NCBI RefSeq assembly: GCF_013403565.1
Contig: NZ_CP058627.1
Location: 1,240,001 to 1,304,000, forward strand
Direction: 5' to 3'
DNA length: 64,000 bases
From: Chitinibacter bivalviorum
GTDB taxonomy: Bacteria > Pseudomonadota > Gammaproteobacteria > Burkholderiales > Chitinibacteraceae
This document shows positions 1-64,000 of this stretch, piece by piece. Position numbers and translations under genes: made by a program. The notes below the pieces were generated by a model. That model ran no database searches, had not been told where the DNA came from, and was given only the letters and a program-made list of their open reading frames with translations. Numbering within the stretch: the stretch's first letter is position 1; every line of letters starts with the position of its first letter.

Positions 1-1
1 G

Positions 2-202
2 CGAGTGAAAGCCTTGGGGCTCAATGGCACAGGCAAAGTACGCATCAACAAGGCCGGTTGCCTAGAGCGCTGTGAAGAAGGCCCTGTGATCGTCATTTAC
101 CCTGAAGAAACCTGGTACACCTACATCGATAAAGACGACATCGACGAAATCATCAACGAGCACCTCGTACATGGCCGTGTCGTCGAGCGATTAAAGATCT
201 AA
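2..202 (+). CDS. (2Fe-2S) ferredoxin domain protein, C-terminal part (5' end outside window)
   Basis: The reading frame is open from the first bases of the window and ends at TAA 200-202, so only about the last 66 residues are visible. The visible part matches the C-terminal half of thioredoxin-like 2Fe-2S ferredoxins: an INKAGCLERCEEGP segment carrying the two C-terminal cluster cysteines, then a YPEETWYTYI strand and an acidic helix. The first pair of cluster ligands would lie upstream of the window. The GTG at position 5 is internal, not the start. It is probably a small cytoplasmic electron carrier of about 100 residues. It lies 37 bases upstream of the hydrolase gene on the same strand and may be co-transcribed with it. 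The family call is good; the physiological partner is unknown. Confidence 0.8.
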   Translation, partial: RVKALGLNGTGKVRINKAGCLERCEEGPVIVIYPEETWYTYIDKDDIDEIINEHLVHGRVVERLKI

Positions 203-239
203 TACCCAGCTACGTATAACAATAAAGACCAATCAAGAA

Positions 240-887
240 ATGACCCAGAGCAACATACCCCGCAAAGCAGCTACTTTCGAGCTCATTGAAATCGCAGGCC
301 CAGCGGGCAAGCTGGAATGTTTACGCCTAGACTCGGCATGGTCGAGTACCGTTGGCATTGCCCTGATCGCCCACCCCAACCCAACCGAAGGTGGCACATT
401 CAATAATAAGATTGTGCATACCTTGGCCAAAACGCTATCGCGCTTAGGCTATGTGGCTTTTTGCCCCAATCTGCGTGGCGTCGGTAAGTCGGAAGGTGTA
501 CACAGCCGCGGTGAATTTGAGCCCGACGATATGGCTGCAGTATTGGCCTATGCCCGCAGTCAGTTCCCAGAGGTGACACGCCTAACCTTGGCGGGCTTTT
601 CCTTTGGTACCTTGGTGCAAAGCCGATTGCGTGAGCGCTTGGGCGAACATGAAGTCGAGGGCATGATTTTGATTGGCCCCGCTGTTAGTCGCTATGAATT
701 TCCGAATGTCCCCAAAGGCACGCTGATTATTCATGGCGAAGAAGATGAAGTGATCAGCCTGCAAGCCGTACTGGATTGGGCACGCCCACAACAACACCCC
801 GTCGTTGTCGTGCCTGGCGTCGGGCATTTCTTCCACGGCCGACTCACGCAACTGGGTGAAATGGTCGACAAAGCCTGGCGTTTTTAA
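240..887 (+). CDS. alpha/beta-hydrolase family protein (COG2945-like)
   Basis: This 215-residue protein has the layout of the small COG2945 alpha/beta hydrolases. There is an HPNPTEGGT strand-loop near residues 45-53 and a NLRGVGKSEG segment near 78-86. The nucleophile elbow GFSFG places Ser at about residue 121. Candidate acid and histidine residues are Asp169 (HGEEDE) and His196 (GVGHFFHG), so the triad looks complete. No signal peptide is visible, so it is expected in the cytoplasm. The natural substrate is not known for this family. It ends 3 bases before the next gene, which suggests one operon with the ferredoxin and the membrane protein. Confidence 0.85.
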   Translation: MTQSNIPRKAATFELIEIAGPAGKLECLRLDSAWSSTVGIALIAHPNPTEGGTFNNKIVHTLAKTLSRLGYVAFCPNLRGVGKSEGVHSRGEFEPDDMAAVLAYARSQFPEVTRLTLAGFSFGTLVQSRLRERLGEHEVEGMILIGPAVSRYEFPNVPKGTLIIHGEEDEVISLQAVLDWARPQQHPVVVVPGVGHFFHGRLTQLGEMVDKAWRF

Positions 888-890
888 GCG

Positions 891-1547
891 ATGCCCGCAC
901 TCTATGCTCAGTCTTGGCTGATTTTGGGTGCGGGGCTGATGGTACTCGGCCTATGGCAGGCTTTGCGCACCGAGCGGTGGCGGGCTATTTCCAATAGTCA
1001 TCTCAATAGCTGGTTAGCATGCTGTGTATTCATCATGCTGATCTGGCAGCTTAACGCACAAATCCAAGCGGGCATTTCATTTCACATCTTAGGCAGTACC
1101 GCGCTCACTTTAATTGCAGGTCGCAATCGGGCACTGATCGGTATTGCCGCAATATTGCTCATTGAAGCGCTATTTTCCCGTCTTGAATGGCAAAATATCG
1201 GCCTATATTGGCTTTTGCTCGCGGCCATTCCTTGTTATATCAGCAGCTATTTACTCCAACTTAGCCAACAGCGGCTGCCGCTTAATTTCTTCACCTATGT
1301 GTTTGTCAATTGCTTTGCAGCCGCAGCCATTTCAATGTGGGCTTATGGCCTCTTTCACTGCGTAGTTTTAGCCAGCTCAGGCAGTTATAGCTGGGGATTT
1401 TTACAAGACGAAATCCTGCCGTATTATTTTTTAATGGGTTGGCCTGAAGCATTTAGCACGGGACTCAATCTCACCTTACTCGTCGTCTGGCAGCCTCAAT
1501 GGGTTGCCAGTTTTGACGACGCAAAATACCTGCAAAAAAAAGAATAA
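891..1547 (+). CDS. Predicted integral membrane protein, CbiM/ECF-permease-like (COG3235 type)
   Basis: The protein has 218 residues and about six hydrophobic segments, so it sits in the inner membrane. The FHILGSTALTLIAGRN stretch near residues 63-79 and the PEAFSTG motif near 184-190 resemble predicted energy-coupling-factor permeases related to CbiM. No ATPase or T-component gene lies nearby, so a transport role is only inferred from family resemblance. The start lies 3 bases after the hydrolase stop, which implies translational coupling. It could also be described simply as a conserved membrane protein of unknown function. Confidence 0.65.
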   Translation: MPALYAQSWLILGAGLMVLGLWQALRTERWRAISNSHLNSWLACCVFIMLIWQLNAQIQAGISFHILGSTALTLIAGRNRALIGIAAILLIEALFSRLEWQNIGLYWLLLAAIPCYISSYLLQLSQQRLPLNFFTYVFVNCFAAAAISMWAYGLFHCVVLASSGSYSWGFLQDEILPYYFLMGWPEAFSTGLNLTLLVVWQPQWVASFDDAKYLQKKE

Positions 1548-1584
1548 CTGCTAAATTTAAAGCCTATTCAGTCAAAATTTAGCC

Positions 1585-3129
1585 ATGCGCCGCATACGAA
1601 CTCACCTTAATATTATTTTTGTCTTGATTCTGACAACGGCGTTGACCGTGTCTGGTGCTATTTCGTATTACCACACCGAAAAACGTCTTGAGTCTGAACT
1701 CTCAGACTACCTCAATCGCATGAAATTGCGCATGGAAACGGTCGTTCCTGGCGTGCTGTGGAATTTTGATGATATTCAACTTGCCCGCATCCTCGATGCC
1801 GAAATGAGCTACCCCGGCATTACCGCGATCGAAGTGTATAACGGCGATTTATTTCTCGATGGTCGTTCGCGCAATGCCGAAGGGGAAGTTGTTAAACTGA
1901 AGCAAGCGTTGAGCAGCGAAAAAGGCGTGGAATTCGCACTCAAATACAATGGAGCAGAAAGCCAGAAAGTACTTGGGCACGTGAAATACATTGCCAGCCG
2001 TAAACTAATTGAAAAACAACTAAGCGAACAAGTGATCGAAAAAATCATTGAGATTATTATTCTCGATCTCTTGATCGTTTTGGCACTCTCCCGTTCCTTG
2101 CAACAAATCGTCATCAAGCCATTATCTTTACTCCGCGATCGACTTAGTTACATCGCAGAACGCGACATTGCCTACAATGACATCGATTTACCACGCAATC
2201 CCTATCAAGAAATCGATGAGGTATCAGTAGGCTACAATCGCATCGCCCATCGCCTACAAGATGATGTGTCCAATTTATCGCGTACTGAAATTGCAATGCG
2301 CCAAGCGAAAGAAGAAGCCGAAACCGCCCTACTTCAACTCAAGGAAACACAGCAAAATCTGGTGCAATCAGAAAAAATGGCTTCATTAGGAAGCCTGGTA
2401 GCGGGCGTAGCGCATGAAATAAACACGCCAGTTGGCGTAATTTTGACGAGTGCATCAGTCTTGCGTGACGAATCCGCGAAATTTAGACAAATGATTGAGG
2501 GCGGTCAGGTCAAAAAATCGGAAGTGATCAATTACAGTGAAACGGCCGAACAATCATCTGCGCTCATCATGAGCAATGCCAGCCGAGCCGCCGACCTGAT
2601 TCAAAGCTTTAAACGGGTTGCGGTTGATCAGACCTCGGAAGTGAAACGCGACTTTGAGCTTAATGCCTATCTGAATGAAATTTTAATGAGTTTGCGTCCG
2701 CTGATAAAACACGCGGCGGTGAGCATTGAAATCAACTGCCATGAAGAAATTCGCATGGATAGTTTCCCAGGGGCGCTGTCACAAATTTTGACCAATTTAC
2801 TCAACAACGCACTGCTGCACGCCTTTGCGCCGAGCAATGGTGCTGCGATAGGCGGACAAGATAATCAAATCATCGTATCGGCCCATAAAGACGGCGATTG
2901 GGTTGAGCTTGAATTTAGTGATAATGGCGCAGGAATCTCCGAATCTTTCATCAATAAAATTTTTGATCCCTTCTTTACCACCAAACGCGCCAATGGCGGC
3001 AGCGGGCTGGGGCTGAATATTGTATTTAATCTGGTAACACAAACTTTAGGCGGCAGTATCCAAGTCCATTCCAAAGAAGGCGAAGGCACACGATTTGTTA
3101 TGCGCTTTCCAAGTCATATCAACAACTAG
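1585..3129 (+). CDS. Sensor histidine kinase (orphan, membrane-bound)
   Basis: The 514-residue protein has an N-terminal membrane segment (about 9-28), an extracytoplasmic region, and a second membrane segment (about 153-170). A HAMP-like and coiled-coil linker follows, then the catalytic core. The H-box MASLGSLVAGVAHEINTP places the phospho-acceptor His near residue 277. The ATPase domain shows an N-box (ILTNLLNNALLHAF), a G1 box (DNGAGI), an F-box (DPFFTTK) and a G2 box (GSGLGL). The H-box form is that of HisKA kinases that keep the G-V-A-H-E-I-N core. No response-regulator gene is adjacent, so it is an orphan kinase and its signal is unknown. All motifs needed for activity are present. Confidence 0.9.
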   Translation: MRRIRTHLNIIFVLILTTALTVSGAISYYHTEKRLESELSDYLNRMKLRMETVVPGVLWNFDDIQLARILDAEMSYPGITAIEVYNGDLFLDGRSRNAEGEVVKLKQALSSEKGVEFALKYNGAESQKVLGHVKYIASRKLIEKQLSEQVIEKIIEIIILDLLIVLALSRSLQQIVIKPLSLLRDRLSYIAERDIAYNDIDLPRNPYQEIDEVSVGYNRIAHRLQDDVSNLSRTEIAMRQAKEEAETALLQLKETQQNLVQSEKMASLGSLVAGVAHEINTPVGVILTSASVLRDESAKFRQMIEGGQVKKSEVINYSETAEQSSALIMSNASRAADLIQSFKRVAVDQTSEVKRDFELNAYLNEILMSLRPLIKHAAVSIEINCHEEIRMDSFPGALSQILTNLLNNALLHAFAPSNGAAIGGQDNQIIVSAHKDGDWVELEFSDNGAGISESFINKIFDPFFTTKRANGGSGLGLNIVFNLVTQTLGGSIQVHSKEGEGTRFVMRFPSHINN

Positions 3130-3215
3130 CTGCCGCCCACACTAATTTATTCCTAGTTTCATGGCCGCAAAGCAATTTCTTGGGTATCCTTGCGGCTTTT
3201 ACTTTGAGCGCTAAT

Positions 3216-4271
3216 ATGTCTGAGATCAACACCGTCGTCCCAAAGGCTTTGCTAGTTTATTGCCGCCCCGGTTTTGAGCCTGATTGCGCCGAAGAAATTG
3301 CCGACAATGCAAGCTGTGATGGCAGCTTTGAACGTGGCGATGGCTGGATCGTCTTTACCCCTTCAGAAAAAGATCCACGCGCATTAAATAGCCTCGTCAA
3401 TAAGCAGCTGATGTTCCCCCGTCAGGTACTATTAGTGCACGATCGCATCACACTGGGCGGCAAAGATCGACTGACCCCGATCGTGAATTCACTCAAACAA
3501 ATTGACTCGGCTTTTAGTGATATCTGGCTAGAATATCCAGACACCAATGATGGTAAGTCGCTCTCAAGCTTTTGCCGTAAATTTGGTGATTATGTCGCCA
3601 AAGCAGCAGCCGAAAACAATTGGCTACAGCCACAACGTGTTCGCAATCGTTTGCACTTATTCTTCCCACAACAAAATGAAGTATTTATCGCCTCACGCCC
3701 AGCAAAAGACACCGACTGGATCAATGGCATTCCGCGCTTACGCATGCCTGTTGATGCGCCAAGTCGTTCGACCTTAAAGCTGCTCGAAGGGATTTTGGTT
3801 CTGGTCGATAAACCCGAAAGTAAATTTAGGGAAGGAATGAGTGCCGTCGATCTGGGCGCAGCACCTGGTGGCTGGACCTATCAATTAGTCAGCCGAGGCT
3901 TGAAAGTGTTTGCGGTTGATAACGGGCCCATGAAGGGCAGTATGGATGGCCATCACCAAGTCAAACACATCCGAGATGATGGCTTTAAATTCAAGCCTAA
4001 AAATCCAGTGGAATGGCTGGTCTGCGATATGGTTGAGCAACCGATTCGGGTTGCTGAATTAATGGCCAAGTGGTTTGCTGCAGGCAATGCGCGCCGAGCG
4101 ATTTTCAATTTGAAATTACCGATGAAAAAACGCTACTTGGAAGTTTGCAAATGCTTTGCATTGATTGAAGCAAAGCTGGAAAAAGCTGGAATGTCATGCA
4201 AAATCACAGCCAAGCATTTATACCATGACCGAGAAGAAATCACGGTTTACTTGACCGTTGTGAAAGATTAA
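3216..4271 (+). CDS. rlmM: 23S rRNA (cytidine(2498)-2'-O)-methyltransferase RlmM
   Basis: RlmM methylates the 2'-OH of C2498 in 23S rRNA using S-adenosylmethionine. The N-terminal THUMP-like half begins LLVYCRPGFEPDCAEEI. The central segment GIPRLRMPVDAPSRSTLKL is highly typical, and the SAM-binding motif is DLGAAPGGWTYQL. Near the end are NLKLPMKKRY and LYHDREEITVY, which also match the enzyme. I chose ATG 3216 (351 residues). An upstream in-frame TTG at 3180 would add 12 residues that do not resemble the family; E. coli RlmM has 366 residues and begins close to the CRPGFE segment. It stands alone between the kinase and mscL. Confidence 0.93.
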   Translation: MSEINTVVPKALLVYCRPGFEPDCAEEIADNASCDGSFERGDGWIVFTPSEKDPRALNSLVNKQLMFPRQVLLVHDRITLGGKDRLTPIVNSLKQIDSAFSDIWLEYPDTNDGKSLSSFCRKFGDYVAKAAAENNWLQPQRVRNRLHLFFPQQNEVFIASRPAKDTDWINGIPRLRMPVDAPSRSTLKLLEGILVLVDKPESKFREGMSAVDLGAAPGGWTYQLVSRGLKVFAVDNGPMKGSMDGHHQVKHIRDDGFKFKPKNPVEWLVCDMVEQPIRVAELMAKWFAAGNARRAIFNLKLPMKKRYLEVCKCFALIEAKLEKAGMSCKITAKHLYHDREEITVYLTVVKD

Positions 4272-4316
4272 CTAACAATTCACTTACTTTTATCTCAATG
4301 ACATATCGGGGTTTTC

Positions 4317-4742
4317 ATGTTTAAAGAGTTTCGCGAATTTGCCATGCGTGGCAATGTGATTGATTTGGCGGTCGGTGTCGTTATTGGCGCGGCCTTTGGC
4401 AAGATTGTTGATTCATTAGTCAAAGACATCATCATGCCCCCCTTGGGCTTTATTATTGGTAAAGTAGATTTCACCAATATGTTTATTACCCTCGTTCAAG
4501 GCAGCAAAGTAGCGGGCCCCTACGAAACACTGAAAGCGGCTCAAGATGCTGGTGCGGTCACTTTGAACTTCGGCCTATTTTTTAATAGCCTGATCAGTTT
4601 TACAATTGTTGCTTTCGCCATTTTCATGGTTGTTAAAGCCATGAACAAATTGAAACGCGAAGCTGAGCCAGCCCCAGTCGTAGCAGAAACTCCAGAAGAA
4701 ATTGCATTGTTGCGCGAAATTCGCGATTCACTCAAAAAGTAA
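4317..4742 (+). CDS. mscL: Large-conductance mechanosensitive channel MscL
   Basis: This 141-residue inner-membrane channel protein opens under membrane tension to release solutes during hypo-osmotic shock. The N-terminal [20 protein letters not shown] segment and TM1 (about 15-45) are nearly textbook. TM2 lies around residues 85-105, and the C-terminal helix ends in the typical [16 protein letters not shown]. Length and motif order match the family. A strong bidirectional terminator follows and separates it from the convergent phaA gene. Confidence 0.97.
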
Positions 4743-4753
4743 TTGAGCGCAGA

Positions 4754-4796
4754 CCAATAAAAAATCCGCAGAAATATCTGCGGATTTTTTATTGGG
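4754..4796. terminator. Bidirectional Rho-independent terminator between mscL and phaA
   Basis: The inverted repeat has arms TCCGCAGA and TCTGCGGA around an AATA loop. It is flanked by A6 on the left and T6 on the right, and the pairing extends outward to CCAAT/ATTGG. It can stop transcripts from both mscL (plus strand) and phaA (minus strand). Confidence 0.92.
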
Positions 4797-4808
4797 TATA
4801 TGTCTAGA

Positions 4809-5987
4809 CTAGCGCTCTACACACAAAGCTACGCCCATACCCCCACCAATACACAAAGTCGCCAGACCTTTTTTCGCATCACGGCGAAGCATTTCATGGA
4901 TCAGCGTTACCAAAACTCGACAACCTGAAGCACCAATTGGATGGCCTAAAGCAATCGCGCCACCATTGACGTTGACCTTATTCATATCCCATTTCAACTC
5001 ACGCGCCACACCCAATGCTTGCGCCGCAAAAGCTTCATTTGCTTCGATCAGATCAAGATCTTCAATACTCCAACCCGCTTTAGCCAACGCTTTTTGGGTA
5101 GCAGACACAGGTCCCATACCCATAATCGTTGGGTCCAAACCCGTACTTGCTGAAGCGCGAATCGTCGCCAATACAGGCAAGCCAAGTTCATTGGCTTTTT
5201 CACGGCTCATCAACATTACCGCTGCAGCACCATCATTGATACCTGATGCATTACCTGCAGTTACAGTCCCTTCTTTGTCAAACGCTGCGCGTAATTTAGC
5301 CAAGGAATCAGCCGTGGTGTTGGGCTTAATAAATTCGTCTTGATTAAATACAACGGGATCGCCTTTCTTTTGTGGAATGACGACAGGGATAATTTCATCT
5401 GCAAAACGCCCTGCTGCTTGCGCTGCGGCTGCTTTTTGTTGCGAAGCCAAGGCTATAGCGTCTTGTTCTTCACGCGTAATGCCATATTTCTTCGCAATGT
5501 TTTCAGCCGTAACACCCATGTGGTAATTGTTATAAACATCAGTTAAACCGTCGTAAACCATGCTATCGATGAGGCTGGCATTACCCATACGGAAACCATC
5601 ACGGCTACCATTCAAAATATGCGGGCTAGCTGACATATTTTCCTGGCCACCCGCGATGACAACCTCTGAATCACCAGCCAAGATAGCTTGAGCGCCCAAA
5701 GCAACTGCTTTTAAGCCTGAACCACAGACTTGGTTAATCGTCATGCCTGGTACTGTATCTGGTAAGCCCGCGCGACGCACAGACTGACGAGCAGGATTTT
5801 GCCCCAAGCCAGCCGTCAAAACATTACCCAAAATAACTTCTGATACTTGCTCAGGTTTTACCCCTGTTTTTTCAAGCAAAGCACGAATCACTGTCGCGCC
5901 AAGTTCTGGTGCTGCAACTTTAGCTAAGCCACCAGAAAAATTACCCAATGCAGTACGTCCAGCAGCAACAATAACCACTTCAGTCAT
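4809..5987 (-). CDS. phaA: Acetyl-CoA C-acetyltransferase (beta-ketothiolase)
   Basis: This thiolase condenses two acetyl-CoA to acetoacetyl-CoA, the first step toward polyhydroxybutyrate; the reaction is reversible. The 392-residue length fits PhaA/AtoB. The nucleophilic Cys lies in [11 protein letters not shown] (about residues 85-95), the conserved His in [15 protein letters not shown], and the second catalytic Cys in [10 protein letters not shown] near the end. The start is ATG 5987 with AAGGGAA upstream. Its position just downstream of phaC supports a role in PHA synthesis, although a terminator-like hairpin lies between them. No reductase gene phaB is in the window. A role in fatty-acid or ketone metabolism is also possible. 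Confidence 0.9.
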
Positions 5988-6042
5988 AAATATTCCCTTT
6001 TATACAAAAGCAAACAACAAGTAGTTGTAAGCATTTGACTCT

Positions 6043-6068
6043 AAAAAAAGCAAGGCGACTGCCTTGCT
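6043..6068 (-). terminator. Intrinsic terminator between phaC and phaA (minus strand)
   Basis: Read on the minus strand, arms GCAAGGC and GCCTTGC enclose an AGTC loop and are followed by a T7 run. It begins about 19 bases after the phaC stop. It should reduce read-through from phaC into phaA, so phaA probably also has its own promoter in 5990-6040. Confidence 0.8.
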
Positions 6069-6086
6069 CAATTCAACTACAAAAAA

Positions 6087-7805
6087 TCAAACCACTTTGG
6101 CTTTAACATAACGACCTGGGGCCGCTTCAATTGATTTGTACTTGGTATTGCCGCCCTTTTTCGGCGCAGCGACTTGCGAGCCTGAGTGTGGCACCAGCCA
6201 AGCAGACCAGTCTTGCCACCAGCTGCCTGGGCGTGATTCGGCTGAGTTAAACCAATCCTCGGCGTTCAGTGCAACGTTGTCATTGACCCAATAGTTACGT
6301 TTATTGGTGCTCACCGGATTGATGGCACCCGCAATATGCCCAGAAGCCCCCAACACAAAACGCAACGGTCCTTTAAATATCTTAGTCGTTGCAAATGCAG
6401 AGTGCCAAGGCACAATGTGGTCTTCTCTCGCCGCAAAGATATATGTCGGCACATTGATGGTCGTTAAATCGATGGGCGTGCCGCATAAGCTAAAGGAATT
6501 GGGCTTGATGAGGTTGTTTTCCAAATACATATTGCGCAGGAAGAAGGTGTGCATCGGTAATGCCAAATTAGCCGAGTCACTATTCCAATACAGCAAATCA
6601 AATGGGGCTGGATTTTTGCCTTTCAGATAGTTATTGACGACATAATTCCAAATTAAATCGTTAGAACGGAGCGCAGAGAAAGTGCGTGCTAATTCTTTGC
6701 CACCAATGACTCCCTCTACTTTTAACTCACGCTGACGAATTAAATTCCAATCAATAAAATGCTTAATCTCGCCTGGATCGGTGTGATCGAGCATCACCGT
6801 CATCAAAGTCACCGACTCAAACCAATCTAGTCCACGGGCTTTCATGACTGGAATTGCGGTAGAAACTAGCTCACCACCTATGCAGAACGAGAGCACATTA
6901 ATTTTTTCGGCTTTACTTATTTCACGCACAACTTCAGCGGCTTTAATTACGCCGGACTCAATATAATCATCCCAGCGCAAATGCCCCTGGTGCGGCTCAA
7001 TGGATTTCCATGAGACCAAGTAAGTGGTGAAACCTTGACTTACGATATAACCCATCATGGAGTTCGCTGGCTGCAAATCCATAATGTAGTATTTGTTGAC
7101 ACACGGCGGCACGACTAGCAGTGGGCGGCTATACACCTGTGGGGTACTTGGCGTGTATTGAATCAGCTGGAAAAGCTCATTTTCAAAAATCACTTCACCT
7201 GGCGTTACAGCAAGATTCTTACCCACCTCAAACTGACTTTCATCAGTCATGGTAATTGAGCCTTTTTGCATATCCGCCAGCAATTGCTTCATCCCTTCTT
7301 GCAAACTTTCCCCTTTGGTTTCTAGGGCGAGCTTCATTACTTCGGGATTAGTAAAAGCAAAATTGGTTGGGCTCATGGCATCGATATACTGACGCGTAAA
7401 AAAAGACATTTTCTCGCGCGTTACATCGTCGTATTGAGGGGAATTAATCTGATCAAGCAGCCATTTAGAGGTCAGCAAATAATTCTGTCGAATGTAATCA
7501 AAAATCGGGGTGTCCCACTCTGGGGCATTAAATCGGCGATCTGATTTTTCGGGCTCAACCACTTTAACACCTGATTTAGCACCAATCAGTCCGAGCCATA
7601 AATCCATTTGTTGCTGATAGAACTCAGCGTGGGCGCTGAGTAAATTTGGCTGAGACTGTTGCATTTTATGCAACATTTCATGCAAGACGGTTACATGCTG
7701 ATTGGGCGTACCAACCGGAAAAGCTTTACCCCAATGTTCAGCCCATTGACGATTTGCTTGAGTTAAATGATCGAAAAAAACCTGCATCGAGGGGTGATTC
7801 AGCAC
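6087..7805 (-). CDS. phaC: Class I poly(R)-hydroxyalkanoic acid synthase PhaC
   Basis: PhaC polymerises hydroxyacyl-CoA into storage polyester on the granule surface. The 572-residue length fits class I synthases. The catalytic residues are visible: Cys308 in LSFCIGGE, Asp462 in AREDHIVPW and His490 in GASGHIAG. The PPCVNKYYIMDL segment near 233-244 is typical. The nucleophile box has Ser306 where most synthases have Gly (G-x-C-x-G-G), a visible departure. The start is GTG 7805, chosen because GGAG lies 8 bases upstream; the next Met is codon 7. It is followed by its own terminator and then phaA. Confidence 0.95.
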   Translation of the reverse strand: MLNHPSMQVFFDHLTQANRQWAEHWGKAFPVGTPNQHVTVLHEMLHKMQQSQPNLLSAHAEFYQQQMDLWLGLIGAKSGVKVVEPEKSDRRFNAPEWDTPIFDYIRQNYLLTSKWLLDQINSPQYDDVTREKMSFFTRQYIDAMSPTNFAFTNPEVMKLALETKGESLQEGMKQLLADMQKGSITMTDESQFEVGKNLAVTPGEVIFENELFQLIQYTPSTPQVYSRPLLVVPPCVNKYYIMDLQPANSMMGYIVSQGFTTYLVSWKSIEPHQGHLRWDDYIESGVIKAAEVVREISKAEKINVLSFCIGGELVSTAIPVMKARGLDWFESVTLMTVMLDHTDPGEIKHFIDWNLIRQRELKVEGVIGGKELARTFSALRSNDLIWNYVVNNYLKGKNPAPFDLLYWNSDSANLALPMHTFFLRNMYLENNLIKPNSFSLCGTPIDLTTINVPTYIFAAREDHIVPWHSAFATTKIFKGPLRFVLGASGHIAGAINPVSTNKRNYWVNDNVALNAEDWFNSAESRPGSWWQDWSAWLVPHSGSQVAAPKKGGNTKYKSIEAAPGRYVKAKVV

Positions 7806-8029
7806 AGTTCAGCTCCGTATAACTAGGGTTATCCCTAACATTGTGACAAGACAATTGCTGCAACGCAACACAAACACATCCTAACACCAACAGAAAGCGA
7901 ATTAGATTCTAATGTTATTTATTAGCTAAAAACCACTACTTCTTGATTAAACATGACATTTTCACCCCTCTTCAGTAAAATCAGTATTAACTAAGATAGT
8001 ATCAATCCGTATTCTCAAAGGGGTCTCTC

Positions 8030-9091
8030 ATGAACAAGCTGTATCGCTCGCTATGTGTGCTATTTACTAGCACCGTTTTGGCGGCCACCCCGGCTCTTGC
8101 AACTAGCAAAACAACAAATAAAACAACAGCTAATCAGCAACAGAACAGCACTCAAAAAAGCAAGAAAACGTCCGCCAAAAAACCAACTGTTCAGACCAGT
8201 AAAACAAGCAAAAGTAATTCATCAAAAACAGTCGCTCGCAAAAAAAGCATTGAACAACAAGCCATTGCTGGCGCCCGCAGCGGTGTTCGTGTTGATCGTG
8301 TTAATGCCAATCCAATTAATCTAAGCAGTCCAGGTGTGCAATCTAGTGGGGTTTTGGTACTGAACGAGCAAAACGGCGAAGTGATGTACGAAAGAAACGC
8401 CGACAATATCGTGCCAATTGCTTCAATCACCAAACTCATGACCGCCATGGTCGTGCTTGATGCCAAATTGCCACTTAATGAACTGATCAGCATTACCCAA
8501 GCTGACGTTGATAGCCTGAAAAACACCAGCTCACGCCTCACCGTAGGCACAACGCTCACCCGCGGTGAAATGTTGCTGCTCGCACTGATGTCATCAGAAA
8601 ACCGCGCAGCATCGGCCCTGAGCCACGCCTACCCTGGCGGTCGCGAAGCGTTTACTCGCAAAATGAATGAAAAAGCGCAACAGCTGGGCATGCAAAACAG
8701 CCGCTTCTTCGATCCAACGGGACTGACACCTAGCAATGTGTCGACACCACGTGAATTATCTTTGATGGTTAAAGCTGCACAGCGTTACCCTGAGATTCAC
8801 CAATTTTCGACCTCTAGTGAATATCAGTTCGTTTCGAATGTTACTGGCCACCTGATGTCTTTCCGCAACACCAATCCGCTAGTCAAAGATGCAGATTGGC
8901 AAATTGGCGTCTCAAAAACCGGCTTTATCAATGAAGCTGGCCGCTGCATTGTGATGCAGGCAACGATCAACAATATGCCTGTGGTCATGGTGCTGATGGA
9001 TTCAAATGGCAAATACACGCGAATTGGTGATGCCCAGCGAGTTCGCCGCTGGATTGAAGAAACACGTCAAAGCGGCCTCAAAGCAGGTTAA
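8030..9091 (+). CDS. pbpG: D-alanyl-D-alanine endopeptidase (PBP7/8 family, PbpG)
   Basis: This 353-residue periplasmic penicillin-binding protein of the S11 family cleaves peptidoglycan cross-links. A signal peptide covers residues 1-24 (cleavage near ALA-TS). A Lys/Ser/Thr-rich linker at about 25-75 is probably a flexible tether. The catalytic motifs are all present: SITK (Ser132 and Lys135), SEN (189-191) and KTG in VSKTGFINEAG near residue 296. The start has a strong AAAGGGG ribosome site. The long low-complexity linker distinguishes it from the shorter E. coli protein. A terminator follows at 9121. Confidence 0.92.
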   Translation: MNKLYRSLCVLFTSTVLAATPALATSKTTNKTTANQQQNSTQKSKKTSAKKPTVQTSKTSKSNSSKTVARKKSIEQQAIAGARSGVRVDRVNANPINLSSPGVQSSGVLVLNEQNGEVMYERNADNIVPIASITKLMTAMVVLDAKLPLNELISITQADVDSLKNTSSRLTVGTTLTRGEMLLLALMSSENRAASALSHAYPGGREAFTRKMNEKAQQLGMQNSRFFDPTGLTPSNVSTPRELSLMVKAAQRYPEIHQFSTSSEYQFVSNVTGHLMSFRNTNPLVKDADWQIGVSKTGFINEAGRCIVMQATINNMPVVMVLMDSNGKYTRIGDAQRVRRWIEETRQSGLKAG

Positions 9092-9120
9092 GCCTCGCTT
9101 GATAAGGCTGGCTACAAATT

Positions 9121-9152
9121 AAAAGACCACTGAAATCAGTGGTCTTTTTTTT
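9121..9152. terminator. Bidirectional terminator after pbpG
   Basis: Arms AAAAGACCACTGA and TCAGTGGTCTTTT enclose a two-base AA spacer, and more T residues follow. The flanking A and T runs allow it to work for pbpG (plus) and for the minus-strand DUF2892 operon. Confidence 0.9.
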
Positions 9153-9176
9153 ACGGCACCTACCTCTAGACGCCAA

Positions 9177-9362
9177 TTATTTAAGCGGGCATGTATTGAT
9201 ACCCACTAATTTATAGAGTGGGCAAGAGCGAAGCAAGCCTGTTGCCAATGGCACCACCCCAATCCAACCCCAGACACCGATTACACCCAACAAGGTCAGC
9301 ACCAGCAACAACACCCCCACCGCGATACGAGCAACGCGATCCAAACCACCTACATTGTTCAT
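9177..9362 (-). CDS. Small DUF2892-family inner-membrane protein
   Basis: This 61-residue protein has two hydrophobic helices (about 12-28 and 30-45) and the family pattern MNNVGGLDRVARIAVG near the start with LLRSCPLYKLVGINTCP near the end. DUF2892 also forms the membrane tail of rhodanese YgaP in E. coli, and such small proteins often accompany sulfur-handling genes. It has a strong GGAGGTG ribosome site and starts 27 bases after trxC, so it is the last gene of the minus-strand sulfur unit. The exact function is unknown. Confidence 0.85.
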   Translation of the reverse strand: MNNVGGLDRVARIAVGVLLLVLTLLGVIGVWGWIGVVPLATGLLRSCPLYKLVGINTCPLK

Positions 9363-9389
9363 CTCACACCTCCTCGCGGCCCGAGCCGC

Positions 9390-9818
9390 TTATAAAAACT
9401 GCATTAACCAGGCTTTAAACTGGCCGGATGACATGGCGCCTGACACACGCTCCAGTTCCATGTTTTGCTCCAACATCAACAAAGTTGGAATACTGCGCAC
9501 GCGAAATTGATTACCCAACTCAGGTTCGGCTTCGGTATCCACCTTTACAAACAAGATTTTTCCCGCCATATCCTTTGCCGCAGCGGCAAACGTAGGTCCA
9601 AATTGCTGACAAGGTCCACACCACGGTGCCCAAAAATCAATCACCACCGGCAATTTTAAATGTTTGAGTAATTCCGGCAGCGACTCTTTTGTCGCCGCAA
9701 TAGGTGCCCCAGCCAATAAGGGTGCATGGCAAGCCCCACAGTTTGGCGCTTCATTTAAGCGCGTCGCTTCCAAACGGTTTTTAGCATGGCAGTGGGGGCA
9801 ATCGATTAACAAACTCAT
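9390..9818 (-). CDS. trxC: Thioredoxin 2 (TrxC), zinc-binding
   Basis: This is a 142-residue thioredoxin with the extra N-terminal zinc module of TrxC. Cysteine pairs CPHC (about 8-11) and CGAC (27-30) bind zinc, and the active site is WCGPC in FWAPWCGPCQQF near residues 65-76. The cis-proline region is SIPTLLM. It reduces protein disulfides and, in this setting, may resolve protein persulfides. It lies 7 bases after the MBL-fold gene and upstream of the DUF2892 gene, which indicates a three-gene operon. Confidence 0.95.
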   Translation of the reverse strand: MSLLIDCPHCHAKNRLEATRLNEAPNCGACHAPLLAGAPIAATKESLPELLKHLKLPVVIDFWAPWCGPCQQFGPTFAAAAKDMAGKILFVKVDTEAEPELGNQFRVRSIPTLLMLEQNMELERVSGAMSSGQFKAWLMQFL

Positions 9819-9825
9819 GTCTTTC

Positions 9826-10710
9826 TCACAAAGTATTTAGTGGCAATTTCAAATATTGGCGTCCATCAGCTTCCGCAGGCGGCAAATGACCAGCACGCAC
9901 GTTAACCTGTATCGACGGCATGATTAAAACGGGCATGGCCAACGTGGCATCGCGCGCTTCCCGCATTTTGACAAAGTCATCGCGGCTCGTCGCGGCCGAC
10001 AAATGAATATTATGCGCTTTATGTTCGGCAATACTGGCCTCCCACGCGGGATTAGCCCGGTTGGCAGGTTGATAATCATGACAAGCAAATGCTCTGGTCT
10101 CATCGGGAAGTTGATACAGCCGTTGTACCGAATCATATAAACGACCAGCATCTCCACCGGGAAAATCGCAGCGTGCCGACCCAACATCTGGCATAAACAA
10201 AGTATCACCCAAAAATAGCGCATCTCCAATCAAATACGCCACATCAGCAGGGGTATGTCCTGGCACCATTAATGCCTTTGCGGTCATTTGTCCAATACCC
10301 CACTCTTCATTATCCACCACCAAATGATCAAATTGGCGACCATCCGTGGCAAACTCATTCTCCATACCAAAGATGGGCTTAAAGATTTTTTGCACCTGCT
10401 CAATCCCTTTACCAATGGCGATTTTCCCGCCCAATTGCTGCTGCAACCAGGCGGCGGCAGACAAATGATCCGCATGAGCATGCGTCTCGAGTATCCAATC
10501 GAGCGTTAATTGCATGGCACGAATGCGATCTACGATTTTCTGCGCATTGCCGGTACTGGTTCTGGCGGATTTAGCATCGTAATCGAGCACCGGATCAATA
10601 ATTGCGGCATGCCCACCTAGCTTGTCATACACCAAGTAGGAAATCGTAAAAGTCGCTGGATCGTAAAATGCTTCAACCTGGGGTTGCTGCTGAGTATTTG
10701 CTACGGTCAT
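9826..10710 (-). CDS. MBL-fold metallohydrolase, persulfide-dioxygenase-like (Blh/ETHE1-like)
   Basis: The 294-residue protein has the metal-binding motif THAHADH near residues 96-102, a further His in VPGHTPADVAYL, and a C-terminal ACHDY. These features are typical of the ETHE1/Blh branch, which oxidises glutathione persulfide to sulfite using Fe(II) and O2. The GGHAAIIDPVLDYD segment near the N-terminus is characteristic. It is transcribed away from an ArsR-type regulator resembling BigR/SqrR, the known partner of such enzymes. Substrate specificity is inferred from this context; a glyoxalase-II-like hydrolase is the alternative. Confidence 0.85.
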   Translation of the reverse strand: MTVANTQQQPQVEAFYDPATFTISYLVYDKLGGHAAIIDPVLDYDAKSARTSTGNAQKIVDRIRAMQLTLDWILETHAHADHLSAAAWLQQQLGGKIAIGKGIEQVQKIFKPIFGMENEFATDGRQFDHLVVDNEEWGIGQMTAKALMVPGHTPADVAYLIGDALFLGDTLFMPDVGSARCDFPGGDAGRLYDSVQRLYQLPDETRAFACHDYQPANRANPAWEASIAEHKAHNIHLSAATSRDDFVKMREARDATLAMPVLIMPSIQVNVRAGHLPPAEADGRQYLKLPLNTL

Positions 10711-10742
10711 ATTGAACTCCTGTGATTCTTTATCGTTACAGC

Positions 10743-10779
10743 TTTACTTTACAATATATTTTTTTATATAATATGTCAA
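10743..10779 (+). promoter_or_regulatory. Promoter and AT-rich dyad operator for the ArsR-family sulfur regulator
   Basis: A perfect -10 TATAAT at 10767-10772 lies 18 bases after a TTTACT -35 at 10743-10748. An AT-rich imperfect dyad (ACAATATAT ... ATAATATGT, 10751-10776) covers the -10. It sits in the 93-base gap between the divergent MBL gene and the regulator, so one bound repressor could control both directions. Assignment to the BigR-like regulator is inferred from position; BigR boxes are also AT-rich dyads. Confidence 0.55.
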
Positions 10780-10803
10780 CGTTAGTTAACTAGAAGGTCA
10801 CTT

Positions 10804-11154
10804 ATGACTGACTTAGAAATGCAAGCAATGCGCTCAGCCGCGTGCAATGCCATTGGCCTACTCAAAAACCTCGCCAACGAAGATCGACTCATGCTGCTCT
10901 GCCAAATGGTAGACGGTGAAAAATGCGTTTCTGATTTCGAGGCCCTACTCGATATTCGCCAACCAACCCTGTCCCAACAATTGGGCGTGCTGCGTAATGC
11001 CGGTTTGGTCAATACGCGTCGGGATGGCAAACGCATTTATTACTCGCTCGCCAGCCAGGAAGTACACGAAATACTGTCACTTCTTTATAAGCTTTATTGC
11101 CCCATAGACTTAAACAAATTTGACGCTGCCCAAGGGAATGAAAATGCAAATTGA
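10804..11154 (+). CDS. ArsR-family transcriptional regulator, BigR/SqrR-like persulfide sensor
   Basis: This 116-residue winged-helix repressor has the recognition region IRQPTLSQQLGVLRNAGLV (52-70) and wing RRDGKRIYYSL. In BigR and SqrR two cysteines form a tetrasulfide link on exposure to persulfide. Here Cys33 (LMLLCQMV) and Cys99 (LYKLYCP) occupy matching places, with an extra Cys41. It lies between the divergent persulfide-dioxygenase-like gene and the YeeE genes. Its 3' end overlaps the next start by 11 bases, indicating translational coupling. It should release DNA under sulfide or persulfide stress. Confidence 0.88.
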   Translation: MTDLEMQAMRSAACNAIGLLKNLANEDRLMLLCQMVDGEKCVSDFEALLDIRQPTLSQQLGVLRNAGLVNTRRDGKRIYYSLASQEVHEILSLLYKLYCPIDLNKFDAAQGNENAN

Positions 11155-11572
11155 TCTGGCTCACTTTACCCCGCTCGCCTCGCTATTGGGCGGCGCCCTG
11201 ATTGGCCTCACCGCCGGCTTAATGATCTTGCTCGCTGGTCGTGTGGCTGGCATCGCCGGCATTATCGGTGGCTTAATTGGCGGCGCGGCAGATAAAAGCT
11301 GGCGACTCTTTTTTATCGCTGGCCTAGTCATTTCACCGCTGATTTGGTCGCTCTTTGCGCCTTTACCCGCGCTACAAATGGTCACGTCACCATTGGGCTT
11401 GATTATTGCAGGTCTCTTGGTCGGGATTGGCACGCGGTATGCCAATGGCTGCACCAGTGGTCATGGCGTCTGTGGTTTATCTCGTTTTTCCCTGCGCTCA
11501 TTGATCGCAGTATTGAGTTTTATGGGCACAGGCTTTGTGACCGTATTTATCATTAAACATCTACTCGGATAA
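11144..11572 (+). CDS. YeeE/YedE (DUF395) family sulfur-compound transporter, first half
   Basis: This is a 142-residue membrane protein with four hydrophobic segments. The family motif GTRYANGCTSGHGVCGLSR carries the conserved Cys that relays thiosulfate or related sulfur species in YeeE. The preferred start is ATG 11144, since AAGGGA lies 7 bases upstream; an upstream ATG at 11138 is too close to it and a TTG at 11120 adds residues not typical of the family. The paired gene downstream supplies the second half of the YeeE fold, like PmpA/PmpB in bigR operons. It overlaps the regulator's 3' end. Confidence 0.88.
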   Translation: MQIDLAHFTPLASLLGGALIGLTAGLMILLAGRVAGIAGIIGGLIGGAADKSWRLFFIAGLVISPLIWSLFAPLPALQMVTSPLGLIIAGLLVGIGTRYANGCTSGHGVCGLSRFSLRSLIAVLSFMGTGFVTVFIIKHLLG

Positions 11573-11586
11573 ACAAGGACACAAGC

Positions 11587-12015
11587 ATGAAATTCAATCT
11601 ATTTGGCCTGTTTAGCGGCGTTTTATTTGGCCTTGGACTGATCCTCGCAGGCATGGCGAACCCAGTCAAAGTTCAGGGTTTTCTCGACATTGCAGGTCTG
11701 TGGGATCCGAGTCTGGCATTTGTGATGGGTGGTGGCATTGGCGTTTCAATGGTTTTCTACGCCAAGGCAAAACGCACCTCATTGAGCCTGTTGACCAAAG
11801 AAGCGCTCAAAGTACCCAGCAATACCCTCATCGACAAACGTTTAGTGTTAGGCAGCGCAGCATTTGGCATTGGCTGGGGTATTGGGGGTATATGCCCAGG
11901 GCCAGCATTAGTAGCGGTAGGCATGGGATCACTAGGGGGGGTATTGTTCACCGTCGCAATGTTGGTGGGAATGTATCTCTTCGAAATCATTGAACGTCGC
12001 AACGCCAAAGCTTAA
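11587..12015 (+). CDS. YeeE/YedE-type (DUF6691-like) membrane protein, second half
   Basis: This 142-residue membrane protein begins with FGLFSGVLFGLGLILAGMAN and carries GGICPGPALVAVG near residues 101-113, the conserved C-P-G-P Cys motif of the second half of YeeE-type transporters. It starts 14 bases after its partner. The two probably assemble into one channel for thiosulfate, persulfide or a related sulfur compound. The transported species is inferred from the operon: regulator, transporter halves and a SulP protein. Confidence 0.88.
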   Translation: MKFNLFGLFSGVLFGLGLILAGMANPVKVQGFLDIAGLWDPSLAFVMGGGIGVSMVFYAKAKRTSLSLLTKEALKVPSNTLIDKRLVLGSAAFGIGWGIGGICPGPALVAVGMGSLGGVLFTVAMLVGMYLFEIIERRNAKA

Positions 12016-12017
12016 TC

Positions 12018-13766
12018 ATGTCCATACGCAGCCGATTTCGCCCTACTAGCTTATTGCCGCAATGGATGCGCCAGTATCATGGCGGCTTGTTCGCGGGCGA
12101 CTTCAGCGCAAGCGTGATTGTTGCGCTGCTATTGATCCCCCAAGGCTTGGCTTATGCCCAATTGGCGGGTTTACCGCCGATGGCAGGTTTGTATGCCAGC
12201 CTTGGCCCCTTATTGGTCTATGGTTTTTTTGGCAGTAGCATGACGCAATCGGTGGGCCCCATGGCCATTACATCGGCCATGACCGCCAGCGCCCTCGCCC
12301 CTTTGGCACTCGCAGGCAGTCGAGAATACCTTGCCCTGGCAGCCACACTGACCCTGCTATCTGGCCTAATGCTCACGCTGTTTGGCAAACTCAAACTGGG
12401 CCAAATGACACGACTGCTTTCGCTCCCTGTCGTGCAAGGATTTAGCGCGGGCACCGCTTTATTGATTGCACTCGGCCAAACTGGGGCATTACTGGGCGCC
12501 CAATGGCGTGGCGACACCTTGATTGCTTTAGCCCAACATGTACCCGCAGCTGTACAGCAACTCAGCGCAGCGCCATTGTTATTTGGATTATTCGGACTAC
12601 TGGCCATGTGGCTTAGTGCCAGTCCGGCAGCGGGTTTACTGCAAAAATTAGGATTAGCGCAAAACACGGCCCAACTGGCCGGAAAAGTGCTACCGCTCTT
12701 GACGATGATGGTGTTGGCCATCGCGCTGATCTGGCTTGACCCAGCCCACCAGATTAAAACCCTCGGCAAATTACCTGATGCTCATTTTGCCATTGAGCAC
12801 TTCAACCTTGATTTAGTGCAGATGCAATCTTTGGTATTACCAGCCCTTTTGATCGGTTTAGCTGGCTATCTACAAAGCATCACGGTAGCGCAAACCATCG
12901 CCGCCAGCCGCCACCAAACCATCGATGCCAATCGCGAATTAGTAGCACTGGGTAATTGCAATGTGGCGTCCGCATTTTTGGGCGGATTGCCAGTTAGCGG
13001 CGGATTTTCTCGTACCGTCGTCAATACCAGCGCGGGGGCACAAACGCCACTGGCTGGGATGATGTCTGCCGTCTGGATGTTACTGGCCCTGTGGTTGCTA
13101 TTACCTGCGCTGGCTTTCTTACCGCAAGCCTTGCTGGCGGCAACCATCATTCTGGCTACGAGCCGCATGATCTCATTCGAACAATTACGCAAAGCCTGGC
13201 AATTTGATCGCCGCGATGGGCTCGCTTGGATAGTCACCTTCACTGGGGTGTTACTCACCGGCCCGATGTTGGGTATTGCACTCGGGGTTGGGATTGCCAT
13301 CTTGCTCTATGTATGGCGCAGCCATAAGCCGCATATCGCCGTCGTTGGGCAAGTACCCCATACCGAGCACTACCGCAATGTAGAACGTTTTCAGACCCAA
13401 ACGGTGCCGACCATATTGGCGATCCGAGTCGATGAAAATCTATATTTTGCGAACACCGCCAATGTGATCGAGCAGATTAAACATCAGCTCAATATTCATG
13501 CTGCATCAGGGCAAATCAAACATCTGCTATTGATCTTATCTGCCGTCAATAGCATTGATTACAGCGCGATCAATGACCTCAAAGAGTGGCACAAAGCATT
13601 AGCCGATGCGGGCATTACGCTGCATTTAGCAGAGGTTAAAGGCCCGGTACTCGAAACGCTGATGCATGGCGATTTACTCGAGCACCTAGATCGCGCGCCG
13701 TTTATTTCTACTCACGCGGCATTTACGGCTCTTTCACCTCGGCAGCAAGAAGATTACACCATATAG
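12018..13766 (+). CDS. SulP-family inorganic anion (sulfate) transporter with STAS domain
   Basis: This 582-residue inner-membrane transporter shows the SulP signature early (LLIPQGLAYAQLAGLPPMAGLYAS, about residues 37-60), then many hydrophobic segments to about residue 430. A C-terminal STAS domain follows (about 450-570, with LLLILSAVNSIDYSAINDL). It starts 2 bases after the preceding gene, so it ends the plus-strand sulfur operon. It would move sulfate or sulfite, the end products of persulfide oxidation, or bicarbonate; the ion is not decided by sequence. A MITE lies just downstream. Confidence 0.92.
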   Translation: MSIRSRFRPTSLLPQWMRQYHGGLFAGDFSASVIVALLLIPQGLAYAQLAGLPPMAGLYASLGPLLVYGFFGSSMTQSVGPMAITSAMTASALAPLALAGSREYLALAATLTLLSGLMLTLFGKLKLGQMTRLLSLPVVQGFSAGTALLIALGQTGALLGAQWRGDTLIALAQHVPAAVQQLSAAPLLFGLFGLLAMWLSASPAAGLLQKLGLAQNTAQLAGKVLPLLTMMVLAIALIWLDPAHQIKTLGKLPDAHFAIEHFNLDLVQMQSLVLPALLIGLAGYLQSITVAQTIAASRHQTIDANRELVALGNCNVASAFLGGLPVSGGFSRTVVNTSAGAQTPLAGMMSAVWMLLALWLLLPALAFLPQALLAATIILATSRMISFEQLRKAWQFDRRDGLAWIVTFTGVLLTGPMLGIALGVGIAILLYVWRSHKPHIAVVGQVPHTEHYRNVERFQTQTVPTILAIRVDENLYFANTANVIEQIKHQLNIHAASGQIKHLLLILSAVNSIDYSAINDLKEWHKALADAGITLHLAEVKGPVLETLMHGDLLEHLDRAPFISTHAAFTALSPRQQEDYTI

Positions 13767-13823
13767 GTATTTTATTGAAAATCAACCCAATCAAAGCTTA
13801 TATAGACATACCCCTTATTTCTT

Positions 13824-13960
13824 GGGCATGTTCAGATAACGTGTTGATAACAAGAGTCGTAGGGTGGGGTAGCCCCTTAGGGCGTAACCCACCCTACGAA
13901 TATCGTTTTTCGTAGTCAAACCAAGTTCTGTTCATATCAACACATAATCTGAACATGCCC
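13824..13960. mobile_element. 137-bp MITE with 26-bp terminal inverted repeats and an 8-bp target duplication
   Basis: The ends are inverted repeats at 13824-13849 and 13935-13960, starting GGGCATGTTCAGAT; 24 of 26 positions match. An exact 8-bp direct repeat TATTTCTT flanks the element (13816-13823 and 13961-13968). The interior holds a nested palindrome at 13858-13898 (CGTAGGGTGGG ... CCCACCCTACG around a GCCCCTTAGGGC core). It has no coding capacity, so it must have been moved by a transposase elsewhere. It lies between convergent SulP and fbpC genes and supplies the last base of the fbpC stop codon. An 8-bp duplication fits several IS families (for example ISL3, IS1595, IS6); I cannot choose between them. 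Confidence 0.88.
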
Positions 13961-15000
13961 TATTTCTTGAAAACAATCAGGTGATCCATCTCCAGCTCGA
14001 TTCCAATATCTTCACCTATCGCATGATTATGATGACTGGGCACCAATGACAATAAAGTCTGCCCAGATGGCAGCGCCAAGGTATAGAGAAATTGCGCGCC
14101 GCGAAATGCCTTGGCCATCACTTTAGCTTGCAGCGAGCTGCGGTCATTGTGCTGAATGTCATCAGGTCGAATCAGCACCTCCATGTCGCAGCCAAGGCAG
14201 CATTCAACCGGCGTTGTGCGGCAAATCTGGCCTAGCTCAAATTCAATACACTGGGGTGCCGTCAGCTTGGCCGGCAATAACACACCTTCACCAATAAAAT
14301 TGGCTACGAATCGATCTGCTGGCTCATGGTACAAATCATACGGCGTGCCCCATTGGCAGATTTTTCCATCGGCCATTACACCGATCTGATCAGCCATGGC
14401 AAATGCTTCACGTTGATCATGCGTCACCAAAATGGCCGTGGTGCCCGTCGCTTTTAAAATAGCGCGAACTTCTTGTCCTAGTCGCTCCCGCAACTCGACA
14501 TCCAGATTAGAAAACGGCTCATCCAGCAACAATAAGCGCGGTTGTGGCGCCAAAGCACGTGCTAGTGCAACGCGCTGTTGCTGCCCACCCGATAGCTCAT
14601 GCATATAGCGCGCGCCCAAGTCAGCCAAGCCCACGAGTTCGAGCATCTGAGCCACGCGAGCGGCTTGCTCCGACTTACTCATGTGCTGAATTCCGAATGC
14701 CACATTGCCTGCAACAGTCAGATGCGGGAATAAGGCGTAATCTTGAAACACCATGCCCACACCGCGCATTTGGGGCGCAACTAAACTCGCGGGGCTAGAC
14801 ACCAGCTGATCATCAAGATAAATCTCACCATCACGCAAAGATTCAAAGCCCGCAATGGCCCGCAGCATTGTCGTTTTACCGCAACCCGACGCGCCCAATA
14901 GGCATGCGATTTCGCCCACATTGAGCACAAACGACAAGCCTGCCACCACATGGCGTTCGCCAAAAGCAATCCGAACTTGATCAACACGAAGTAATGCCAT
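13960..15000 (-). CDS. fbpC: Fe(3+) ABC transporter ATP-binding protein FbpC
   Basis: This 346-residue ATPase powers ferric iron import. Walker A is GASGCGKTT (about 36-44), the Q-loop is VFQDYALFPHL, the signature is LSGGQQQRVALARAL, Walker B is LLLLDEPFSNLD and the switch His is in ILVTHDQREAFA. A C-terminal TOBE-like regulatory domain follows. It starts 3 bases after fbpB. The stop is now TAG, formed where the MITE joined the gene. Removing the MITE restores TAA at the same codon, so the protein was not altered. Confidence 0.92.
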   Translation of the reverse strand: MALLRVDQVRIAFGERHVVAGLSFVLNVGEIACLLGASGCGKTTMLRAIAGFESLRDGEIYLDDQLVSSPASLVAPQMRGVGMVFQDYALFPHLTVAGNVAFGIQHMSKSEQAARVAQMLELVGLADLGARYMHELSGGQQQRVALARALAPQPRLLLLDEPFSNLDVELRERLGQEVRAILKATGTTAILVTHDQREAFAMADQIGVMADGKICQWGTPYDLYHEPADRFVANFIGEGVLLPAKLTAPQCIEFELGQICRTTPVECCLGCDMEVLIRPDDIQHNDRSSLQAKVMAKAFRGAQFLYTLALPSGQTLLSLVPSHHNHAIGEDIGIELEMDHLIVFKK

Positions 15001-15003
15001 GGT

Positions 15004-16611
15004 TTAGTCCTGTTTATTTTCTGATTGAATGACCAAGAGAACGACGGGGATTAATCCTGTCAGCACGATCATCAAACTCGGCAATGCGGCATTGGCCCAC
15101 ATTCCTTCTGAAGTCATCTCAAACACCCGCACGGCCAAGGTATCCCAGCCAAAGGGGCGCGTCATCAAGGTAATCGGCATTTCTTTCATCACATCAACAA
15201 AGCACATTAGCAGCGCGGTCAACATCCCCCCGCGCAGCATCGGCAAATGTAAACGCCATAACAGCTGGCGTTGATTCAAGCCCAAAGAGCGTGCGGCGTC
15301 TTCCTGATTGCGACTAATGCGCTGCATTGTGCTATCCATAGGCTGAAAGGCCACCGCCATAAAACGCGCCGCCAAAGCCAATAACATGACAGCCACCGAG
15401 CCCTTGAGCACTTGAAACGTCGCAAAACCCATGCTTTGCGCGATAGGGATCAACAAATTATCCAACCAAGCAATCGGCAAGAATACGCCCACGGCCAAGA
15501 CCGAGCCTGGCACGGCATAGCCCAAGGTGGCCAAACGCACCATCCAGCGCGTCGCGCGCGAATTAAAACGACGAGCAATAAACACCAACAATAGCGCCAG
15601 CAAGCTGACCAAACTAGCCGCCAAAATCGAAATCATCATCGAGCGCAAAGTAAAACCGAGATAGCGACTATCCAAATCCTCTTGCAAAATCGATTTCGCC
15701 CACACCAGCAATTGAATCACAGGGATCACAAAGGCAATCAATAACACTGCACTACACAGTGCAATCACCGCGATCTGGTGCCAGCGTTTCAATTGGATCC
15801 GCTCAGCAGCAACAATGCGCGAATGATAATGTCGCGCACCGCGCGCCCAATGCTCCATCCCCACCAGCACCAGCACAAAGATCACCAGCAAAGACGCCAA
15901 CTGCGAAGCCGCAGGCAAATTAAATAGCGAAAACCATGACTTATAAATCGCGGTCGTAAACGTATCAAAATTGAAAATTGCCACCGTGCCAAAATCAGCC
16001 AGCGTTTCCATCAAAGCCAGCGTCAGGCCGCCAATCAACCAAGGTCGCGCCATCGGCAGGGCCACCTGCCAAAAACCTTGGGCACGCGATAAACCCAGCA
16101 TTTGTGCAGCTTCCAAAGCCCTTTTCCCTTGCGTTAAAAATGCATTGCGCGCCAGTAGATAGACATAAGGGTAAAAAGCCAGCGACAACACCAGCACGAC
16201 GCCACCGATCGAGCGTATCCGGGGAAACCAACTGGAATCTCCGCCAATATCTCGAATTAGCGTTTGCACTGGCCCGGTAAAATCAAGCAAGCCTACCTGC
16301 ACAAACGCCAGCACATAAGCTGGCATAGCCAGTGGCAGCATCAAGGCCCAGCTAAAAAAGCGCCTCCCAGGAAATTCGCACACAGCGGTAAACCATGCGA
16401 GCGGTACGCCCAATAGCAGCACGCCGCAACCGACTCCGAGCATCAAAATTAAAGTATTATTGATGACCTCAGGCAGCACATATTCGCTGAGATGAGCCCA
16501 TACCTCGGGCTGTGGATGCAAAAACGACCCCAACACAACCAGCAAAGGTATGAGGGTTAATAAAGCAATCGGCGCGACCAATAAGGGCCCGCGCAACATG
16601 GTTAATCGCAT
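15004..16611 (-). CDS. fbpB: Fe(3+) ABC transporter permease FbpB
   Basis: The 535-residue protein has about twelve hydrophobic segments in two homologous halves, the usual fused permease of FbpABC/SfuABC iron importers. Each half has an EAA-like coupling loop, seen in ALEAAQMLGLSRAQGFWQVALP and DAARSLGLNQRQLLWRLHLP. It lies in the inner membrane between fbpA and fbpC and is almost adjacent to fbpC. A hairpin between fbpA and fbpB may lower its expression relative to the binding protein. Confidence 0.92.
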   Translation of the reverse strand: MRLTMLRGPLLVAPIALLTLIPLLVVLGSFLHPQPEVWAHLSEYVLPEVINNTLILMLGVGCGVLLLGVPLAWFTAVCEFPGRRFFSWALMLPLAMPAYVLAFVQVGLLDFTGPVQTLIRDIGGDSSWFPRIRSIGGVVLVLSLAFYPYVYLLARNAFLTQGKRALEAAQMLGLSRAQGFWQVALPMARPWLIGGLTLALMETLADFGTVAIFNFDTFTTAIYKSWFSLFNLPAASQLASLLVIFVLVLVGMEHWARGARHYHSRIVAAERIQLKRWHQIAVIALCSAVLLIAFVIPVIQLLVWAKSILQEDLDSRYLGFTLRSMMISILAASLVSLLALLLVFIARRFNSRATRWMVRLATLGYAVPGSVLAVGVFLPIAWLDNLLIPIAQSMGFATFQVLKGSVAVMLLALAARFMAVAFQPMDSTMQRISRNQEDAARSLGLNQRQLLWRLHLPMLRGGMLTALLMCFVDVMKEMPITLMTRPFGWDTLAVRVFEMTSEGMWANAALPSLMIVLTGLIPVVLLVIQSENKQD

Positions 16612-16631
16612 ACATTTCTGCCAAAGACAAA

Positions 16632-16657
16632 GGGCAGCACCAGCAATCTGGCCTGCC
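16632..16657 (-). terminator. Hairpin between fbpA and fbpB (likely partial terminator or attenuator)
   Basis: On the minus strand a G/C-rich hairpin (GGGCAG ... CTGCCC with an inner CCAG/CTGG stem and ATTG loop) is followed by a weak CTTTGTCTTT tract. It lies just upstream of the fbpB start. A second small stem (ATCCAT/ATGGAT, 16689-16706) abuts the fbpA stop. Such hairpins commonly keep binding-protein mRNA in excess over permease mRNA. Confidence 0.6.
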
Positions 16658-16705
16658 CTATTGGTTTCAAATCGCCAATTGGCTATTTATCCATCATTCA
16701 ATGGA

Positions 16706-17713
16706 TTATTTATATCCTGCACGATCCATTAGTTTAACTGCTTGCGACTGCAATTCACCCGCTTTGCTCATATTGATTACGTTTTGTTTGTACGGGCCCC
16801 AAGCGCTCACCAAAGCATCTGGCTTCACTTTTGGATTGACTGGAAATTCCAGATCTTTATCCGCATACAGATTTTGCGCTTTTTCGGATGATAGCCATTC
16901 CATCAATTTAACCGCACCCGCCTCATTTTTGGCATAGCGCGTTACACCAGCACCCGATACATTGACATGAACGCCATTGGTTTTTTGATTGGCCCAGAAT
17001 AATTTTGCAGTATATGCATCACGTTGCGCGGGCGTCATTTTATCCAAAATGCGGCCAAGGTAATATGTATTCACAATCCCCACCGCGCATTGGCCAGCGG
17101 CAACAGCCTCAATCAATTTGGTGTCATCGGCAAAAACATCAGTCGCCAAATTAGCGACCCAACCACGAATGACTTGTTCAGTTTTGGCTTCACCTTGCTG
17201 CGCAATCATCATGGCGACCAAAGACTGGTTGTAAACCTTTTTGCTGGTGCGCAAGCACAACTTGCCTTTGAATTTTGGATCAGCCAGATCTTCATACGTC
17301 GAAAGCTGATCGGCCTTGATCAGGTTAGGGTTGTAAACCATGGTTCGGGCACGAATTGAAAGGCCGTACCACTGCCCTTTGGCATCACGCAAATGCGCCG
17401 GCACATTGTCATTCAAAGTCTTAGAATTGATCGTTTTGAGCAAGCCCATATTTGCTGCCTGCCACAAATTACCTGCATCAACGGTAATCAGCATGTCTGC
17501 TGGGGTATTGCCACCTTCAGCTTGCAAACGCGCCATCAGTGGGCCTTCTTTATCCGACAGCATTTTGACTTCAACGCCGGTTTCTTTGGTGTAGGCATCA
17601 AAGAGCGGCTTAATCAATTGCTCATTGCGTGCAGAGTAGACGGTTACCGTTTCGGCTTGAGCTAAACCTGCTAGCAGCGCCAATGCAATCGCAGACAAAG
17701 TAAAACGTTTCAT
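16706..17713 (-). CDS. fbpA: Fe(3+) ABC transporter periplasmic substrate-binding protein FbpA
   Basis: This 335-residue periplasmic protein captures ferric iron. The signal peptide is MKRFTLSAIALALLAGLAQA (residues 1-20). The mature part begins ETVTVYSARNEQLIKPLFD, typical of FbpA/FutA. The iron-coordinating tyrosine pair is in GIVNTYYLGRI (near residues 215-225). The start has AGGAA upstream. It is the first gene of the fbpABC operon and is preceded by a Fur-type promoter at 17731-17776, which predicts induction under iron limitation. Confidence 0.94.
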   Translation of the reverse strand: MKRFTLSAIALALLAGLAQAETVTVYSARNEQLIKPLFDAYTKETGVEVKMLSDKEGPLMARLQAEGGNTPADMLITVDAGNLWQAANMGLLKTINSKTLNDNVPAHLRDAKGQWYGLSIRARTMVYNPNLIKADQLSTYEDLADPKFKGKLCLRTSKKVYNQSLVAMMIAQQGEAKTEQVIRGWVANLATDVFADDTKLIEAVAAGQCAVGIVNTYYLGRILDKMTPAQRDAYTAKLFWANQKTNGVHVNVSGAGVTRYAKNEAGAVKLMEWLSSEKAQNLYADKDLEFPVNPKVKPDALVSAWGPYKQNVINMSKAGELQSQAVKLMDRAGYK

Positions 17714-17730
17714 GGCAAATTCCTAAGTAG

Positions 17731-17776
17731 TAATTATTCTCATTATATATGTAACAACAATCATTCTCAATGAGAT
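17731..17776 (-). promoter_or_regulatory. Fur-type promoter of fbpABC (two Fur-like boxes)
   Basis: On the minus strand -35 TTGAGA (17770-17765) and -10 TATAAT (17747-17742) are separated by exactly 17 bases. One Fur-like box (TATAATGAGAATAATTA, around 17749-17731) covers the -10. A second dyad (TCATT CTC AATGA, 17761-17773) covers the -35. Bound Fur-Fe would block polymerase. The fit to the 19-bp consensus is partial but good in both. Confidence 0.75.
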
Positions 17777-17870
17777 TCAAGTGGGTGAAATTCACTTCGC
17801 TGACCGCCGCCCATTTTGCCTTTCGCCCATACAGCGCTACAATCAGCGGCCATTCTTAGAGATACTCACG

Positions 17871-18779
17871 ATGCTTTGGTTCCGCAATCTGCAAATTTAT
17901 CGTTTATCTGCTGACCACGCGCTCAGCCCTGACAGTATCGCCACCGAGTTGGCTAAACGCCCATTTATTCCTTGCGGCAGCATGGATATGGAATCATGTG
18001 GTTGGGTAGCTCCTGCTCGTCACGAGCCAGCCATGATGGCACTTGAGCGTCAAAATGCCGTGCTGGTCGCGCTGAAAAGCGAAGAAAAAGTATTACCCGC
18101 CGCAGTCGTCAAAGATGAGCTTGATTATCGCGTTCAGCAAATCGAAGCGGCAGAAAGTCGCAAAGTGGGCCGTAAAGAGCAGCGCGAGATGAAAGATCGC
18201 ATCATTGAAGAGCTCACTCCACGGGCGTTCACTCGCTCGCGTGTGCAACGCGCCTTACTGGATCTGGAATCAGGCTTGGTACTGGTCGATGCGGCCAGTG
18301 CAGCCAAAGCGGAGTATTTACTCTCTACACTGCGCGAAACCTTGGGCAGCTTGCCGACGCGACTCATCGACACGGAAATCAGCCCCAGCGCTGCGATGAC
18401 CGAATGGCTCAGCAATGAAACGCCTGATGCATTTGCATTGGGGCAAGATGCCGAGCTGAAAGTACCCGGCGATGAAGGCTCTATTGCGCGCTTTAAACGT
18501 CAGGTGATGGATTGTGATGAAGTGCGCCAGCATTTGGCCGTAGGTAAAATCGTGACTCGATTGAGCCTAGCATTTGGCGAACGTCTTACGTTTACGCTCA
18601 CCGACGCTTTGGAAATCAAATCACTGGCCATGCTCGATGTATTGAAAGATGAACTCAAAGACATGGATGCAGAAACGCAAGATGCGCTATTCGAGTCGCA
18701 ATTTGCCTTGCTAATCGGCGAGTTGCGCGGCTTTATTCCAGAGCTACTCAACGCCTTAGGCGGCGAAACCGAGCGTTAA
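17871..18779 (+). CDS. rdgC: Recombination-associated protein RdgC
   Basis: RdgC is a ring-shaped DNA-binding protein that modulates RecA. The N-terminus MLWFRNLQIYRLS and the FIPCGSMDMESCGWVAP segment match the family closely, as do LTPRAFTRSRVQ and LEKPLGSLP-like regions. The start is ATG 17871 (302 residues, E. coli has 303). A longer frame from GTG 17781 would add 30 residues that do not match the family. In Neisseria, RdgC also takes part in pilin variation. It is divergent from fbpA across the Fur region. Confidence 0.96.
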   Translation: MLWFRNLQIYRLSADHALSPDSIATELAKRPFIPCGSMDMESCGWVAPARHEPAMMALERQNAVLVALKSEEKVLPAAVVKDELDYRVQQIEAAESRKVGRKEQREMKDRIIEELTPRAFTRSRVQRALLDLESGLVLVDAASAAKAEYLLSTLRETLGSLPTRLIDTEISPSAAMTEWLSNETPDAFALGQDAELKVPGDEGSIARFKRQVMDCDEVRQHLAVGKIVTRLSLAFGERLTFTLTDALEIKSLAMLDVLKDELKDMDAETQDALFESQFALLIGELRGFIPELLNALGGETER

Positions 18780-18787
18780 GCAACACG

Positions 18788-18836
18788 GGGTATATGGCAG
18801 AAGACAAAGCAGATTAATATCTTCAGCCATATACCC
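18788..18836. terminator. Long hairpin between convergent rdgC and a small periplasmic gene
   Basis: Arms GGGTATATGGC-A-GAAGA and TCTTC-A-GCCATATACCC pair over 16 bp with a single A/A mismatch, around a 15-base AT-rich loop. There is no T run. Its place between two convergent genes suggests termination or 3'-end protection for both. Confidence 0.6.
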
Positions 18837-18843
18837 AACCACC

Positions 18844-19110
18844 CTATTTACCGGTCGCAATTTTCTCACCCGTAGGGTTAAGCAGTGCTCGGGCAGCACT
18901 CACTTCACGCAGACACTCGGCATCACTCACAGGATTTAAATCTTGCCGTGGCACAATGAGTGGCTGCAATTTGGAGTTGACCTTGCGTCTGACATCCAGA
19001 CTGGTGTTTTGCACCACCATTTCGGTCTTCAGCGCTTTGATTTGAGCTTCGCAATTGGCAAAGGCTGGATTGGCCAGCAACAAAATAGCGAGTAAAAGCA
19101 TTTTCATCAT
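18844..19110 (-). CDS. Small secreted protein of unknown function
   Basis: The 88-residue protein has a signal peptide MMKMLLLAILLLANPAFA followed by NCEAQIKALK. Two cysteines in the mature part (NCEAQ and AECLRE) could form a disulfide in the periplasm. I place the start at ATG 19110 because GGAGAA lies just upstream; the frame is open further up without a ribosome site. I do not recognise the family. It is convergent with rdgC and preceded by a 330-base gap. Confidence 0.65.
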   Translation of the reverse strand: MMKMLLLAILLLANPAFANCEAQIKALKTEMVVQNTSLDVRRKVNSKLQPLIVPRQDLNPVSDAECLREVSAARALLNPTGEKIATGK

Positions 19111-19440
19111 GAGTTCTCCAGCATCAGAAGCGAACGCTTTCAAGCTAGGACAAACGCATAATTTGGCCAGTTACAATATTTCCACAGCAGTAATAAATTG
19201 GAAACAACTAAGTAAGTACGGCTAACACCACTTACAGCGGTACGCGAGAGAAATATCAATTGATCTCACGAACTAAAACAATGCATTCGGCGACTTAGTT
19301 TTAAAGTGCCAGTAGCAAATCCAGTGAGACCAATTACCAATTCTGACAGTCAGAAAAGGCCATTTTTCCGGCAAAGCCGCTTATCGGATCGACGTTTAAG
19401 CGGGAAAAACGACCTTTAATCGCCGTTTAGATTACTGCGT
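19111..19440. other. 330-base intergenic region
   Basis: No coding region was found. It holds a large hairpin next to the fadH stop (19355-19417, listed separately), an exact TCTGAC-A-GTCAGA dyad at 19342-19354, and, toward 19110, the presumed promoter of the small secreted protein. Nothing else is recognised. Confidence 0.6.
19355..19417 (-). terminator. Large hairpin downstream of fadH
   Basis: On the minus strand, about 25 bases after the fadH stop, three paired blocks (AAAGG/CCTTT, TTTTTCC/GGAAAAA, CGCTTA/TAAGCG) form one interrupted stem with a 13-base loop. A TTTT tract follows the 3' arm. A factor-independent terminator for fadH is the simplest reading. Confidence 0.5.
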
Positions 19441-21510
<2,070 letters not shown>

Positions 21511-21591
21511 TTATCAAGCGGCTTCGCTATTAGGGTTGCGCCTCATGGGTGAAATTGTCTCAATTTTACGTAGCCGAGATGCTGCTACTTC

Positions 21592-22761
21592 TTATTCGAG
21601 GTATTTATTCCCGCCATAACCCGAGACCCCCATCATCAGACGTACCAGCGTATAACTCATCCAAACCAAGGCTCGCAAACCGATACCCGCCTGATGTATA
21701 TGCTCGGGCAAGATGGCCAGCGCGTCGTTATTGAGGTGCTTTTTAACATCTAGGCGCAACTGTTGCGCAAAGATCGGATCATGAATAAAGACATTCGCCT
21801 CACGCGCCAATAACAGACTAAATGGGTCAATATTGCTCGAGCCGACCGTGGCCCATTCACCATCAAAAATAGCCACTTTGGCGTGCATAAAGCCGCTGTT
21901 GTACTGATAAATTTCGACCCCCGCCTTCAGCAAGGGGCGATAGAAAGCCCAACTGGCATATTGCAATAAGGCGTGATCTCGCTCATCTTGCAATAACAGC
22001 ACCACCGCCACGCCGCGTGCAGCCGCCCTCAGCAAAGCCTGACGCAGTCGTTTACCCGGTAAAAAATAAGCATTAGCAATGATAATTTCAGATTGTGCAG
22101 CTTCAATTTGCGCCAAGTAGGCATGTTCGATTGCGGCACGATTGCGGGTATTATCACGTACAACAAGTTGTGCCGGCACTCCAGCCGTATACTCAGCACG
22201 ATTGCTCAAGAAATATCGTCGCGTCCACGACTTTTTAAGTTGCGACCACGCGCTATGGCGCCACTCCCGACTCAATACCGCACGAATTTCATCAACAATT
22301 GGGCCACTTAATTGCACTGCATAGTCATATCGAGGCGGTAAGTCGGGCCCATCAAAATCACTCAATATATTAATGCCGCCCACAAAGGCGACTTTGCCAT
22401 CAAAGCAGGATAGTTTCCTGTGCATGCGACGCAAACGGGCGCGATTAAACGAGAAGCGCTTCAACTCAGGGCGAAAAAACAATAATCGCACGCCGGCCTG
22501 TGCCATTGCGTTTTTTATCGCTACAGGAAAATCACGCGCGCCAAAGCCATCAATCAAGACCGAGACGCGCACGCCGCGCCTTGCGGCCGCCATCAAGGCT
22601 TGCGCGATCTGCTCTCCCACTTCGTCGAGCTCAAAAATATACGTTTCAAGATGAATTTCGATTTGCGCAGCGTGAATTTGCGCCAAAAGGGCCGGAAAAA
22701 AATCAGCACCATTGCACAGTAATTGCACTTGATTATGCTTTCTAAGCTGCGACTTGGGCAT
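21592..22761 (-). CDS. clsB: Cardiolipin synthase B-like phospholipase D family protein
   Basis: The 389-residue protein has two HKD motifs of the phospholipase D superfamily: HRKLSCFDGKVAFVGGINI (about 115-133) and HAKVAIFDGEWATVGSSNID (about 294-313). ClsB joins phosphatidylglycerol with another phospholipid to make cardiolipin at the inner membrane. It lacks the long N-terminal membrane anchor of ClsA. The neighbouring EEP-family gene three bases upstream reproduces the ybhP-clsB pairing of enterobacteria. nudB is also joined to this minus-strand unit. Confidence 0.9.
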   Translation of the reverse strand: MPKSQLRKHNQVQLLCNGADFFPALLAQIHAAQIEIHLETYIFELDEVGEQIAQALMAAARRGVRVSVLIDGFGARDFPVAIKNAMAQAGVRLLFFRPELKRFSFNRARLRRMHRKLSCFDGKVAFVGGINILSDFDGPDLPPRYDYAVQLSGPIVDEIRAVLSREWRHSAWSQLKKSWTRRYFLSNRAEYTAGVPAQLVVRDNTRNRAAIEHAYLAQIEAAQSEIIIANAYFLPGKRLRQALLRAAARGVAVVLLLQDERDHALLQYASWAFYRPLLKAGVEIYQYNSGFMHAKVAIFDGEWATVGSSNIDPFSLLLAREANVFIHDPIFAQQLRLDVKKHLNNDALAILPEHIHQAGIGLRALVWMSYTLVRLMMGVSGYGGNKYLE

Positions 22762-22764
22762 CGT

Positions 22765-23535
22765 TTAACCCTGCAAAACCGTAAATAATGGAGCATGGTC
22801 TGATAAATGCCGCCATGGTGCGCCCGTGAGCACTTCAGCACTGACAATCTCAAATCCGCGCACATAAACTCGGTCTAAGGTCAGTAGCGGCATGCGCACC
22901 GGGAAACTTCGTGCTGGCGCACCGTGCAGTTGTTCAAACGCCTCGCGCATCCCCAATTGAGTATGCAAGATATGACTCAGCTCAGCTCGCCAGTCGTTAA
23001 AATCCCCCGCCAACACCAAGGGTGCATTTGCGGGGATTAGACGTTGAATATGATCAACCAAAATCTGAATCTGCTTGCGCCGATCACCAGCCCGTAAATT
23101 GAGATGCACGCATAAAGCATGCAAGGGTTGATCCCAGCCGGCAATATCGAGTTGGCAATGCAAAACACCGCGTTGCTCAAAGCGATGCAAAGTCAAATCG
23201 TAGTTTTCCCAATGAACAATCGGATAGCGCGACAGCAAAGCATTGCCGTGATGTCCCAAATGATAATGGGCATTCTTGCCATAGGCGCTGTGCAACACAT
23301 CCCCAGCCAAGTACTCGTGTTGGGCATCTTGCCAGGTGGCAAATCGTTTGGAATGCTGTTGATGCGCGCCCTGCACTTCCTGCAGAAACACCATATCGGG
23401 GGACAACTGACTCAGCGCTTGGCGTACATCGTGCAACACCAAGCGACGATTTAGCGGCGAGAGTCCTTTATGAATATTGTATGAGGCCACAATCAGGCGA
23501 CGCTCAGGCACGATCAGCTTCACATCGCCTTGCAT
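22765..23535 (-). CDS. Endonuclease/exonuclease/phosphatase (EEP) family protein, YbhP-like
   Basis: The 256-residue protein has the EEP fold motifs in order: SYNIHKGL (about 18-25), LQEVQG with the metal-binding Glu, HVHL-type CVHLNLRAG, GDFNDW (catalytic Asp/Asn) and a final SDHAPL. No signal peptide is visible. The substrate is unknown; the family includes nucleases and phosphodiesterases. Adjacency to clsB, as in ybhP-clsB, suggests a link with phospholipid metabolism. Its start directly follows the nudB stop. Confidence 0.87.
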   Translation of the reverse strand: MQGDVKLIVPERRLIVASYNIHKGLSPLNRRLVLHDVRQALSQLSPDMVFLQEVQGAHQQHSKRFATWQDAQHEYLAGDVLHSAYGKNAHYHLGHHGNALLSRYPIVHWENYDLTLHRFEQRGVLHCQLDIAGWDQPLHALCVHLNLRAGDRRKQIQILVDHIQRLIPANAPLVLAGDFNDWRAELSHILHTQLGMREAFEQLHGAPARSFPVRMPLLTLDRVYVRGFEIVSAEVLTGAPWRHLSDHAPLFTVLQG

Positions 23536-23979
23536 TTAATGCCCCATCCGCGCAGGCAATTCGCGTAGCGCCTCGGCGTTGGACGGTGAAAACACCATTT
23601 CAGCCGCTTGCTGCCAATTAACCCACTTAAAGCGGCGATGCTCATTCGGTGAAATATCAACTTCGCAGGCCACAGGGATTTCGACGCTAAATACATGTTC
23701 GGTGTTCATCGTCACACCCGGCGCATAGCGATGACGCCAAACCTCGAAAATTTCGAAATCATGGCAGCTTTCCCAGTCACGGATCTGGCTTACATCCACT
23801 CGCAAACCTGTTTCTTCTGCCAATTCGCGCTGCGCGGTATTGATCAGGCTTTCATCGCCTTCGCGGCTGCCCGTGACCGATTGCCAGGCATCGGTAAAAT
23901 CATTGCGCTCCAGCAACAGCACGTCTAACTCTGGCGTATGAATAATGAGAAGAATAGAAACTGGCTGTTTATAGGGCAT
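23536..23979 (-). CDS. nudB: Dihydroneopterin triphosphate diphosphatase NudB
   Basis: This 147-residue Nudix hydrolase removes pyrophosphate from dihydroneopterin triphosphate in folate synthesis. The Nudix box reads G-SREGD-E-SLINTAQ-RELAEETGL, a perfect fit to the consensus. The upstream YKQPVSILLIIHTPELDVLLLERND and the WRHRYAPGVTMNTEH segment are specific to NudB. It is the first gene of the nudB-EEP-clsB unit, whose genes abut with almost no gaps. Confidence 0.92.
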   Translation of the reverse strand: MPYKQPVSILLIIHTPELDVLLLERNDFTDAWQSVTGSREGDESLINTAQRELAEETGLRVDVSQIRDWESCHDFEIFEVWRHRYAPGVTMNTEHVFSVEIPVACEVDISPNEHRRFKWVNWQQAAEMVFSPSNAEALRELPARMGH

Positions 23980-24044
23980 TTGGAATTTTTCTACGAATCA
24001 AGAGCAGCCATTATACAATTGCCAACCAATCCCTCTAGCCTTGC

Positions 24045-25256
24045 ATGCATATGTTTGATGTCGCCGCGATAAAACAACAGTTTCCGATTTTCGATCACCA
24101 TCCGGATTTGGTGTATTTGGATAATGCGGCAACCACGCAAAAGCCGCGTGCGGTACTTGATGCGGAGCGCTTTTATTACGAACACCACAATGCCAATGTT
24201 CACCGGGGGGCTCATCGACTGGCCGTCGCCGCCACAGATGCATTTGAAGGCGCACGCGCAACGGTCGCCCGCTTTATCAATGCAGCGACTAGCGATGAAA
24301 TTATCTTCACCCGCGGCACGACCGAAGCGATCAATCTCATCGCCAATACTTTCGGCGAATCGCTTCTCGCTGGCGATGAAATTATCGTTTCCACCCTCGA
24401 GCATCACGCCAATATTGTCCCCTGGCAGATGCTGGCTCAGCGCACGGGCGTCATTGTTCGCCAATTAAATATTACGCCTGATGGCGAAATTGACATGGAG
24501 CACCTGCATGAATTGCTTCAGTCAAGCCGCGCACGTTTGCTAGCCATCAGCCACGCGTCCAATGCCATCGGCAGCATTCAAGATATTCAATCAATTTGTG
24601 ACTTGTCACACCAAAAGCAATGCAAAGTGCTGGTCGATGGCGCACAAGCCATTGCCCATTTACCCGTTGACGTACAAGCTTTGGGCTGTGATTTTTATGT
24701 ATTTTCCGGTCACAAAGCCTATGGCCCCACCGGTATTGGCGTTGCCTATATCGAACAATCACTCTTGCGTGACCTGCCGCCATGGCAAGGTGGCGGCGAA
24801 ATGATTGATGTGGTGTCTTTTGCAGGCACCACTTATGCCGCCGCACCGCAGCGACTAGAGGCTGGCACGCCAGCTATTGCGCAAGCCGTTGGCCTAGGTG
24901 CAGCTTTAGATTGGCTAGCGACACTGGATCGTTCTGCCCTACTGCAACATGAAACGCAATTGCACCACCAGTTAAAGCAAGGACTGGAGTCAATTGAAGG
25001 CATCAAAATCCACGGCCATGCAAAAAACACGGTTTCTTTAAGCTCAATGACCTTTGCGGGTGCGCACCCGTATGATGTCGCACAATTTCTAGACAATAAG
25101 GGTATTGCCGTGCGAGTAGGTCACCACTGCGCACAGCCACTCATACTTACCATGGGTATACAGGGCACATTACGCGCGTCTTTGGCAATCTATAACACCC
25201 AACATGATGTGGCGTTATTATTATCAACCCTAGCAGAAACGCTGGATCTATTATGA
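24045..25256 (+). CDS. sufS: Cysteine desulfurase SufS
   Basis: This PLP enzyme of 403 residues transfers sulfur from cysteine, ready for Fe-S cluster assembly. The PLP lysine is in VFSGHKAYGPTGIGV (near residue 226), and the catalytic Cys is in RVGHHCAQPL (near residue 363). The N-terminal VYLDNAATTQKP is typical of the group II (SufS/CsdA) family. Two nearby ATG codons (24045 and 24051) are possible starts. It overlaps sufE by 4 bases (ATGA), so the pair is translationally coupled. The full suf operon is absent here, and a CsdA role cannot be excluded. Confidence 0.92.
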   Translation: MHMFDVAAIKQQFPIFDHHPDLVYLDNAATTQKPRAVLDAERFYYEHHNANVHRGAHRLAVAATDAFEGARATVARFINAATSDEIIFTRGTTEAINLIANTFGESLLAGDEIIVSTLEHHANIVPWQMLAQRTGVIVRQLNITPDGEIDMEHLHELLQSSRARLLAISHASNAIGSIQDIQSICDLSHQKQCKVLVDGAQAIAHLPVDVQALGCDFYVFSGHKAYGPTGIGVAYIEQSLLRDLPPWQGGGEMIDVVSFAGTTYAAAPQRLEAGTPAIAQAVGLGAALDWLATLDRSALLQHETQLHHQLKQGLESIEGIKIHGHAKNTVSLSSMTFAGAHPYDVAQFLDNKGIAVRVGHHCAQPLILTMGIQGTLRASLAIYNTQHDVALLLSTLAETLDLL

Positions 25257-25699
25257 TGAACAACACTTTGCCTATCGATCAACGCTTTGAACACCCGTTT
25301 GGCACCCGCTATGACTCAAACGAAATAGCCAAACTACTCGATCAAGCATACGGTTGGGAAGCCAAAAATCGGCTCTTGGTGCAACTCGCCAAACAATTAC
25401 CTGAGTGGCCAGACAGCGACAAAACCCCAAAGCATAAAGTCAGCGGCTGCGAGAGCCAGGTCTGGCTAGCCCTTGAGCCCATAGGCGCACATTGGCAAAT
25501 CGCCGCAGACAGCGATTCACGCATCGTCAAAGGATTATTAGCCTTGGTTTTGAGTGCCTTTAACCAAAAATCGAGCACCGAAATTGCAGCATTTGATTTT
25601 GAAAACTGGCTCACTGAGCGAGGCATGCAAAGGTTCTTGAGTGCCAGCAGGGGAAACGGGCTTAAAGCCATTGTCAACACGATACGAAATCAAACTTAA
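25253..25699 (+). CDS. sufE: SufE-family cysteine desulfuration protein
   Basis: The 148-residue SufE accepts persulfide sulfur from SufS. The acceptor Cys is in KVSGCESQVWL (near residue 64). The N-terminal half has the usual helix (LLDQAYGWEAKNRLLVQLAKQLP), and GLLALVLSAF is the conserved core. It begins within the last codons of sufS. Together the two provide a minimal sulfur-transfer unit. Confidence 0.92.
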   Translation: MMNNTLPIDQRFEHPFGTRYDSNEIAKLLDQAYGWEAKNRLLVQLAKQLPEWPDSDKTPKHKVSGCESQVWLALEPIGAHWQIAADSDSRIVKGLLALVLSAFNQKSSTEIAAFDFENWLTERGMQRFLSASRGNGLKAIVNTIRNQT

Positions 25700-25783
25700 A
25701 TCCAAAAACGCTCCCCCCGATTGAAAGCAATTTCACAGGCAAGTGCTAAAGTATAACTATCCACCCAAGATAATCAGTCCAAC

Positions 25784-26632
25784 ATGATGCTACGTAATAT
25801 TCCCGCCACCGAGTCAGAGCGACTGATTAAAAATCTGATTATTCCGCCACGCCCAGTCATTTTAGAGGCCATCAAGCGCGCACAAGCCGCCGATGATCCC
25901 AATTTTGAAGAAATTGCCGAACTCATCAATAGTGACTTAACGCTATCACTGGCCATGCTTAAAACAGTGAACTCGCCCTACTACCAGCTCAGCCAGAAAA
26001 TTAGCTCGGTCGATCAAGCCTTGCAGCTACTTGGCCTGCGCAATACCTGTAATTTGGTTGAAGGCATTGTACTCAGACAAACCCTGTGTATTGAACACAA
26101 CGATAGGATGGAGTTATTTTGGGAAATGGCGACCCGCATCGCGATGATTGCCGGGCGTCTAGCAGAACACGTACACGGCATTACACCCGAAGAAGCATAT
26201 ACCTTTGGCCTATTTCGCAGCAGCGGTAAAGCGGTGATGGCGGCTCGCTTCCCTGATTACATCGACACATTGGAAAAAGGTGATCGATTTAGCCGGGCCG
26301 AATTCATCGAATACGAAAATCATCGCTACCAAACCAATCATAATGTTGTCGGTTATCTACTGAGCCGTGCTTGGTACTTACCGGAAGATATGCAGCTTGC
26401 AACACTCAACCATCATGATTTTGCTGTCTTTGATTTGCACATGGATAGTGAATGGCATCATGTGTGCACATTGATTGCCCTTACTGGATTAGCCGAACAT
26501 ATTCTCAAAATGAATATCCAACAATATGAACATCCAGAATGGCGTGCGATTGAACCGCTCTTACTCAATCATCTGGCCCTCAAGCTAGAAGAGTATGAAG
26601 ACATCGTCGATGAAGTTTCGACTCTTTTGTAG
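25784..26632 (+). CDS. HDOD domain-containing signalling protein
   Basis: The 282-residue protein is an almost pure HDOD domain (about 15-210). It has the typical LPPRP-like IIPPRPVILEAI start, the LTLSLAMLKTVNSPYYQL segment, and SSVDQALQLLGLRNTCNLV. HDOD proteins lack the HD metal residues and act as signalling or regulatory partners, often in motility or stress. No effector domain is attached. It is on the same strand as ccoI but separated by a gap with a perfect palindrome, so it is probably independent. Confidence 0.85.
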   Translation: MMLRNIPATESERLIKNLIIPPRPVILEAIKRAQAADDPNFEEIAELINSDLTLSLAMLKTVNSPYYQLSQKISSVDQALQLLGLRNTCNLVEGIVLRQTLCIEHNDRMELFWEMATRIAMIAGRLAEHVHGITPEEAYTFGLFRSSGKAVMAARFPDYIDTLEKGDRFSRAEFIEYENHRYQTNHNVVGYLLSRAWYLPEDMQLATLNHHDFAVFDLHMDSEWHHVCTLIALTGLAEHILKMNIQQYEHPEWRAIEPLLLNHLALKLEEYEDIVDEVSTLL

Positions 26633-26652
26633 CTTAGTTAAATTACCCAAGT

Positions 26653-26666
26653 TAGTGCTAGCACTA
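26653..26666. promoter_or_regulatory. Perfect 14-bp palindrome upstream of ccoI
   Basis: TAGTGCT-AGCACTA is an uninterrupted palindrome in the 77-base gap before ccoI, 44 bases upstream of its ATG. A dimeric repressor or activator site is possible. There is no T tract, so it is not a terminator. I do not recognise the binding protein. Confidence 0.45.
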
Positions 26667-26709
26667 GAAAATAGAACTTTACCGACGCAGTTTTAGTTAA
26701 AATAGCGGG

Positions 26710-29151
26710 ATGACCGCACCTACTCCCTGTTTCCATTGCGCTAGCGACTGTCCAGACCCCATCGAATTCACGATACGCTATCGTGAGCATGATCAACCTG
26801 CGTGCTGCGCAGGATGCAAGGCAGTGGCCGACACTATTTTGGCCAGCGGCCTCGCCAGTTATTACGACCAAAGAACAGAAAGCGCTAGCCGCACCGAACC
26901 GCTACCTGCTGAAATTCGTGAGCAATTGCAGCTTTATGACGATTTTCAATTGCAATCTAGCTTCGTGCAGCAAGTATCAGACAATATCCGAGAAGCAGCT
27001 CTCATCCTTGAAGGGATTAGCTGCGCAGCGTGTATTTGGCTGAATGAACAACACCTTAGCAAATTACCCGGCGTTCTATCCGTCTCCATCAATTACAGCA
27101 CGCACCGCGCTAGAGTTCGGTGGGACGATCAGCAAGTAAAACTATCGAGCATTTTGCAGCACATTGCCGCGATCGGTTATCGCGCACACCCATATGATCA
27201 TGAGCGCAATGAAGCTCAATGGGAAAAACAGCGTAAATCGGCCTTGTTGCGCTTATGGGTTGCTGGATTATCCATGATGCAGGTGATGATGTTTGTCATC
27301 CCCATTTACATGGCGCCCACTGGTGAAATTGAAGATAACTGGCTCACCATGATGCACTGGGGTAGCGCCTTACTGACACTTCCAGTTGTGCTGTATTCAT
27401 GCTGGCCGTTTTATGTGAATAGCTGGCGCGAGCTTCGGCATGGCCGAGCGGGCATGGATTTACCCGTGAGCATTGGGGTGGTTGCGGCTTTTATAGCCAG
27501 CCTATATTCATTGATTACCGCTCACGGAGAAATCTATTTCGATTCCGTATCCATGTTTGTGTTCTTGCTACTGGGCGGGCGATATTTAGAATTACAAGCA
27601 CGCCGCCGCGCTGGCGCAGCGGCAGAAATGCTGGTCAAACTCGTACCTGCCTTTGCGCACAGGTTAAGTCACGACCATAGCCTGCATGAAACACCTGTTC
27701 ATCGCTTAAAAGCGGGCGATCTCATTGTCAGTAAAGCGGGAGAAACAATCCCCGTTGATGGGGTCGTGCTCGATGGTCGCAGTGAAGTCAATGAGGCCAT
27801 GTTAAGCGGAGAAAGCCGCCCAATCATCAAAGAATCCGGCTCAAGCGTAGTTGCAGGCAGTTTGAATCTGATCTCAGCTCTAACCATCGAAGTTAAATCG
27901 ACGGGAAACAATACTCGCCTTGGCAGTATGGTGCGACTTCTCGATCAATCATTACAAGAAAAACCCTATCTTGCCCAATTAGCCGATCGCGTCGCTGGCT
28001 GGTTTATTTTTGCCTTACTACTAATTGCATCAGCGTGTTTTTTATACTGGTATCGACACGATCCAATTCATGCATTGCCACACACCGTCGCCGTGCTGGT
28101 CATCTCATGTCCATGTGCGCTTTCATTAGCAACCCCAGCGGCACTGACTGCAGCGACAGGGCATTTGGCACAAATTGGTCTTTTACTGACTCGCGGCAAC
28201 AGCCTAGAAAACCTTGCGCGCGTCACAGATATTGTTTTTGACAAAACAGGTACCTTAACATTTGGCGAGCCGCGCTTAAGTCAAACCATAGCACTTGCAA
28301 TGTTTGCCGATGAGGCCCTACCGATTGCAATCGCACTAGAAAACCGTTCCGAACATCCGATCGCGAAAGCCTTTCAAATGGACGGAAAAAGCAATGAGTT
28401 AATCGTTACGGACTTTTGCAATTACCCTGGCGGCGGTATCTACGGCAAAATTAATGGTGAAGATTACTGGCTGGGTTCAAGTAACTTCATAAGTAAGACA
28501 CTAGGTCATCAAGAATTTGAACGAACAAAAGCGCACGAATCAGAAGGCACCATCATTTACTTGGCCGACAAAAATTCAATGCTCGCCGCATTTGTACTAG
28601 CAGATCAAATCCGGCCCGAAGCTAAAGCCGTCATAGACTACCTCAAGACTCAGCACTACCAATTGCACTTACTTTCTGGGGATCAACTCCCTATTGCCAA
28701 TTTGGTTGGCGAGCAGCTTGGGATCCAGAACATTCGCGCAGCTGCCACTCCCGAAACCAAGGTCGCCTACATTAAAGCCCTGCAAGCCAAGGGACATCGC
28801 GTTTTGATGTTAGGTGACGGGGTAAACGATGCACCAGTGCTTGCGATGGCCAATGTATCGATCGCCATGGGTGAAGGTGTTGATATTGCCCAAGCCGCAG
28901 GCGATATGATTTTGCTGAATAGCCAACTTGAAACCTTACCCAAAGCACTATTACTTGCGAAAAAATGCCGCAAAATCATACGCCAAAACTTAATTTGGGC
29001 ACTTGCATACAATTTAGCAGCGCTACCCATCGCGGTTGCAGGGCTTGTTACACCTTGGTTAGCAAGCCTTGGCATGGCGCTTAGTTCTTTGCTGGTTGTA
29101 TTGAATGCACTCAGGCTGCTAGCTCCCGATCAATTGAAAAAAGCTAAATAA
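26710..29151 (+). CDS. ccoI: Cu(I)-translocating P-type ATPase CcoI/FixI for cbb3 oxidase assembly
   Basis: The 813-residue P1B ATPase delivers copper for the CuB centre of cbb3 oxidase. The N-terminal cysteine-rich region (CFHCASDC, ACCAGCK) and one HMA domain (GISCAACIWLN, near residues 101-111) are typical of FixI. The membrane metal site is SCPCALSLATPAAL, the phosphorylation site is FDKTGTLTFGEP, and the hinge is GDGVNDAPVLAMANVSIAMG. It differs from the CopA at 41.3 kb in these features. It starts the cco cluster and is followed 4 bases later by ccoS. Confidence 0.93.
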   Translation: MTAPTPCFHCASDCPDPIEFTIRYREHDQPACCAGCKAVADTILASGLASYYDQRTESASRTEPLPAEIREQLQLYDDFQLQSSFVQQVSDNIREAALILEGISCAACIWLNEQHLSKLPGVLSVSINYSTHRARVRWDDQQVKLSSILQHIAAIGYRAHPYDHERNEAQWEKQRKSALLRLWVAGLSMMQVMMFVIPIYMAPTGEIEDNWLTMMHWGSALLTLPVVLYSCWPFYVNSWRELRHGRAGMDLPVSIGVVAAFIASLYSLITAHGEIYFDSVSMFVFLLLGGRYLELQARRRAGAAAEMLVKLVPAFAHRLSHDHSLHETPVHRLKAGDLIVSKAGETIPVDGVVLDGRSEVNEAMLSGESRPIIKESGSSVVAGSLNLISALTIEVKSTGNNTRLGSMVRLLDQSLQEKPYLAQLADRVAGWFIFALLLIASACFLYWYRHDPIHALPHTVAVLVISCPCALSLATPAALTAATGHLAQIGLLLTRGNSLENLARVTDIVFDKTGTLTFGEPRLSQTIALAMFADEALPIAIALENRSEHPIAKAFQMDGKSNELIVTDFCNYPGGGIYGKINGEDYWLGSSNFISKTLGHQEFERTKAHESEGTIIYLADKNSMLAAFVLADQIRPEAKAVIDYLKTQHYQLHLLSGDQLPIANLVGEQLGIQNIRAAATPETKVAYIKALQAKGHRVLMLGDGVNDAPVLAMANVSIAMGEGVDIAQAAGDMILLNSQLETLPKALLLAKKCRKIIRQNLIWALAYNLAALPIAVAGLVTPWLASLGMALSSLLVVLNALRLLAPDQLKKAK

Positions 29152-29155
29152 TTCA

Positions 29156-29350
29156 ATGGAAAGTCTTTATTTATTAATTCCATTATCGCTCTTAATTGCA
29201 CTTGGAATTGGTTTGATATTTTGGTGGTTTATCCGCAGTGGGCAAACCGATGACCTAGAGGGACCCAGCTGGAGAATTCTTCAGGACGACGATACAACGA
29301 TAGAATCAACCACGCCAGGACGCACACCACAGAAAAAAAACCCTGACTGA
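29156..29350 (+). CDS. ccoS: cbb3-type cytochrome oxidase assembly protein CcoS
   Basis: This 64-residue protein has one N-terminal membrane helix (about 5-26, LYLLIPLSLLIALGIGLIFW) and the short soluble tail GQTDDLEGPSWRILQDDD typical of CcoS. CcoS is needed for heme and copper insertion into CcoN. It starts 4 bases after ccoI. The tail's D-D-L-E-G-P motif is a good family marker. Confidence 0.9.
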   Translation: MESLYLLIPLSLLIALGIGLIFWWFIRSGQTDDLEGPSWRILQDDDTTIESTTPGRTPQKKNPD

Positions 29351-29395
29351 CGCCACACAACAAGGTAAAATCGGGAAGATTGCCATTGGATTTGC

Positions 29396-29437
29396 TTGAT
29401 GTTGATCAACATTGAGTGCAGCAAGTCTGCGTATAGT
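29396..29437 (+). promoter_or_regulatory. FNR-dependent class II promoter upstream of ccoN
   Basis: TTGAT-GTTG-ATCAA (29396-29409) is a perfect FNR/ANR consensus site. A -10 TATAGT lies at 29432-29437, giving a predicted start near 29444. The box centre is then at about -41.5, the standard class II activating position. It predicts activation when oxygen falls. The next feature downstream is not a gene but a terminator-like hairpin, before ccoN. Confidence 0.85.
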
Positions 29438-29443
29438 CCAGTA

Positions 29444-29535
29444 GGCACTTTTGTACCTGGATTGGGGATGCTCTCACCCTAATCCAATAACCGCAGATGA
29501 ACTAAGCACTTAGTTTAAATGCGGCTATTTTTTTG
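29444..29535 (+). ncRNA. Candidate FNR-activated small RNA or attenuated leader of ccoN
   Basis: The predicted transcript from the FNR promoter runs about 92 bases. It holds a 10-bp hairpin (29458-29486: TGGATTGGGG / CACCCTAATCCA pairing, 9-base loop). A second hairpin with a T7 run follows at once. No ORF is visible. The layout of activated promoter, short structured RNA and intrinsic terminator is that of a bacterial sRNA such as FNR-dependent FnrS or AniS, although I see no sequence match to them. It could equally be a leader that attenuates ccoN transcription. Confidence 0.5.
29487..29535 (+). terminator. Intrinsic terminator between the FNR promoter and ccoN
   Basis: Stem ATA-CCGCA pairs with TGCGG-TAT and an inner AACTAA pairs with TTAGTT around a GCAC loop. 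A T7 run follows (29528-29534). It starts about 43 bases after the predicted FNR-dependent start and ends 60 bases before ccoN. Confidence 0.8.
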
Positions 29536-29595
29536 TTTTTCAATCTTTATTTTAATTTTAATTCCAAGCAGTTGGAGATCAATCGGAGCGCTGTA

Positions 29596-31017
29596 ATGGA
29601 AAACCAAGCCACATACAATTACAAAGTGGTGCGGCAATTTGCCATCATGACGGTCGTCTGGGGCATTGTCGGCATGCTGGTTGGCGTAATTTGCGCCGCC
29701 CAGATGTTCTGGCCAGAACTAAATATCGGGCCATACTTTCACTTTGGACGCCTTCGTCCATTGCACACTAATGCAGTTATTTTTGCTTTTGGTGGCTGTG
29801 GATTATTTGCGACCTCGTACTACGTCGTTCAACGTACCTGTAACGTACGCCTGTTCTGCGACAAATTAGCCGCTTTCACCTTCTGGGGTTGGCAGACAGT
29901 TATTTTGCTAGCTGCAATTACCTTGCCACTGGGGTATACCAGCGGCAAAGAATATGCAGAGTTGGAATGGCCAATTGATCTGCTGATCACCGTTGTATGG
30001 GTAGCGTACGCCGTTGTCTTCTTCGGTACCTTGGCAAAACGCAAAGTTAAGCACATCTATGTGGCCAACTGGTTCTACGGCGCCTTCATCCTTGCTGTTG
30101 CATTACTGCACTTGGTAAACAGTGCCGCCATGCCTGTTACAGCGATGAAATCGTACTCTGCCTATGCAGGTGCAGTAGATGCAATGGTTCAATGGTGGTA
30201 CGGCCACAATGCGGTAGGTTTCTTCTTGACCGCAGGGTTCTTGGGCATGATGTACTACTTCGTTCCTAAGCAAGCAGGTCGCCCTGTGTATTCATACCGC
30301 CTGTCTGTGGTTCACTTCTGGGCATTGATTTTCACCTATATGTGGGCCGGCCCTCACCACTTGCACTACACAGCACTTCCCGATTGGACGCAATCTCTGG
30401 GCATGGTGTTCTCTTTGATTCTGCTAGCACCTAGCTGGGGCGGCATGATTAACGGCATTATGACCTTGTCTGGCGCATGGCATAAACTGCGCACAGATCC
30501 AATCTTGAAGTTCTTGGTTACCGCCCTCTCCTTCTACGGTATGTCTACGTTTGAAGGCCCAATGATGGCGATTAAATCTGTCAATGCACTGAGCCACTAC
30601 ACTGACTGGACTGTAGGTCACGTTCATTCTGGTGCTTTGGGTTGGGTTGCGATGATCACCATCGGTGCAATCTATTACCTCATCCCACGTCTGTTTGGTC
30701 GCGAACAAATGTGGTCGGTAAAATTGATCGAAGTGCACTTCTGGATTGCAACATTGGGGGTAGTACTTTACATCTCATCAATGTGGATTTCTGGTGTAAC
30801 TCAAGGCCTGATGTGGCGCGCAATCAATACTGACGGCACATTAACTTACGCCTTCATTGATGCCGTTAAAGCGTCTTATCCGTACTACTTCATCCGCTTC
30901 TTGGGCGGCTTGATGTACCTACTTGGCATGTGCCTGATGCTTTACAACGTACTGCGTACTGTATTTGACGGCAAAGCCGTTGATGCAAAAATCCCAGCCG
31001 TTGCCGCACACGCCTGA
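29596..31017 (+). CDS. ccoN: cbb3-type cytochrome c oxidase subunit I (CcoN)
   Basis: This catalytic subunit of 473 residues carries heme b and the heme b3-CuB centre that reduces O2 with high affinity. It has about twelve membrane segments. The low-spin heme ligand is in [17 protein letters not shown], and the CuB/heme b3 histidines are in [23 protein letters not shown] and [13 protein letters not shown] start at ATG 29596; an upstream in-frame ATG at 29533 lies in AT-rich leader sequence and gives unfamiliar residues. It heads the ccoNOQP genes. Confidence 0.96.
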
Positions 31018-31037
31018 TTACGGAAGGACGAATAATA

Positions 31038-31652
31038 ATGAATAAGATTCAAAAATTGATTGAGGAAAACGTAGTGGCCCTCATCATCCTCACGCTCCTG
31101 ACAGTGAGCGTGGCGATGTTTGTCGAAATTTTGCCACTGATGTTTAGTAAATCCGTGACCCAACCCATCGCAGGCGTAAAGCCATACAGCGCACTGCGCT
31201 TGGAAGGTCGTGACATTTACATTCGTGAAGGCTGCTACAACTGTCACTCACAAATGATCCGTCCTTTCCGTTCAGAAACTGAACGCTATGGCCACTACTC
31301 AGTTGCGGGTGAATCAGTGTACGACCACCCATTCCAGTGGGGCTCAAAACGTACAGGCCCTGATCTGGCACGTGTTGGCGAGCGCTACTCTGACGAATGG
31401 CATCGCGCCCACCTGATGAATCCACGTGACGTGGTGCCAGAATCAAACATGCCTGCTTTTGCTTGGTTAGCCGTGAACAAAATTGATTCAACGGTTACAC
31501 CGAAGAAAATGGAAGCACTGCGTAAACTGGGCGTTCCATACACGAACGAAGACATTGCCAACGCCAGCAAAGAAGTTGAAGGTAAAACCGAGATGGAAGC
31601 GGTTATTGCCTATCTTCAGGGCTTGGGTCTTGCATTGAAAAATAAAAGGTAA
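31038..31652 (+). CDS. ccoO: cbb3-type cytochrome c oxidase subunit II (CcoO), monoheme
   Basis: The 204-residue subunit has one N-terminal membrane helix (about 12-34) and a periplasmic heme c domain. The heme site is [14 protein letters not shown] (C66, C69, H70), and the axial Met is probably in SNMPAF. It passes electrons from CcoP to CcoN. It starts 20 bases after ccoN and ends 5 bases before ccoQ. Confidence 0.96.
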
Positions 31653-31657
31653 GCACG

Positions 31658-31825
31658 ATGGATTTGCAGAACGACGTTCGTATCATAGTGACTGTATTGG
31701 GCTTTATTTTGTTTGTCGGCATTTGCTTTTGGGCCTACAGCAAATCAAGCAAGCAGCGCTTTGATGAAGCTGCGCAACAGCCGTTCCTCGACGACGACTT
31801 GCCGTCGTCGGGTAAGCAATCCTAA
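31658..31825 (+). CDS. ccoQ: cbb3-type oxidase small subunit CcoQ
   Basis: This 55-residue protein begins MDLQNDVRIIVTVLGFILFV. It has one membrane helix followed by an acidic tail (FLDDDLPSSGKQS). Position between ccoO and ccoP, size and layout match CcoQ/FixQ, which stabilises the complex. It starts 5 bases after the ccoO stop and ends 21 bases before ccoP. It is easy to miss because of its length. Confidence 0.9.
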   Translation: MDLQNDVRIIVTVLGFILFVGICFWAYSKSSKQRFDEAAQQPFLDDDLPSSGKQS

Positions 31826-31846
31826 TCGGCTAACGGAGAAAAGAGA

Positions 31847-32758
31847 ATGACAGACTTTACGAGTGGTTTTTGGGGTCCGTTTATTGCCACAGTGGTAATT
31901 CTCGGCATTGTGTTTGTCTCTTATCTGCTTATCACGCAGATGAAAGTCAAACTCAAAAAAGGCGAGAAAGCTGAAGTTACTGGCCACAAATGGGATGGCG
32001 ACTTGGAAGAGTATAACAATCCGCTACCAGGCTGGTGGGTTGGTATGTTTGTGCTGACCATTGTTTTTGCCATTGCTTACCTGTGGCTTTACCCTGGCTT
32101 GGTCGTTTTTGGTAATGCAAAAGGCTGGTCACAACAAGGTCAGCACCAAGAAGAAGTTGCAAAAGCCGATGCTAAATACCAAGCCCTGTACGACAAATAT
32201 CTGGCCATGCCTATCCCTGCCGTAGCTCAAAACAAAGAAGCAAACGACATGGGTAAACGCCTGTTTCAGACTTATTGCGTTCAGTGTCACGGTGCGGATG
32301 CTCGCGGCGCGAAAGGTTTTCCAAACTTGACCGACAATGATTGGCTCTACGGTGGAAAACCTGAAAAAATCGAAGAAACAATTACTAAAGGGCGTCACGG
32401 TCAGATGCCTGCATTTGGTGCTGTTTTCGGCGAAGAAAAAGTTCGCGACGTAGCAAACTATGTGCTGAAAATTTCTGGCAACCCAGCATTTAACGATGTT
32501 CGTGCTGAACGTGGCGCTGAAACATTCAAACAAGTTTGTGTGGCATGTCACGGAGCAGAAGGCAAAGGGAACCAAGATATTGGCGCACCTAACCTGACAG
32601 ACAAAACTTGGTTGTACGGTGGCTCAGAAGCTACCATCGTTGAGACCGTAACAAATGGCCGCAACAATGTCATGCCAGCCTGGAAAGAATTCCTAGGTGA
32701 TGGCAAAGTACACTTGCTGTCTGCCTATGTTTACAGCCTGAGCCAAAACCAGAAGTAA
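31847..32758 (+). CDS. ccoP: cbb3-type cytochrome c oxidase subunit III (CcoP), diheme
   Basis: The 303-residue subunit accepts electrons from soluble cytochromes or the bc1 complex. It has two N-terminal membrane helices (about 8-30 and 62-86) and two cytochrome c domains with CVQCH (144-148) and CVACH (231-235). The WDGDLEEYNNPLPGWW segment between the helices is a strong CcoP signature. It is the last structural gene and is followed by a terminator. Confidence 0.96.
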   Translation: MTDFTSGFWGPFIATVVILGIVFVSYLLITQMKVKLKKGEKAEVTGHKWDGDLEEYNNPLPGWWVGMFVLTIVFAIAYLWLYPGLVVFGNAKGWSQQGQHQEEVAKADAKYQALYDKYLAMPIPAVAQNKEANDMGKRLFQTYCVQCHGADARGAKGFPNLTDNDWLYGGKPEKIEETITKGRHGQMPAFGAVFGEEKVRDVANYVLKISGNPAFNDVRAERGAETFKQVCVACHGAEGKGNQDIGAPNLTDKTWLYGGSEATIVETVTNGRNNVMPAWKEFLGDGKVHLLSAYVYSLSQNQK

Positions 32759-32777
32759 TACATACTAAGTAGTTCGC

Positions 32778-32809
32778 AAAATCGGGCAGCGTAAAAACTG
32801 CCCGATTTT
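32778..32809 (+). terminator. Terminator after ccoP
   Basis: AAAATCGGGCAG and CTGCCCGATTTT pair over 12 bp around an 8-base loop. It separates the structural genes ccoNOQP from ccoGH, so ccoGH needs a promoter or read-through. Confidence 0.85.
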
Positions 32810-32824
32810 CATATCAGAATCTTG

Positions 32825-32846
32825 ATTCAATAGAGTGCTATTGAAT
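32825..32846. promoter_or_regulatory. Perfect inverted repeat upstream of ccoG
   Basis: ATTCAATAG-AGTG-CTATTGAAT has 9-bp perfect arms, 24 bases before the ccoG ATG and just after the ccoP terminator. It could be an operator for ccoGH or an mRNA hairpin near the ribosome site. It is not an FNR consensus site. The binding protein is unknown. Confidence 0.4.
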
Positions 32847-32870
32847 GAATGTTTTGACCGGAGAATAAAC

Positions 32871-34316
32871 ATGAGCCAAAAGCTAAAAGACATCCCTGTC
32901 AATGTAGTCAACGTTAAAGACGATGGCGAACTCGAAGAAGTATTGCTGTATTCTGCGCATAAAAAAATCTACCCGCGATGGATTAATGGCTTCTGGAACA
33001 AATGGCGCATTTTTTTCGTTCTAGCGACTCAGCTTTTTTTCTACTGCATCCCTTGGATTCAAATCAATGGTCGTCAGGCCTTATTATTTGATTTGGTCGA
33101 ACGTAAGTTCTATATTTTTGGACTTATTTTCCTGCCACAAGATTTTATTTATCTCACCGCCCTACTCTTACTTAGCGCCTTTGGGCTGTTCGCCTGGACC
33201 ACAATTGGCGGCCGCTTATGGTGTGGCTACGCCTGCCCACAGACCGTATATACCGAAATTTTTCTATGGATGGAAAAATGGGTTGAAGGTGATCGCGCGG
33301 CACGCATCAAGCTCGATAACGGTCCTATCAGTGCACGAAAATTGCGCCTAAAAGCAACAAAACACGCACTTTGGATCGCTTTCGCACTTTGGACGGGGTT
33401 TACCTTCGTCGGCTATTTCACACCAATTCATGCATTATGGGCGGAGCTACTTGCCCTCACGATTACGAGCACTGAAGCCTTTTGGATATTGTTCTACGGT
33501 TTTGCAACCTATGGGAACGCGGGTTGGATGCGAGAGCAAGTCTGCAAATACATGTGTCCCTACGCGCGTTTTCAAAGCGCCATGTTTGATGCTGACACTC
33601 TGATTATCAGTTACGATAAAGAACGAGGTGAAAATCGGGGCACACGTAAAAAAGGTATAGACTACAAGTCGCAAGGTTTGGGCGACTGCATCGACTGCAC
33701 CATTTGCGTACAAGTCTGCCCCGTTGGTATCGATATTCGTGATGGCTTGCAATACGAATGCATCGGCTGTGCGGCCTGCATTGATGCTTGCGACGAAGTT
33801 ATGGATAAAATGCAATATCCACGTGGACTCATCCGCTACACCACGGAAAACGCACTGGAACACAAATACCCGGAAAAGGATATTCACAAACAATTACTGC
33901 GGCCACGAGTCATTATGTATGCGGTACTGCTCAGCGTAATTTTAGCGGTTACAGGGTATTCGCTCTTTCATCGTCAACCCGTTAAAGTAAATATTGAGCG
34001 TGATCGTGTCGCCTTAGTGCGTGAAGTCGAAGATGGCTGGCTTGAAAACACCTACCGAGTGCAAATTCAAAATGCCAGCGAAAAACGGCACACCTACGTC
34101 ATAAGCGCCGATGGTCTTGACGGCATGAAAGTCATCGCTGAAGGTAACGGTCAATTTACACTTGAACCAACCGCAACAAGCGATGTCTCAGTTCGCTTGC
34201 AAGTCGCTCCTGAAAAAGCCAAAGCGGGCAGTCATGAAATTCACTTAATCGTTAAATCTCTCGACGACGCTGCTATTGCAGTACGCGAGAAAGCTACATT
34301 TATTGGAAGAAATTAA
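32871..34316 (+). CDS. ccoG: Cytochrome c oxidase accessory protein CcoG (polyferredoxin)
   Basis: This 481-residue membrane protein reduces Cu(II) to Cu(I) for cbb3 assembly. It has N-terminal membrane helices, a WCGYACPQTVYTE motif (about 117-129) and a REQVCKYMCPYARFQ motif. Two 4Fe-4S motifs follow (Cys 273, 276, 279, 283 and 297, 300, 303, 307). A C-terminal Ig-like periplasmic domain closes it. The start is ATG 32871 with GGAG upstream; an earlier in-frame start at 32835 lies inside the inverted repeat. It overlaps ccoH by one base. Confidence 0.95.
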   Translation: MSQKLKDIPVNVVNVKDDGELEEVLLYSAHKKIYPRWINGFWNKWRIFFVLATQLFFYCIPWIQINGRQALLFDLVERKFYIFGLIFLPQDFIYLTALLLLSAFGLFAWTTIGGRLWCGYACPQTVYTEIFLWMEKWVEGDRAARIKLDNGPISARKLRLKATKHALWIAFALWTGFTFVGYFTPIHALWAELLALTITSTEAFWILFYGFATYGNAGWMREQVCKYMCPYARFQSAMFDADTLIISYDKERGENRGTRKKGIDYKSQGLGDCIDCTICVQVCPVGIDIRDGLQYECIGCAACIDACDEVMDKMQYPRGLIRYTTENALEHKYPEKDIHKQLLRPRVIMYAVLLSVILAVTGYSLFHRQPVKVNIERDRVALVREVEDGWLENTYRVQIQNASEKRHTYVISADGLDGMKVIAEGNGQFTLEPTATSDVSVRLQVAPEKAKAGSHEIHLIVKSLDDAAIAVREKATFIGRN

Positions 34317-34804
34317 TGGATGCAAAACCCTGGTACAAACACCCCCATGTTTGGCTTTTAATCACCTTCCCTGCGCTGGCCATCATTGGTGGCATTTACA
34401 TGGCTTACCTGGCTTATACCAATAAAGATGGTTTAGTCAGTGATAACTATTATAAAGATGGGCAAAAAATCAATGAACGAATCGCACTCGATCAAAAGAC
34501 GGCAGCGCAAGGCATCACAGCACAGCTACTGTTAGGAGATGATCAGCAGAGCATTCGGGTGATACTCAACCAAGCGGTTGAGGGCGAGTTGATTTTAAAA
34601 ATAGCGCATCCAACCCGAGATGGATTTGATCAAACCATTGAACTCGAGCCTCAGGCCCCAATGATGTTTGCGGGTAAAGCCGACCATGTTATCGCCGTAC
34701 AGCGCTGGCAAGTTGAGCTGGCTGACAAAAAAAATAACTGGCGGCTAGCCAAAGAATGGCAGGTATTACTCGGAGAGCCTTTATTAATGCAACCTTCAAA
34801 GTGA
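34316..34804 (+). CDS. ccoH: FixH/CcoH family protein
   Basis: The 162-residue protein has one N-terminal membrane helix (about 12-34) followed by DGLVSDNYYKDGQKINERI, the mark of FixH/CcoH. CcoH stabilises the cbb3 complex during assembly. It overlaps ccoG (TAATG) and ends the cco cluster before a strong terminator. The C-terminal periplasmic part is a beta-rich domain that varies between species. Confidence 0.88.
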   Translation: MDAKPWYKHPHVWLLITFPALAIIGGIYMAYLAYTNKDGLVSDNYYKDGQKINERIALDQKTAAQGITAQLLLGDDQQSIRVILNQAVEGELILKIAHPTRDGFDQTIELEPQAPMMFAGKADHVIAVQRWQVELADKKNNWRLAKEWQVLLGEPLLMQPSK

Positions 34805-34812
34805 TACCCAAT

Positions 34813-34841
34813 AAAAAACCCACATTCTATGTGGGTTTTTT
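34813..34841. terminator. Bidirectional terminator between ccoH and the YjfB-like gene
   Basis: AAAAAACCCACAT and ATGTGGGTTTTTT pair around a TCT loop. A and T runs on both sides allow it to serve both converging genes. Confidence 0.92.
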
Positions 34842-34851
34842 CTATTTCGTA

Positions 34852-35037
34852 TCAAGCTTTTACATCGATGTTTTGCCCTAAATTCGGCGGATTATTACTT
34901 GCGGACACTTGGGGCACACTATCAAGCAGAGTCAGCACACTTTGCTCTTGAATATCCATTGCTTTTCGTAGTACTAACAAAGGCGCAATTTCCTTCGCCC
35001 CGGCGCCACTTGCGGCACTTACCAAACTTGCATCCAT
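34852..35037 (-). CDS. YjfB-like putative motility protein
   Basis: The 61-residue protein ends in NPPNLGQNIDVKA, the mark of the small YjfB family (PF14070), with an Ala/Gly-rich N-terminus and the central LRKAMDIQEQSVLTLLDS. The family is linked to motility by annotation, with no proven mechanism. The start is ATG 35037, since AGGAGG lies 6 bases upstream; a GTG at 35043 overlaps that ribosome site. No flagellar genes are in the window. Confidence 0.8.
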   Translation of the reverse strand: MDASLVSAASGAGAKEIAPLLVLRKAMDIQEQSVLTLLDSVPQVSASNNPPNLGQNIDVKA

Positions 35038-35138
35038 ACTCACCTCCTACAACTTCTGTGATTCTACTCCAACTACCAGATTAGCCCGATGCGTGATTAA
35101 TGCAGGCCACAAATTGAGCCAGATGTTAAAATATCGAC

Positions 35139-38100
35139 ATGAATGCTCCTTCCTTTATCCATTTACGCCTCCATTCCGAATTTTCAGTGACCGACGGTAT
35201 CGTCCGGCTTGAAGATGCAGTTAAACGTGCCAAATCTGAGCACATGCCCGCCTTGGGTGTTTCAGATTTGATGAACTTGTTCGGGATGGTGAAGCATTAC
35301 AAAGCTTGCCGCAACGCAGGGCTTAAACCAATTGTGGGCCTCGATGCTTGGGTAGAAAACCCAGACGATAAGGATAAGCCTTTCCGCATCCTACTCATTT
35401 GTAAAAACCGCGCTGGTTATGGGCGGCTTTGCGCTTTGCTCACACAAGCATACAAACATAATCAGTATCGAGGGCGTGCAGAGCTGCAAAAGCAATGGCT
35501 GATCGATGGTGATAATAGCGGTTTAATCTGCTTATCAGGCGCAGAGCTAGGGGAAGTTGGCCAGCATTTATTGGCCAAAAATGACGAAGCTGCATTGGAT
35601 GCGGCCCAATGGTGGTCGGCGCAATTTCCAGCTAATTACTACCTAGAAATACAGCGCACAGGCCTGAGCAGCAGTGAACATAGCCTGCAAGGTCATTTAG
35701 ATATTGCATCACAACTCTCACTACCTGTTGTGGCAACCCACCCGATACAGTTTATGAATCGGGAGCATTTCAAAGCACACGAAGCGCGCACCTGTATCGC
35801 AGAAGGCTATGTGATGGCGGATAAACGCCGGCCTAAGCGCTTTACTGAAGAGCAATACTTCAAATCTGTTGCCGAAATGCAGGAGTTATTTGCAGATCTG
35901 CCCGAAGCACTCGCCAACACTGTAGCGATCGCACAGGGATGCAATTTATCAATTGTCTTGGGCAAAAACTATCTTCCGCTGTTCCCAACACCAGACGGGA
36001 TGACACTGGATGATTTTCTGGTGTATGAGGCTAAGCGCGGCTTAGAAATGCGCCTTGCACAGCTATACCCCGACGAGACCAAGCGTGAATCAGAGCGAGC
36101 TCGCTATTACGAGCGCCTAAAATTTGAAACGGATACCATCGTCCAGATGGGTTTCCCTGGTTACTTCCTGATCGTTGCCGACTTCATTGCTTGGGGCAAA
36201 GTCAATGGTTGCCCCGTAGGGCCAGGTCGTGGCTCGGGCGCAGGCTCTCTCGTTGCCTATAGCCTAGGCATTACCGACATTGACCCAACCGCCTACGCCC
36301 TACTGTTCGAACGCTTTTTGAACCCAGAACGGGTATCAATGCCCGACTTCGATATCGACTTCTGCCAGGAAAACCGCTGGCGCGTCATCGAATACGTGCG
36401 TGAAAAATACGGTGCTGAAGCTGTTAGCCAAATCGCCACCTTCGGTACGATGGCGGCTAAAGCGGTGGTCCGTGACGTAGGTCGTGTGCTAGATCTGCCC
36501 TATATGTTCTGTGATGGGGTTTCCAAGTTAATCCCAGCCGCACCAGGCAAGCAGTACAGCCTTGATGACGCGGTAGAAATGGTCCCTGAACTAGCTGAGC
36601 GGATCGAGCGAGAAGAAGAACTCCGTGAGCTTTGGGATCTAGCCAAAACACTTGAAGGCCTAACCCGCAATATTGGTATGCATGCAGGGGGGGTATTGAT
36701 CGCTCCAGGGCAGATTACGGACTTTTGCCCGGTATACCAGGCCTCAGGTGAGGATTCATCCCCTGTTTCGATGCTCGACAAAGACGACGTCGAACAAGTC
36801 GGGCTGGTTAAATTTGACTTCTTGGGCTTGCGAAATCTAACGATTATTGAGTTGGCGCTGCAGTACATCAAAAACCAAACCGGCGAATACCTTGATCTCA
36901 TGAGCCTTGGTTTTGATGACCAAGCCGCATATCAAGTTTTCCGCGATGCCAACACCACCGGCGTATTTCAGGTCGAGTCGGATGGGATGAAGCGGCTACT
37001 CGAAAAGCTCGCACCTGACCGTTTTGAAGACATTATTGCGGTATTGGCACTTTACCGTCCCGGCCCACTCGGCTCGGGGATGGTGGATACCTTTATTAAC
37101 CGTAAAAAAGGCATCGAACAGCCTGATTACTTCCACCCTGACCTTGAGAAATGCCTAGAACCCACCTATGGCGTTATTGTTTATCAAGAGCAGGTGATGC
37201 AGATTTCGCAGATCATCGGCGGCTATACGCTCGGTGGCGCGGATATGTTACGTCGCGCCATGGGTAAGAAAAAACCTGAGGAAATGGCCAAGCACCGTGC
37301 GACGATCGCCGAAGGTGCTGCAAAAAAAGGGTACGACCCCGCCCTTGCCGAGCAATTGTTCGACCTGATGACCAAGTTTGCCGAGTACGGGTTTAACAAA
37401 TCGCATACGGCTGCCTATGCTGTGGTTTCCTACCATACAGCATGGCTTAAAGCACATCACACTGCGGCATTTATGGCAGCAACGATGTCGTCTGAATTGG
37501 ACAACACCGACCAGCTTAAAGTCTTTTACGATGATTGCATCGAAAAGAACAAGCTAGAACTACTGCCCCCAGATATCAATCAGAGCTTCTATCGCTTTGT
37601 GCCTGTGGGCAAACGGCAAATCCGCTATGCACTCGGTGCAATCAAGGGCGTCGGTGAAGGTGCGGTCAACATGATTGTGGCCGAACGCGAGAAGAATGGT
37701 CCTTTCACCTCGATTTACGATTTGTGCAGTCGTACAGATAAGAAAGAAGTTAACAAGCGCGTACTTGAAGCGCTCATTCGTGGTGGCGCATTCGATGCAA
37801 TCGACGATCATCGAGCTCGTTTGATGGCCAATGTTGAGCAAGCCATGGCGGTGGCCGATGCCGAAGCCGCGAACGCGAATCAGATTAGCTTATTTGACCT
37901 GCTCGAGCCTGCCGCAGCACCTCAATTTGAAATGATTGAAGTGCAGCGCTGGGATGACAAAATCAAACTGGCGGAAGAAAAAACTGCAGTCGGATTTTAC
38001 TTGTCAGGCCACCCATTCGATGCGCACGCCAAAGCCATCAAGGGCTTGATTAAAACACGCCTTGATCGGCTGCAAAATCAGCGTGAGCCCCAATTTATCG

Positions 38101-38579
38101 CTGGCATCGTCGCTGGCATGCGCGTCAAAAATGGTGAACGCGGACGGATGTGCTTTTTACAACTTGATGACGGTAACGGCAAAGTCGAAGTTTCGCTCTT
38201 TTCAGATTCTTTCGAAACCAACCGTACCAAACTCAAGGAAGATGCACTTCTCGTTATTGAAGCCAAAGTTTCCGAGGATCGTTTTTCGGGCGGTCAGCGC
38301 ATTATTGCTGATCGCGTATTTGATGTAGCCGAAACGCGCAGCCACTTCGCCAGAGCATTAAAATTAAATTTTGGCAAAAACAACGACCACGAGAAATTTA
38401 AGCAGATATTGTCACCGCACTGCAGCGAAGAGGGTTGTGCCGTCGAAATTTCTTATCAAAATGAAATCGCACAATGCACTGTGAATCTAGGGTTTCAATG
38501 GCGGGCGCTACTGCGGGATGAATTGATCGCCGACTTAAAAGAGTGGCTTGGTCATTCAGCAGTAGAAATTAAGTTTTAA
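35139..38579 (+). CDS. dnaE: DNA polymerase III subunit alpha DnaE
   Basis: The 1146-residue replicative polymerase begins with a PHP domain (FIHLRLHSEFSVTDGIV). The catalytic aspartates are in MPDFDIDFCQENRW (near residue 405) and in the DKDDVEQVGLVKFDFLGLRNL region (near 548-570). The VGPGRGSGAGSLVAY segment and the C-terminal OB domain (FIAGIVAGMRVKNGERGRM) are typical DnaE. No PolC features are present. It stands alone, followed by a strong terminator. Confidence 0.97.
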   Translation: MNAPSFIHLRLHSEFSVTDGIVRLEDAVKRAKSEHMPALGVSDLMNLFGMVKHYKACRNAGLKPIVGLDAWVENPDDKDKPFRILLICKNRAGYGRLCALLTQAYKHNQYRGRAELQKQWLIDGDNSGLICLSGAELGEVGQHLLAKNDEAALDAAQWWSAQFPANYYLEIQRTGLSSSEHSLQGHLDIASQLSLPVVATHPIQFMNREHFKAHEARTCIAEGYVMADKRRPKRFTEEQYFKSVAEMQELFADLPEALANTVAIAQGCNLSIVLGKNYLPLFPTPDGMTLDDFLVYEAKRGLEMRLAQLYPDETKRESERARYYERLKFETDTIVQMGFPGYFLIVADFIAWGKVNGCPVGPGRGSGAGSLVAYSLGITDIDPTAYALLFERFLNPERVSMPDFDIDFCQENRWRVIEYVREKYGAEAVSQIATFGTMAAKAVVRDVGRVLDLPYMFCDGVSKLIPAAPGKQYSLDDAVEMVPELAERIEREEELRELWDLAKTLEGLTRNIGMHAGGVLIAPGQITDFCPVYQASGEDSSPVSMLDKDDVEQVGLVKFDFLGLRNLTIIELALQYIKNQTGEYLDLMSLGFDDQAAYQVFRDANTTGVFQVESDGMKRLLEKLAPDRFEDIIAVLALYRPGPLGSGMVDTFINRKKGIEQPDYFHPDLEKCLEPTYGVIVYQEQVMQISQIIGGYTLGGADMLRRAMGKKKPEEMAKHRATIAEGAAKKGYDPALAEQLFDLMTKFAEYGFNKSHTAAYAVVSYHTAWLKAHHTAAFMAATMSSELDNTDQLKVFYDDCIEKNKLELLPPDINQSFYRFVPVGKRQIRYALGAIKGVGEGAVNMIVAEREKNGPFTSIYDLCSRTDKKEVNKRVLEALIRGGAFDAIDDHRARLMANVEQAMAVADAEAANANQISLFDLLEPAAAPQFEMIEVQRWDDKIKLAEEKTAVGFYLSGHPFDAHAKAIKGLIKTRLDRLQNQREPQFIAGIVAGMRVKNGERGRMCFLQLDDGNGKVEVSLFSDSFETNRTKLKEDALLVIEAKVSEDRFSGGQRIIADRVFDVAETRSHFARALKLNFGKNNDHEKFKQILSPHCSEEGCAVEISYQNEIAQCTVNLGFQWRALLRDELIADLKEWLGHSAVEIKF

Positions 38580-38582
38580 TTT

Positions 38583-38607
38583 AGGGGGCTCTCGCCCCCT
38601 TTTTTTA
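38583..38607 (+). terminator. Terminator after dnaE
   Basis: AGGGGGC and GCCCCCT form a tight stem with a TCTC loop, followed by T7. The end is only 6 bases from the stop of the convergent GGDEF/EAL gene. Confidence 0.93.
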
Positions 38608-38612
38608 TTTCA

Positions 38613-41108
38613 CTACACTAATGGTGCAGGCTTACCAAAATAAAAGCCCTGCGCATAATCGACACCAATTGCCGCCAGTTCATGCAAAATAGCCTCATTT
38701 TCAACAAACTCAGCGATGGTTTTACAGCCTAAACTATGCGCAATATCATTTACTGCAATGACCATCTGCCTACTCACCTTATCATCAGCAATATCGGTCA
38801 CCAAGCTACCATCGATTTTTAGGAAATCAACAGGCAGGGTTTTTAAATAATTAAATGATGAAAAACCACTACCGAAATCATCAAGTGCAAATTTGCAACC
38901 GCGCGTACGCAAAGTTTCAATAAACACCGAAGATTCTTTCAGATTTGAAATGGCCGCAGTTTCGGTAATTTCAAAACAAATTGCATAAGGTGGCACCAGT
39001 GTCATATCCAGTTGCTGCAAAATAAAGGCCAGCGTTTGCTTATTTAGTGACTTACCGGATAAATTAATCGCCAATTGAGGCAGCGGGCTATTGCTATGCA
39101 CACGGTCCGCCAAGTATTTAATACTATGCTCAATTACCCAGCGGTCAATTTGCGCCATCATATCGTAGCGCTCAGCAGCTGGAATAAATGCACCTGGCGT
39201 GATCACACGGCCGTTACTATCTATTAAGCGAATCAGTATTTCCAAATGTGGTATTTCGGCATCAATCCGATTCATTGGAGTAATAGCTTGAAAATACAGT
39301 TGGAAACGGTTTTGTTCGATGGCCTCTTTGAGTGTCGCTAAGAGTTGAATCTCATTATGACGCTCAAGCAGATCCTGATCATCACTGCTGTACCAACTCA
39401 ATTGATTACGGCCAGCATCTTTGGCCGCAAAGCACGCCACGTCAGCCTGACTCATCGCCTCTTGCGGACTTGCGCAACGATGATCCAATTTCACCAAACC
39501 AATACTGACCGTGACACCATGAGGGCGGTCTTGCCAGACGAACCTAAATTGCGCCAGCGCATGCAACATCCGTTCGGCTAAGACCTGAGCTTCGGCATGG
39601 GTGGTATTTGATAATAAAACACCAAATTCATCGCCACCGAGACGCCCCAAAATTGAGCGCCCAGGCAACATCAAGCCTTGCAGCAAGGTCGTCACATGCC
39701 GCAGCAATTCATCGCCTGCCAAATGACCACAGGTATCATTGACCAGCTTAAACTGATCCAAATCGAGCAACATCAAGATGTGTGGCTGATGATCGAGTAA
39801 CACCTGCTGATGCGCAATGACCAGTGCATTTTCAAAGCCGCGTCGGTTAGTAAGCCCAGTTAAATAATCATGATCCGCTTGATAAGCCAGCTTTTCAGTT
39901 AATGCTTGCGCCTCAGTCACATCATGCAATACCAAAACCAAGCCCACTACTTGTCCATCTTGATCGGTAATCGGTGCGGCGGCATATTCGACATTTAATT
40001 TTGCGCCATCACGATTGAGCAACATCGCCTTCTGTGCATTTTGCGCTTTGAGGTCATCTCGGGCACGGCCCAACACCTGATACAACTCATCCGGCGTCAA
40101 GTCACCACCCAAACACAGTAAATCAGCGACGAATCGGCCTCGTGCATCCTGTGTCGACCAGCCTGTTAGCTGCTCGGCGGCTGGATTGATCAGTTTAATT
40201 TTGAAGTCATGATCAGTGGTTAAAATCGCATCGGTAATCGAAATTAGCGTCACTTCAGCCAGCTCTTTCTCTACGTACAGCGCACGTTGCGTTTCTTCGC
40301 GCTCACGGTAGCCGCGCTGCAAATTGCCGCGCATTTCATTAATGGCATCAACTAAGGTCTGCATTTCATCGGGCTTATCCACCGTCCTTTGCAAATGCAG
40401 CGGGGACGACAACAAACCATAATTAAAATGGCGCGTGTATTCAGCGATATGGCTCAAATGCCGGGCAATCAGACGGTGATACAAGATCAAAAAGAATAAA
40501 GCCGCGGTCGCCATGCCTAAGCCTTCAAGCAGCAATAGGCGCAAAAACTGGGCATAGAGCCTAGACTCAAGCTCGCTTAAAGTTGTACTGAGTTTTAATT
40601 CCCCCAGCACGACCTCCTTATTAGTCAGCGGATGCAAATACACCACAGGAAAACTCTCTGTCACGACATCGTGGCCAATATTTAATTCTTGGCCCGAGGC
40701 ATACTGCTGACCATCACTTTCCACGAGTAAAGCATGCTGAACCACTCGAGTTTGAAGCAAGGAATTGAGTTGACTATGAATTGATTCGGTATTAACCAGC
40801 CATAAATTACTGGCCAGTTGCGGTGTGGCTGTTTTGCCTAGTGTTTGTAGGTCGGAGCGAGTTTGCTGCAGGCTGCGATCATATTCGAGCTTAAGCAAGA
40901 AGAGCGTCATAGTGACGGTCACGACCAAGCCGGTCGCAAATACGGCCAAGATCAGTCTCCAAGCGAGTCGATTCGCTTGGTAGAATTGACGCAAACGCTG
41001 AAACAACGAAAAAATCACTGCGAAAATACCTGTTGCGTTTAGATTGTTTGATTGAGCATAAACGCTAGTCTGTAAGGAAACAAGCATTTGCTGATATTTG
41101 ACAACCAT
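38613..41108 (-). CDS. Membrane-bound GGDEF/EAL protein (cyclic-di-GMP synthase/phosphodiesterase) with PAS domain
   Basis: The 831-residue protein has two membrane helices (about 48-72 and 190-212) around a periplasmic sensor region, a HAMP-like linker and a PAS domain (about 290-410). A GGDEF domain follows, with an intact RLGGDEFGVLL, then an EAL domain. The EAL motif reads E-I-L-I-R. The other catalytic residues (INLSG, FEITET, DDFGSGFS, KIDGS, IAEFVEN, AQGF) are present, so both activities are plausible. No RxxD inhibitory site lies before GGDEF. The start is uncertain: ATG 41108 or ATG 41087, neither with a good ribosome site. Confidence 0.88.
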   Translation of the reverse strand: MVVKYQQMLVSLQTSVYAQSNNLNATGIFAVIFSLFQRLRQFYQANRLAWRLILAVFATGLVVTVTMTLFLLKLEYDRSLQQTRSDLQTLGKTATPQLASNLWLVNTESIHSQLNSLLQTRVVQHALLVESDGQQYASGQELNIGHDVVTESFPVVYLHPLTNKEVVLGELKLSTTLSELESRLYAQFLRLLLLEGLGMATAALFFLILYHRLIARHLSHIAEYTRHFNYGLLSSPLHLQRTVDKPDEMQTLVDAINEMRGNLQRGYREREETQRALYVEKELAEVTLISITDAILTTDHDFKIKLINPAAEQLTGWSTQDARGRFVADLLCLGGDLTPDELYQVLGRARDDLKAQNAQKAMLLNRDGAKLNVEYAAAPITDQDGQVVGLVLVLHDVTEAQALTEKLAYQADHDYLTGLTNRRGFENALVIAHQQVLLDHQPHILMLLDLDQFKLVNDTCGHLAGDELLRHVTTLLQGLMLPGRSILGRLGGDEFGVLLSNTTHAEAQVLAERMLHALAQFRFVWQDRPHGVTVSIGLVKLDHRCASPQEAMSQADVACFAAKDAGRNQLSWYSSDDQDLLERHNEIQLLATLKEAIEQNRFQLYFQAITPMNRIDAEIPHLEILIRLIDSNGRVITPGAFIPAAERYDMMAQIDRWVIEHSIKYLADRVHSNSPLPQLAINLSGKSLNKQTLAFILQQLDMTLVPPYAICFEITETAAISNLKESSVFIETLRTRGCKFALDDFGSGFSSFNYLKTLPVDFLKIDGSLVTDIADDKVSRQMVIAVNDIAHSLGCKTIAEFVENEAILHELAAIGVDYAQGFYFGKPAPLV

Positions 41109-41259
41109 AAAGCATCACAAATACTCGTACGTCATATTTCGGCCAGGGTTTGCAGCCCTCAAACTTACTTTTTTCTACCTTTTCAGCCTCTGTTTAGTCA
41201 TTTTTTCCCTAAAGAATGCATGGACTGTTGTATCAACGATCGCCAGCGAGAGCAGCCAA

Positions 41260-41309
41260 ATACCCCTTGCGGGTATTGGGTATTGAAGCTACTATACCCA
41301 GATGGGTAC
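41260..41309 (+). promoter_or_regulatory. Copper-operon promoter with two CsoR-type operators
   Basis: A -35 TTGCGG (41267-41272) and a -10 TACTAT (41290-41295) are 17 bases apart, placing the transcript start at about 41302, the A of the copA ATG. Two operator-like dyads are present: ATACCC-5-GGGTAT (41260-41276) covering the -35, and ATACCC-4-GGGTAC (41294-41309) covering the -10 and start. Both have the form of CsoR boxes. The likely binder is the CsoR-family protein at the end of the operon. Confidence 0.75.
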
Positions 41310-43665
41310 TCAATCAAACACTAATCATAGTGAAGCCTCCCTCTATATACCTATCGAGGGAATGACTTGTGCTGCCTGTGCTCAGCGGCTAGAAAAGGTA
41401 CTCAACCGGCTCGAAAACGTCAGTGCGAGCGTTAATTTTGCGACCGAACAAGCGCAAATCACCGCCGGGGCTGAGCAATTCACTCTGATTGAGCAGGCCA
41501 TTCATAAAGCGGGCTTTCAGATCCCCGAGCAATATTACGAATTCAATATCGCAGGGATGACCTGTGCCGCATGTGCCAATCGGCTAGAAAAAACCCTTAA
41601 TCGCCAAGCGGGTATCCGTGCAACAGTTAACTTTGCCAATGAACATGCACAGATTTATACCATTGCCGGACAGTGGCAAACCGCACAGCTTATTTCACTG
41701 ATTGAAAAGACGGGGTTTCAAGCGAGCGAACTAGCCCAGACTAGCAGCCAAGCTAAGCAACATACCCCTTGGACTTTATGGCTTGCCATCGCCTGCACCC
41801 TACCCTTCCTATATGAAATGGCAGGGATGCTCGCAGGACAACACGGCGTGTTAGCGCCGCTGTTGCAACTGGCACTCGCAACCATCGTGCAGTTTATCCC
41901 TGGCTGGCGCTTTTATCGTGGCGCATTTCTATCGTTGCGTGGCGGCGCAGCCAATATGGATGTACTGGTGGCGCTGGGCACTTCTGCCGCCTGGGCTTAT
42001 AGCGTATGGGCTCTGCTTAGCCAGCATCACGCGCTCTATTTTGAAGCCAGCAGCAGTGTTATTACTTTGGTGCTACTCGGTAAATGGCTGGAGCTGCGCG
42101 CTAAACAACAAACTGGCGACGCATTAAAAGCACTGCTGCAATTGCAGCCGCAAACGGCCAAAGTGTTACGCAATGGGCAATGGCAAGAACTCAGTATTGC
42201 TGCAATTGCCTTGGGGGACCAGGTCCAATTGCGTGATGGCGAAACGGTGCCGGTGGATGGTGAAATTATTCAAGGCCAAATCGAGATCGACGAAGCCATG
42301 CTCACAGGCGAATCGGCCAGCATCAGCAAAGCCGTCGGCTCACCAGTCTTTGCTGGCACTCGCAATTTGGCAGGCAGCGCACAAATTAAAACGAGCGCCA
42401 TCGGCAGCCAAACCCAATTGGCCGCCATTGTGAAATTGGTCAGTCAAGCTCAAGGCAGCAAAGCCCCCATACAAAAACTGGCCGATCGGATCTCAGCCAT
42501 TTTTGTACCCGTTATTTTACTGGTCGCGCTCATCACCTTGCTCGCCACCTACTGGCTACAAGGCGATCTCAGCCTTGCCCTTATCCATGCGGTTGCGGTC
42601 TTGGTCATTGCATGTCCTTGTGCGCTTGGATTAGCGACACCCGCAGCGGTTATGGTGGGGGTTGGTCTGGGCGCACGGCATGGCATCTTATTTCGCAATG
42701 CCACCGCCCTAGAGCTCGCCAGCCAGATTGACACCTTGATTGTCGATAAAACCGGCACGCTGACCGTCGGCAAGCCACAAATTGCCCACATTCAGCGCTT
42801 TGACTCTAGCCCGTACACCGAGCAACAATTACTGCATTGGGCCGCCGGCATCGAAGCCAGCTCCCAGCATCCGCTCGCAGAAGCATTTCTTAAGGCGCAC
42901 CAGCTTTCGTCTGGCGATCTGCCTTTGCTCAATGGCGCAGCAATCAGCACCGAAATTGGGATGGGGATTAGCGGGCAAATCGAATCGCATTTAATCCGCA
43001 TTGGACGCCCTGATTGGGCTTTCTTAAGTGATACGAGCAAGTTTGATACCGCCCTTCAGTATCAGGAGCAAGGCTACACAGTCATTGGCATTAGCATCGA
43101 TACCCTACCTTGCGCAGTATTTATGTTGCAGGATGAAATTCGCAGAAGCAGCTACGAAGCCATCCGCCATCTGCAAAAAATAGGCGTCAACGTCATCATG
43201 CTAACCGGTGACAACGAACATAGCGCGATACAAGTTGCTAGCCGTTTGGGCATTACCCAATATCAAGCGCAATGCAGCCCTCAGGATAAATTCCAGCAAT
43301 TACTGCAATTGCAACAAGCAGGCAAAAAAGTTGCCATGGTGGGTGACGGTATTAATGATGCGCCAGCGCTGGCTGCTGCCGATGTCAGTTTTGCGATGAA
43401 AACAGGTGCCAGCGTAGCGCTGGAAACCGCCGACATTACCCTGATGCATAACGACATTAATCACATCAGCGCTGCGATTGCGCTATCTAAAGCAACGCTG
43501 CGCAAAATTCGCCAAAATCTATTTTTTGCATTCATTTACAACATTCTGGGCATTCCACTGGCCGCTGTTGGCTTACTAAACCCGATTGTCGCTGGCGCAG
43601 CGATGGCGCTGTCTTCGGTCTCTGTGATTAGCAATGCATTGTTATTAAAACGTTTTAAATGGTGA
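41302..43665 (+). CDS. copA: Cu(I)-exporting P-type ATPase CopA
   Basis: The 787-residue P1B ATPase exports Cu(I) from the cytoplasm. Two HMA domains are marked by GMTCAACAQRLEK and GMTCAACANRLEK. The membrane site is ACPCALGLATPAAV, the phosphorylation site DKTGTLTVGKP and the hinge GDGINDAPALAAADVSFAM. The predicted transcript begins at the ATG itself, so the mRNA appears leaderless. No other start codon lies before the first HMA motif. copZ and a CsoR-family regulator follow in the same operon. Confidence 0.95.
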   Translation: MGTQSNTNHSEASLYIPIEGMTCAACAQRLEKVLNRLENVSASVNFATEQAQITAGAEQFTLIEQAIHKAGFQIPEQYYEFNIAGMTCAACANRLEKTLNRQAGIRATVNFANEHAQIYTIAGQWQTAQLISLIEKTGFQASELAQTSSQAKQHTPWTLWLAIACTLPFLYEMAGMLAGQHGVLAPLLQLALATIVQFIPGWRFYRGAFLSLRGGAANMDVLVALGTSAAWAYSVWALLSQHHALYFEASSSVITLVLLGKWLELRAKQQTGDALKALLQLQPQTAKVLRNGQWQELSIAAIALGDQVQLRDGETVPVDGEIIQGQIEIDEAMLTGESASISKAVGSPVFAGTRNLAGSAQIKTSAIGSQTQLAAIVKLVSQAQGSKAPIQKLADRISAIFVPVILLVALITLLATYWLQGDLSLALIHAVAVLVIACPCALGLATPAAVMVGVGLGARHGILFRNATALELASQIDTLIVDKTGTLTVGKPQIAHIQRFDSSPYTEQQLLHWAAGIEASSQHPLAEAFLKAHQLSSGDLPLLNGAAISTEIGMGISGQIESHLIRIGRPDWAFLSDTSKFDTALQYQEQGYTVIGISIDTLPCAVFMLQDEIRRSSYEAIRHLQKIGVNVIMLTGDNEHSAIQVASRLGITQYQAQCSPQDKFQQLLQLQQAGKKVAMVGDGINDAPALAAADVSFAMKTGASVALETADITLMHNDINHISAAIALSKATLRKIRQNLFFAFIYNILGIPLAAVGLLNPIVAGAAMALSSVSVISNALLLKRFKW

Positions 43666-43673
43666 GGAAGAAG

Positions 43674-43883
43674 ATGGAAACCATTGAAATTGGAATCGAA
43701 GGCATGAGTTGCGGCGGCTGTACCGCCTCTGTAACGCGTGTTTTAGAAGCGGTTGCGGGGGTCCAAAGTGCCACCGTCACCTTAAACCCCGGCAAAGCAC
43801 AAATCGTGTTCGACGCCACGCAAACCAGCCGCGAAGTGCTGGAAACATCGATAGAGGAAGCTGGATATGACATCAACCGTTAA
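43674..43883 (+). CDS. copZ: CopZ-like copper chaperone (HMA domain)
   Basis: This 69-residue single HMA domain has the copper-binding GMSCGGC motif (10-16). It hands Cu(I) to CopA. The start is ATG 43674, preceded by AGGA; an ATG at 43659 overlaps the copA stop and has no ribosome site. It overlaps the regulator gene by 17 bases, so the three genes are tightly coupled. Confidence 0.9.
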   Translation: METIEIGIEGMSCGGCTASVTRVLEAVAGVQSATVTLNPGKAQIVFDATQTSREVLETSIEEAGYDINR

Positions 43884-44151
43884 GCAAGATCGTCCAAACA
43901 AAGATCAACTCGTTAAACGTCTGAACCGTATTGTGGGTCAAGTGTCAGGCATTACCCGCATGATCGAAGAAGATCGCACGAGCAATGAAGTATTGAATCA
44001 AGTTGCTGCAGCGCGCTCTGCGCTTGACGCACTGGGCATGATCCTGCTCGAGCAACAAGCTCAAGATTGCATTGCACTAGGCATGAAATCTGGTAAAAGC
44101 GACGATGCTGTGGCGCAATTGCTGCAAGTCATCAAAAAAGTACGCGGCTAA
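43867..44151 (+). CDS. CsoR/RcnR/FrmR (DUF156) family transcriptional repressor
   Basis: The 94-residue all-helical repressor has the family core KRLNRIVGQVSGITRMIEEDR. In CsoR three residues bind Cu(I): Cys, His and Cys. Here the first position is Ser39 (EEDRTSNEVL), the second is Gln64 (LLEQQAQDC) and only Cys68 remains. The protein has no histidine at all and this single cysteine. Its place in the copA-copZ operon and the CsoR-type operators suggest copper control, but classical Cu(I) coordination is not possible in one subunit. Confidence 0.88.
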   Translation: MTSTVKQDRPNKDQLVKRLNRIVGQVSGITRMIEEDRTSNEVLNQVAAARSALDALGMILLEQQAQDCIALGMKSGKSDDAVAQLLQVIKKVRG

Positions 44152-44170
44152 TCTCGCTGCCGCCCCAATT

Positions 44171-44200
44171 AAAAAGCCACGCTTTTATGCGTGGCTTTTT
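44171..44200. terminator. Bidirectional terminator after the copper operon
   Basis: AAAAAGCCACGC and GCGTGGCTTTTT pair around a six-base TTTTAT loop. It ends the copper operon and can also stop bioB transcripts from the other strand. Confidence 0.92.
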
Positions 44201-44258
44201 ATTATGTATAGCCACCAAATCCATTCCAAGAATGGCTTTCAGCGACATACCCAAAGAA

Positions 44259-45242
44259 TCACAAAGGCTGTAGGTTTAGTTTACGGAATAAGGCTTTATC
44301 GCCTTCAACCTCAGGGTTACCCGTAGTCAGCAGCTTATCACCGTAGAAGATCGAATTTGCCCCAGCCAAGAAACACAAAGCCTGCATCGCTTCCGGCATT
44401 TGTTGGCGACCTGCCGACAAGCGGACAAATGATTTCGGCATCGTAATCCGCGCCACCGCAATCGTACGCACAAACTCAGTCCAATCCACCTTCTCCGAGC
44501 CATCGAGTGGCGTGCCGTCAATCTGCACCAGATTATTAATCGGCACCGAATCGGGTTGCGGGTCAAGATTCGCTAACTGGCCAATCAAACCAATACGGTC
44601 AGCGCGCGTTTCACCCAAACCCACAATACCGCCCGAGCAGACATTCAAACCGGCTTTACGCGCTTTACCCAAGGTATCCAGACGATCGGCATAGCTGTGC
44701 GTGCTGACGATGTCGCTGTATTTTTCTTCCGAGGTATCAAGGTTGTGGTTGTAGTAGTCCAAACCCGCGTCTCGCAGCTGTTCAGCCTGTCCGTCTTTGA
44801 GCATACCGAAGGTCGCACAGGTCTCCAAACCTAAAGCCTTTACGCCGGCGATCATCTTTTTCACTTCATCCAGATCGCGGTTTTTCGGCCCGCGCCAAGC
44901 CGCGCCCATACAGAAACGTGAAGAGCCGTTTTCTTTGGCAATGGCCGCGGCGGCAATGACCTCATCAGCCCCCATCAGTTTTTGCTCTTCCAGACCGGTG
45001 TCGTAACGTTTGGATTGCGAACAATAGCCACAATCTTCGGAGCAGCCCCCAGTTTTCACCGACAGTAAAGTCGAAAGTTGTACGCGATTGGCATCAAAAT
45101 GAGCACGGTGAACTTGTTGAGCTTGAAAAAGCAAATCATTAAATGGCAAATCGAACAGTGCTTGCACCGCGTCAGCCGACCATAACTCTTGTTCAGGATG
45201 TGGAGTATGGCGTTTAAATTCAATCGTTTGAGCTTGTGTCAT
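44259..45242 (-). CDS. bioB: Biotin synthase BioB
   Basis: This radical-SAM enzyme inserts sulfur into dethiobiotin. The 4Fe-4S motif is [13 protein letters not shown] (Cys-x3-Cys-x2-Cys). Typical segments include [19 protein letters not shown] and ICSGGI-like [12 protein letters not shown] prefer ATG 45242 (327 residues), since the family begins near this point. A frame from 45308 would overlap the divergent comF gene and adds 22 atypical residues. It is divergent from comF. Confidence 0.93.
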
Positions 45243-45298
45243 GCAGCAGGATTTCCCAGTAGATTCTATGCTGCTAGTGATTGTCCGAATGGAGCGGG

Positions 45299-46024
45299 AT
45301 GTTGTCAAATTTATTCAACGATTTTTTGAACAACTTATTACCCGTGCAATGCACCTTGTGCAGCACCATCTTGCCGAGCACTCGGTTTAGAGCGCCCTCT
45401 CAGCTCTTTTGTGCGGACTGCCAAGCGCACTTACCACGCTGGCTTGCTGCCGATAGTTGTCCGCAATGCGCCCGTCCCGGTACATATGGCCTACATTGCG
45501 GTGAATGCATGCGGCGCGCACCGGCTTTTGATCAAACCATCGCGCTCTATTTATTTGTCGAGCCGATCAAAGCATTGATACATGCAGCCAAATTTGGTGC
45601 TCAGTGGCAAATTCTGGGCAACTTGGCGCAGTTTGAATCCCTCCTAGCCCAGCTCAAGCAAGCCGACTGGATTATCCCCATGCCATTGCACGCCAATCGA
45701 CTCAAAGAGCGTGGGTTTAATCAGGCAGGAGAGATTGCTCAACCTTTAAGTAGAGCAAGCGCAATTCCGATTCGACATGATGTACTGGCAAGGATCAGGG
45801 ATACTGAACATCAAGCACGCCTCTCGGCCAAAGCACGCTGGAAAAATCTGCGTCGTGCATTTGCTTGTCAGTGCGATTGCACGGGAAAAACCATCTTACT
45901 TGTCGATGATGTCATGACCAGCGGCGCCAGCTTGCATGCGGCCGCGAAGGTATTAAAAGCAGCTGGGGCGGCGCGCATTATTAATGTGGTACTGGCCCGC
46001 ACCCCATCACAACCCTATCCTTAA
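45299..46024 (+). CDS. comF: ComF-family phosphoribosyltransferase-like protein
   Basis: This 241-residue protein has an N-terminal zinc-finger-like region ([20 protein letters not shown]) and a C-terminal phosphoribosyltransferase fold with PRPP loop [17 protein letters not shown]. ComF is needed for DNA uptake in naturally competent bacteria, although its reaction is unclear. The start is ATG 45299, preceded by GAGCGGG; an earlier in-frame start at 45281 lies within the bioB upstream region. Its stop overlaps that of the convergent tamB. Confidence 0.88.
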
Positions 46025-49000
46025 TCAAAACTCAGGGTGTAATTGACATCCAAGCTGCTTTCATCAACGCCAATCCGTGAGATCACTGACCAGTGGCGCG
46101 ACAATTGCAATGTAAAACTCACCGCATCGCTCAGTCCATTAAAGCTCTTTTCAACGGCTACTCGCAGATTCTTAGTGAGCCGTTTACTCACCGTCACCAC
46201 CTGGGTCGTTGAACCATCATCTTCTTGTTTGGATTTATAACCGACTTCATCAATCCCAAAATTACCCAGAATCTCATCCGACAACCCTGTTCCACCACTC
46301 CCCGCCATGGCATTGAGCAATTGCAGCACCAGCGCGCTATCAGATTTTTCCATATTCTCGGAGCCATGCCCGAACAGTAGCCACGATATTTTTTCCGCAT
46401 CAGGTACGCTGGGCTCGGAATAGAGGGTAACGCGGGGTGAATACGCCGAGCCCTGCACTTTCACGCCCGCCTCGACCGCCTGATTACGCCGTATTGCTAA
46501 AATATCAAGATTTGGGTTATCGATTGGCCCCTGAAAAGAAAGTATCCCGCGTTCAATTTCTAATTTTTGCCCATAGGCTTTATATTCACCGTCTTCGGTG
46601 TTCACAGTGCCTGTCACTTTCATCAGCTGCTTGGGCTGCGCACGCAAGCGCAATTTGCCAGCCAATCGGCTATCCAAACCATAACCCCGAAATTGGAAGT
46701 TATCGCCCAGATCAAAATCGAGTTGCATATGCAAATTGACGGGCTTGGCATCATTTGCCGCACTTTCACGCCCGACCACCCGAACATCAGAAGATAAGCT
46801 CGGCGTATCCGTCGCTTGAAATTGGATATCGCCTTCATCCGCCTTGAAATCGCCACTCACCTGCAGCGCGCCGTCTTTAATTTCTACGCCACCCTGCCCA
46901 CTGAGAACTAGCAACATATCTGGCTTACTGATGAGAGTGAATTTATTGGCCACCAATTTCGCGCCGCCACTGGGGCTATTGCCATTAAATGCAATCAAAC
47001 CAGAGCCTTTCAAATCGCCGCCACGCGGGCCTTTGACTTTGAATGTTTTCAATTCAATTTGCTGATTACTCAGCGCCAGCTCCATGACGCCTTCTTTCAT
47101 TTGCACGCCAGCACTGGGGGCTGTCAAGCTAAAACCATCGACCAGCACATATCCACCCAATTGAGGCTTAACCAAAGGCCCACGCCGCTCGATATCGAGC
47201 TGCGCCTTCCCTGCCACCTTGACATCACCGCCCAGCAAGGGTCCCAATACACTCAGATCGGGCAAATTGCCTTTCAAGCTGGCATTGAGCGCAGCTTGAT
47301 CGGCCAAGCCACCTTGTTCCAAATCGAGCATCGTATCGCCAGCAAAGGCCAACTGCCCAAACTTCTCAGTTTGTACTTGCGCCTTCAGTTGCAGCTTATT
47401 CATCACCACTTGGCCATTGAGGGCAAAGGTTTTCAGCGTCAAGGGCACCTTTGTTTGAGCGTCTTCACGCCATAGCACATCGCCGCTGACACGCTGCAAA
47501 TTCAGTTGCGCATTGAGTACATCGGTTTTTTTAACTTGCCATTCCCCCGCCAGAATCAAATCGCTGGTCGGGTTTTTAATTTTGGCCAAATTGAGCCACT
47601 CGGCGACCAAGCCATTTTGCACTTGCCCCTGTGAATCGAGCACACCGTTTTTCCAGTGCGTATTTTTCAGCAGCAACTGACTTTGCCCAATACCTAGGGT
47701 ACTGGCGCTCAGCAACACCTCATCCGCAGACAAGGTTAAATTAGGCGTGTTCTTCAAGCTAAACGGCAATCCGGCAGTGCCAGCTAGGTTGAGAATCTGC
47801 CCTTGCCAATGCGTATTGGCAATCAAGCCCCCTAGCGCGTGCAAATCAACTTGCAATGGCAAGACCTCATGCTTGCCGCTCAGTTTGAACGAGACATCAT
47901 GCTGTTTCATCGTGCCTTTGACACTCAAATCGGCCTGATCGATTTGCGTCGTCCCCAAGGCCATTTTTTGCAGATGCCCCGCGATGACGATGGGGCCTTG
48001 CAGATCGCTGCTGGCTGAAATGTCGAGATGGCCCTGCTGTAATTTCACATCAAACGGCGTACTCAGTTGATTAATATCGAGCCGCGCACTTATTTTCGGC
48101 TGCGTCAGCGAGCCAGACAAGCTAGCTACGCCTTCGGCACGCCCCTGAAATTGCGGCCCAATCACGGATAAATTAGGCAGCATCAAATTCAAATCCAGCT
48201 GATCACTCGTGCGGCCCAAGCTACCTTTGGCGCTGATTTTATTAGCGCCCAAGCTTAGCCAGAAATCGCTTTTTGAAATGCGCTCGGCATCCAGTGTCAG
48301 TGCCCCCGCCCCTGCCAAGGGCTGATGATTGAATTCGCTTTGAGCCAGCTCATAGGCCAAATCAACTACAGGTATAGGCTTCAAAGCACCTTTCAAATTA
48401 GCTTTCCCAGATATACTACCCACAGGTACTTTGGAAAACTCAGCAGGATTGATTTTTTGCAGCTCCGCATCAATGGCAAATTTATTCTGACTTAATAAAT
48501 CAAACTCACCTTTGGCCACTAAATGACTTTGGCCTCGGCTCAATTGCGCATGGCGGATCGCCAAACGTCGTTCCTTGTCGGGGTTGATCCAGCCCACATC
48601 CAGTTTCAGATTGGCCTTGCGCGCTAAATCGTTGATTTCGCCTTTGACACCCGGAGCCAACCACGGCCCAGCCAATTCCAGCTCACCATTCATATCACCC
48701 GCGGGCTGCGGCGACCAGAAACGCTGCGGGTCAAGATGGCTGGCCGCTACTTTTAAGGCCAACTGACCTTGGCTAATTTTGCCTTGAGCGCGAATGTCAC
48801 CCGCTCCGTCAAATTGCAGCAGCAAATCATCGACATGCACCACTTGCTCATGCAGCGAAAACTGCAATTTGGCCGCTTTCAATGGCAACTTGTGCTGGTC
48901 GATTGGACCAAGCTGGTGATTTTGAATATTGATTTGACCTTCGAGGCCATTTTTGACGGGCTTAAATTGCGCAGCCAAATCCAGCGCAGCCTGCGGTGCG

Positions 49001-49905
49001 GCGGGATGCCATAGCGCAGGGTTCAAGCCTTTTACTTGAATCTCACCGTGGGAGATCATCTGATAGGAATAGGGTGCAAATACATCGGCCTGCAACTGCG
49101 TATGACCAGTCAGATGCGGGTGTTCAATGGTCGCCTCAACCATCAACTGCCGCAACGGCCCTTCTACTTTGCCAAAGGCGCGAATATCCTGCTCTTCGAG
49201 CTGACCGGCAAAGATAAAAGAACCGCCACTGTGAAAGGGGGCTTTTCCCGTAATATTGAGCGCGGCCGCAACATTGCCTTGCGGCAAACGCAATTGCTTG
49301 AGATTAAGTCGGTGAAAGCGCCCATTGCTGGAAATGCTGGCATCGATATCACGCAGCGCCATCCCATCGATGTCTAGAAGGGCAATTTTGAGCTGTTCGA
49401 GATGAATACCAAAAGGCAGCCGCAAACTATCAGGCGCAGTGGTGGGTGGTGCATTCGGTGGCGTTGGCGCGGTGGTAATTGCCAATTTACCCAGCGATAC
49501 CAGGGGCAGGCTTAGATCCCGAAGCATTAAGGCATAAGGCTCCCAACGCAATACCCCATAGTCGAGATCTACCGTTACAGCATCGGTTTTGACGTGTAAT
49601 TGTTTGATTTGCAGCTCGGACCAAAAAGAGCCCTCAATGGCAGCTAATTTGGCCACGCCACTGCGATTAATCGCATCGACCAGCCAATAACGCCCCGAAT
49701 CCGAATCAAACCACGCCAAAGTGGCGGCTAAAATCGCCCCCAAGATTGAAAACGTGAGCAAAAAGCTCCAAAACACCGTACGCAATAATCGCCGCACAAA
49801 GCCATATTTTGGCTTAGGCTTAGCGATCACAGCGCCGGAATTAGCCTGATCTTCAGGCTGAGCTGGTGTGTCTGAGCTTAAATTGGGGTTTGAGTTTTCG
49901 GTCAA
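46021..49905 (-). CDS. tamB: Translocation and assembly module inner-membrane protein TamB
   Basis: This 1294-residue protein has one N-terminal membrane helix (about 43-67) and a long periplasmic beta-rich body made of repeated AsmA-like strands. It ends in the DUF490 domain, with GSAYSPRVTLYSEPSVPDAEKISWLLFG-like features near residue 1180. It works with TamA in outer-membrane protein assembly and, in newer views, in phospholipid transport to the outer membrane. The start overlaps the tamA stop by 4 bases, so the two are coupled. The 3' end overlaps comF by 4 bases. Confidence 0.93.
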   Translation of the reverse strand: MTENSNPNLSSDTPAQPEDQANSGAVIAKPKPKYGFVRRLLRTVFWSFLLTFSILGAILAATLAWFDSDSGRYWLVDAINRSGVAKLAAIEGSFWSELQIKQLHVKTDAVTVDLDYGVLRWEPYALMLRDLSLPLVSLGKLAITTAPTPPNAPPTTAPDSLRLPFGIHLEQLKIALLDIDGMALRDIDASISSNGRFHRLNLKQLRLPQGNVAAALNITGKAPFHSGGSFIFAGQLEEQDIRAFGKVEGPLRQLMVEATIEHPHLTGHTQLQADVFAPYSYQMISHGEIQVKGLNPALWHPAAPQAALDLAAQFKPVKNGLEGQINIQNHQLGPIDQHKLPLKAAKLQFSLHEQVVHVDDLLLQFDGAGDIRAQGKISQGQLALKVAASHLDPQRFWSPQPAGDMNGELELAGPWLAPGVKGEINDLARKANLKLDVGWINPDKERRLAIRHAQLSRGQSHLVAKGEFDLLSQNKFAIDAELQKINPAEFSKVPVGSISGKANLKGALKPIPVVDLAYELAQSEFNHQPLAGAGALTLDAERISKSDFWLSLGANKISAKGSLGRTSDQLDLNLMLPNLSVIGPQFQGRAEGVASLSGSLTQPKISARLDINQLSTPFDVKLQQGHLDISASSDLQGPIVIAGHLQKMALGTTQIDQADLSVKGTMKQHDVSFKLSGKHEVLPLQVDLHALGGLIANTHWQGQILNLAGTAGLPFSLKNTPNLTLSADEVLLSASTLGIGQSQLLLKNTHWKNGVLDSQGQVQNGLVAEWLNLAKIKNPTSDLILAGEWQVKKTDVLNAQLNLQRVSGDVLWREDAQTKVPLTLKTFALNGQVVMNKLQLKAQVQTEKFGQLAFAGDTMLDLEQGGLADQAALNASLKGNLPDLSVLGPLLGGDVKVAGKAQLDIERRGPLVKPQLGGYVLVDGFSLTAPSAGVQMKEGVMELALSNQQIELKTFKVKGPRGGDLKGSGLIAFNGNSPSGGAKLVANKFTLISKPDMLLVLSGQGGVEIKDGALQVSGDFKADEGDIQFQATDTPSLSSDVRVVGRESAANDAKPVNLHMQLDFDLGDNFQFRGYGLDSRLAGKLRLRAQPKQLMKVTGTVNTEDGEYKAYGQKLEIERGILSFQGPIDNPNLDILAIRRNQAVEAGVKVQGSAYSPRVTLYSEPSVPDAEKISWLLFGHGSENMEKSDSALVLQLLNAMAGSGGTGLSDEILGNFGIDEVGYKSKQEDDGSTTQVVTVSKRLTKNLRVAVEKSFNGLSDAVSFTLQLSRHWSVISRIGVDESSLDVNYTLSFD

Positions 49906-51650
49906 AATGCTAAACCCATTGCGAAATAAAAACGCACTTGTTTATATTCGATGCCATAAGCGACATCAAAGCCAATCTGCCCGACAGGGCTAAGCCAACG
50001 CCCACCCACGCCCACCCCCGTGACGGGATCGAGCGATCTCCAATCTGCAGCCGCGCCACCATAATCCACAAAGGCAGCAGCACGCCAATCTTTGAGCACG
50101 GCATACTGAAATTCCAGCGACCCCGTCGCTAACACCTGCCCCGGAAGCACCGAGCCATTACTCTTTACCCCGAGAGATTGATAGTCGTAACCACGGACAC
50201 TGCCTGCACCACCGGTACGAAACAGCCAATCACTAGTAATGCCACTGGGGTTTTGAGAGAAAGTCTGGCCGAGATTAAATTGACCGAGGAACTGCCCGTC
50301 TTTGCCTAGGCGTTTATAGTAGGCTCCGCGTCCGGCCACGCGCAGGAAGGTGGCATCACTGAGAATTTGCTTGAGTGCGCCGCCCGTTTCAAGTTGAAAC
50401 AAATAGCCATTACGAGGGTCGCGCTTACTATCGAGGTGGCGCTCTATCCAGTTGTAATTGAGCGTCAGAGATTGCGGATTATCTTCGGAACCGTCAGCAT
50501 AGCTTCGCCGCTCAATCTGATATTGCAAATCAATCGCACGCTCGTTCTGATCCCATTTTTTCAGACGGGAGACGCCCACTTTATACAGGTGCGAATCCAC
50601 ACCTTCGTATTCGTTATGTAAATAAGAACCCCAAAATCGATGTTCACGCTCACTGCTCGATTTTGGAATGGTGACGCTTAAATCAACCGCTTGTTCAAGC
50701 TGCTCTAGTCGCAGCTTGCTATTAAAGATCCAGCCTTGATCGAGCAAATTCAGATAGCGATAACCCAATTCGGTTTTAAAGCGCGTATTGGTGCTATAGC
50801 CCAGACCTACATTGATGCGCTGCAACGGTGCTTCTTGCACATCGATTCGCAACGGCGCCACAAATGGCTCACTATCTGGCAAGTCCACGTCGACCAATGC
50901 AGAAGCAAATTGTGGCAAATCCTGAATGGACGCCTGCAGATCATTCAAGTCTGAACGACTATAGGGCTCACCCTCGGCAATTTTGATTTGGTCGGTAACC
51001 AATTTGGCGGGGTAACGCGACAATCCGTTAATCATATAGGGGCCAAACACATACTGCGGGCCACTATCGAGCACCAGCTTAAATTCGGCCTCATGGGTTT
51101 CTGGATTGATCGTAGCCTCACTCGAGACCATCGTCGCAGCGGGATAAGAGCGCGATTGCAGTGATAAAAGACTGCGTTTTTTGAAATCGTCCCAGGCGGC
51201 TTGAGTGAAAGGCAGATTTTCCAGCGCATCACCGCGCTGATTAAAACGCCGTGTCAAAGTTTCATAGCGTTCAATATCTTGGTTGATTGCGCCCTGCAAT
51301 ACCACCGAGGTATTGGTCACCATCACTTGCTGACCAAGGTCTACCGAAATATACACCACCGGGGTTTGGCCAGACTCATCCAGCCGAGTAGTGATTTTGG
51401 CGTCAAAATAACCCTGCGTCGCGAGTAAATCATGTGCATCATTGGGTAGCGAATTGAGCTCACGATGTAATAGCTCAACCGTTAGACGATTCTTTTTTTG
51501 CCACTTATAGATATTTAAGTGCTGCTCAAGCAAGCCACTCACGCTAGACGGCGCATCAAGCTCGATGCGATAACGGAAATCAGCCTCTGCAGCCCATGCT
51601 GGGCTGGCGATCACAATGGCACAAAACAGGGGCAAAGCACGCAAACTCAT
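49902..51650 (-). CDS. tamA: Outer-membrane assembly protein TamA (BamA family)
   Basis: The protein has a signal peptide MSLRALPLFCAIVIASPAWA, three POTRA-like domains (to about residue 270) and a C-terminal 16-strand beta barrel. The barrel carries an RTGGAGSVRGYDYQSLG segment, the conserved V/I-R-G-Y/F loop, and ends in an aromatic Phe. I chose ATG 51650 (582 residues; E. coli 577), because the signal peptide begins there; an open frame extends to 51710. It is translationally coupled to tamB. Confidence 0.9.
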   Translation of the reverse strand: MSLRALPLFCAIVIASPAWAAEADFRYRIELDAPSSVSGLLEQHLNIYKWQKKNRLTVELLHRELNSLPNDAHDLLATQGYFDAKITTRLDESGQTPVVYISVDLGQQVMVTNTSVVLQGAINQDIERYETLTRRFNQRGDALENLPFTQAAWDDFKKRSLLSLQSRSYPAATMVSSEATINPETHEAEFKLVLDSGPQYVFGPYMINGLSRYPAKLVTDQIKIAEGEPYSRSDLNDLQASIQDLPQFASALVDVDLPDSEPFVAPLRIDVQEAPLQRINVGLGYSTNTRFKTELGYRYLNLLDQGWIFNSKLRLEQLEQAVDLSVTIPKSSSEREHRFWGSYLHNEYEGVDSHLYKVGVSRLKKWDQNERAIDLQYQIERRSYADGSEDNPQSLTLNYNWIERHLDSKRDPRNGYLFQLETGGALKQILSDATFLRVAGRGAYYKRLGKDGQFLGQFNLGQTFSQNPSGITSDWLFRTGGAGSVRGYDYQSLGVKSNGSVLPGQVLATGSLEFQYAVLKDWRAAAFVDYGGAAADWRSLDPVTGVGVGGRWLSPVGQIGFDVAYGIEYKQVRFYFAMGLAF

Positions 51651-51721
51651 TCTCTGACGGGCAAAAACATAACTGTACCAAACTGCCGTCATGCCGTCGG
51701 CAATTACCACTAATTTTTGCG

Positions 51722-51771
51722 CAAAAAAAACCCGACTAGTTCCACATCTTGCGACATGGCACGTAATCGGG
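51722..51771 (-). terminator. Terminator of the microprotein transcript (minus strand)
   Basis: On the minus strand CCCGA pairs with TCGGG and an inner CCATGTC pairs with GATGTGG around a GCAA tetraloop. A T8 run follows. It ends a transcript coming from 52.0 kb, about 70 bases before tamA. Confidence 0.85.
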
Positions 51772-51874
51772 CACAGGAGGATAGAGTCGATAACGCAGCT
51801 TTCACTGCGAGGGCACTACAAAAAACAAACTACCTAGCTACTACTACTCAACAACCACTACTAACTTACAACTA

Positions 51875-51967
51875 TTAACGTGGCAAAGTGAGTTGCCAAC
51901 CGTATGATTTCACCAAGAACTGTTGGAAAGATTCGACAGTTTTTGAAAATTTAATCAGAGTACGCAT
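51875..51967 (-). CDS. 30-residue microprotein of unknown function
   Basis: The ORF MRTLIKFSKT... ends ...YGWQLTLPR (30 residues) and has a near-ideal ribosome site, AAGGAG with 7-base spacing. A sigma-70-like promoter lies at 52031-52059 and an intrinsic terminator at 51722-51771, so it looks like a complete small gene. The peptide is basic with an amphipathic central helix (about 3-24) and ends aromatic-basic. I do not recognise the family. About 100 bases of 3' untranslated RNA precede the terminator stem, including a CCTCCT motif and a hairpin at 51794-51809. A dual-function RNA is possible. Confidence 0.6.
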   Translation of the reverse strand: MRTLIKFSKTVESFQQFLVKSYGWQLTLPR

Positions 51968-52030
51968 GGTGTATCTCCTTAAAAACAGAGGCTCCGAATT
52001 GAGCCAACCTTGTTTTTCTTCCATGACTAA

Positions 52031-52059
52031 ACTTTAACAAAACTACGAAATTAACGCAA
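52031..52059 (-). promoter_or_regulatory. Promoter of the microprotein gene
   Basis: On the minus strand -35 TTGCGT (52059-52054) and -10 TAAAGT (52036-52031) are exactly 17 bases apart. The predicted start is near 52024, giving a leader of about 57 bases that includes a GGCTC/GAGCC hairpin before the ribosome site. Confidence 0.55.
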
Positions 52060-52204
52060 GCATTTTAGTAGCATTACTACGTACATATTTGTAACAACAC
52101 GCCACAAATACTACATTACGAGCCTATCAACACCTGTTTTATAAGGTTTTATATGTAGCAGACAGATATGCAAGCACCAGAAAAATGTAGTTAAAGTACA
52201 TTAT

Positions 52205-52768
52205 TTACATCCCCAGCAATTTCAGCTTCAAATGCTCTTGCACTGGTTTTTGCCCCAACCAAATACTCAAAAGTGCGCTTGAAAAATCATCACCCGCAAT
52301 TTGCCCCAGCACTTTCGAGCGCAAAATCAAACGCGTTCCTTGACCTGGCAGACAATCCAAGGTAACCACATCACCCTTGTTGGCTACTTTGGCTTCGAGC
52401 AGGATTTTCTGCATTTCGGCAATCCGTGCGGTTTGGGCCGTGAATTCTGCGGCGCTCAGATTGTCTTTCAGCCCATCGACCAAGGCATCAACGAGTGTTT
52501 GCGCCTCCACATTGCGCAGCATCGTCAATTGCATACGGCGCGGCTGCTGACTCTTTATCACAGCCGCGGCATCGCTACTTTTGCCCGCCGTGTATAAAGC
52601 AGCGACATACACTTCGAACATCAACTTCTTTCGAATACCTGCGCCATTCAATTGCAGGCTTTTACCCGCCACTTCGCTTTGCTCAACAACATTTACCCCA
52701 GCCAAGTCCACCGCATGTGCCACTGGCAATGTCGCCGCCATAAGTAAGGCAATAAGAACCTGTTTCAT
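52205..52768 (-). CDS. Chalcone isomerase-like periplasmic protein
   Basis: The 187-residue protein has a signal peptide MKQVLIALLMAATLPVAHA and the pattern of the bacterial chalcone-isomerase-like family: VNVVEQSEVAGKSLQLNGAG, then KKLMFEVYVAALYT. The family binds fatty-acid-like ligands in plants, and its bacterial role is unclear. The start is ATG 52768 with GGAG upstream; the frame is open to 52798. It follows the thiolase gene but after a terminator, so it probably has its own promoter. Confidence 0.82.
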   Translation of the reverse strand: MKQVLIALLMAATLPVAHAVDLAGVNVVEQSEVAGKSLQLNGAGIRKKLMFEVYVAALYTAGKSSDAAAVIKSQQPRRMQLTMLRNVEAQTLVDALVDGLKDNLSAAEFTAQTARIAEMQKILLEAKVANKGDVVTLDCLPGQGTRLILRSKVLGQIAGDDFSSALLSIWLGQKPVQEHLKLKLLGM

Positions 52769-52805
52769 TTGTGATTGCTCCACAAAATTTGTGATCAATT
52801 AGGAC

Positions 52806-52837
52806 AAAAAAACCCGCCAAAGCAAAGGCGGGTTTTG
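52806..52837 (-). terminator. Terminator after the thiolase gene
   Basis: On the minus strand AAAACCCGCC and GGCGGGTTTT form a stem around TTTGCTTT, followed by a T run. It marks the end of the fad cluster transcript. Confidence 0.9.
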
Positions 52838-52855
52838 ATTTCATACACTGCAGAA

Positions 52856-54070
52856 TCAGAGCACCTGCAAAATACCCGCAGCGCCCATGCCAGTGCCAAT
52901 GCACATCGTCACCATGCCGTAGCTACCCGCTTTTCCTTGGCGACGCAAACCATGAATCATCGTCGCAGCCCGAATGGCACCGGTCGCCCCTAATGGATGG
53001 CCCAAGGCAATCGCGCCACCATTTGGATTAACCTTGCTCATATCCAAGCCCAAATCACGACTCACCGCCAGCGCTTGCGCGGCAAATGCTTCGTTCAGCT
53101 CGATCCATTCAAGCTGATCTAGGCTCAAACCTGCCATTTTCAAGGCCGCCGGAATCGCTTCTTTTGGGCCGATGCCCATAATTTCGGGCGGAACGCCTTT
53201 CACGGCAAAGCTCACATATTTTGCCAATGGGACGAGATTAAACTCTTTGAGGATTTTCTCGGACACCAGCACCAGCGCCGCAGCGCCGTCGGACATTTGT
53301 GAGCTATTACCCGCGGTGACAGAGCCGTTCTTCGACGGCCCGGCGAAAACAGTTTTTAGCTTCGCCAAGCCTTCGACACTGGTATCGGCGCGCGGACCTT
53401 CGTCTTGCGTCAGTGTTTTACTAACCAGCTCAACTTCGCCAGTTGCCAAATTGGGAACGCGGTAAGTCACATCCAGTGGCACGATTTCGTCGCTGAATGC
53501 GCCATTGGCTGCCGCAGCCAAAGCACGGGTATGTGACTGCAAAGCAAATGCATCTTGGTCTTCACGGCTAATCCCCCACTGGGTAGCGACTTTTTCCGCG
53601 GTCAAACCCATGCCGTAGGCAATCGCAACGTTTTCATCACGCTCGTAAATCGAGCTACCCAAGGACAATTTATTACCGCCCATCGGCACCATTGACATCG
53701 ACTCAGTCCCGGCCGCAATCATCACATCGGCTTCGCCAAGGCGGATTTTGTCAGCAGCCATCGCGACCGCATTAATCCCACTCGAACAAAAACGGTTGAT
53801 GGTCACCCCGCCCACGGTATTGGGCAGGCCAGCCAGCAGCGCACCAATCCGCGCCACATTCATGCCCTGCTCACCCTCGGGCATCGCGCAGCCAACGATG
53901 ACGTCCTCCACCAAGGCTGGATCTAAACCCGGCACTTTCGCCATCGCAGCGCGAAGCACATGCGCGAGCAAATCATCGGGGCGAACATTTTTCAGCATAC
54001 CGCGCGGCGCTTTCCCCACCGGGCTGCGCACTGCGGCAACGACATAAGCTTCTTGAATTTGTTTGCTCAT
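52856..54070 (-). CDS. Acetyl-CoA C-acyltransferase (beta-oxidation thiolase, FadA-like)
   Basis: The 404-residue thiolase cleaves 3-ketoacyl-CoA in the last step of beta-oxidation. The nucleophilic Cys is in NRFCSSGINAVAMAA (near 90), the His in [17 protein letters not shown] and the second Cys in MCIGTGMGAAGI. The start is ATG 54070 with AAGGAG upstream; an open frame extends to 54103. It follows the FadN-type enzyme, as in fadN-fadA pairs. It is distinct from the PHA-linked thiolase at 4.8 kb. A structured element lies between it and fadN. Confidence 0.92.
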   Translation of the reverse strand: MSKQIQEAYVVAAVRSPVGKAPRGMLKNVRPDDLLAHVLRAAMAKVPGLDPALVEDVIVGCAMPEGEQGMNVARIGALLAGLPNTVGGVTINRFCSSGINAVAMAADKIRLGEADVMIAAGTESMSMVPMGGNKLSLGSSIYERDENVAIAYGMGLTAEKVATQWGISREDQDAFALQSHTRALAAAANGAFSDEIVPLDVTYRVPNLATGEVELVSKTLTQDEGPRADTSVEGLAKLKTVFAGPSKNGSVTAGNSSQMSDGAAALVLVSEKILKEFNLVPLAKYVSFAVKGVPPEIMGIGPKEAIPAALKMAGLSLDQLEWIELNEAFAAQALAVSRDLGLDMSKVNPNGGAIALGHPLGATGAIRAATMIHGLRRQGKAGSYGMVTMCIGTGMGAAGILQVL

Positions 54071-54119
54071 TCCGAGCTCCTTATTCCAAATTTGGATAAG
54101 CATCTTTTATTTAGATGCC

Positions 54120-54263
54120 AAAGGCGATACTGGAAGAGAGCGAGCCCCTGTCAGGTCGTGGAGTCAGAAGCGCAGGAACCGGAATGGACATCAAGTCCAT
54201 GAGGATTCCGAGCATCGCACGACGCGAGATCACAGGAGGCGCAGCCTTTTCCAGTGCGCCTTT
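54120..54263. repeat. Structured intergenic element between fadN and the thiolase gene
   Basis: The element is bounded by outer arms AAAGGCG...ACTGGAA (54120-54135) and TTCCAGT...CGCC (54249-54260). Inside, GTCGTG (54156-54161) can pair with CACGAC, and an inner hairpin GGAATGGAC-ATCAA-GTCCA...ATTCC (54181-54209) caps it. This gives a multi-branched fold. Its end touches the fadN stop codon. Two more hairpins (GCATCT/AGATGC and CTTAT...ATAAG) sit between it and the thiolase start. It may be a dispersed repeat or a structured RNA. No open function is apparent. Confidence 0.6.
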
Positions 54264-56665
54264 TAGTTGCGCAGAGGTTTGTTGAACTCAATCATGTGCA
54301 TGATCCGTTCCTGCGTTTTGCCTTTTTTTAGCAAGCCCATAAAACGTTCGCGCTCCAGTTTCAAGATCCAGTCTTCATTAACCAAAGTGCCCGCCTCAAC
54401 GTCGCCGCCCGTAACGACATCAGCGATTTGCATGCCGATGTGGTAGTCGTATTTGGAAATAAAACCGCCTTCGAGCATATTGACCAGCTGACCCCGGATC
54501 GTCGCCGCGCCTGAGCGCCCCGCCACGGCAAACCCTTTCGGCGCTACCGGTGCGCGGTAGCCCGTTGCCGCCATCGCGCGAACTTGCGCTTGGGCCACAA
54601 ACAACAATTCATTGGCGTTCATCACAACAATATCGGATTCTTTCAAGTAGCCGATCTGCTGACCTTCTTCGGCGCTCGTACCGACTTTGGCTGTCGCCAT
54701 CGCGAGGTAATAATCTTTCAGCACTTCGAGGATATTGCCATTGCGCGCCAGTTTGGATGCACGCAGCGCAAACTCTTTACAACCGCCACCAGCAGGCAAC
54801 AGACCCACGCCAACTTCAACTAAGCCGATATAGGTTTCAACATGCGCCACCACGCGTGCGCAATGCATCAAGAATTCGCAACCGCCACCAAACGCATAAC
54901 CTTGCGCAGCGCCGACCACCGGCACTTTGGCGTATTTAATCGCCTGCGAGGTGTTTTGAAATTCGGCCACCATGTTTTCAATCGCGGCAAAGTCGCCGGT
55001 CATAAAGGCGGGCCCCATGCTCATCAAGTCGGCACCGACCGAGAAAGGGGCTTCGGGGTGCCAAATCACCAAACCTGGGTAGTATTGCTCTGCAATCTTG
55101 ATAGACTCTTGCACACCAGCCAATACATTGGCACCGATGCAGTGTGCTTTGGTGGTAAATGACAGGACAGGTACATCGCCGCCGCCTGTTGACGCTGGTG
55201 GCAGCCACATGCGAACACTATCATTTTCATAAATGGTTTGCCCGAAATCGGCGGCGGCTTCACCCAGCACTAAGGGTGGATACAGCTGGCGCTGGTAAAC
55301 CGGCAAGTGAGATCGCGCAACCAAAGCGCCACTCGCAGCATCCAATGAGCCATCGCTCGTATGCACGCCATCACGACTCAACACCCAACTTGGCAATGGC
55401 GTAGCGCTAAGCGTTTTACCTGCTGCAATATCTTCAGCAATCGCATTGGCCACCGCTTGCCAGCCCGCGGCTTGCCACATTTCGAATGGCCCTTGATTCC
55501 AGCCAAAGCCCCAACGAATCGCAAAATCCACATCCCGCGCATTGCCCGCGATATGTTCTAACTGCACCGCGATGTAATGCCAAACATCCCGCAAACAGGC
55601 CCAGATAAATTGTGCCTCGGGCAAGTCAGATGCACGCAGTGCGGCGATACGCTCGGCAGGGCTGCTGATTTTCAGGATCGCCTTAACGGCCTCACTGCCT
55701 TTTTGACCACCTGCGACATAATCGCCGACATTAGGATCAAGTACGAAAAGCTCTTTACCGACCTTTTTATAAATCCCCTGCCGCGTTTTTTGACCCAAAG
55801 CGCCATTGGCAATTAATTGCTGCAACCACTCTGGCGTCACAAACAAGCTATGCCACGGATCATCCCCGAGGGTATCGGTCATTGTTTTCACGACATGAGC
55901 AAAAGTGTCGAGCCCGACCACATCAGCGGTACGGAAAGTCGCCGATTTGGGGCGGCCAAGGCGCGGGCCAGTTAAATCATCGACCACATCAAAGCGCACC
56001 CCAAAAGCTTGGGCGTGCTTAATTGTGGCCAACATCGAAAACACACCGATGCGATTGGCGATAAAATTGGGCGTGTCTTTGGCTCGGACAACACCTTTAC
56101 CCAAACGCATTGTCAGGAAGGTTTCTAGCTTATCAAGCAAAGCTGATTCACAAGCTTGGGTCGGAATAATCTCAACCAGATACATATAGCGCGGAGGGTT
56201 AAAGAAATGAATTCCGCAAAAACGCGATTTCACTTCGGCGGGCACGCTCTGCGCTAACGCTTCAATCGACAAACCCGAGGTATTGGTCGCCAAAATAGCG
56301 TGCGGTGCCAAATGCTGGGCAATCTTGGCGTACAAATCTGATTTCCAATCCAGACGCTCGGCAATCGCTTCAATCACCAAATCGCAATCGGCAAGCAGCG
56401 CCAGATCGCTCCCATAATTGGCGGGTGTAATCCCATCCACGCGAATTGCCGACATCAGCGGCGCAGGTTTGAGCTTTTTCAGGTTTTCAATGGCTTTGAG
56501 TGCAATGCCGTTCGCATCGCCCGATGGCGCGGGCAAATCAAATAAAACAGTGGCGATACCCGCGTTAGACAAATGCGCGGCGATTTGCGCCCCCATCACA
56601 CCGGCCCCCAAGACAGCAACACGACGAATATGCGTCAACGTTGATTTATTCATAACTTCAGTCAT
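54263..56665 (-). CDS. fadN: 3-hydroxyacyl-CoA dehydrogenase/enoyl-CoA hydratase (FadN-like)
   Basis: The 800-residue multifunctional enzyme carries the dehydrogenase first (VAVLGAGVMGAQIAAHL, NAD site, residues about 16-32) and the hydratase second (about 450-700, with ECH segment GYAFGGGCEFLMHC). This order is that of FadN and is opposite to FadB. It performs the hydration and oxidation steps of beta-oxidation. The start is ATG 56665, preceded by GAGG. It lies between fadL and the thiolase gene on the same strand. Confidence 0.92.
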   Translation of the reverse strand: MTEVMNKSTLTHIRRVAVLGAGVMGAQIAAHLSNAGIATVLFDLPAPSGDANGIALKAIENLKKLKPAPLMSAIRVDGITPANYGSDLALLADCDLVIEAIAERLDWKSDLYAKIAQHLAPHAILATNTSGLSIEALAQSVPAEVKSRFCGIHFFNPPRYMYLVEIIPTQACESALLDKLETFLTMRLGKGVVRAKDTPNFIANRIGVFSMLATIKHAQAFGVRFDVVDDLTGPRLGRPKSATFRTADVVGLDTFAHVVKTMTDTLGDDPWHSLFVTPEWLQQLIANGALGQKTRQGIYKKVGKELFVLDPNVGDYVAGGQKGSEAVKAILKISSPAERIAALRASDLPEAQFIWACLRDVWHYIAVQLEHIAGNARDVDFAIRWGFGWNQGPFEMWQAAGWQAVANAIAEDIAAGKTLSATPLPSWVLSRDGVHTSDGSLDAASGALVARSHLPVYQRQLYPPLVLGEAAADFGQTIYENDSVRMWLPPASTGGGDVPVLSFTTKAHCIGANVLAGVQESIKIAEQYYPGLVIWHPEAPFSVGADLMSMGPAFMTGDFAAIENMVAEFQNTSQAIKYAKVPVVGAAQGYAFGGGCEFLMHCARVVAHVETYIGLVEVGVGLLPAGGGCKEFALRASKLARNGNILEVLKDYYLAMATAKVGTSAEEGQQIGYLKESDIVVMNANELLFVAQAQVRAMAATGYRAPVAPKGFAVAGRSGAATIRGQLVNMLEGGFISKYDYHIGMQIADVVTGGDVEAGTLVNEDWILKLERERFMGLLKKGKTQERIMHMIEFNKPLRN

Positions 56666-56682
56666 AGCTTGACCTCAATCAG

Positions 56683-56699
56683 GGGCGGCCTGGCCGCCC
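56683..56699. other. GC-rich perfect hairpin between fadL and fadN
   Basis: GGGCGGCC-T-GGCCGCCC is a perfect inverted repeat in the 43-base gap. It has no T run, so it is more likely an mRNA-stabilising or processing hairpin at the end of the fadL message than a terminator. Confidence 0.5.
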
Positions 56700-56708
56700 A
56701 GTCAAAAA

Positions 56709-58139
56709 TTAGAAGCGATAGTTGTACTGCGCGCCCAGCGTGATCGAGCTAACGTCGTAATTACCTTTGGCAATCGAGCCGTTTTGGTCTTTTTGCGACA
56801 CTTTAGAATTAGCCAAATCCACATAGATGGCGGTCAAATCGATCGATTGATTGGGTGTAATGGCGTAATTGGCACCAAGTGCAAACCAAATGCGATCGCT
56901 ATCTGGAATACTGGTGATGCGATTGCTATCGTTTTCTGGCGCTTGATCGTAAGCCATACCCGTACGGATCAACCATTTGTCGCTGGCTTGATACGTAGCA
57001 CCGACAGAATAGCGATTGGTATTGGTCCAGTTCGTAACGGTGACAGAATCTGGTAAACCATTAGCTAATTTGACGCGAATTTCATCTAGCCGCGAATGGC
57101 GGGTCCAGGTGTAGTCCGCCATGATCGCCCATTGCTCATTGATCTGATGAAAGCCATTAATAGAGAACGACTCGGGTGTATCTACACTCAAATTAGCCGA
57201 GGTATTTTTCAGCTGCGAATTAAGAGTGGCCTGAGCTCCGCCGCCGAGCAAAGCGCCCAGCGCGCTACTTGCAAAATTTTGTGGCACGGTAAATTTCGCA
57301 TCGCCTTCCAAGGTATGTGAAATGGCCGAACGATATGCCACGCCCATGCGGGTCGTGGGTGAGAAATTAACCGTGGCTCCTAAATTAAAGCCAAATGCCA
57401 CATCATCACCGGTAACTTCGCTTGAGCCATCGTACGTCGGATTGCTCACCATCGTGCCTGCAGCATTTTTTACTGCCGCTGCACCGCCTTTACATTGCGG
57501 CGAAGTCGGTGCTGCAGCACAGATTTTTTTTACTGCGGCATTCGCGCCATTAACGGCAGATAAACCGAGATCTAGGTTTTTCGAAAGCTTCCCCTGAATG
57601 TATTGCACACTAACGCCACCACCGATCGAGAACATATCGTTGATTTTGTAGGCCACTGAGGGGTTAAAGTTAATAGTTTTAAGCTCGCTTTCCGTCGAGT
57701 TATACCGCCCTACCCAGCCCTTGTCGTAATCAGTATGTGAACCAAAGGGCACAAACAGCCCCGCGCCGATGGTCCATTTATCGTTCAGTTGTGACGTCAT
57801 ATACAGATGTGGCACCAGCGTATCGACGCCAAAGCTGCCGCCGTTATTGCCACTAATCGGTTGGCCGATGGCATTGACTGTGCCGCTGTTTGAAAAATTA
57901 CCATCTGGCATGATGTAATTGAGCACGCCCGAAATCTGCGTTCCTTCGACCCGCGTCATCCCCGCAGGGTTATAAAACAACACCGAAGCATCGGTTAAGC
58001 CAGCCGCACCCGCATTGGCTACCCCTTGGTTACTGGCACTTTGCGTACCAAAGTTATAACCCGACGCCAGTACCGGCCCCGCCAATAAAACAAAAGAACT
58101 TGCGCCAATCAATTGCAATGAACGAGAGATCGTTTTCAT
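56709..58139 (-). CDS. fadL: Long-chain fatty acid outer-membrane transporter FadL
   Basis: The 476-residue outer-membrane beta barrel imports long-chain fatty acids. It has a signal peptide (about 1-25, ending VLASG), the family start SGYNFGTQSASNQGVANAG with NPAGMTRVEGTQISG, and ends in Phe (YNYRF). It lies between fadE and fadN, in one co-directional fad cluster. An insert with three cysteines near residues 200-220 (KKICAAAPTSPQCKGG) is unusual and may form a disulfide loop. Confidence 0.93.
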   Translation of the reverse strand: MKTISRSLQLIGASSFVLLAGPVLASGYNFGTQSASNQGVANAGAAGLTDASVLFYNPAGMTRVEGTQISGVLNYIMPDGNFSNSGTVNAIGQPISGNNGGSFGVDTLVPHLYMTSQLNDKWTIGAGLFVPFGSHTDYDKGWVGRYNSTESELKTINFNPSVAYKINDMFSIGGGVSVQYIQGKLSKNLDLGLSAVNGANAAVKKICAAAPTSPQCKGGAAAVKNAAGTMVSNPTYDGSSEVTGDDVAFGFNLGATVNFSPTTRMGVAYRSAISHTLEGDAKFTVPQNFASSALGALLGGGAQATLNSQLKNTSANLSVDTPESFSINGFHQINEQWAIMADYTWTRHSRLDEIRVKLANGLPDSVTVTNWTNTNRYSVGATYQASDKWLIRTGMAYDQAPENDSNRITSIPDSDRIWFALGANYAITPNQSIDLTAIYVDLANSKVSQKDQNGSIAKGNYDVSSITLGAQYNYRF

Positions 58140-58210
58140 TTTGTATTTCTCCAGTGGTTTTACATACTGTGGCTTTTAGCCTGTTATATCGACACTACCT
58201 TGTTACCAAC

Positions 58211-60667
58211 CTAAACTACCGTTCTTGAAATCGCGTGTGGATCTGGGTTTTCTAAATGTGCATCAAAATCGTCGACCATAATCACCTCGCGTTTGAGGCG
58301 TCGGGCTCGCGTGACTGCAGCAAACTCAACATCGGTGATCAAGCCCTGATTTAAGGCTTCTTGCAGACGCTCACTACCGGTGAGTGCTTTTAACTGCCCT
58401 TCCCGTTGAGCGCGGCGTAATTTGCTCTCTAGGCCTTCGGTTTCGATCACCGCTTTAAGTGCATGCTCCAATACGCCCACCGCATCGGCTTCATCACCTG
58501 AGCGATACATATATTTCACCAAACGATCACGCGATACCGATGGCTCCATCAAGTTGCGCGCAATGCGAGTGCCCACGCGATCGGCTGGCTGGCGCATGCT
58601 CATGCCACACGGAAACACGATGCGGCGCGCACACCAGGCAATAAAGCGATTGGGATGATTAGCTAAAAAGCCGTTCATTGCCTCTTGGCAGTCATACAAA
58701 GCCGTTTCTACCGCCCAGCGCACCAATGGACGATCTTCTTTTGGCTCGCCATCGTCATGAAACTTTTTCAACGCCGCAGTAGCGATGTATAAGTTTGACA
58801 ACATATCGCCTAGGCGCGCCGAGAGCTTCTCTTTGAATTTCAAGCTGCCGCCCAAAGTGCCCATACCCAAATCAGCTAAGAAAGCAAACGCACTCGAAAA
58901 CCGAACAATGTCACGATAGTTTTGTGCAGTTGGGCCTGCTTTGGGCGCAGAGACAAAACGAGCCCCCGTTAAACCCAACCAAAGCGAGCGCACCGCATTA
59001 GAAATCGCAAAGCCAATATGCCCAATCACCGCCGCGTCAAAAGCGCCCAAATCCTTGGCCATAGCTGCCCGCAGCTCTTTCAATACAAAAGGATGGCAAC
59101 GAATCGCACCTTGACCAAAAATAATCATGCTGCGCGTTAAAATATTAGCGCCTTCCACGGTAATTGCCACGGGTATTGCCTGGTAACCCAATGCCAGATA
59201 GTTACGTGGGCCAATACATACTGCTTTACCAGCATGTACATCCATTGCGTCATTGATGGTTTTGCGCATTTTTTCGGTATTGTGATATTTCAAAATACCG
59301 GAAAGAACGGATGGCTTTTCACCCATATCCAGCGCAGTCAAAGCCAAGCGTTGCGCAGCATCCATTTGATAGGTATAGCCACCGATGCGCGCCAAGGCCT
59401 CATCCACGCCTTCAAAGCGACCAATCGACAGGCCAAACTGGCTACGTATTCGTGCATAAGCGCCTGTGGTGTACGAGGCCAATTTGCCAGAAGCAACTGA
59501 CATCGCGGGCAATGAAATGCAGCGACCCACCGATAAACATTCAACCAGCATTTTCCAACCTTGGCCGACATAATCCTGCCCGCCAATCACCCAATCCATC
59601 GGGATAAATACATCCTTGCCCCAATTTGGGCCATTTTGGAAAGTGCTGGTGCCAGGATAATGGCGACGGCCAATATTGACGCCGTCATGGTTGGTTGGGA
59701 TCAAGGCACAAGTAATACCGATATCGTCCTTAGTGCCAAGTAAATGATCAGGGTCATAGAGCTTAAATGCCATCCCCAAAATCGTCGCAACAGGACCCAG
59801 CGTGATATAGCGTTTTTCCCAGGTCAGGCGAATACCCAACACATTTTCGTGACGTTCACCGGTTCGTTTATCGGTATAGCTACCGCGCGTGACAACACCG
59901 TAATCTGGGATGCCCCCGGCATCAGAGCCAGCCTCTGGGCTAGTCAGTGCAAAGCATGGGATCTCTTCGCCTTTAGCCAGACGTGGCAGGTAGTAATTTT
60001 TCTGCGCCTCAGTCCCATAATGCTGCAACAACTCACCCGGCCCCAAAGAATTGGGCACCATTACCGTAACGGCTGCACTACCCGAACGCGTCGCAATCTT
60101 GGTTACAACTCGCGCGTGGGCGTAATTAGAGAATTCTTTTCCGCCGAATTCTTTTTTGATAATCATGCCCAAAAAGCCGTTTTGCTTGATGAAATCCCAC
60201 ACTTCAGGCGAGAGATCTTTTTGGTTTTGTGTAATTTCCCAATCGTTGAGCATTTCGCACAAACGCTCAGTCGGGCCATTGAGAAAGGCCTCTTCTTCTG
60301 CGCTCAGCTTTGGCTCGGGGTAGTTATGCAATTGGGCAAAATCAGGTTTGCCTGAAAACAGCTCTCGATCCCACCACACCGTACCGGCATCAATCGCTTC
60401 CTGTTCAGTTTGCGACATCGCCGGGGTGATTTTGCGAAAAATGCCAAACAGTGGGCCAGTGAGCAGCATTTTGCGCAACGGGGCAATATTCAGTACGACC
60501 GCGATGGCCAAAACGAGATAGAACCAAACCGGTGATGCCCCCTGTACAAAGACCCCATAGGCCGTACCCGCCAGCACCAAAACTGAACTCAACCACAATG
60601 GCGCACTAAGATAGGCCAATGCACCGAGCAAAACCACTGCAGTAATCATACAAATCAAAATGCTCAT
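58211..60667 (-). CDS. fadE: Acyl-CoA dehydrogenase FadE
   Basis: The 818-residue flavoprotein does the first oxidation of beta-oxidation. It has N-terminal membrane helices (about 1-65), a FAD-binding acyl-CoA dehydrogenase core (ALTSPEAGSDAGGIPDYG; GYTYQMDAAQRLALTALD) and a C-terminal extension typical of the long FadE class (E. coli 814). It starts 9 bases after the TetR regulator gene, so regulator and enzyme form one transcript. The catalytic Glu was not located with certainty. Confidence 0.93.
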   Translation of the reverse strand: MSILICMITAVVLLGALAYLSAPLWLSSVLVLAGTAYGVFVQGASPVWFYLVLAIAVVLNIAPLRKMLLTGPLFGIFRKITPAMSQTEQEAIDAGTVWWDRELFSGKPDFAQLHNYPEPKLSAEEEAFLNGPTERLCEMLNDWEITQNQKDLSPEVWDFIKQNGFLGMIIKKEFGGKEFSNYAHARVVTKIATRSGSAAVTVMVPNSLGPGELLQHYGTEAQKNYYLPRLAKGEEIPCFALTSPEAGSDAGGIPDYGVVTRGSYTDKRTGERHENVLGIRLTWEKRYITLGPVATILGMAFKLYDPDHLLGTKDDIGITCALIPTNHDGVNIGRRHYPGTSTFQNGPNWGKDVFIPMDWVIGGQDYVGQGWKMLVECLSVGRCISLPAMSVASGKLASYTTGAYARIRSQFGLSIGRFEGVDEALARIGGYTYQMDAAQRLALTALDMGEKPSVLSGILKYHNTEKMRKTINDAMDVHAGKAVCIGPRNYLALGYQAIPVAITVEGANILTRSMIIFGQGAIRCHPFVLKELRAAMAKDLGAFDAAVIGHIGFAISNAVRSLWLGLTGARFVSAPKAGPTAQNYRDIVRFSSAFAFLADLGMGTLGGSLKFKEKLSARLGDMLSNLYIATAALKKFHDDGEPKEDRPLVRWAVETALYDCQEAMNGFLANHPNRFIAWCARRIVFPCGMSMRQPADRVGTRIARNLMEPSVSRDRLVKYMYRSGDEADAVGVLEHALKAVIETEGLESKLRRAQREGQLKALTGSERLQEALNQGLITDVEFAAVTRARRLKREVIMVDDFDAHLENPDPHAISRTVV

Positions 60668-60676
60668 GATGGACTC

Positions 60677-61327
60677 CTAAGCAATAACAGCAGCAGGACT
60701 GGCTAAGCCAGCAGCAATGAAAGGGAGCAACATGTCGGCCACCAATTGTGGATCACGAGAGTTGACCATGGGCTGAGCCATGAATAAACGCAGAACGTGA
60801 TTCCCGGCAAAGGCGTTGAACATGGCGCTGGTCATAAAATGAAAGCGCCAAGCCACTTCGGCAGCGGACAAATGCGGCAAAGCGCGCTCTAATGCCGCTT
60901 GATAGCGACGCGTGAGCTCACCATAACGCTGTGGGATTTTTTCTTTCAGGATAGAATTGGGTTCAACGTAGCTGCGTGCCAGTAGTCGAACAAAGACCAA
61001 ACCGCCATATTCTGGATTGCGCCCCATCTCTAAAGCCGCCGCAATAAATGATTTGGCAATGGCCATGGCATCGGCAGCCGGTTGCGCCGCTTCTAGCTCG
61101 GTGAGCTTGGCCAGCGATAAACGCGCAAAAGGTTCGGCGCGCCGTTCAAAAACGGCCTGAAACAATCCGTCTTTTGAACCAAAATAATAGTTAACAGCTG
61201 CTATATTGACTGCTGCAGCCGCAGTAATTTGCCGCATTGAAGTACCGGCAAAGCCGTGCTCGATGAATAATACTTCTGCCGCATTCAAGATGCGGGTTGC
61301 AGTATCGGGGGATTTGACTGACTCCAT
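60677..61327 (-). CDS. TetR-family transcriptional regulator, PsrA-like
   Basis: The 216-residue regulator has a TetR helix-turn-helix: ILNAAEVLFIEHGFAGTSMRQI, then VNIAAVNYYFGSKDGLFQAVF. The AAVNYYFGSK pattern closely resembles PsrA, the fatty-acid sensor of Pseudomonas. The start has AGGAG. It heads the unit with fadE and has a PsrA-type palindrome (61370-61389) in its own upstream region, so autoregulation and control of fad genes are expected. The ligand is probably a long-chain acyl-CoA or fatty acid. Confidence 0.88.
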   Translation of the reverse strand: MESVKSPDTATRILNAAEVLFIEHGFAGTSMRQITAAAAVNIAAVNYYFGSKDGLFQAVFERRAEPFARLSLAKLTELEAAQPAADAMAIAKSFIAAALEMGRNPEYGGLVFVRLLARSYVEPNSILKEKIPQRYGELTRRYQAALERALPHLSAAEVAWRFHFMTSAMFNAFAGNHVLRLFMAQPMVNSRDPQLVADMLLPFIAAGLASPAAVIA

Positions 61328-61355
61328 CAGTGCACTCCTGGCAACATTTTTGTAG

Positions 61356-61389
61356 TTGATCTAAATCAATTTCAAACGACTGTTTGAAA
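61356..61389 (-). promoter_or_regulatory. PsrA-type operator adjoining a perfect FNR box upstream of the fad cluster
   Basis: TTTCAAAC-GACT-GTTTGAAA (61370-61389) is a perfect 8-bp inverted repeat with the same core as the fadH operator. Directly beside it TTGAT-CTAA-ATCAA (61356-61369) is a perfect FNR site, 29-42 bases upstream of the TetR start. Together they suggest repression by the fatty-acid regulator and by FNR at low oxygen. Confidence 0.75.
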
Positions 61390-61536
61390 ATTAAATCTCA
61401 AGTGATCATCTGTCAAGTAGCAAATGCTTAAATACAGGTAATTGCTTAGCAATGTGAGTCTTTTAAGCGATAGTGCAGCTCAGAATCTAGTAACTCCGCA
61501 GCTATAGCTACAAAAGCACGAACAAGGATATACGCG

Positions 61537-61956
61537 ATGAAAACGCTAACCCTCTCCCTGATATTGTTCAGTTCATGCCTGTATGCCGGGGAGGTGTATA
61601 AGTGTAAAGATCAAGCAGGAAAAACTCTCTATCAAGATACCCCCTGCCAATCTGGCAAACAGGAGGTATTAAATAACCTGCCGAAAAATAGCATCAAGGG
61701 GCCAACTCCCAATCCGCAATTAGTCAGCCCCGCGAGCGAGATCAAACCCACCCCCATTGTTAAAAACGTAGACGCGGCGCCCACGCCGCGATTTTCTACT
61801 GATCCGAATGCGCCCATTACGGAAAATTGCAGCCTCGACAACCCCAATCGAGATCCCGAGTTTTGTCGCACGAGTAATCTCCCGATCAACAACACGGCAC
61901 CAAACTCAAAACTCCCTATTCGTCCTCGCGCACTCCCTGCTCCGCGCAGTAAATAG
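61537..61956 (+). CDS. DUF4124 domain-containing secreted protein
   Basis: The 139-residue protein has a signal peptide (about 1-17) and the DUF4124 signature GEVYKCKDQAGKTLYQDTPCQSGKQE (about 18-43), followed by a Pro-rich, low-complexity tail with two further cysteines (ENCSLDNP, EFCRTSN). DUF4124 proteins are periplasmic or envelope proteins of unknown function. It is monocistronic, divergent from the TetR gene. Confidence 0.82.
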   Translation: MKTLTLSLILFSSCLYAGEVYKCKDQAGKTLYQDTPCQSGKQEVLNNLPKNSIKGPTPNPQLVSPASEIKPTPIVKNVDAAPTPRFSTDPNAPITENCSLDNPNRDPEFCRTSNLPINNTAPNSKLPIRPRALPAPRSK

Positions 61957-62050
61957 TTGCTACAGATATAATCGCCAATTCATGCCACGCAGCTAAATCG
62001 CTTAGCCTGCTTGTGCTAAACTGCGACCACTTTCGATTCTGGCCGTTACT

Positions 62051-63286
62051 ATGTACGAATTGCTAATTGGTCTCCGCTACACTCGCGCCAAACGTCGCAA
62101 TGGGTTTATTTCGTTTATCTCTTTGATCTCCATCGTCGGCATCGCGCTTGGCGTTGCGGCCTTGATTATCGTGCTCTCGGTGATGAACGGTTTTCAGGAA
62201 GAAGTGCGAAACCGTATCTTAGGCATGGCCTCGCACATCACGATTACCAGCCCCAGCAATACCTTGACCCACTGGGAAGACGCAGCAAATCGCGCGCAAC
62301 AAAATCCGCATGTCAAAGGAACCGCCCCCTATGTTTTAGGCCAGGGTCTATTCACGAATGGTAGCCAAGTGAAGGGGGTGATGGTGCGCGGCATCGACCC
62401 CGCAGAAGAGCCCAAGGTCAGTGAAATTACCGACAAAATGTTGGTAGGCTCCGCCAATAACTTAAAAGCAGATGATTTTTCGGTGGTACTCGGCTGGGCC
62501 TTAGCGCAAGAATTGGGTGTAAGCCTGGGCGATAAAGTCACGCTGATTACACCCCAAGGTCAAGTAACTCCAGCAGGACTGATTCCGCGTTTGCGACAAT
62601 TTAATGTCGTTGGCGTTTTTAAAGCGGACTACTATCCCTACGATGCCAATTTGGCCTTGATCCATATTTCGGATGCAAAAAAACTATATCGCACCGCTGA
62701 TGCGGTCAGTGGCATACGGGTGAAACTGGATGATCTTTTCCAAGCCCGTAAAGTTGCCCGCGAAATTAATCGCACCATGCCCGAATTGATCGTAGCCGAT
62801 TGGAGCCAGGAAAATCCAACCTATTTCCGCGCGGTTGAAATTGAAAAACGCATGATGTTTATTATTTTGACGCTGATAGTTGCCGTCGCGGCGTTCAATC
62901 TGGTCTCAAGTTTGGTGATGGTGGTGACCGATAAACAAGCCGACATTGCGATTTTACGTACGCTGGGCGCTAGCCCTGCCTCCATTATGAAAATTTTCCT
63001 AGTTCAAGGTGCAATGGCGGGCGTGATAGGTACTGCCAGCGGCGTAGGGCTTGGCGTCTTAGTAGCCGCGAATATCAGTACGATTGTGCCATTTATAGAG
63101 CGCCTGATCGGCAGCCGTATCCTTTCTGCCGATGTTTATCTGATCAGTGAATTACCAAGCAGGATCATACCGGCGGATGTCATCAGTATCGGCGTTATTG
63201 CCCTCGTCTTAGCGCTGCTGGCGACGCTATACCCCAGCTGGCGCGCATCGCGTGTTAACCCTGCCGAAGCCCTACGCTACGAATAA
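62051..63286 (+). CDS. lolC: Lipoprotein-releasing ABC transporter permease LolC/LolE
   Basis: The 411-residue inner-membrane permease of the LolCDE system extracts lipoproteins from the inner membrane. It has an N-terminal membrane helix with GFISFISLISIVGIALGVAA, a large periplasmic domain and three C-terminal helices. The signatures NGFQEEVRNRILGMASHI and QADIAILRTLGASP fit LolC/E. A single permease gene is followed by lolD, so it may serve as the only permease here, or a second one may lie elsewhere. Confidence 0.92.
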   Translation: MYELLIGLRYTRAKRRNGFISFISLISIVGIALGVAALIIVLSVMNGFQEEVRNRILGMASHITITSPSNTLTHWEDAANRAQQNPHVKGTAPYVLGQGLFTNGSQVKGVMVRGIDPAEEPKVSEITDKMLVGSANNLKADDFSVVLGWALAQELGVSLGDKVTLITPQGQVTPAGLIPRLRQFNVVGVFKADYYPYDANLALIHISDAKKLYRTADAVSGIRVKLDDLFQARKVAREINRTMPELIVADWSQENPTYFRAVEIEKRMMFIILTLIVAVAAFNLVSSLVMVVTDKQADIAILRTLGASPASIMKIFLVQGAMAGVIGTASGVGLGVLVAANISTIVPFIERLIGSRILSADVYLISELPSRIIPADVISIGVIALVLALLATLYPSWRASRVNPAEALRYE

Positions 63287-63294
63287 GAGACCCT

Positions 63295-63975
63295 ATGAGC
63301 GATTTGATTTTATCGGCAAGCAATCTGTGTAAAAGCTATCAAAGCGGCAAAGTCAGCACGCCTGTATTGCATGATGTCAATTTCCAACTTGCGCGCAGCG
63401 AGATCGTGGCCTTAGTTGGCGCGTCCGGCTCTGGTAAATCTACCTTATTGCATTGTCTTGGCGCGCTCGATCAGCCCAGCAGTGGCCAAATTAGTTTGAT
63501 GGGTAAAGATCCATTCACCCTTAATGAAAATGCACGTGGGCAATTGCGTAATCAACACTTGGGCTTTGTGTACCAGTTTCACCACTTGCTTGCTGAGTTT
63601 ACTGCCGCAGAAAACGTCGCGATGCCACTACTGATCCGACGCATGGAGAAAACTGCCGCCTTAAAACAAGCACAAGAGATGCTTGCCCGTGTAGGCCTAG
63701 ACCATCGCTTTGATCACAAACCCAGTGAGTTATCAGGCGGTGAACGTCAGCGTGCGGCGATTGCTCGTGCACTAGTGAGCACACCCGATTGTGTATTGGC
63801 GGATGAGCCAACCGGCAATCTAGATCGCAGCAATGCCAGTGCCGTATTTGATCTAATGATCGAATTGGCTGGAGACCTTGGAACGGGATTTGTTGTAGTA
63901 ACGCATGATGCAAGCTTAGCCGAACGTTGCCAGCGAGTCCTGCACATGGTTGATGGGCAACTCAGACAAACCTAA
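63295..63975 (+). CDS. lolD: Lipoprotein-releasing ABC transporter ATP-binding protein LolD
   Basis: The 226-residue ATPase powers LolC. Walker A is GASGSGKST (about 41-49), the Q-loop region is LGFVYQFHHLLAEFTA, the signature is LSGGERQRAAIARAL and Walker B is VLADEPTGNLD. The LolD-specific H-x-L-L-x-E-F-T-A segment is present. It starts 8 bases after lolC and is complete, with 25 bases of window left after it. Confidence 0.95.
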   Translation: MSDLILSASNLCKSYQSGKVSTPVLHDVNFQLARSEIVALVGASGSGKSTLLHCLGALDQPSSGQISLMGKDPFTLNENARGQLRNQHLGFVYQFHHLLAEFTAAENVAMPLLIRRMEKTAALKQAQEMLARVGLDHRFDHKPSELSGGERQRAAIARALVSTPDCVLADEPTGNLDRSNASAVFDLMIELAGDLGTGFVVVTHDASLAERCQRVLHMVDGQLRQT

Positions 63976-64000
63976 CTATGGGTATTGCGCCAAAACACTG

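Follow-up and report, generated by a model that had tools for sequence, protein, structure and literature searches.

To our knowledge, the known FNR-dependent small RNAs (sRNAs), FnrS and AniS, are separate genes. The closest precedent found for the locus analyzed here is UpsM of Rhodobacter sphaeroides, an sRNA produced at a leaky terminator in the mraZ leader, where read-through occurs about once in 100 (PMC5089854). The present locus is the leader of ccoN, encoding subunit I of cbb3 oxidase, in Chitinibacter bivalviorum; positions are those of the window, that is, the whole stretch of DNA that was analyzed (64,000 nucleotides).

The predicted ccoN leader resembles UpsM as follows: an sRNA would lie in a long 5' UTR and end at an intrinsic terminator, no promoter stands between terminator and gene, the operon would depend on read-through, and the element is confined to one lineage (PMC5089854). 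It differs from UpsM (mraZ/dcw) in gene, promoter type, and sequence, in being FNR-controlled with a termination that is predicted, and in the length of the leader (about 152 nt versus 268 nt; PMC5089854). With FnrS of E. coli and AniS (gonococcal FnrS) of Neisseria, it shares a class II FNR box (at -41.5 in E. coli FnrS), a short RNA and terminator, both predicted here, and the presence of an Hfq gene (PMC3032703, PMC4423775); in these papers, the sRNAs have genes of their own, whereas the Chitinibacter element would be a ccoN leader. The sibling sRNAs NmsRA and NmsRB of Neisseria meningitidis likewise have a hairpin whose conserved loop is rich in U and C and partly complements Shine-Dalgarno sequences; they are separate sRNA genes with demonstrated targets, whereas the Chitinibacter element is a predicted leader RNA (PMC5362039).

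Promoter region and layout of the leader

The following features were located from ccoS to ccoN.

29156-29350, + strand: ccoS (FixS; PF03597, E 1.1e-17)
29343-29371, + strand: P1, a sigma70-like site CTGACT-17-TAAAAT that overlaps the ccoS stop (promoter scan and conservation)
29396-29409, + strand: perfect FNR box TTGATGTTGATCAA (motif search and family comparison)
29432-29437, + strand: -10 hexamer TATAGT of promoter P2, 22 nt 3' of the FNR box, with a predicted start at 29444
29444-29457, + strand: 5' end of the predicted transcript, GGCACTTTTGTACC, invariant in Chitinibacter except for an extra T in C. tainanensis (alignments)
29458-29486, + strand: hairpin H1 (folding and alignments)
29486-29529, + strand: hairpin H2, a terminator-like stem (folding; terminator score D 10.1 in this genome)
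29528-29534, + strand: T7 tract, with the 3' end of a short RNA predicted at about 29534-29540
29547-29595, + strand: invariant stretch, the AT-rich part up to the ccoN start, the same in all six Chitinibacter genomes
29596-31017, + strand: ccoN (cbb3 oxidase subunit I; PF00115, E 3.2e-120)

An earlier note on this DNA had placed a perfect FNR box at -41.5, a TATAGT -10 hexamer, and a start near 29444, and the same values were obtained when these were recomputed. The start is predicted at 29444 from the position of TATAGT 22 nt after the FNR box, which puts FNR at -41.5; judged by sequence only, the gap of 22 nt is exact for a class II FNR site. The box is one of two perfect FNR boxes in the 64-kb window. 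Boxes with at most one mismatch number seven, which is not beyond chance, as 6 of 100 shuffles have as many. A total of 61 genomes were searched with intergenic DNA, matches were found in 34, and 30 loci were read. An FNR box with no or one mismatch precedes ccoN in 29 of the 30 family loci (L029 has two mismatches), which makes the FNR promoter a family trait, and at the P2 -10 site CGTATAGTCCA is identical in all six Chitinibacter genomes. In two loci from another genus of the family (L022 and L023), ccoN is preceded not by one perfect FNR box but by a pair, with 22 nt between them. The second perfect box of the window, TTGATCTAAATCAA (61356-61369), lies 28 nt before a gene for a TetR-type regulator (60677-61327, - strand) that adjoins an acyl-CoA dehydrogenase gene, a setting compatible with possible oxygen control of fatty acid metabolism.

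The earlier note had seen no other promoter for ccoN, and this part of it has to be corrected, since the conserved P1 lies upstream of the FNR box, with an inferred start near 29378. By score alone P1 is at chance level (two sigma70 sites on both strands of the region versus a shuffle mean of 2.5). A hexamer TA(A/C/G)AAT or TAAGAT begins 26-32 nt before the FNR box in all 30 family loci, and CTGACN is found 17-18 nt from this hexamer in 23; this fixed place across the family speaks for P1 despite the chance-level score. Given the position of P1, transcripts from either promoter would pass through H1 and H2. FNR at its box would occupy about +19 to +32 relative to the P1 start, and, from this arrangement of sites, FNR might block P1 while activating P2, giving tandem promoters switched by FNR. 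The simple promoter scan did not list the FNR promoter as sigma70-type, and between H2 and ccoN it returned no sigma70-type match on the + strand, where FNR boxes with up to one mismatch were likewise absent. A sigma54 promoter at the conserved GGCAC... was rejected by eye: the GC expected at -12 is missing, and L006 has a different spacing.

The element is followed on its own strand by ccoN and is accordingly not a stand-alone gene. The T7 tract ends 61 nt before the ccoN ATG (29596), so that 55-61 nt separate the predicted 3' end from ccoN. The stretch at 29547-29595 holds a small hairpin, TCCAAgcagTTGGA, and two GGAG motifs, of which the second is likely the ccoN Shine-Dalgarno sequence; its GGAG-proximal part is also conserved in other genera. 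Across three genera, hardly any change is seen in the non-coding TCCAAGCAGTTGGAGATCAATCGGAG (29563-29588), which comprises the small hairpin and the two GGAG motifs. An in-frame extension of ccoN from TTG at 29572 was discarded, as some relatives are out of frame there.

Folding and conservation of the leader

The 10-bp hairpin followed by a second hairpin and T7 that the earlier note had described was recovered by folding positions 29444-29540, with a minimum free energy of -33.1 versus a shuffle mean of -17.85 (z -4.97; none of 200 shuffles reached this value). When the part nearer to ccoN was folded as well, z was -2.99 and one of 200 shuffles did equally well. H1 has 10 bp, plus 2 at the tip; its loop sequence is UGCUCU (29469-29474), narrowed to CUCU in this genome by U-A and G-C pairs and folding as a hexaloop in the five other Chitinibacter.

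Whole-leader z-scores, which are free of borders chosen after folding (separate H1 and H2 z-scores use such borders), were -2.45 to -4.02 in all six Chitinibacter genomes, with 0-2 of 200 shuffles as good. Among 23 leaders from other genera (L024 not included), two had z below -2 (L009, -3.61; L012, -2.72). Thus, the FNR promoter is family-wide but a leader structure of this type is not, and the RNA is no family trait; leaders in other genera may be structured in their own ways, which differ from the Chitinibacter element.

Conservation of the two stems had been set beforehand as a test, and both stems were retained in all six Chitinibacter genomes, H1 with compensatory changes and H2 as a long hairpin. 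From CTGCGTATAG to GTACC, the sequence does not vary in the genus save for one inserted T in L006, and all six have YGCUCU as the H1 loop. By comparison, only 28 of 192 four-fold degenerate ccoN sites are invariant in all six, and any two Chitinibacter species agree at 44-56% of such sites (87% for L002/L003, the near pair). The kept 5' end, loop, and H1, set against so few invariant four-fold sites, indicate selection on the RNA.

Covariation in H1 was counted on five sequences (L003 was omitted because its H1 equals that of L002), using a structure written by hand after viewing the sequences. Five of the 10 pairs were changed on both sides, a number reached by 11 of 500 shuffles; none of 500 shuffles, nor any slid version, reached the covariation score, and two of 500 reached the number of cells paired, while further pair types were no better than in shuffles (304 of 500). 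With all six sequences, RNAalifold gave three pairs changed on both sides among 11 in H1. H2 folds individually into a long hairpin in each of the six (-13.5 to -19.3 kcal/mol) at a sequence identity of 20-58%, the near-identical pair L002/L003 apart. Structure kept without sequence is as expected of a terminator. RNAalifold found no common H2 for the six Chitinibacter because the sequences cannot be aligned there, and the H2 claim rests on the individual folds. We conclude that the leader of the cbb3 oxidase operon holds, behind its FNR promoter, a real and conserved RNA element that was found only in Chitinibacter.

Distribution of the element

The covariance search in related genomes that the earlier note had proposed placed the element once in each Chitinibacter genome and gave no convincing match elsewhere. 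The model R1 (5' end and H1) detected all six Chitinibacter at E <= 1.9e-15, with one strong match per genome, before ccoN; the element is small, single-copy, and well bounded. In the family search of 43 genomes, the next best match after Chitinibacter had E 0.03, and the search of 200 genomes from the order, including two Chitinibacter, gave matches at E 0.003-0.007 in four further genomes (L186-L189); both searches ran with stricter filters that lose weak matches. These four and the family matches L177 and L178 were judged to be chance, with no FNR box (up to one mismatch) within 500 nt; in L187, such a box lies about 510 nt away. BLAST with 81 nt retrieved the six Chitinibacter at E <= 3.8e-8 (next, 0.02), and a 20-mer had no match in viral contigs. 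No Rfam family matched the window at the gathering score, and the eight matches at E <= 10 were all far below the cut-offs and did not include FnrS. The earlier note had seen no similarity in sequence to FnrS or AniS.

A scan of ccoN loci from a named collection covered 74 of the 80 listed, six with short upstream DNA being dropped. Of these 74, 49 carry an FNR box with up to one mismatch within 450 nt (one of them, L061, is the same locus as L006), and the order of box, terminator (D > 0), and gene occurred in one of the 49 boxed loci listed. This locus, L090, has a very strong terminator (D 56.4) about 200 nt before ccoN, between an FNR-like box (one mismatch) and the gene; it comes from an unclassified proteobacterial MAG, and the terminator may belong to an upstream gene.

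Possible termination at H2

Whether H2 terminates transcription was scored with D, which combines hairpin and U-tract by a formula of the d'Aubenton-Carafa/Lesnik type. H2 ranked 19th of 1256 candidates on both strands of the window and was the last of the 19 with D > 10; such scores arise in the window at a rate of about 2% per 150 nt, real terminators being counted as background. D for H2 was 10.1 in this genome (L001) and 17.3 in both L002 and L003, which are near-identical, so that the three genomes with D > 0 amount to two independent cases. It was -17.9, -15.3, and -28.1 in L004, L005, and L006, where the U-tracts are interrupted, and strong termination is therefore not predicted throughout the genus. 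In the other 23 leaders, the best D was 3.3 (L012, with an unconvincing tail TTATGG). The simple terminator scan, a stricter one whose rule takes one short stem (shuffle mean 1.7), reported none at H2. A terminator in the 5' UTR with a promoter upstream and none downstream is thus a predicted layout in this genome, L002, and L003, with D < 0 in L004-L006. The intrinsic terminator claimed by the earlier note is predicted by D in three of the six Chitinibacter, this genome among them, and not in the other three or by the simple scan. We take H2 to be a putative leaky terminator, at least in some members of the genus. Elsewhere in the window, a GC-rich inverted repeat, TCGGGCAGcgtaaaaaCTGCCCGA (32782-32805), has T-rich flanks on both sides and is terminator-like on both strands (D 10.9 and 13.4); it sits between the genes taken for ccoP and ccoG.

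The main alternative to an sRNA is a structured leader that does not terminate, in which the two hairpins would serve the ccoN mRNA by protecting or shaping it (as an RNase barrier, or through stability or ribosome access) and the U-tract of three genomes would have no role. We regard this as possible, though short of an even chance. Genomes with an interrupted U-tract still retain the H2 hairpin, and the invariance of the AT-rich part up to the start codon points to mRNA-level constraints on the leader as well. However, H2 with its T7 is among the 19 best-scoring candidates of the window, and conservation of the 5' end and the loop suggests that they have a partner, which a role in stability would not require.

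The earlier note had proposed either an sRNA with read-through or a conditional terminator. The former stands, and the latter was left without an anti-terminator fold. An attenuator in which H2 terminates depending on a signal (metabolite, protein, or translation of a leader peptide) would fit the classical order of promoter, terminator, and gene, with H1 preceding H2, but we consider it improbable. Forcing the 3' arm of H2 to stay single-stranded, at a cost of 11.5-18.4 kcal/mol, brought out no common alternative fold (minimum-energy folds only). By eye, among the six Chitinibacter, an ATG at the H1 loop opens a four-codon frame in this genome only; it is GTG in four genomes and GCG in one, with frames of different lengths, and no leader ORF was seen to be conserved. 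The weak Rfam matches likewise include no known attenuator of respiration genes.

Possible targets of the H1 loop and the 5' end

The H1 loop has anti-Shine-Dalgarno character. A switch in cis, in which it would pair with the ccoN Shine-Dalgarno sequence GGAGCGC and limit translation of the read-through mRNA, was noticed after the fact and appears very improbable. Pairing of the loop octamer with the ribosome-binding site reaches -11.1 to -13.0 kcal/mol in L002-L006, values attained by 2-10 random and 13-54 permuted octamers out of 2000 each. In the species of the window, however, it is -7.5, which 184 random and 192 permuted octamers out of 2000 each attain, and genera that lack H1 conserve the same Shine-Dalgarno sequence. 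The 5' end was also considered as a partner of the ccoN ribosome-binding site, but this was dismissed, as 1874 of 2000 permuted sequences paired as well.

A search for exact complements of the 5' end supported no conserved target in trans. The early coding part of sucD has an exact 11-mer complement in two Chitinibacter genomes (G001 and G004); these are the genomes from which the near-identical leaders L002 and L003 come. This candidate was rejected because the other four Chitinibacter have no exact 11-mer (G005 keeps 10 of 11) and because G015, from another genus without the leader element, has it. Five other matches outside the leader lie in unlike contexts, as judged by eye, and were set aside. 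The Hfq gene is present in all eight genomes searched. Binding of CsrA at the two GGAG motifs was rejected, as CsrA was found in none of eight genomes; the same search was positive in three of 14 control genomes, E. coli among them.

A possible leader-derived sRNA as the best explanation

The best single explanation of the element, with about an even chance of being right in our judgment, is an sRNA made by partial termination, with read-through to the oxidase mRNA. FNR, active at low oxygen, would bind at -41.5, and the RNA would start at 29444 and carry the conserved 5' end, H1 with its YGCUCU loop, and then H2 and a U-rich tract. H2 would stop part of the polymerases, yielding a short RNA of 91-97 nt, and the remaining polymerases would read through into ccoN, such that one promoter gives both a small RNA and the oxidase mRNA. 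The 5' end or the loop may then act on other mRNAs. A more specific version, which we consider rather unlikely, is that FNR would turn on the cbb3 operon together with an Hfq-bound RNA of about 95 nt, whose YGCUCU loop and 5' end would block the Shine-Dalgarno regions of other mRNAs and perhaps its own; this would couple the high-affinity oxidase to the post-transcriptional remodeling of metabolism. Among the matches listed in the openly licensed literature (titles and abstract beginnings), none described a ccoN leader with a terminator or an sRNA.

Among the genomes searched, the promoter is family-wide and the RNA occurs in one genus; the element illustrates how a structured RNA specific to a lineage can arise behind an otherwise conserved FNR promoter. 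If an FNR-controlled sRNA is indeed embedded in the high-affinity oxidase leader, a single promoter would serve two layers of oxygen control.
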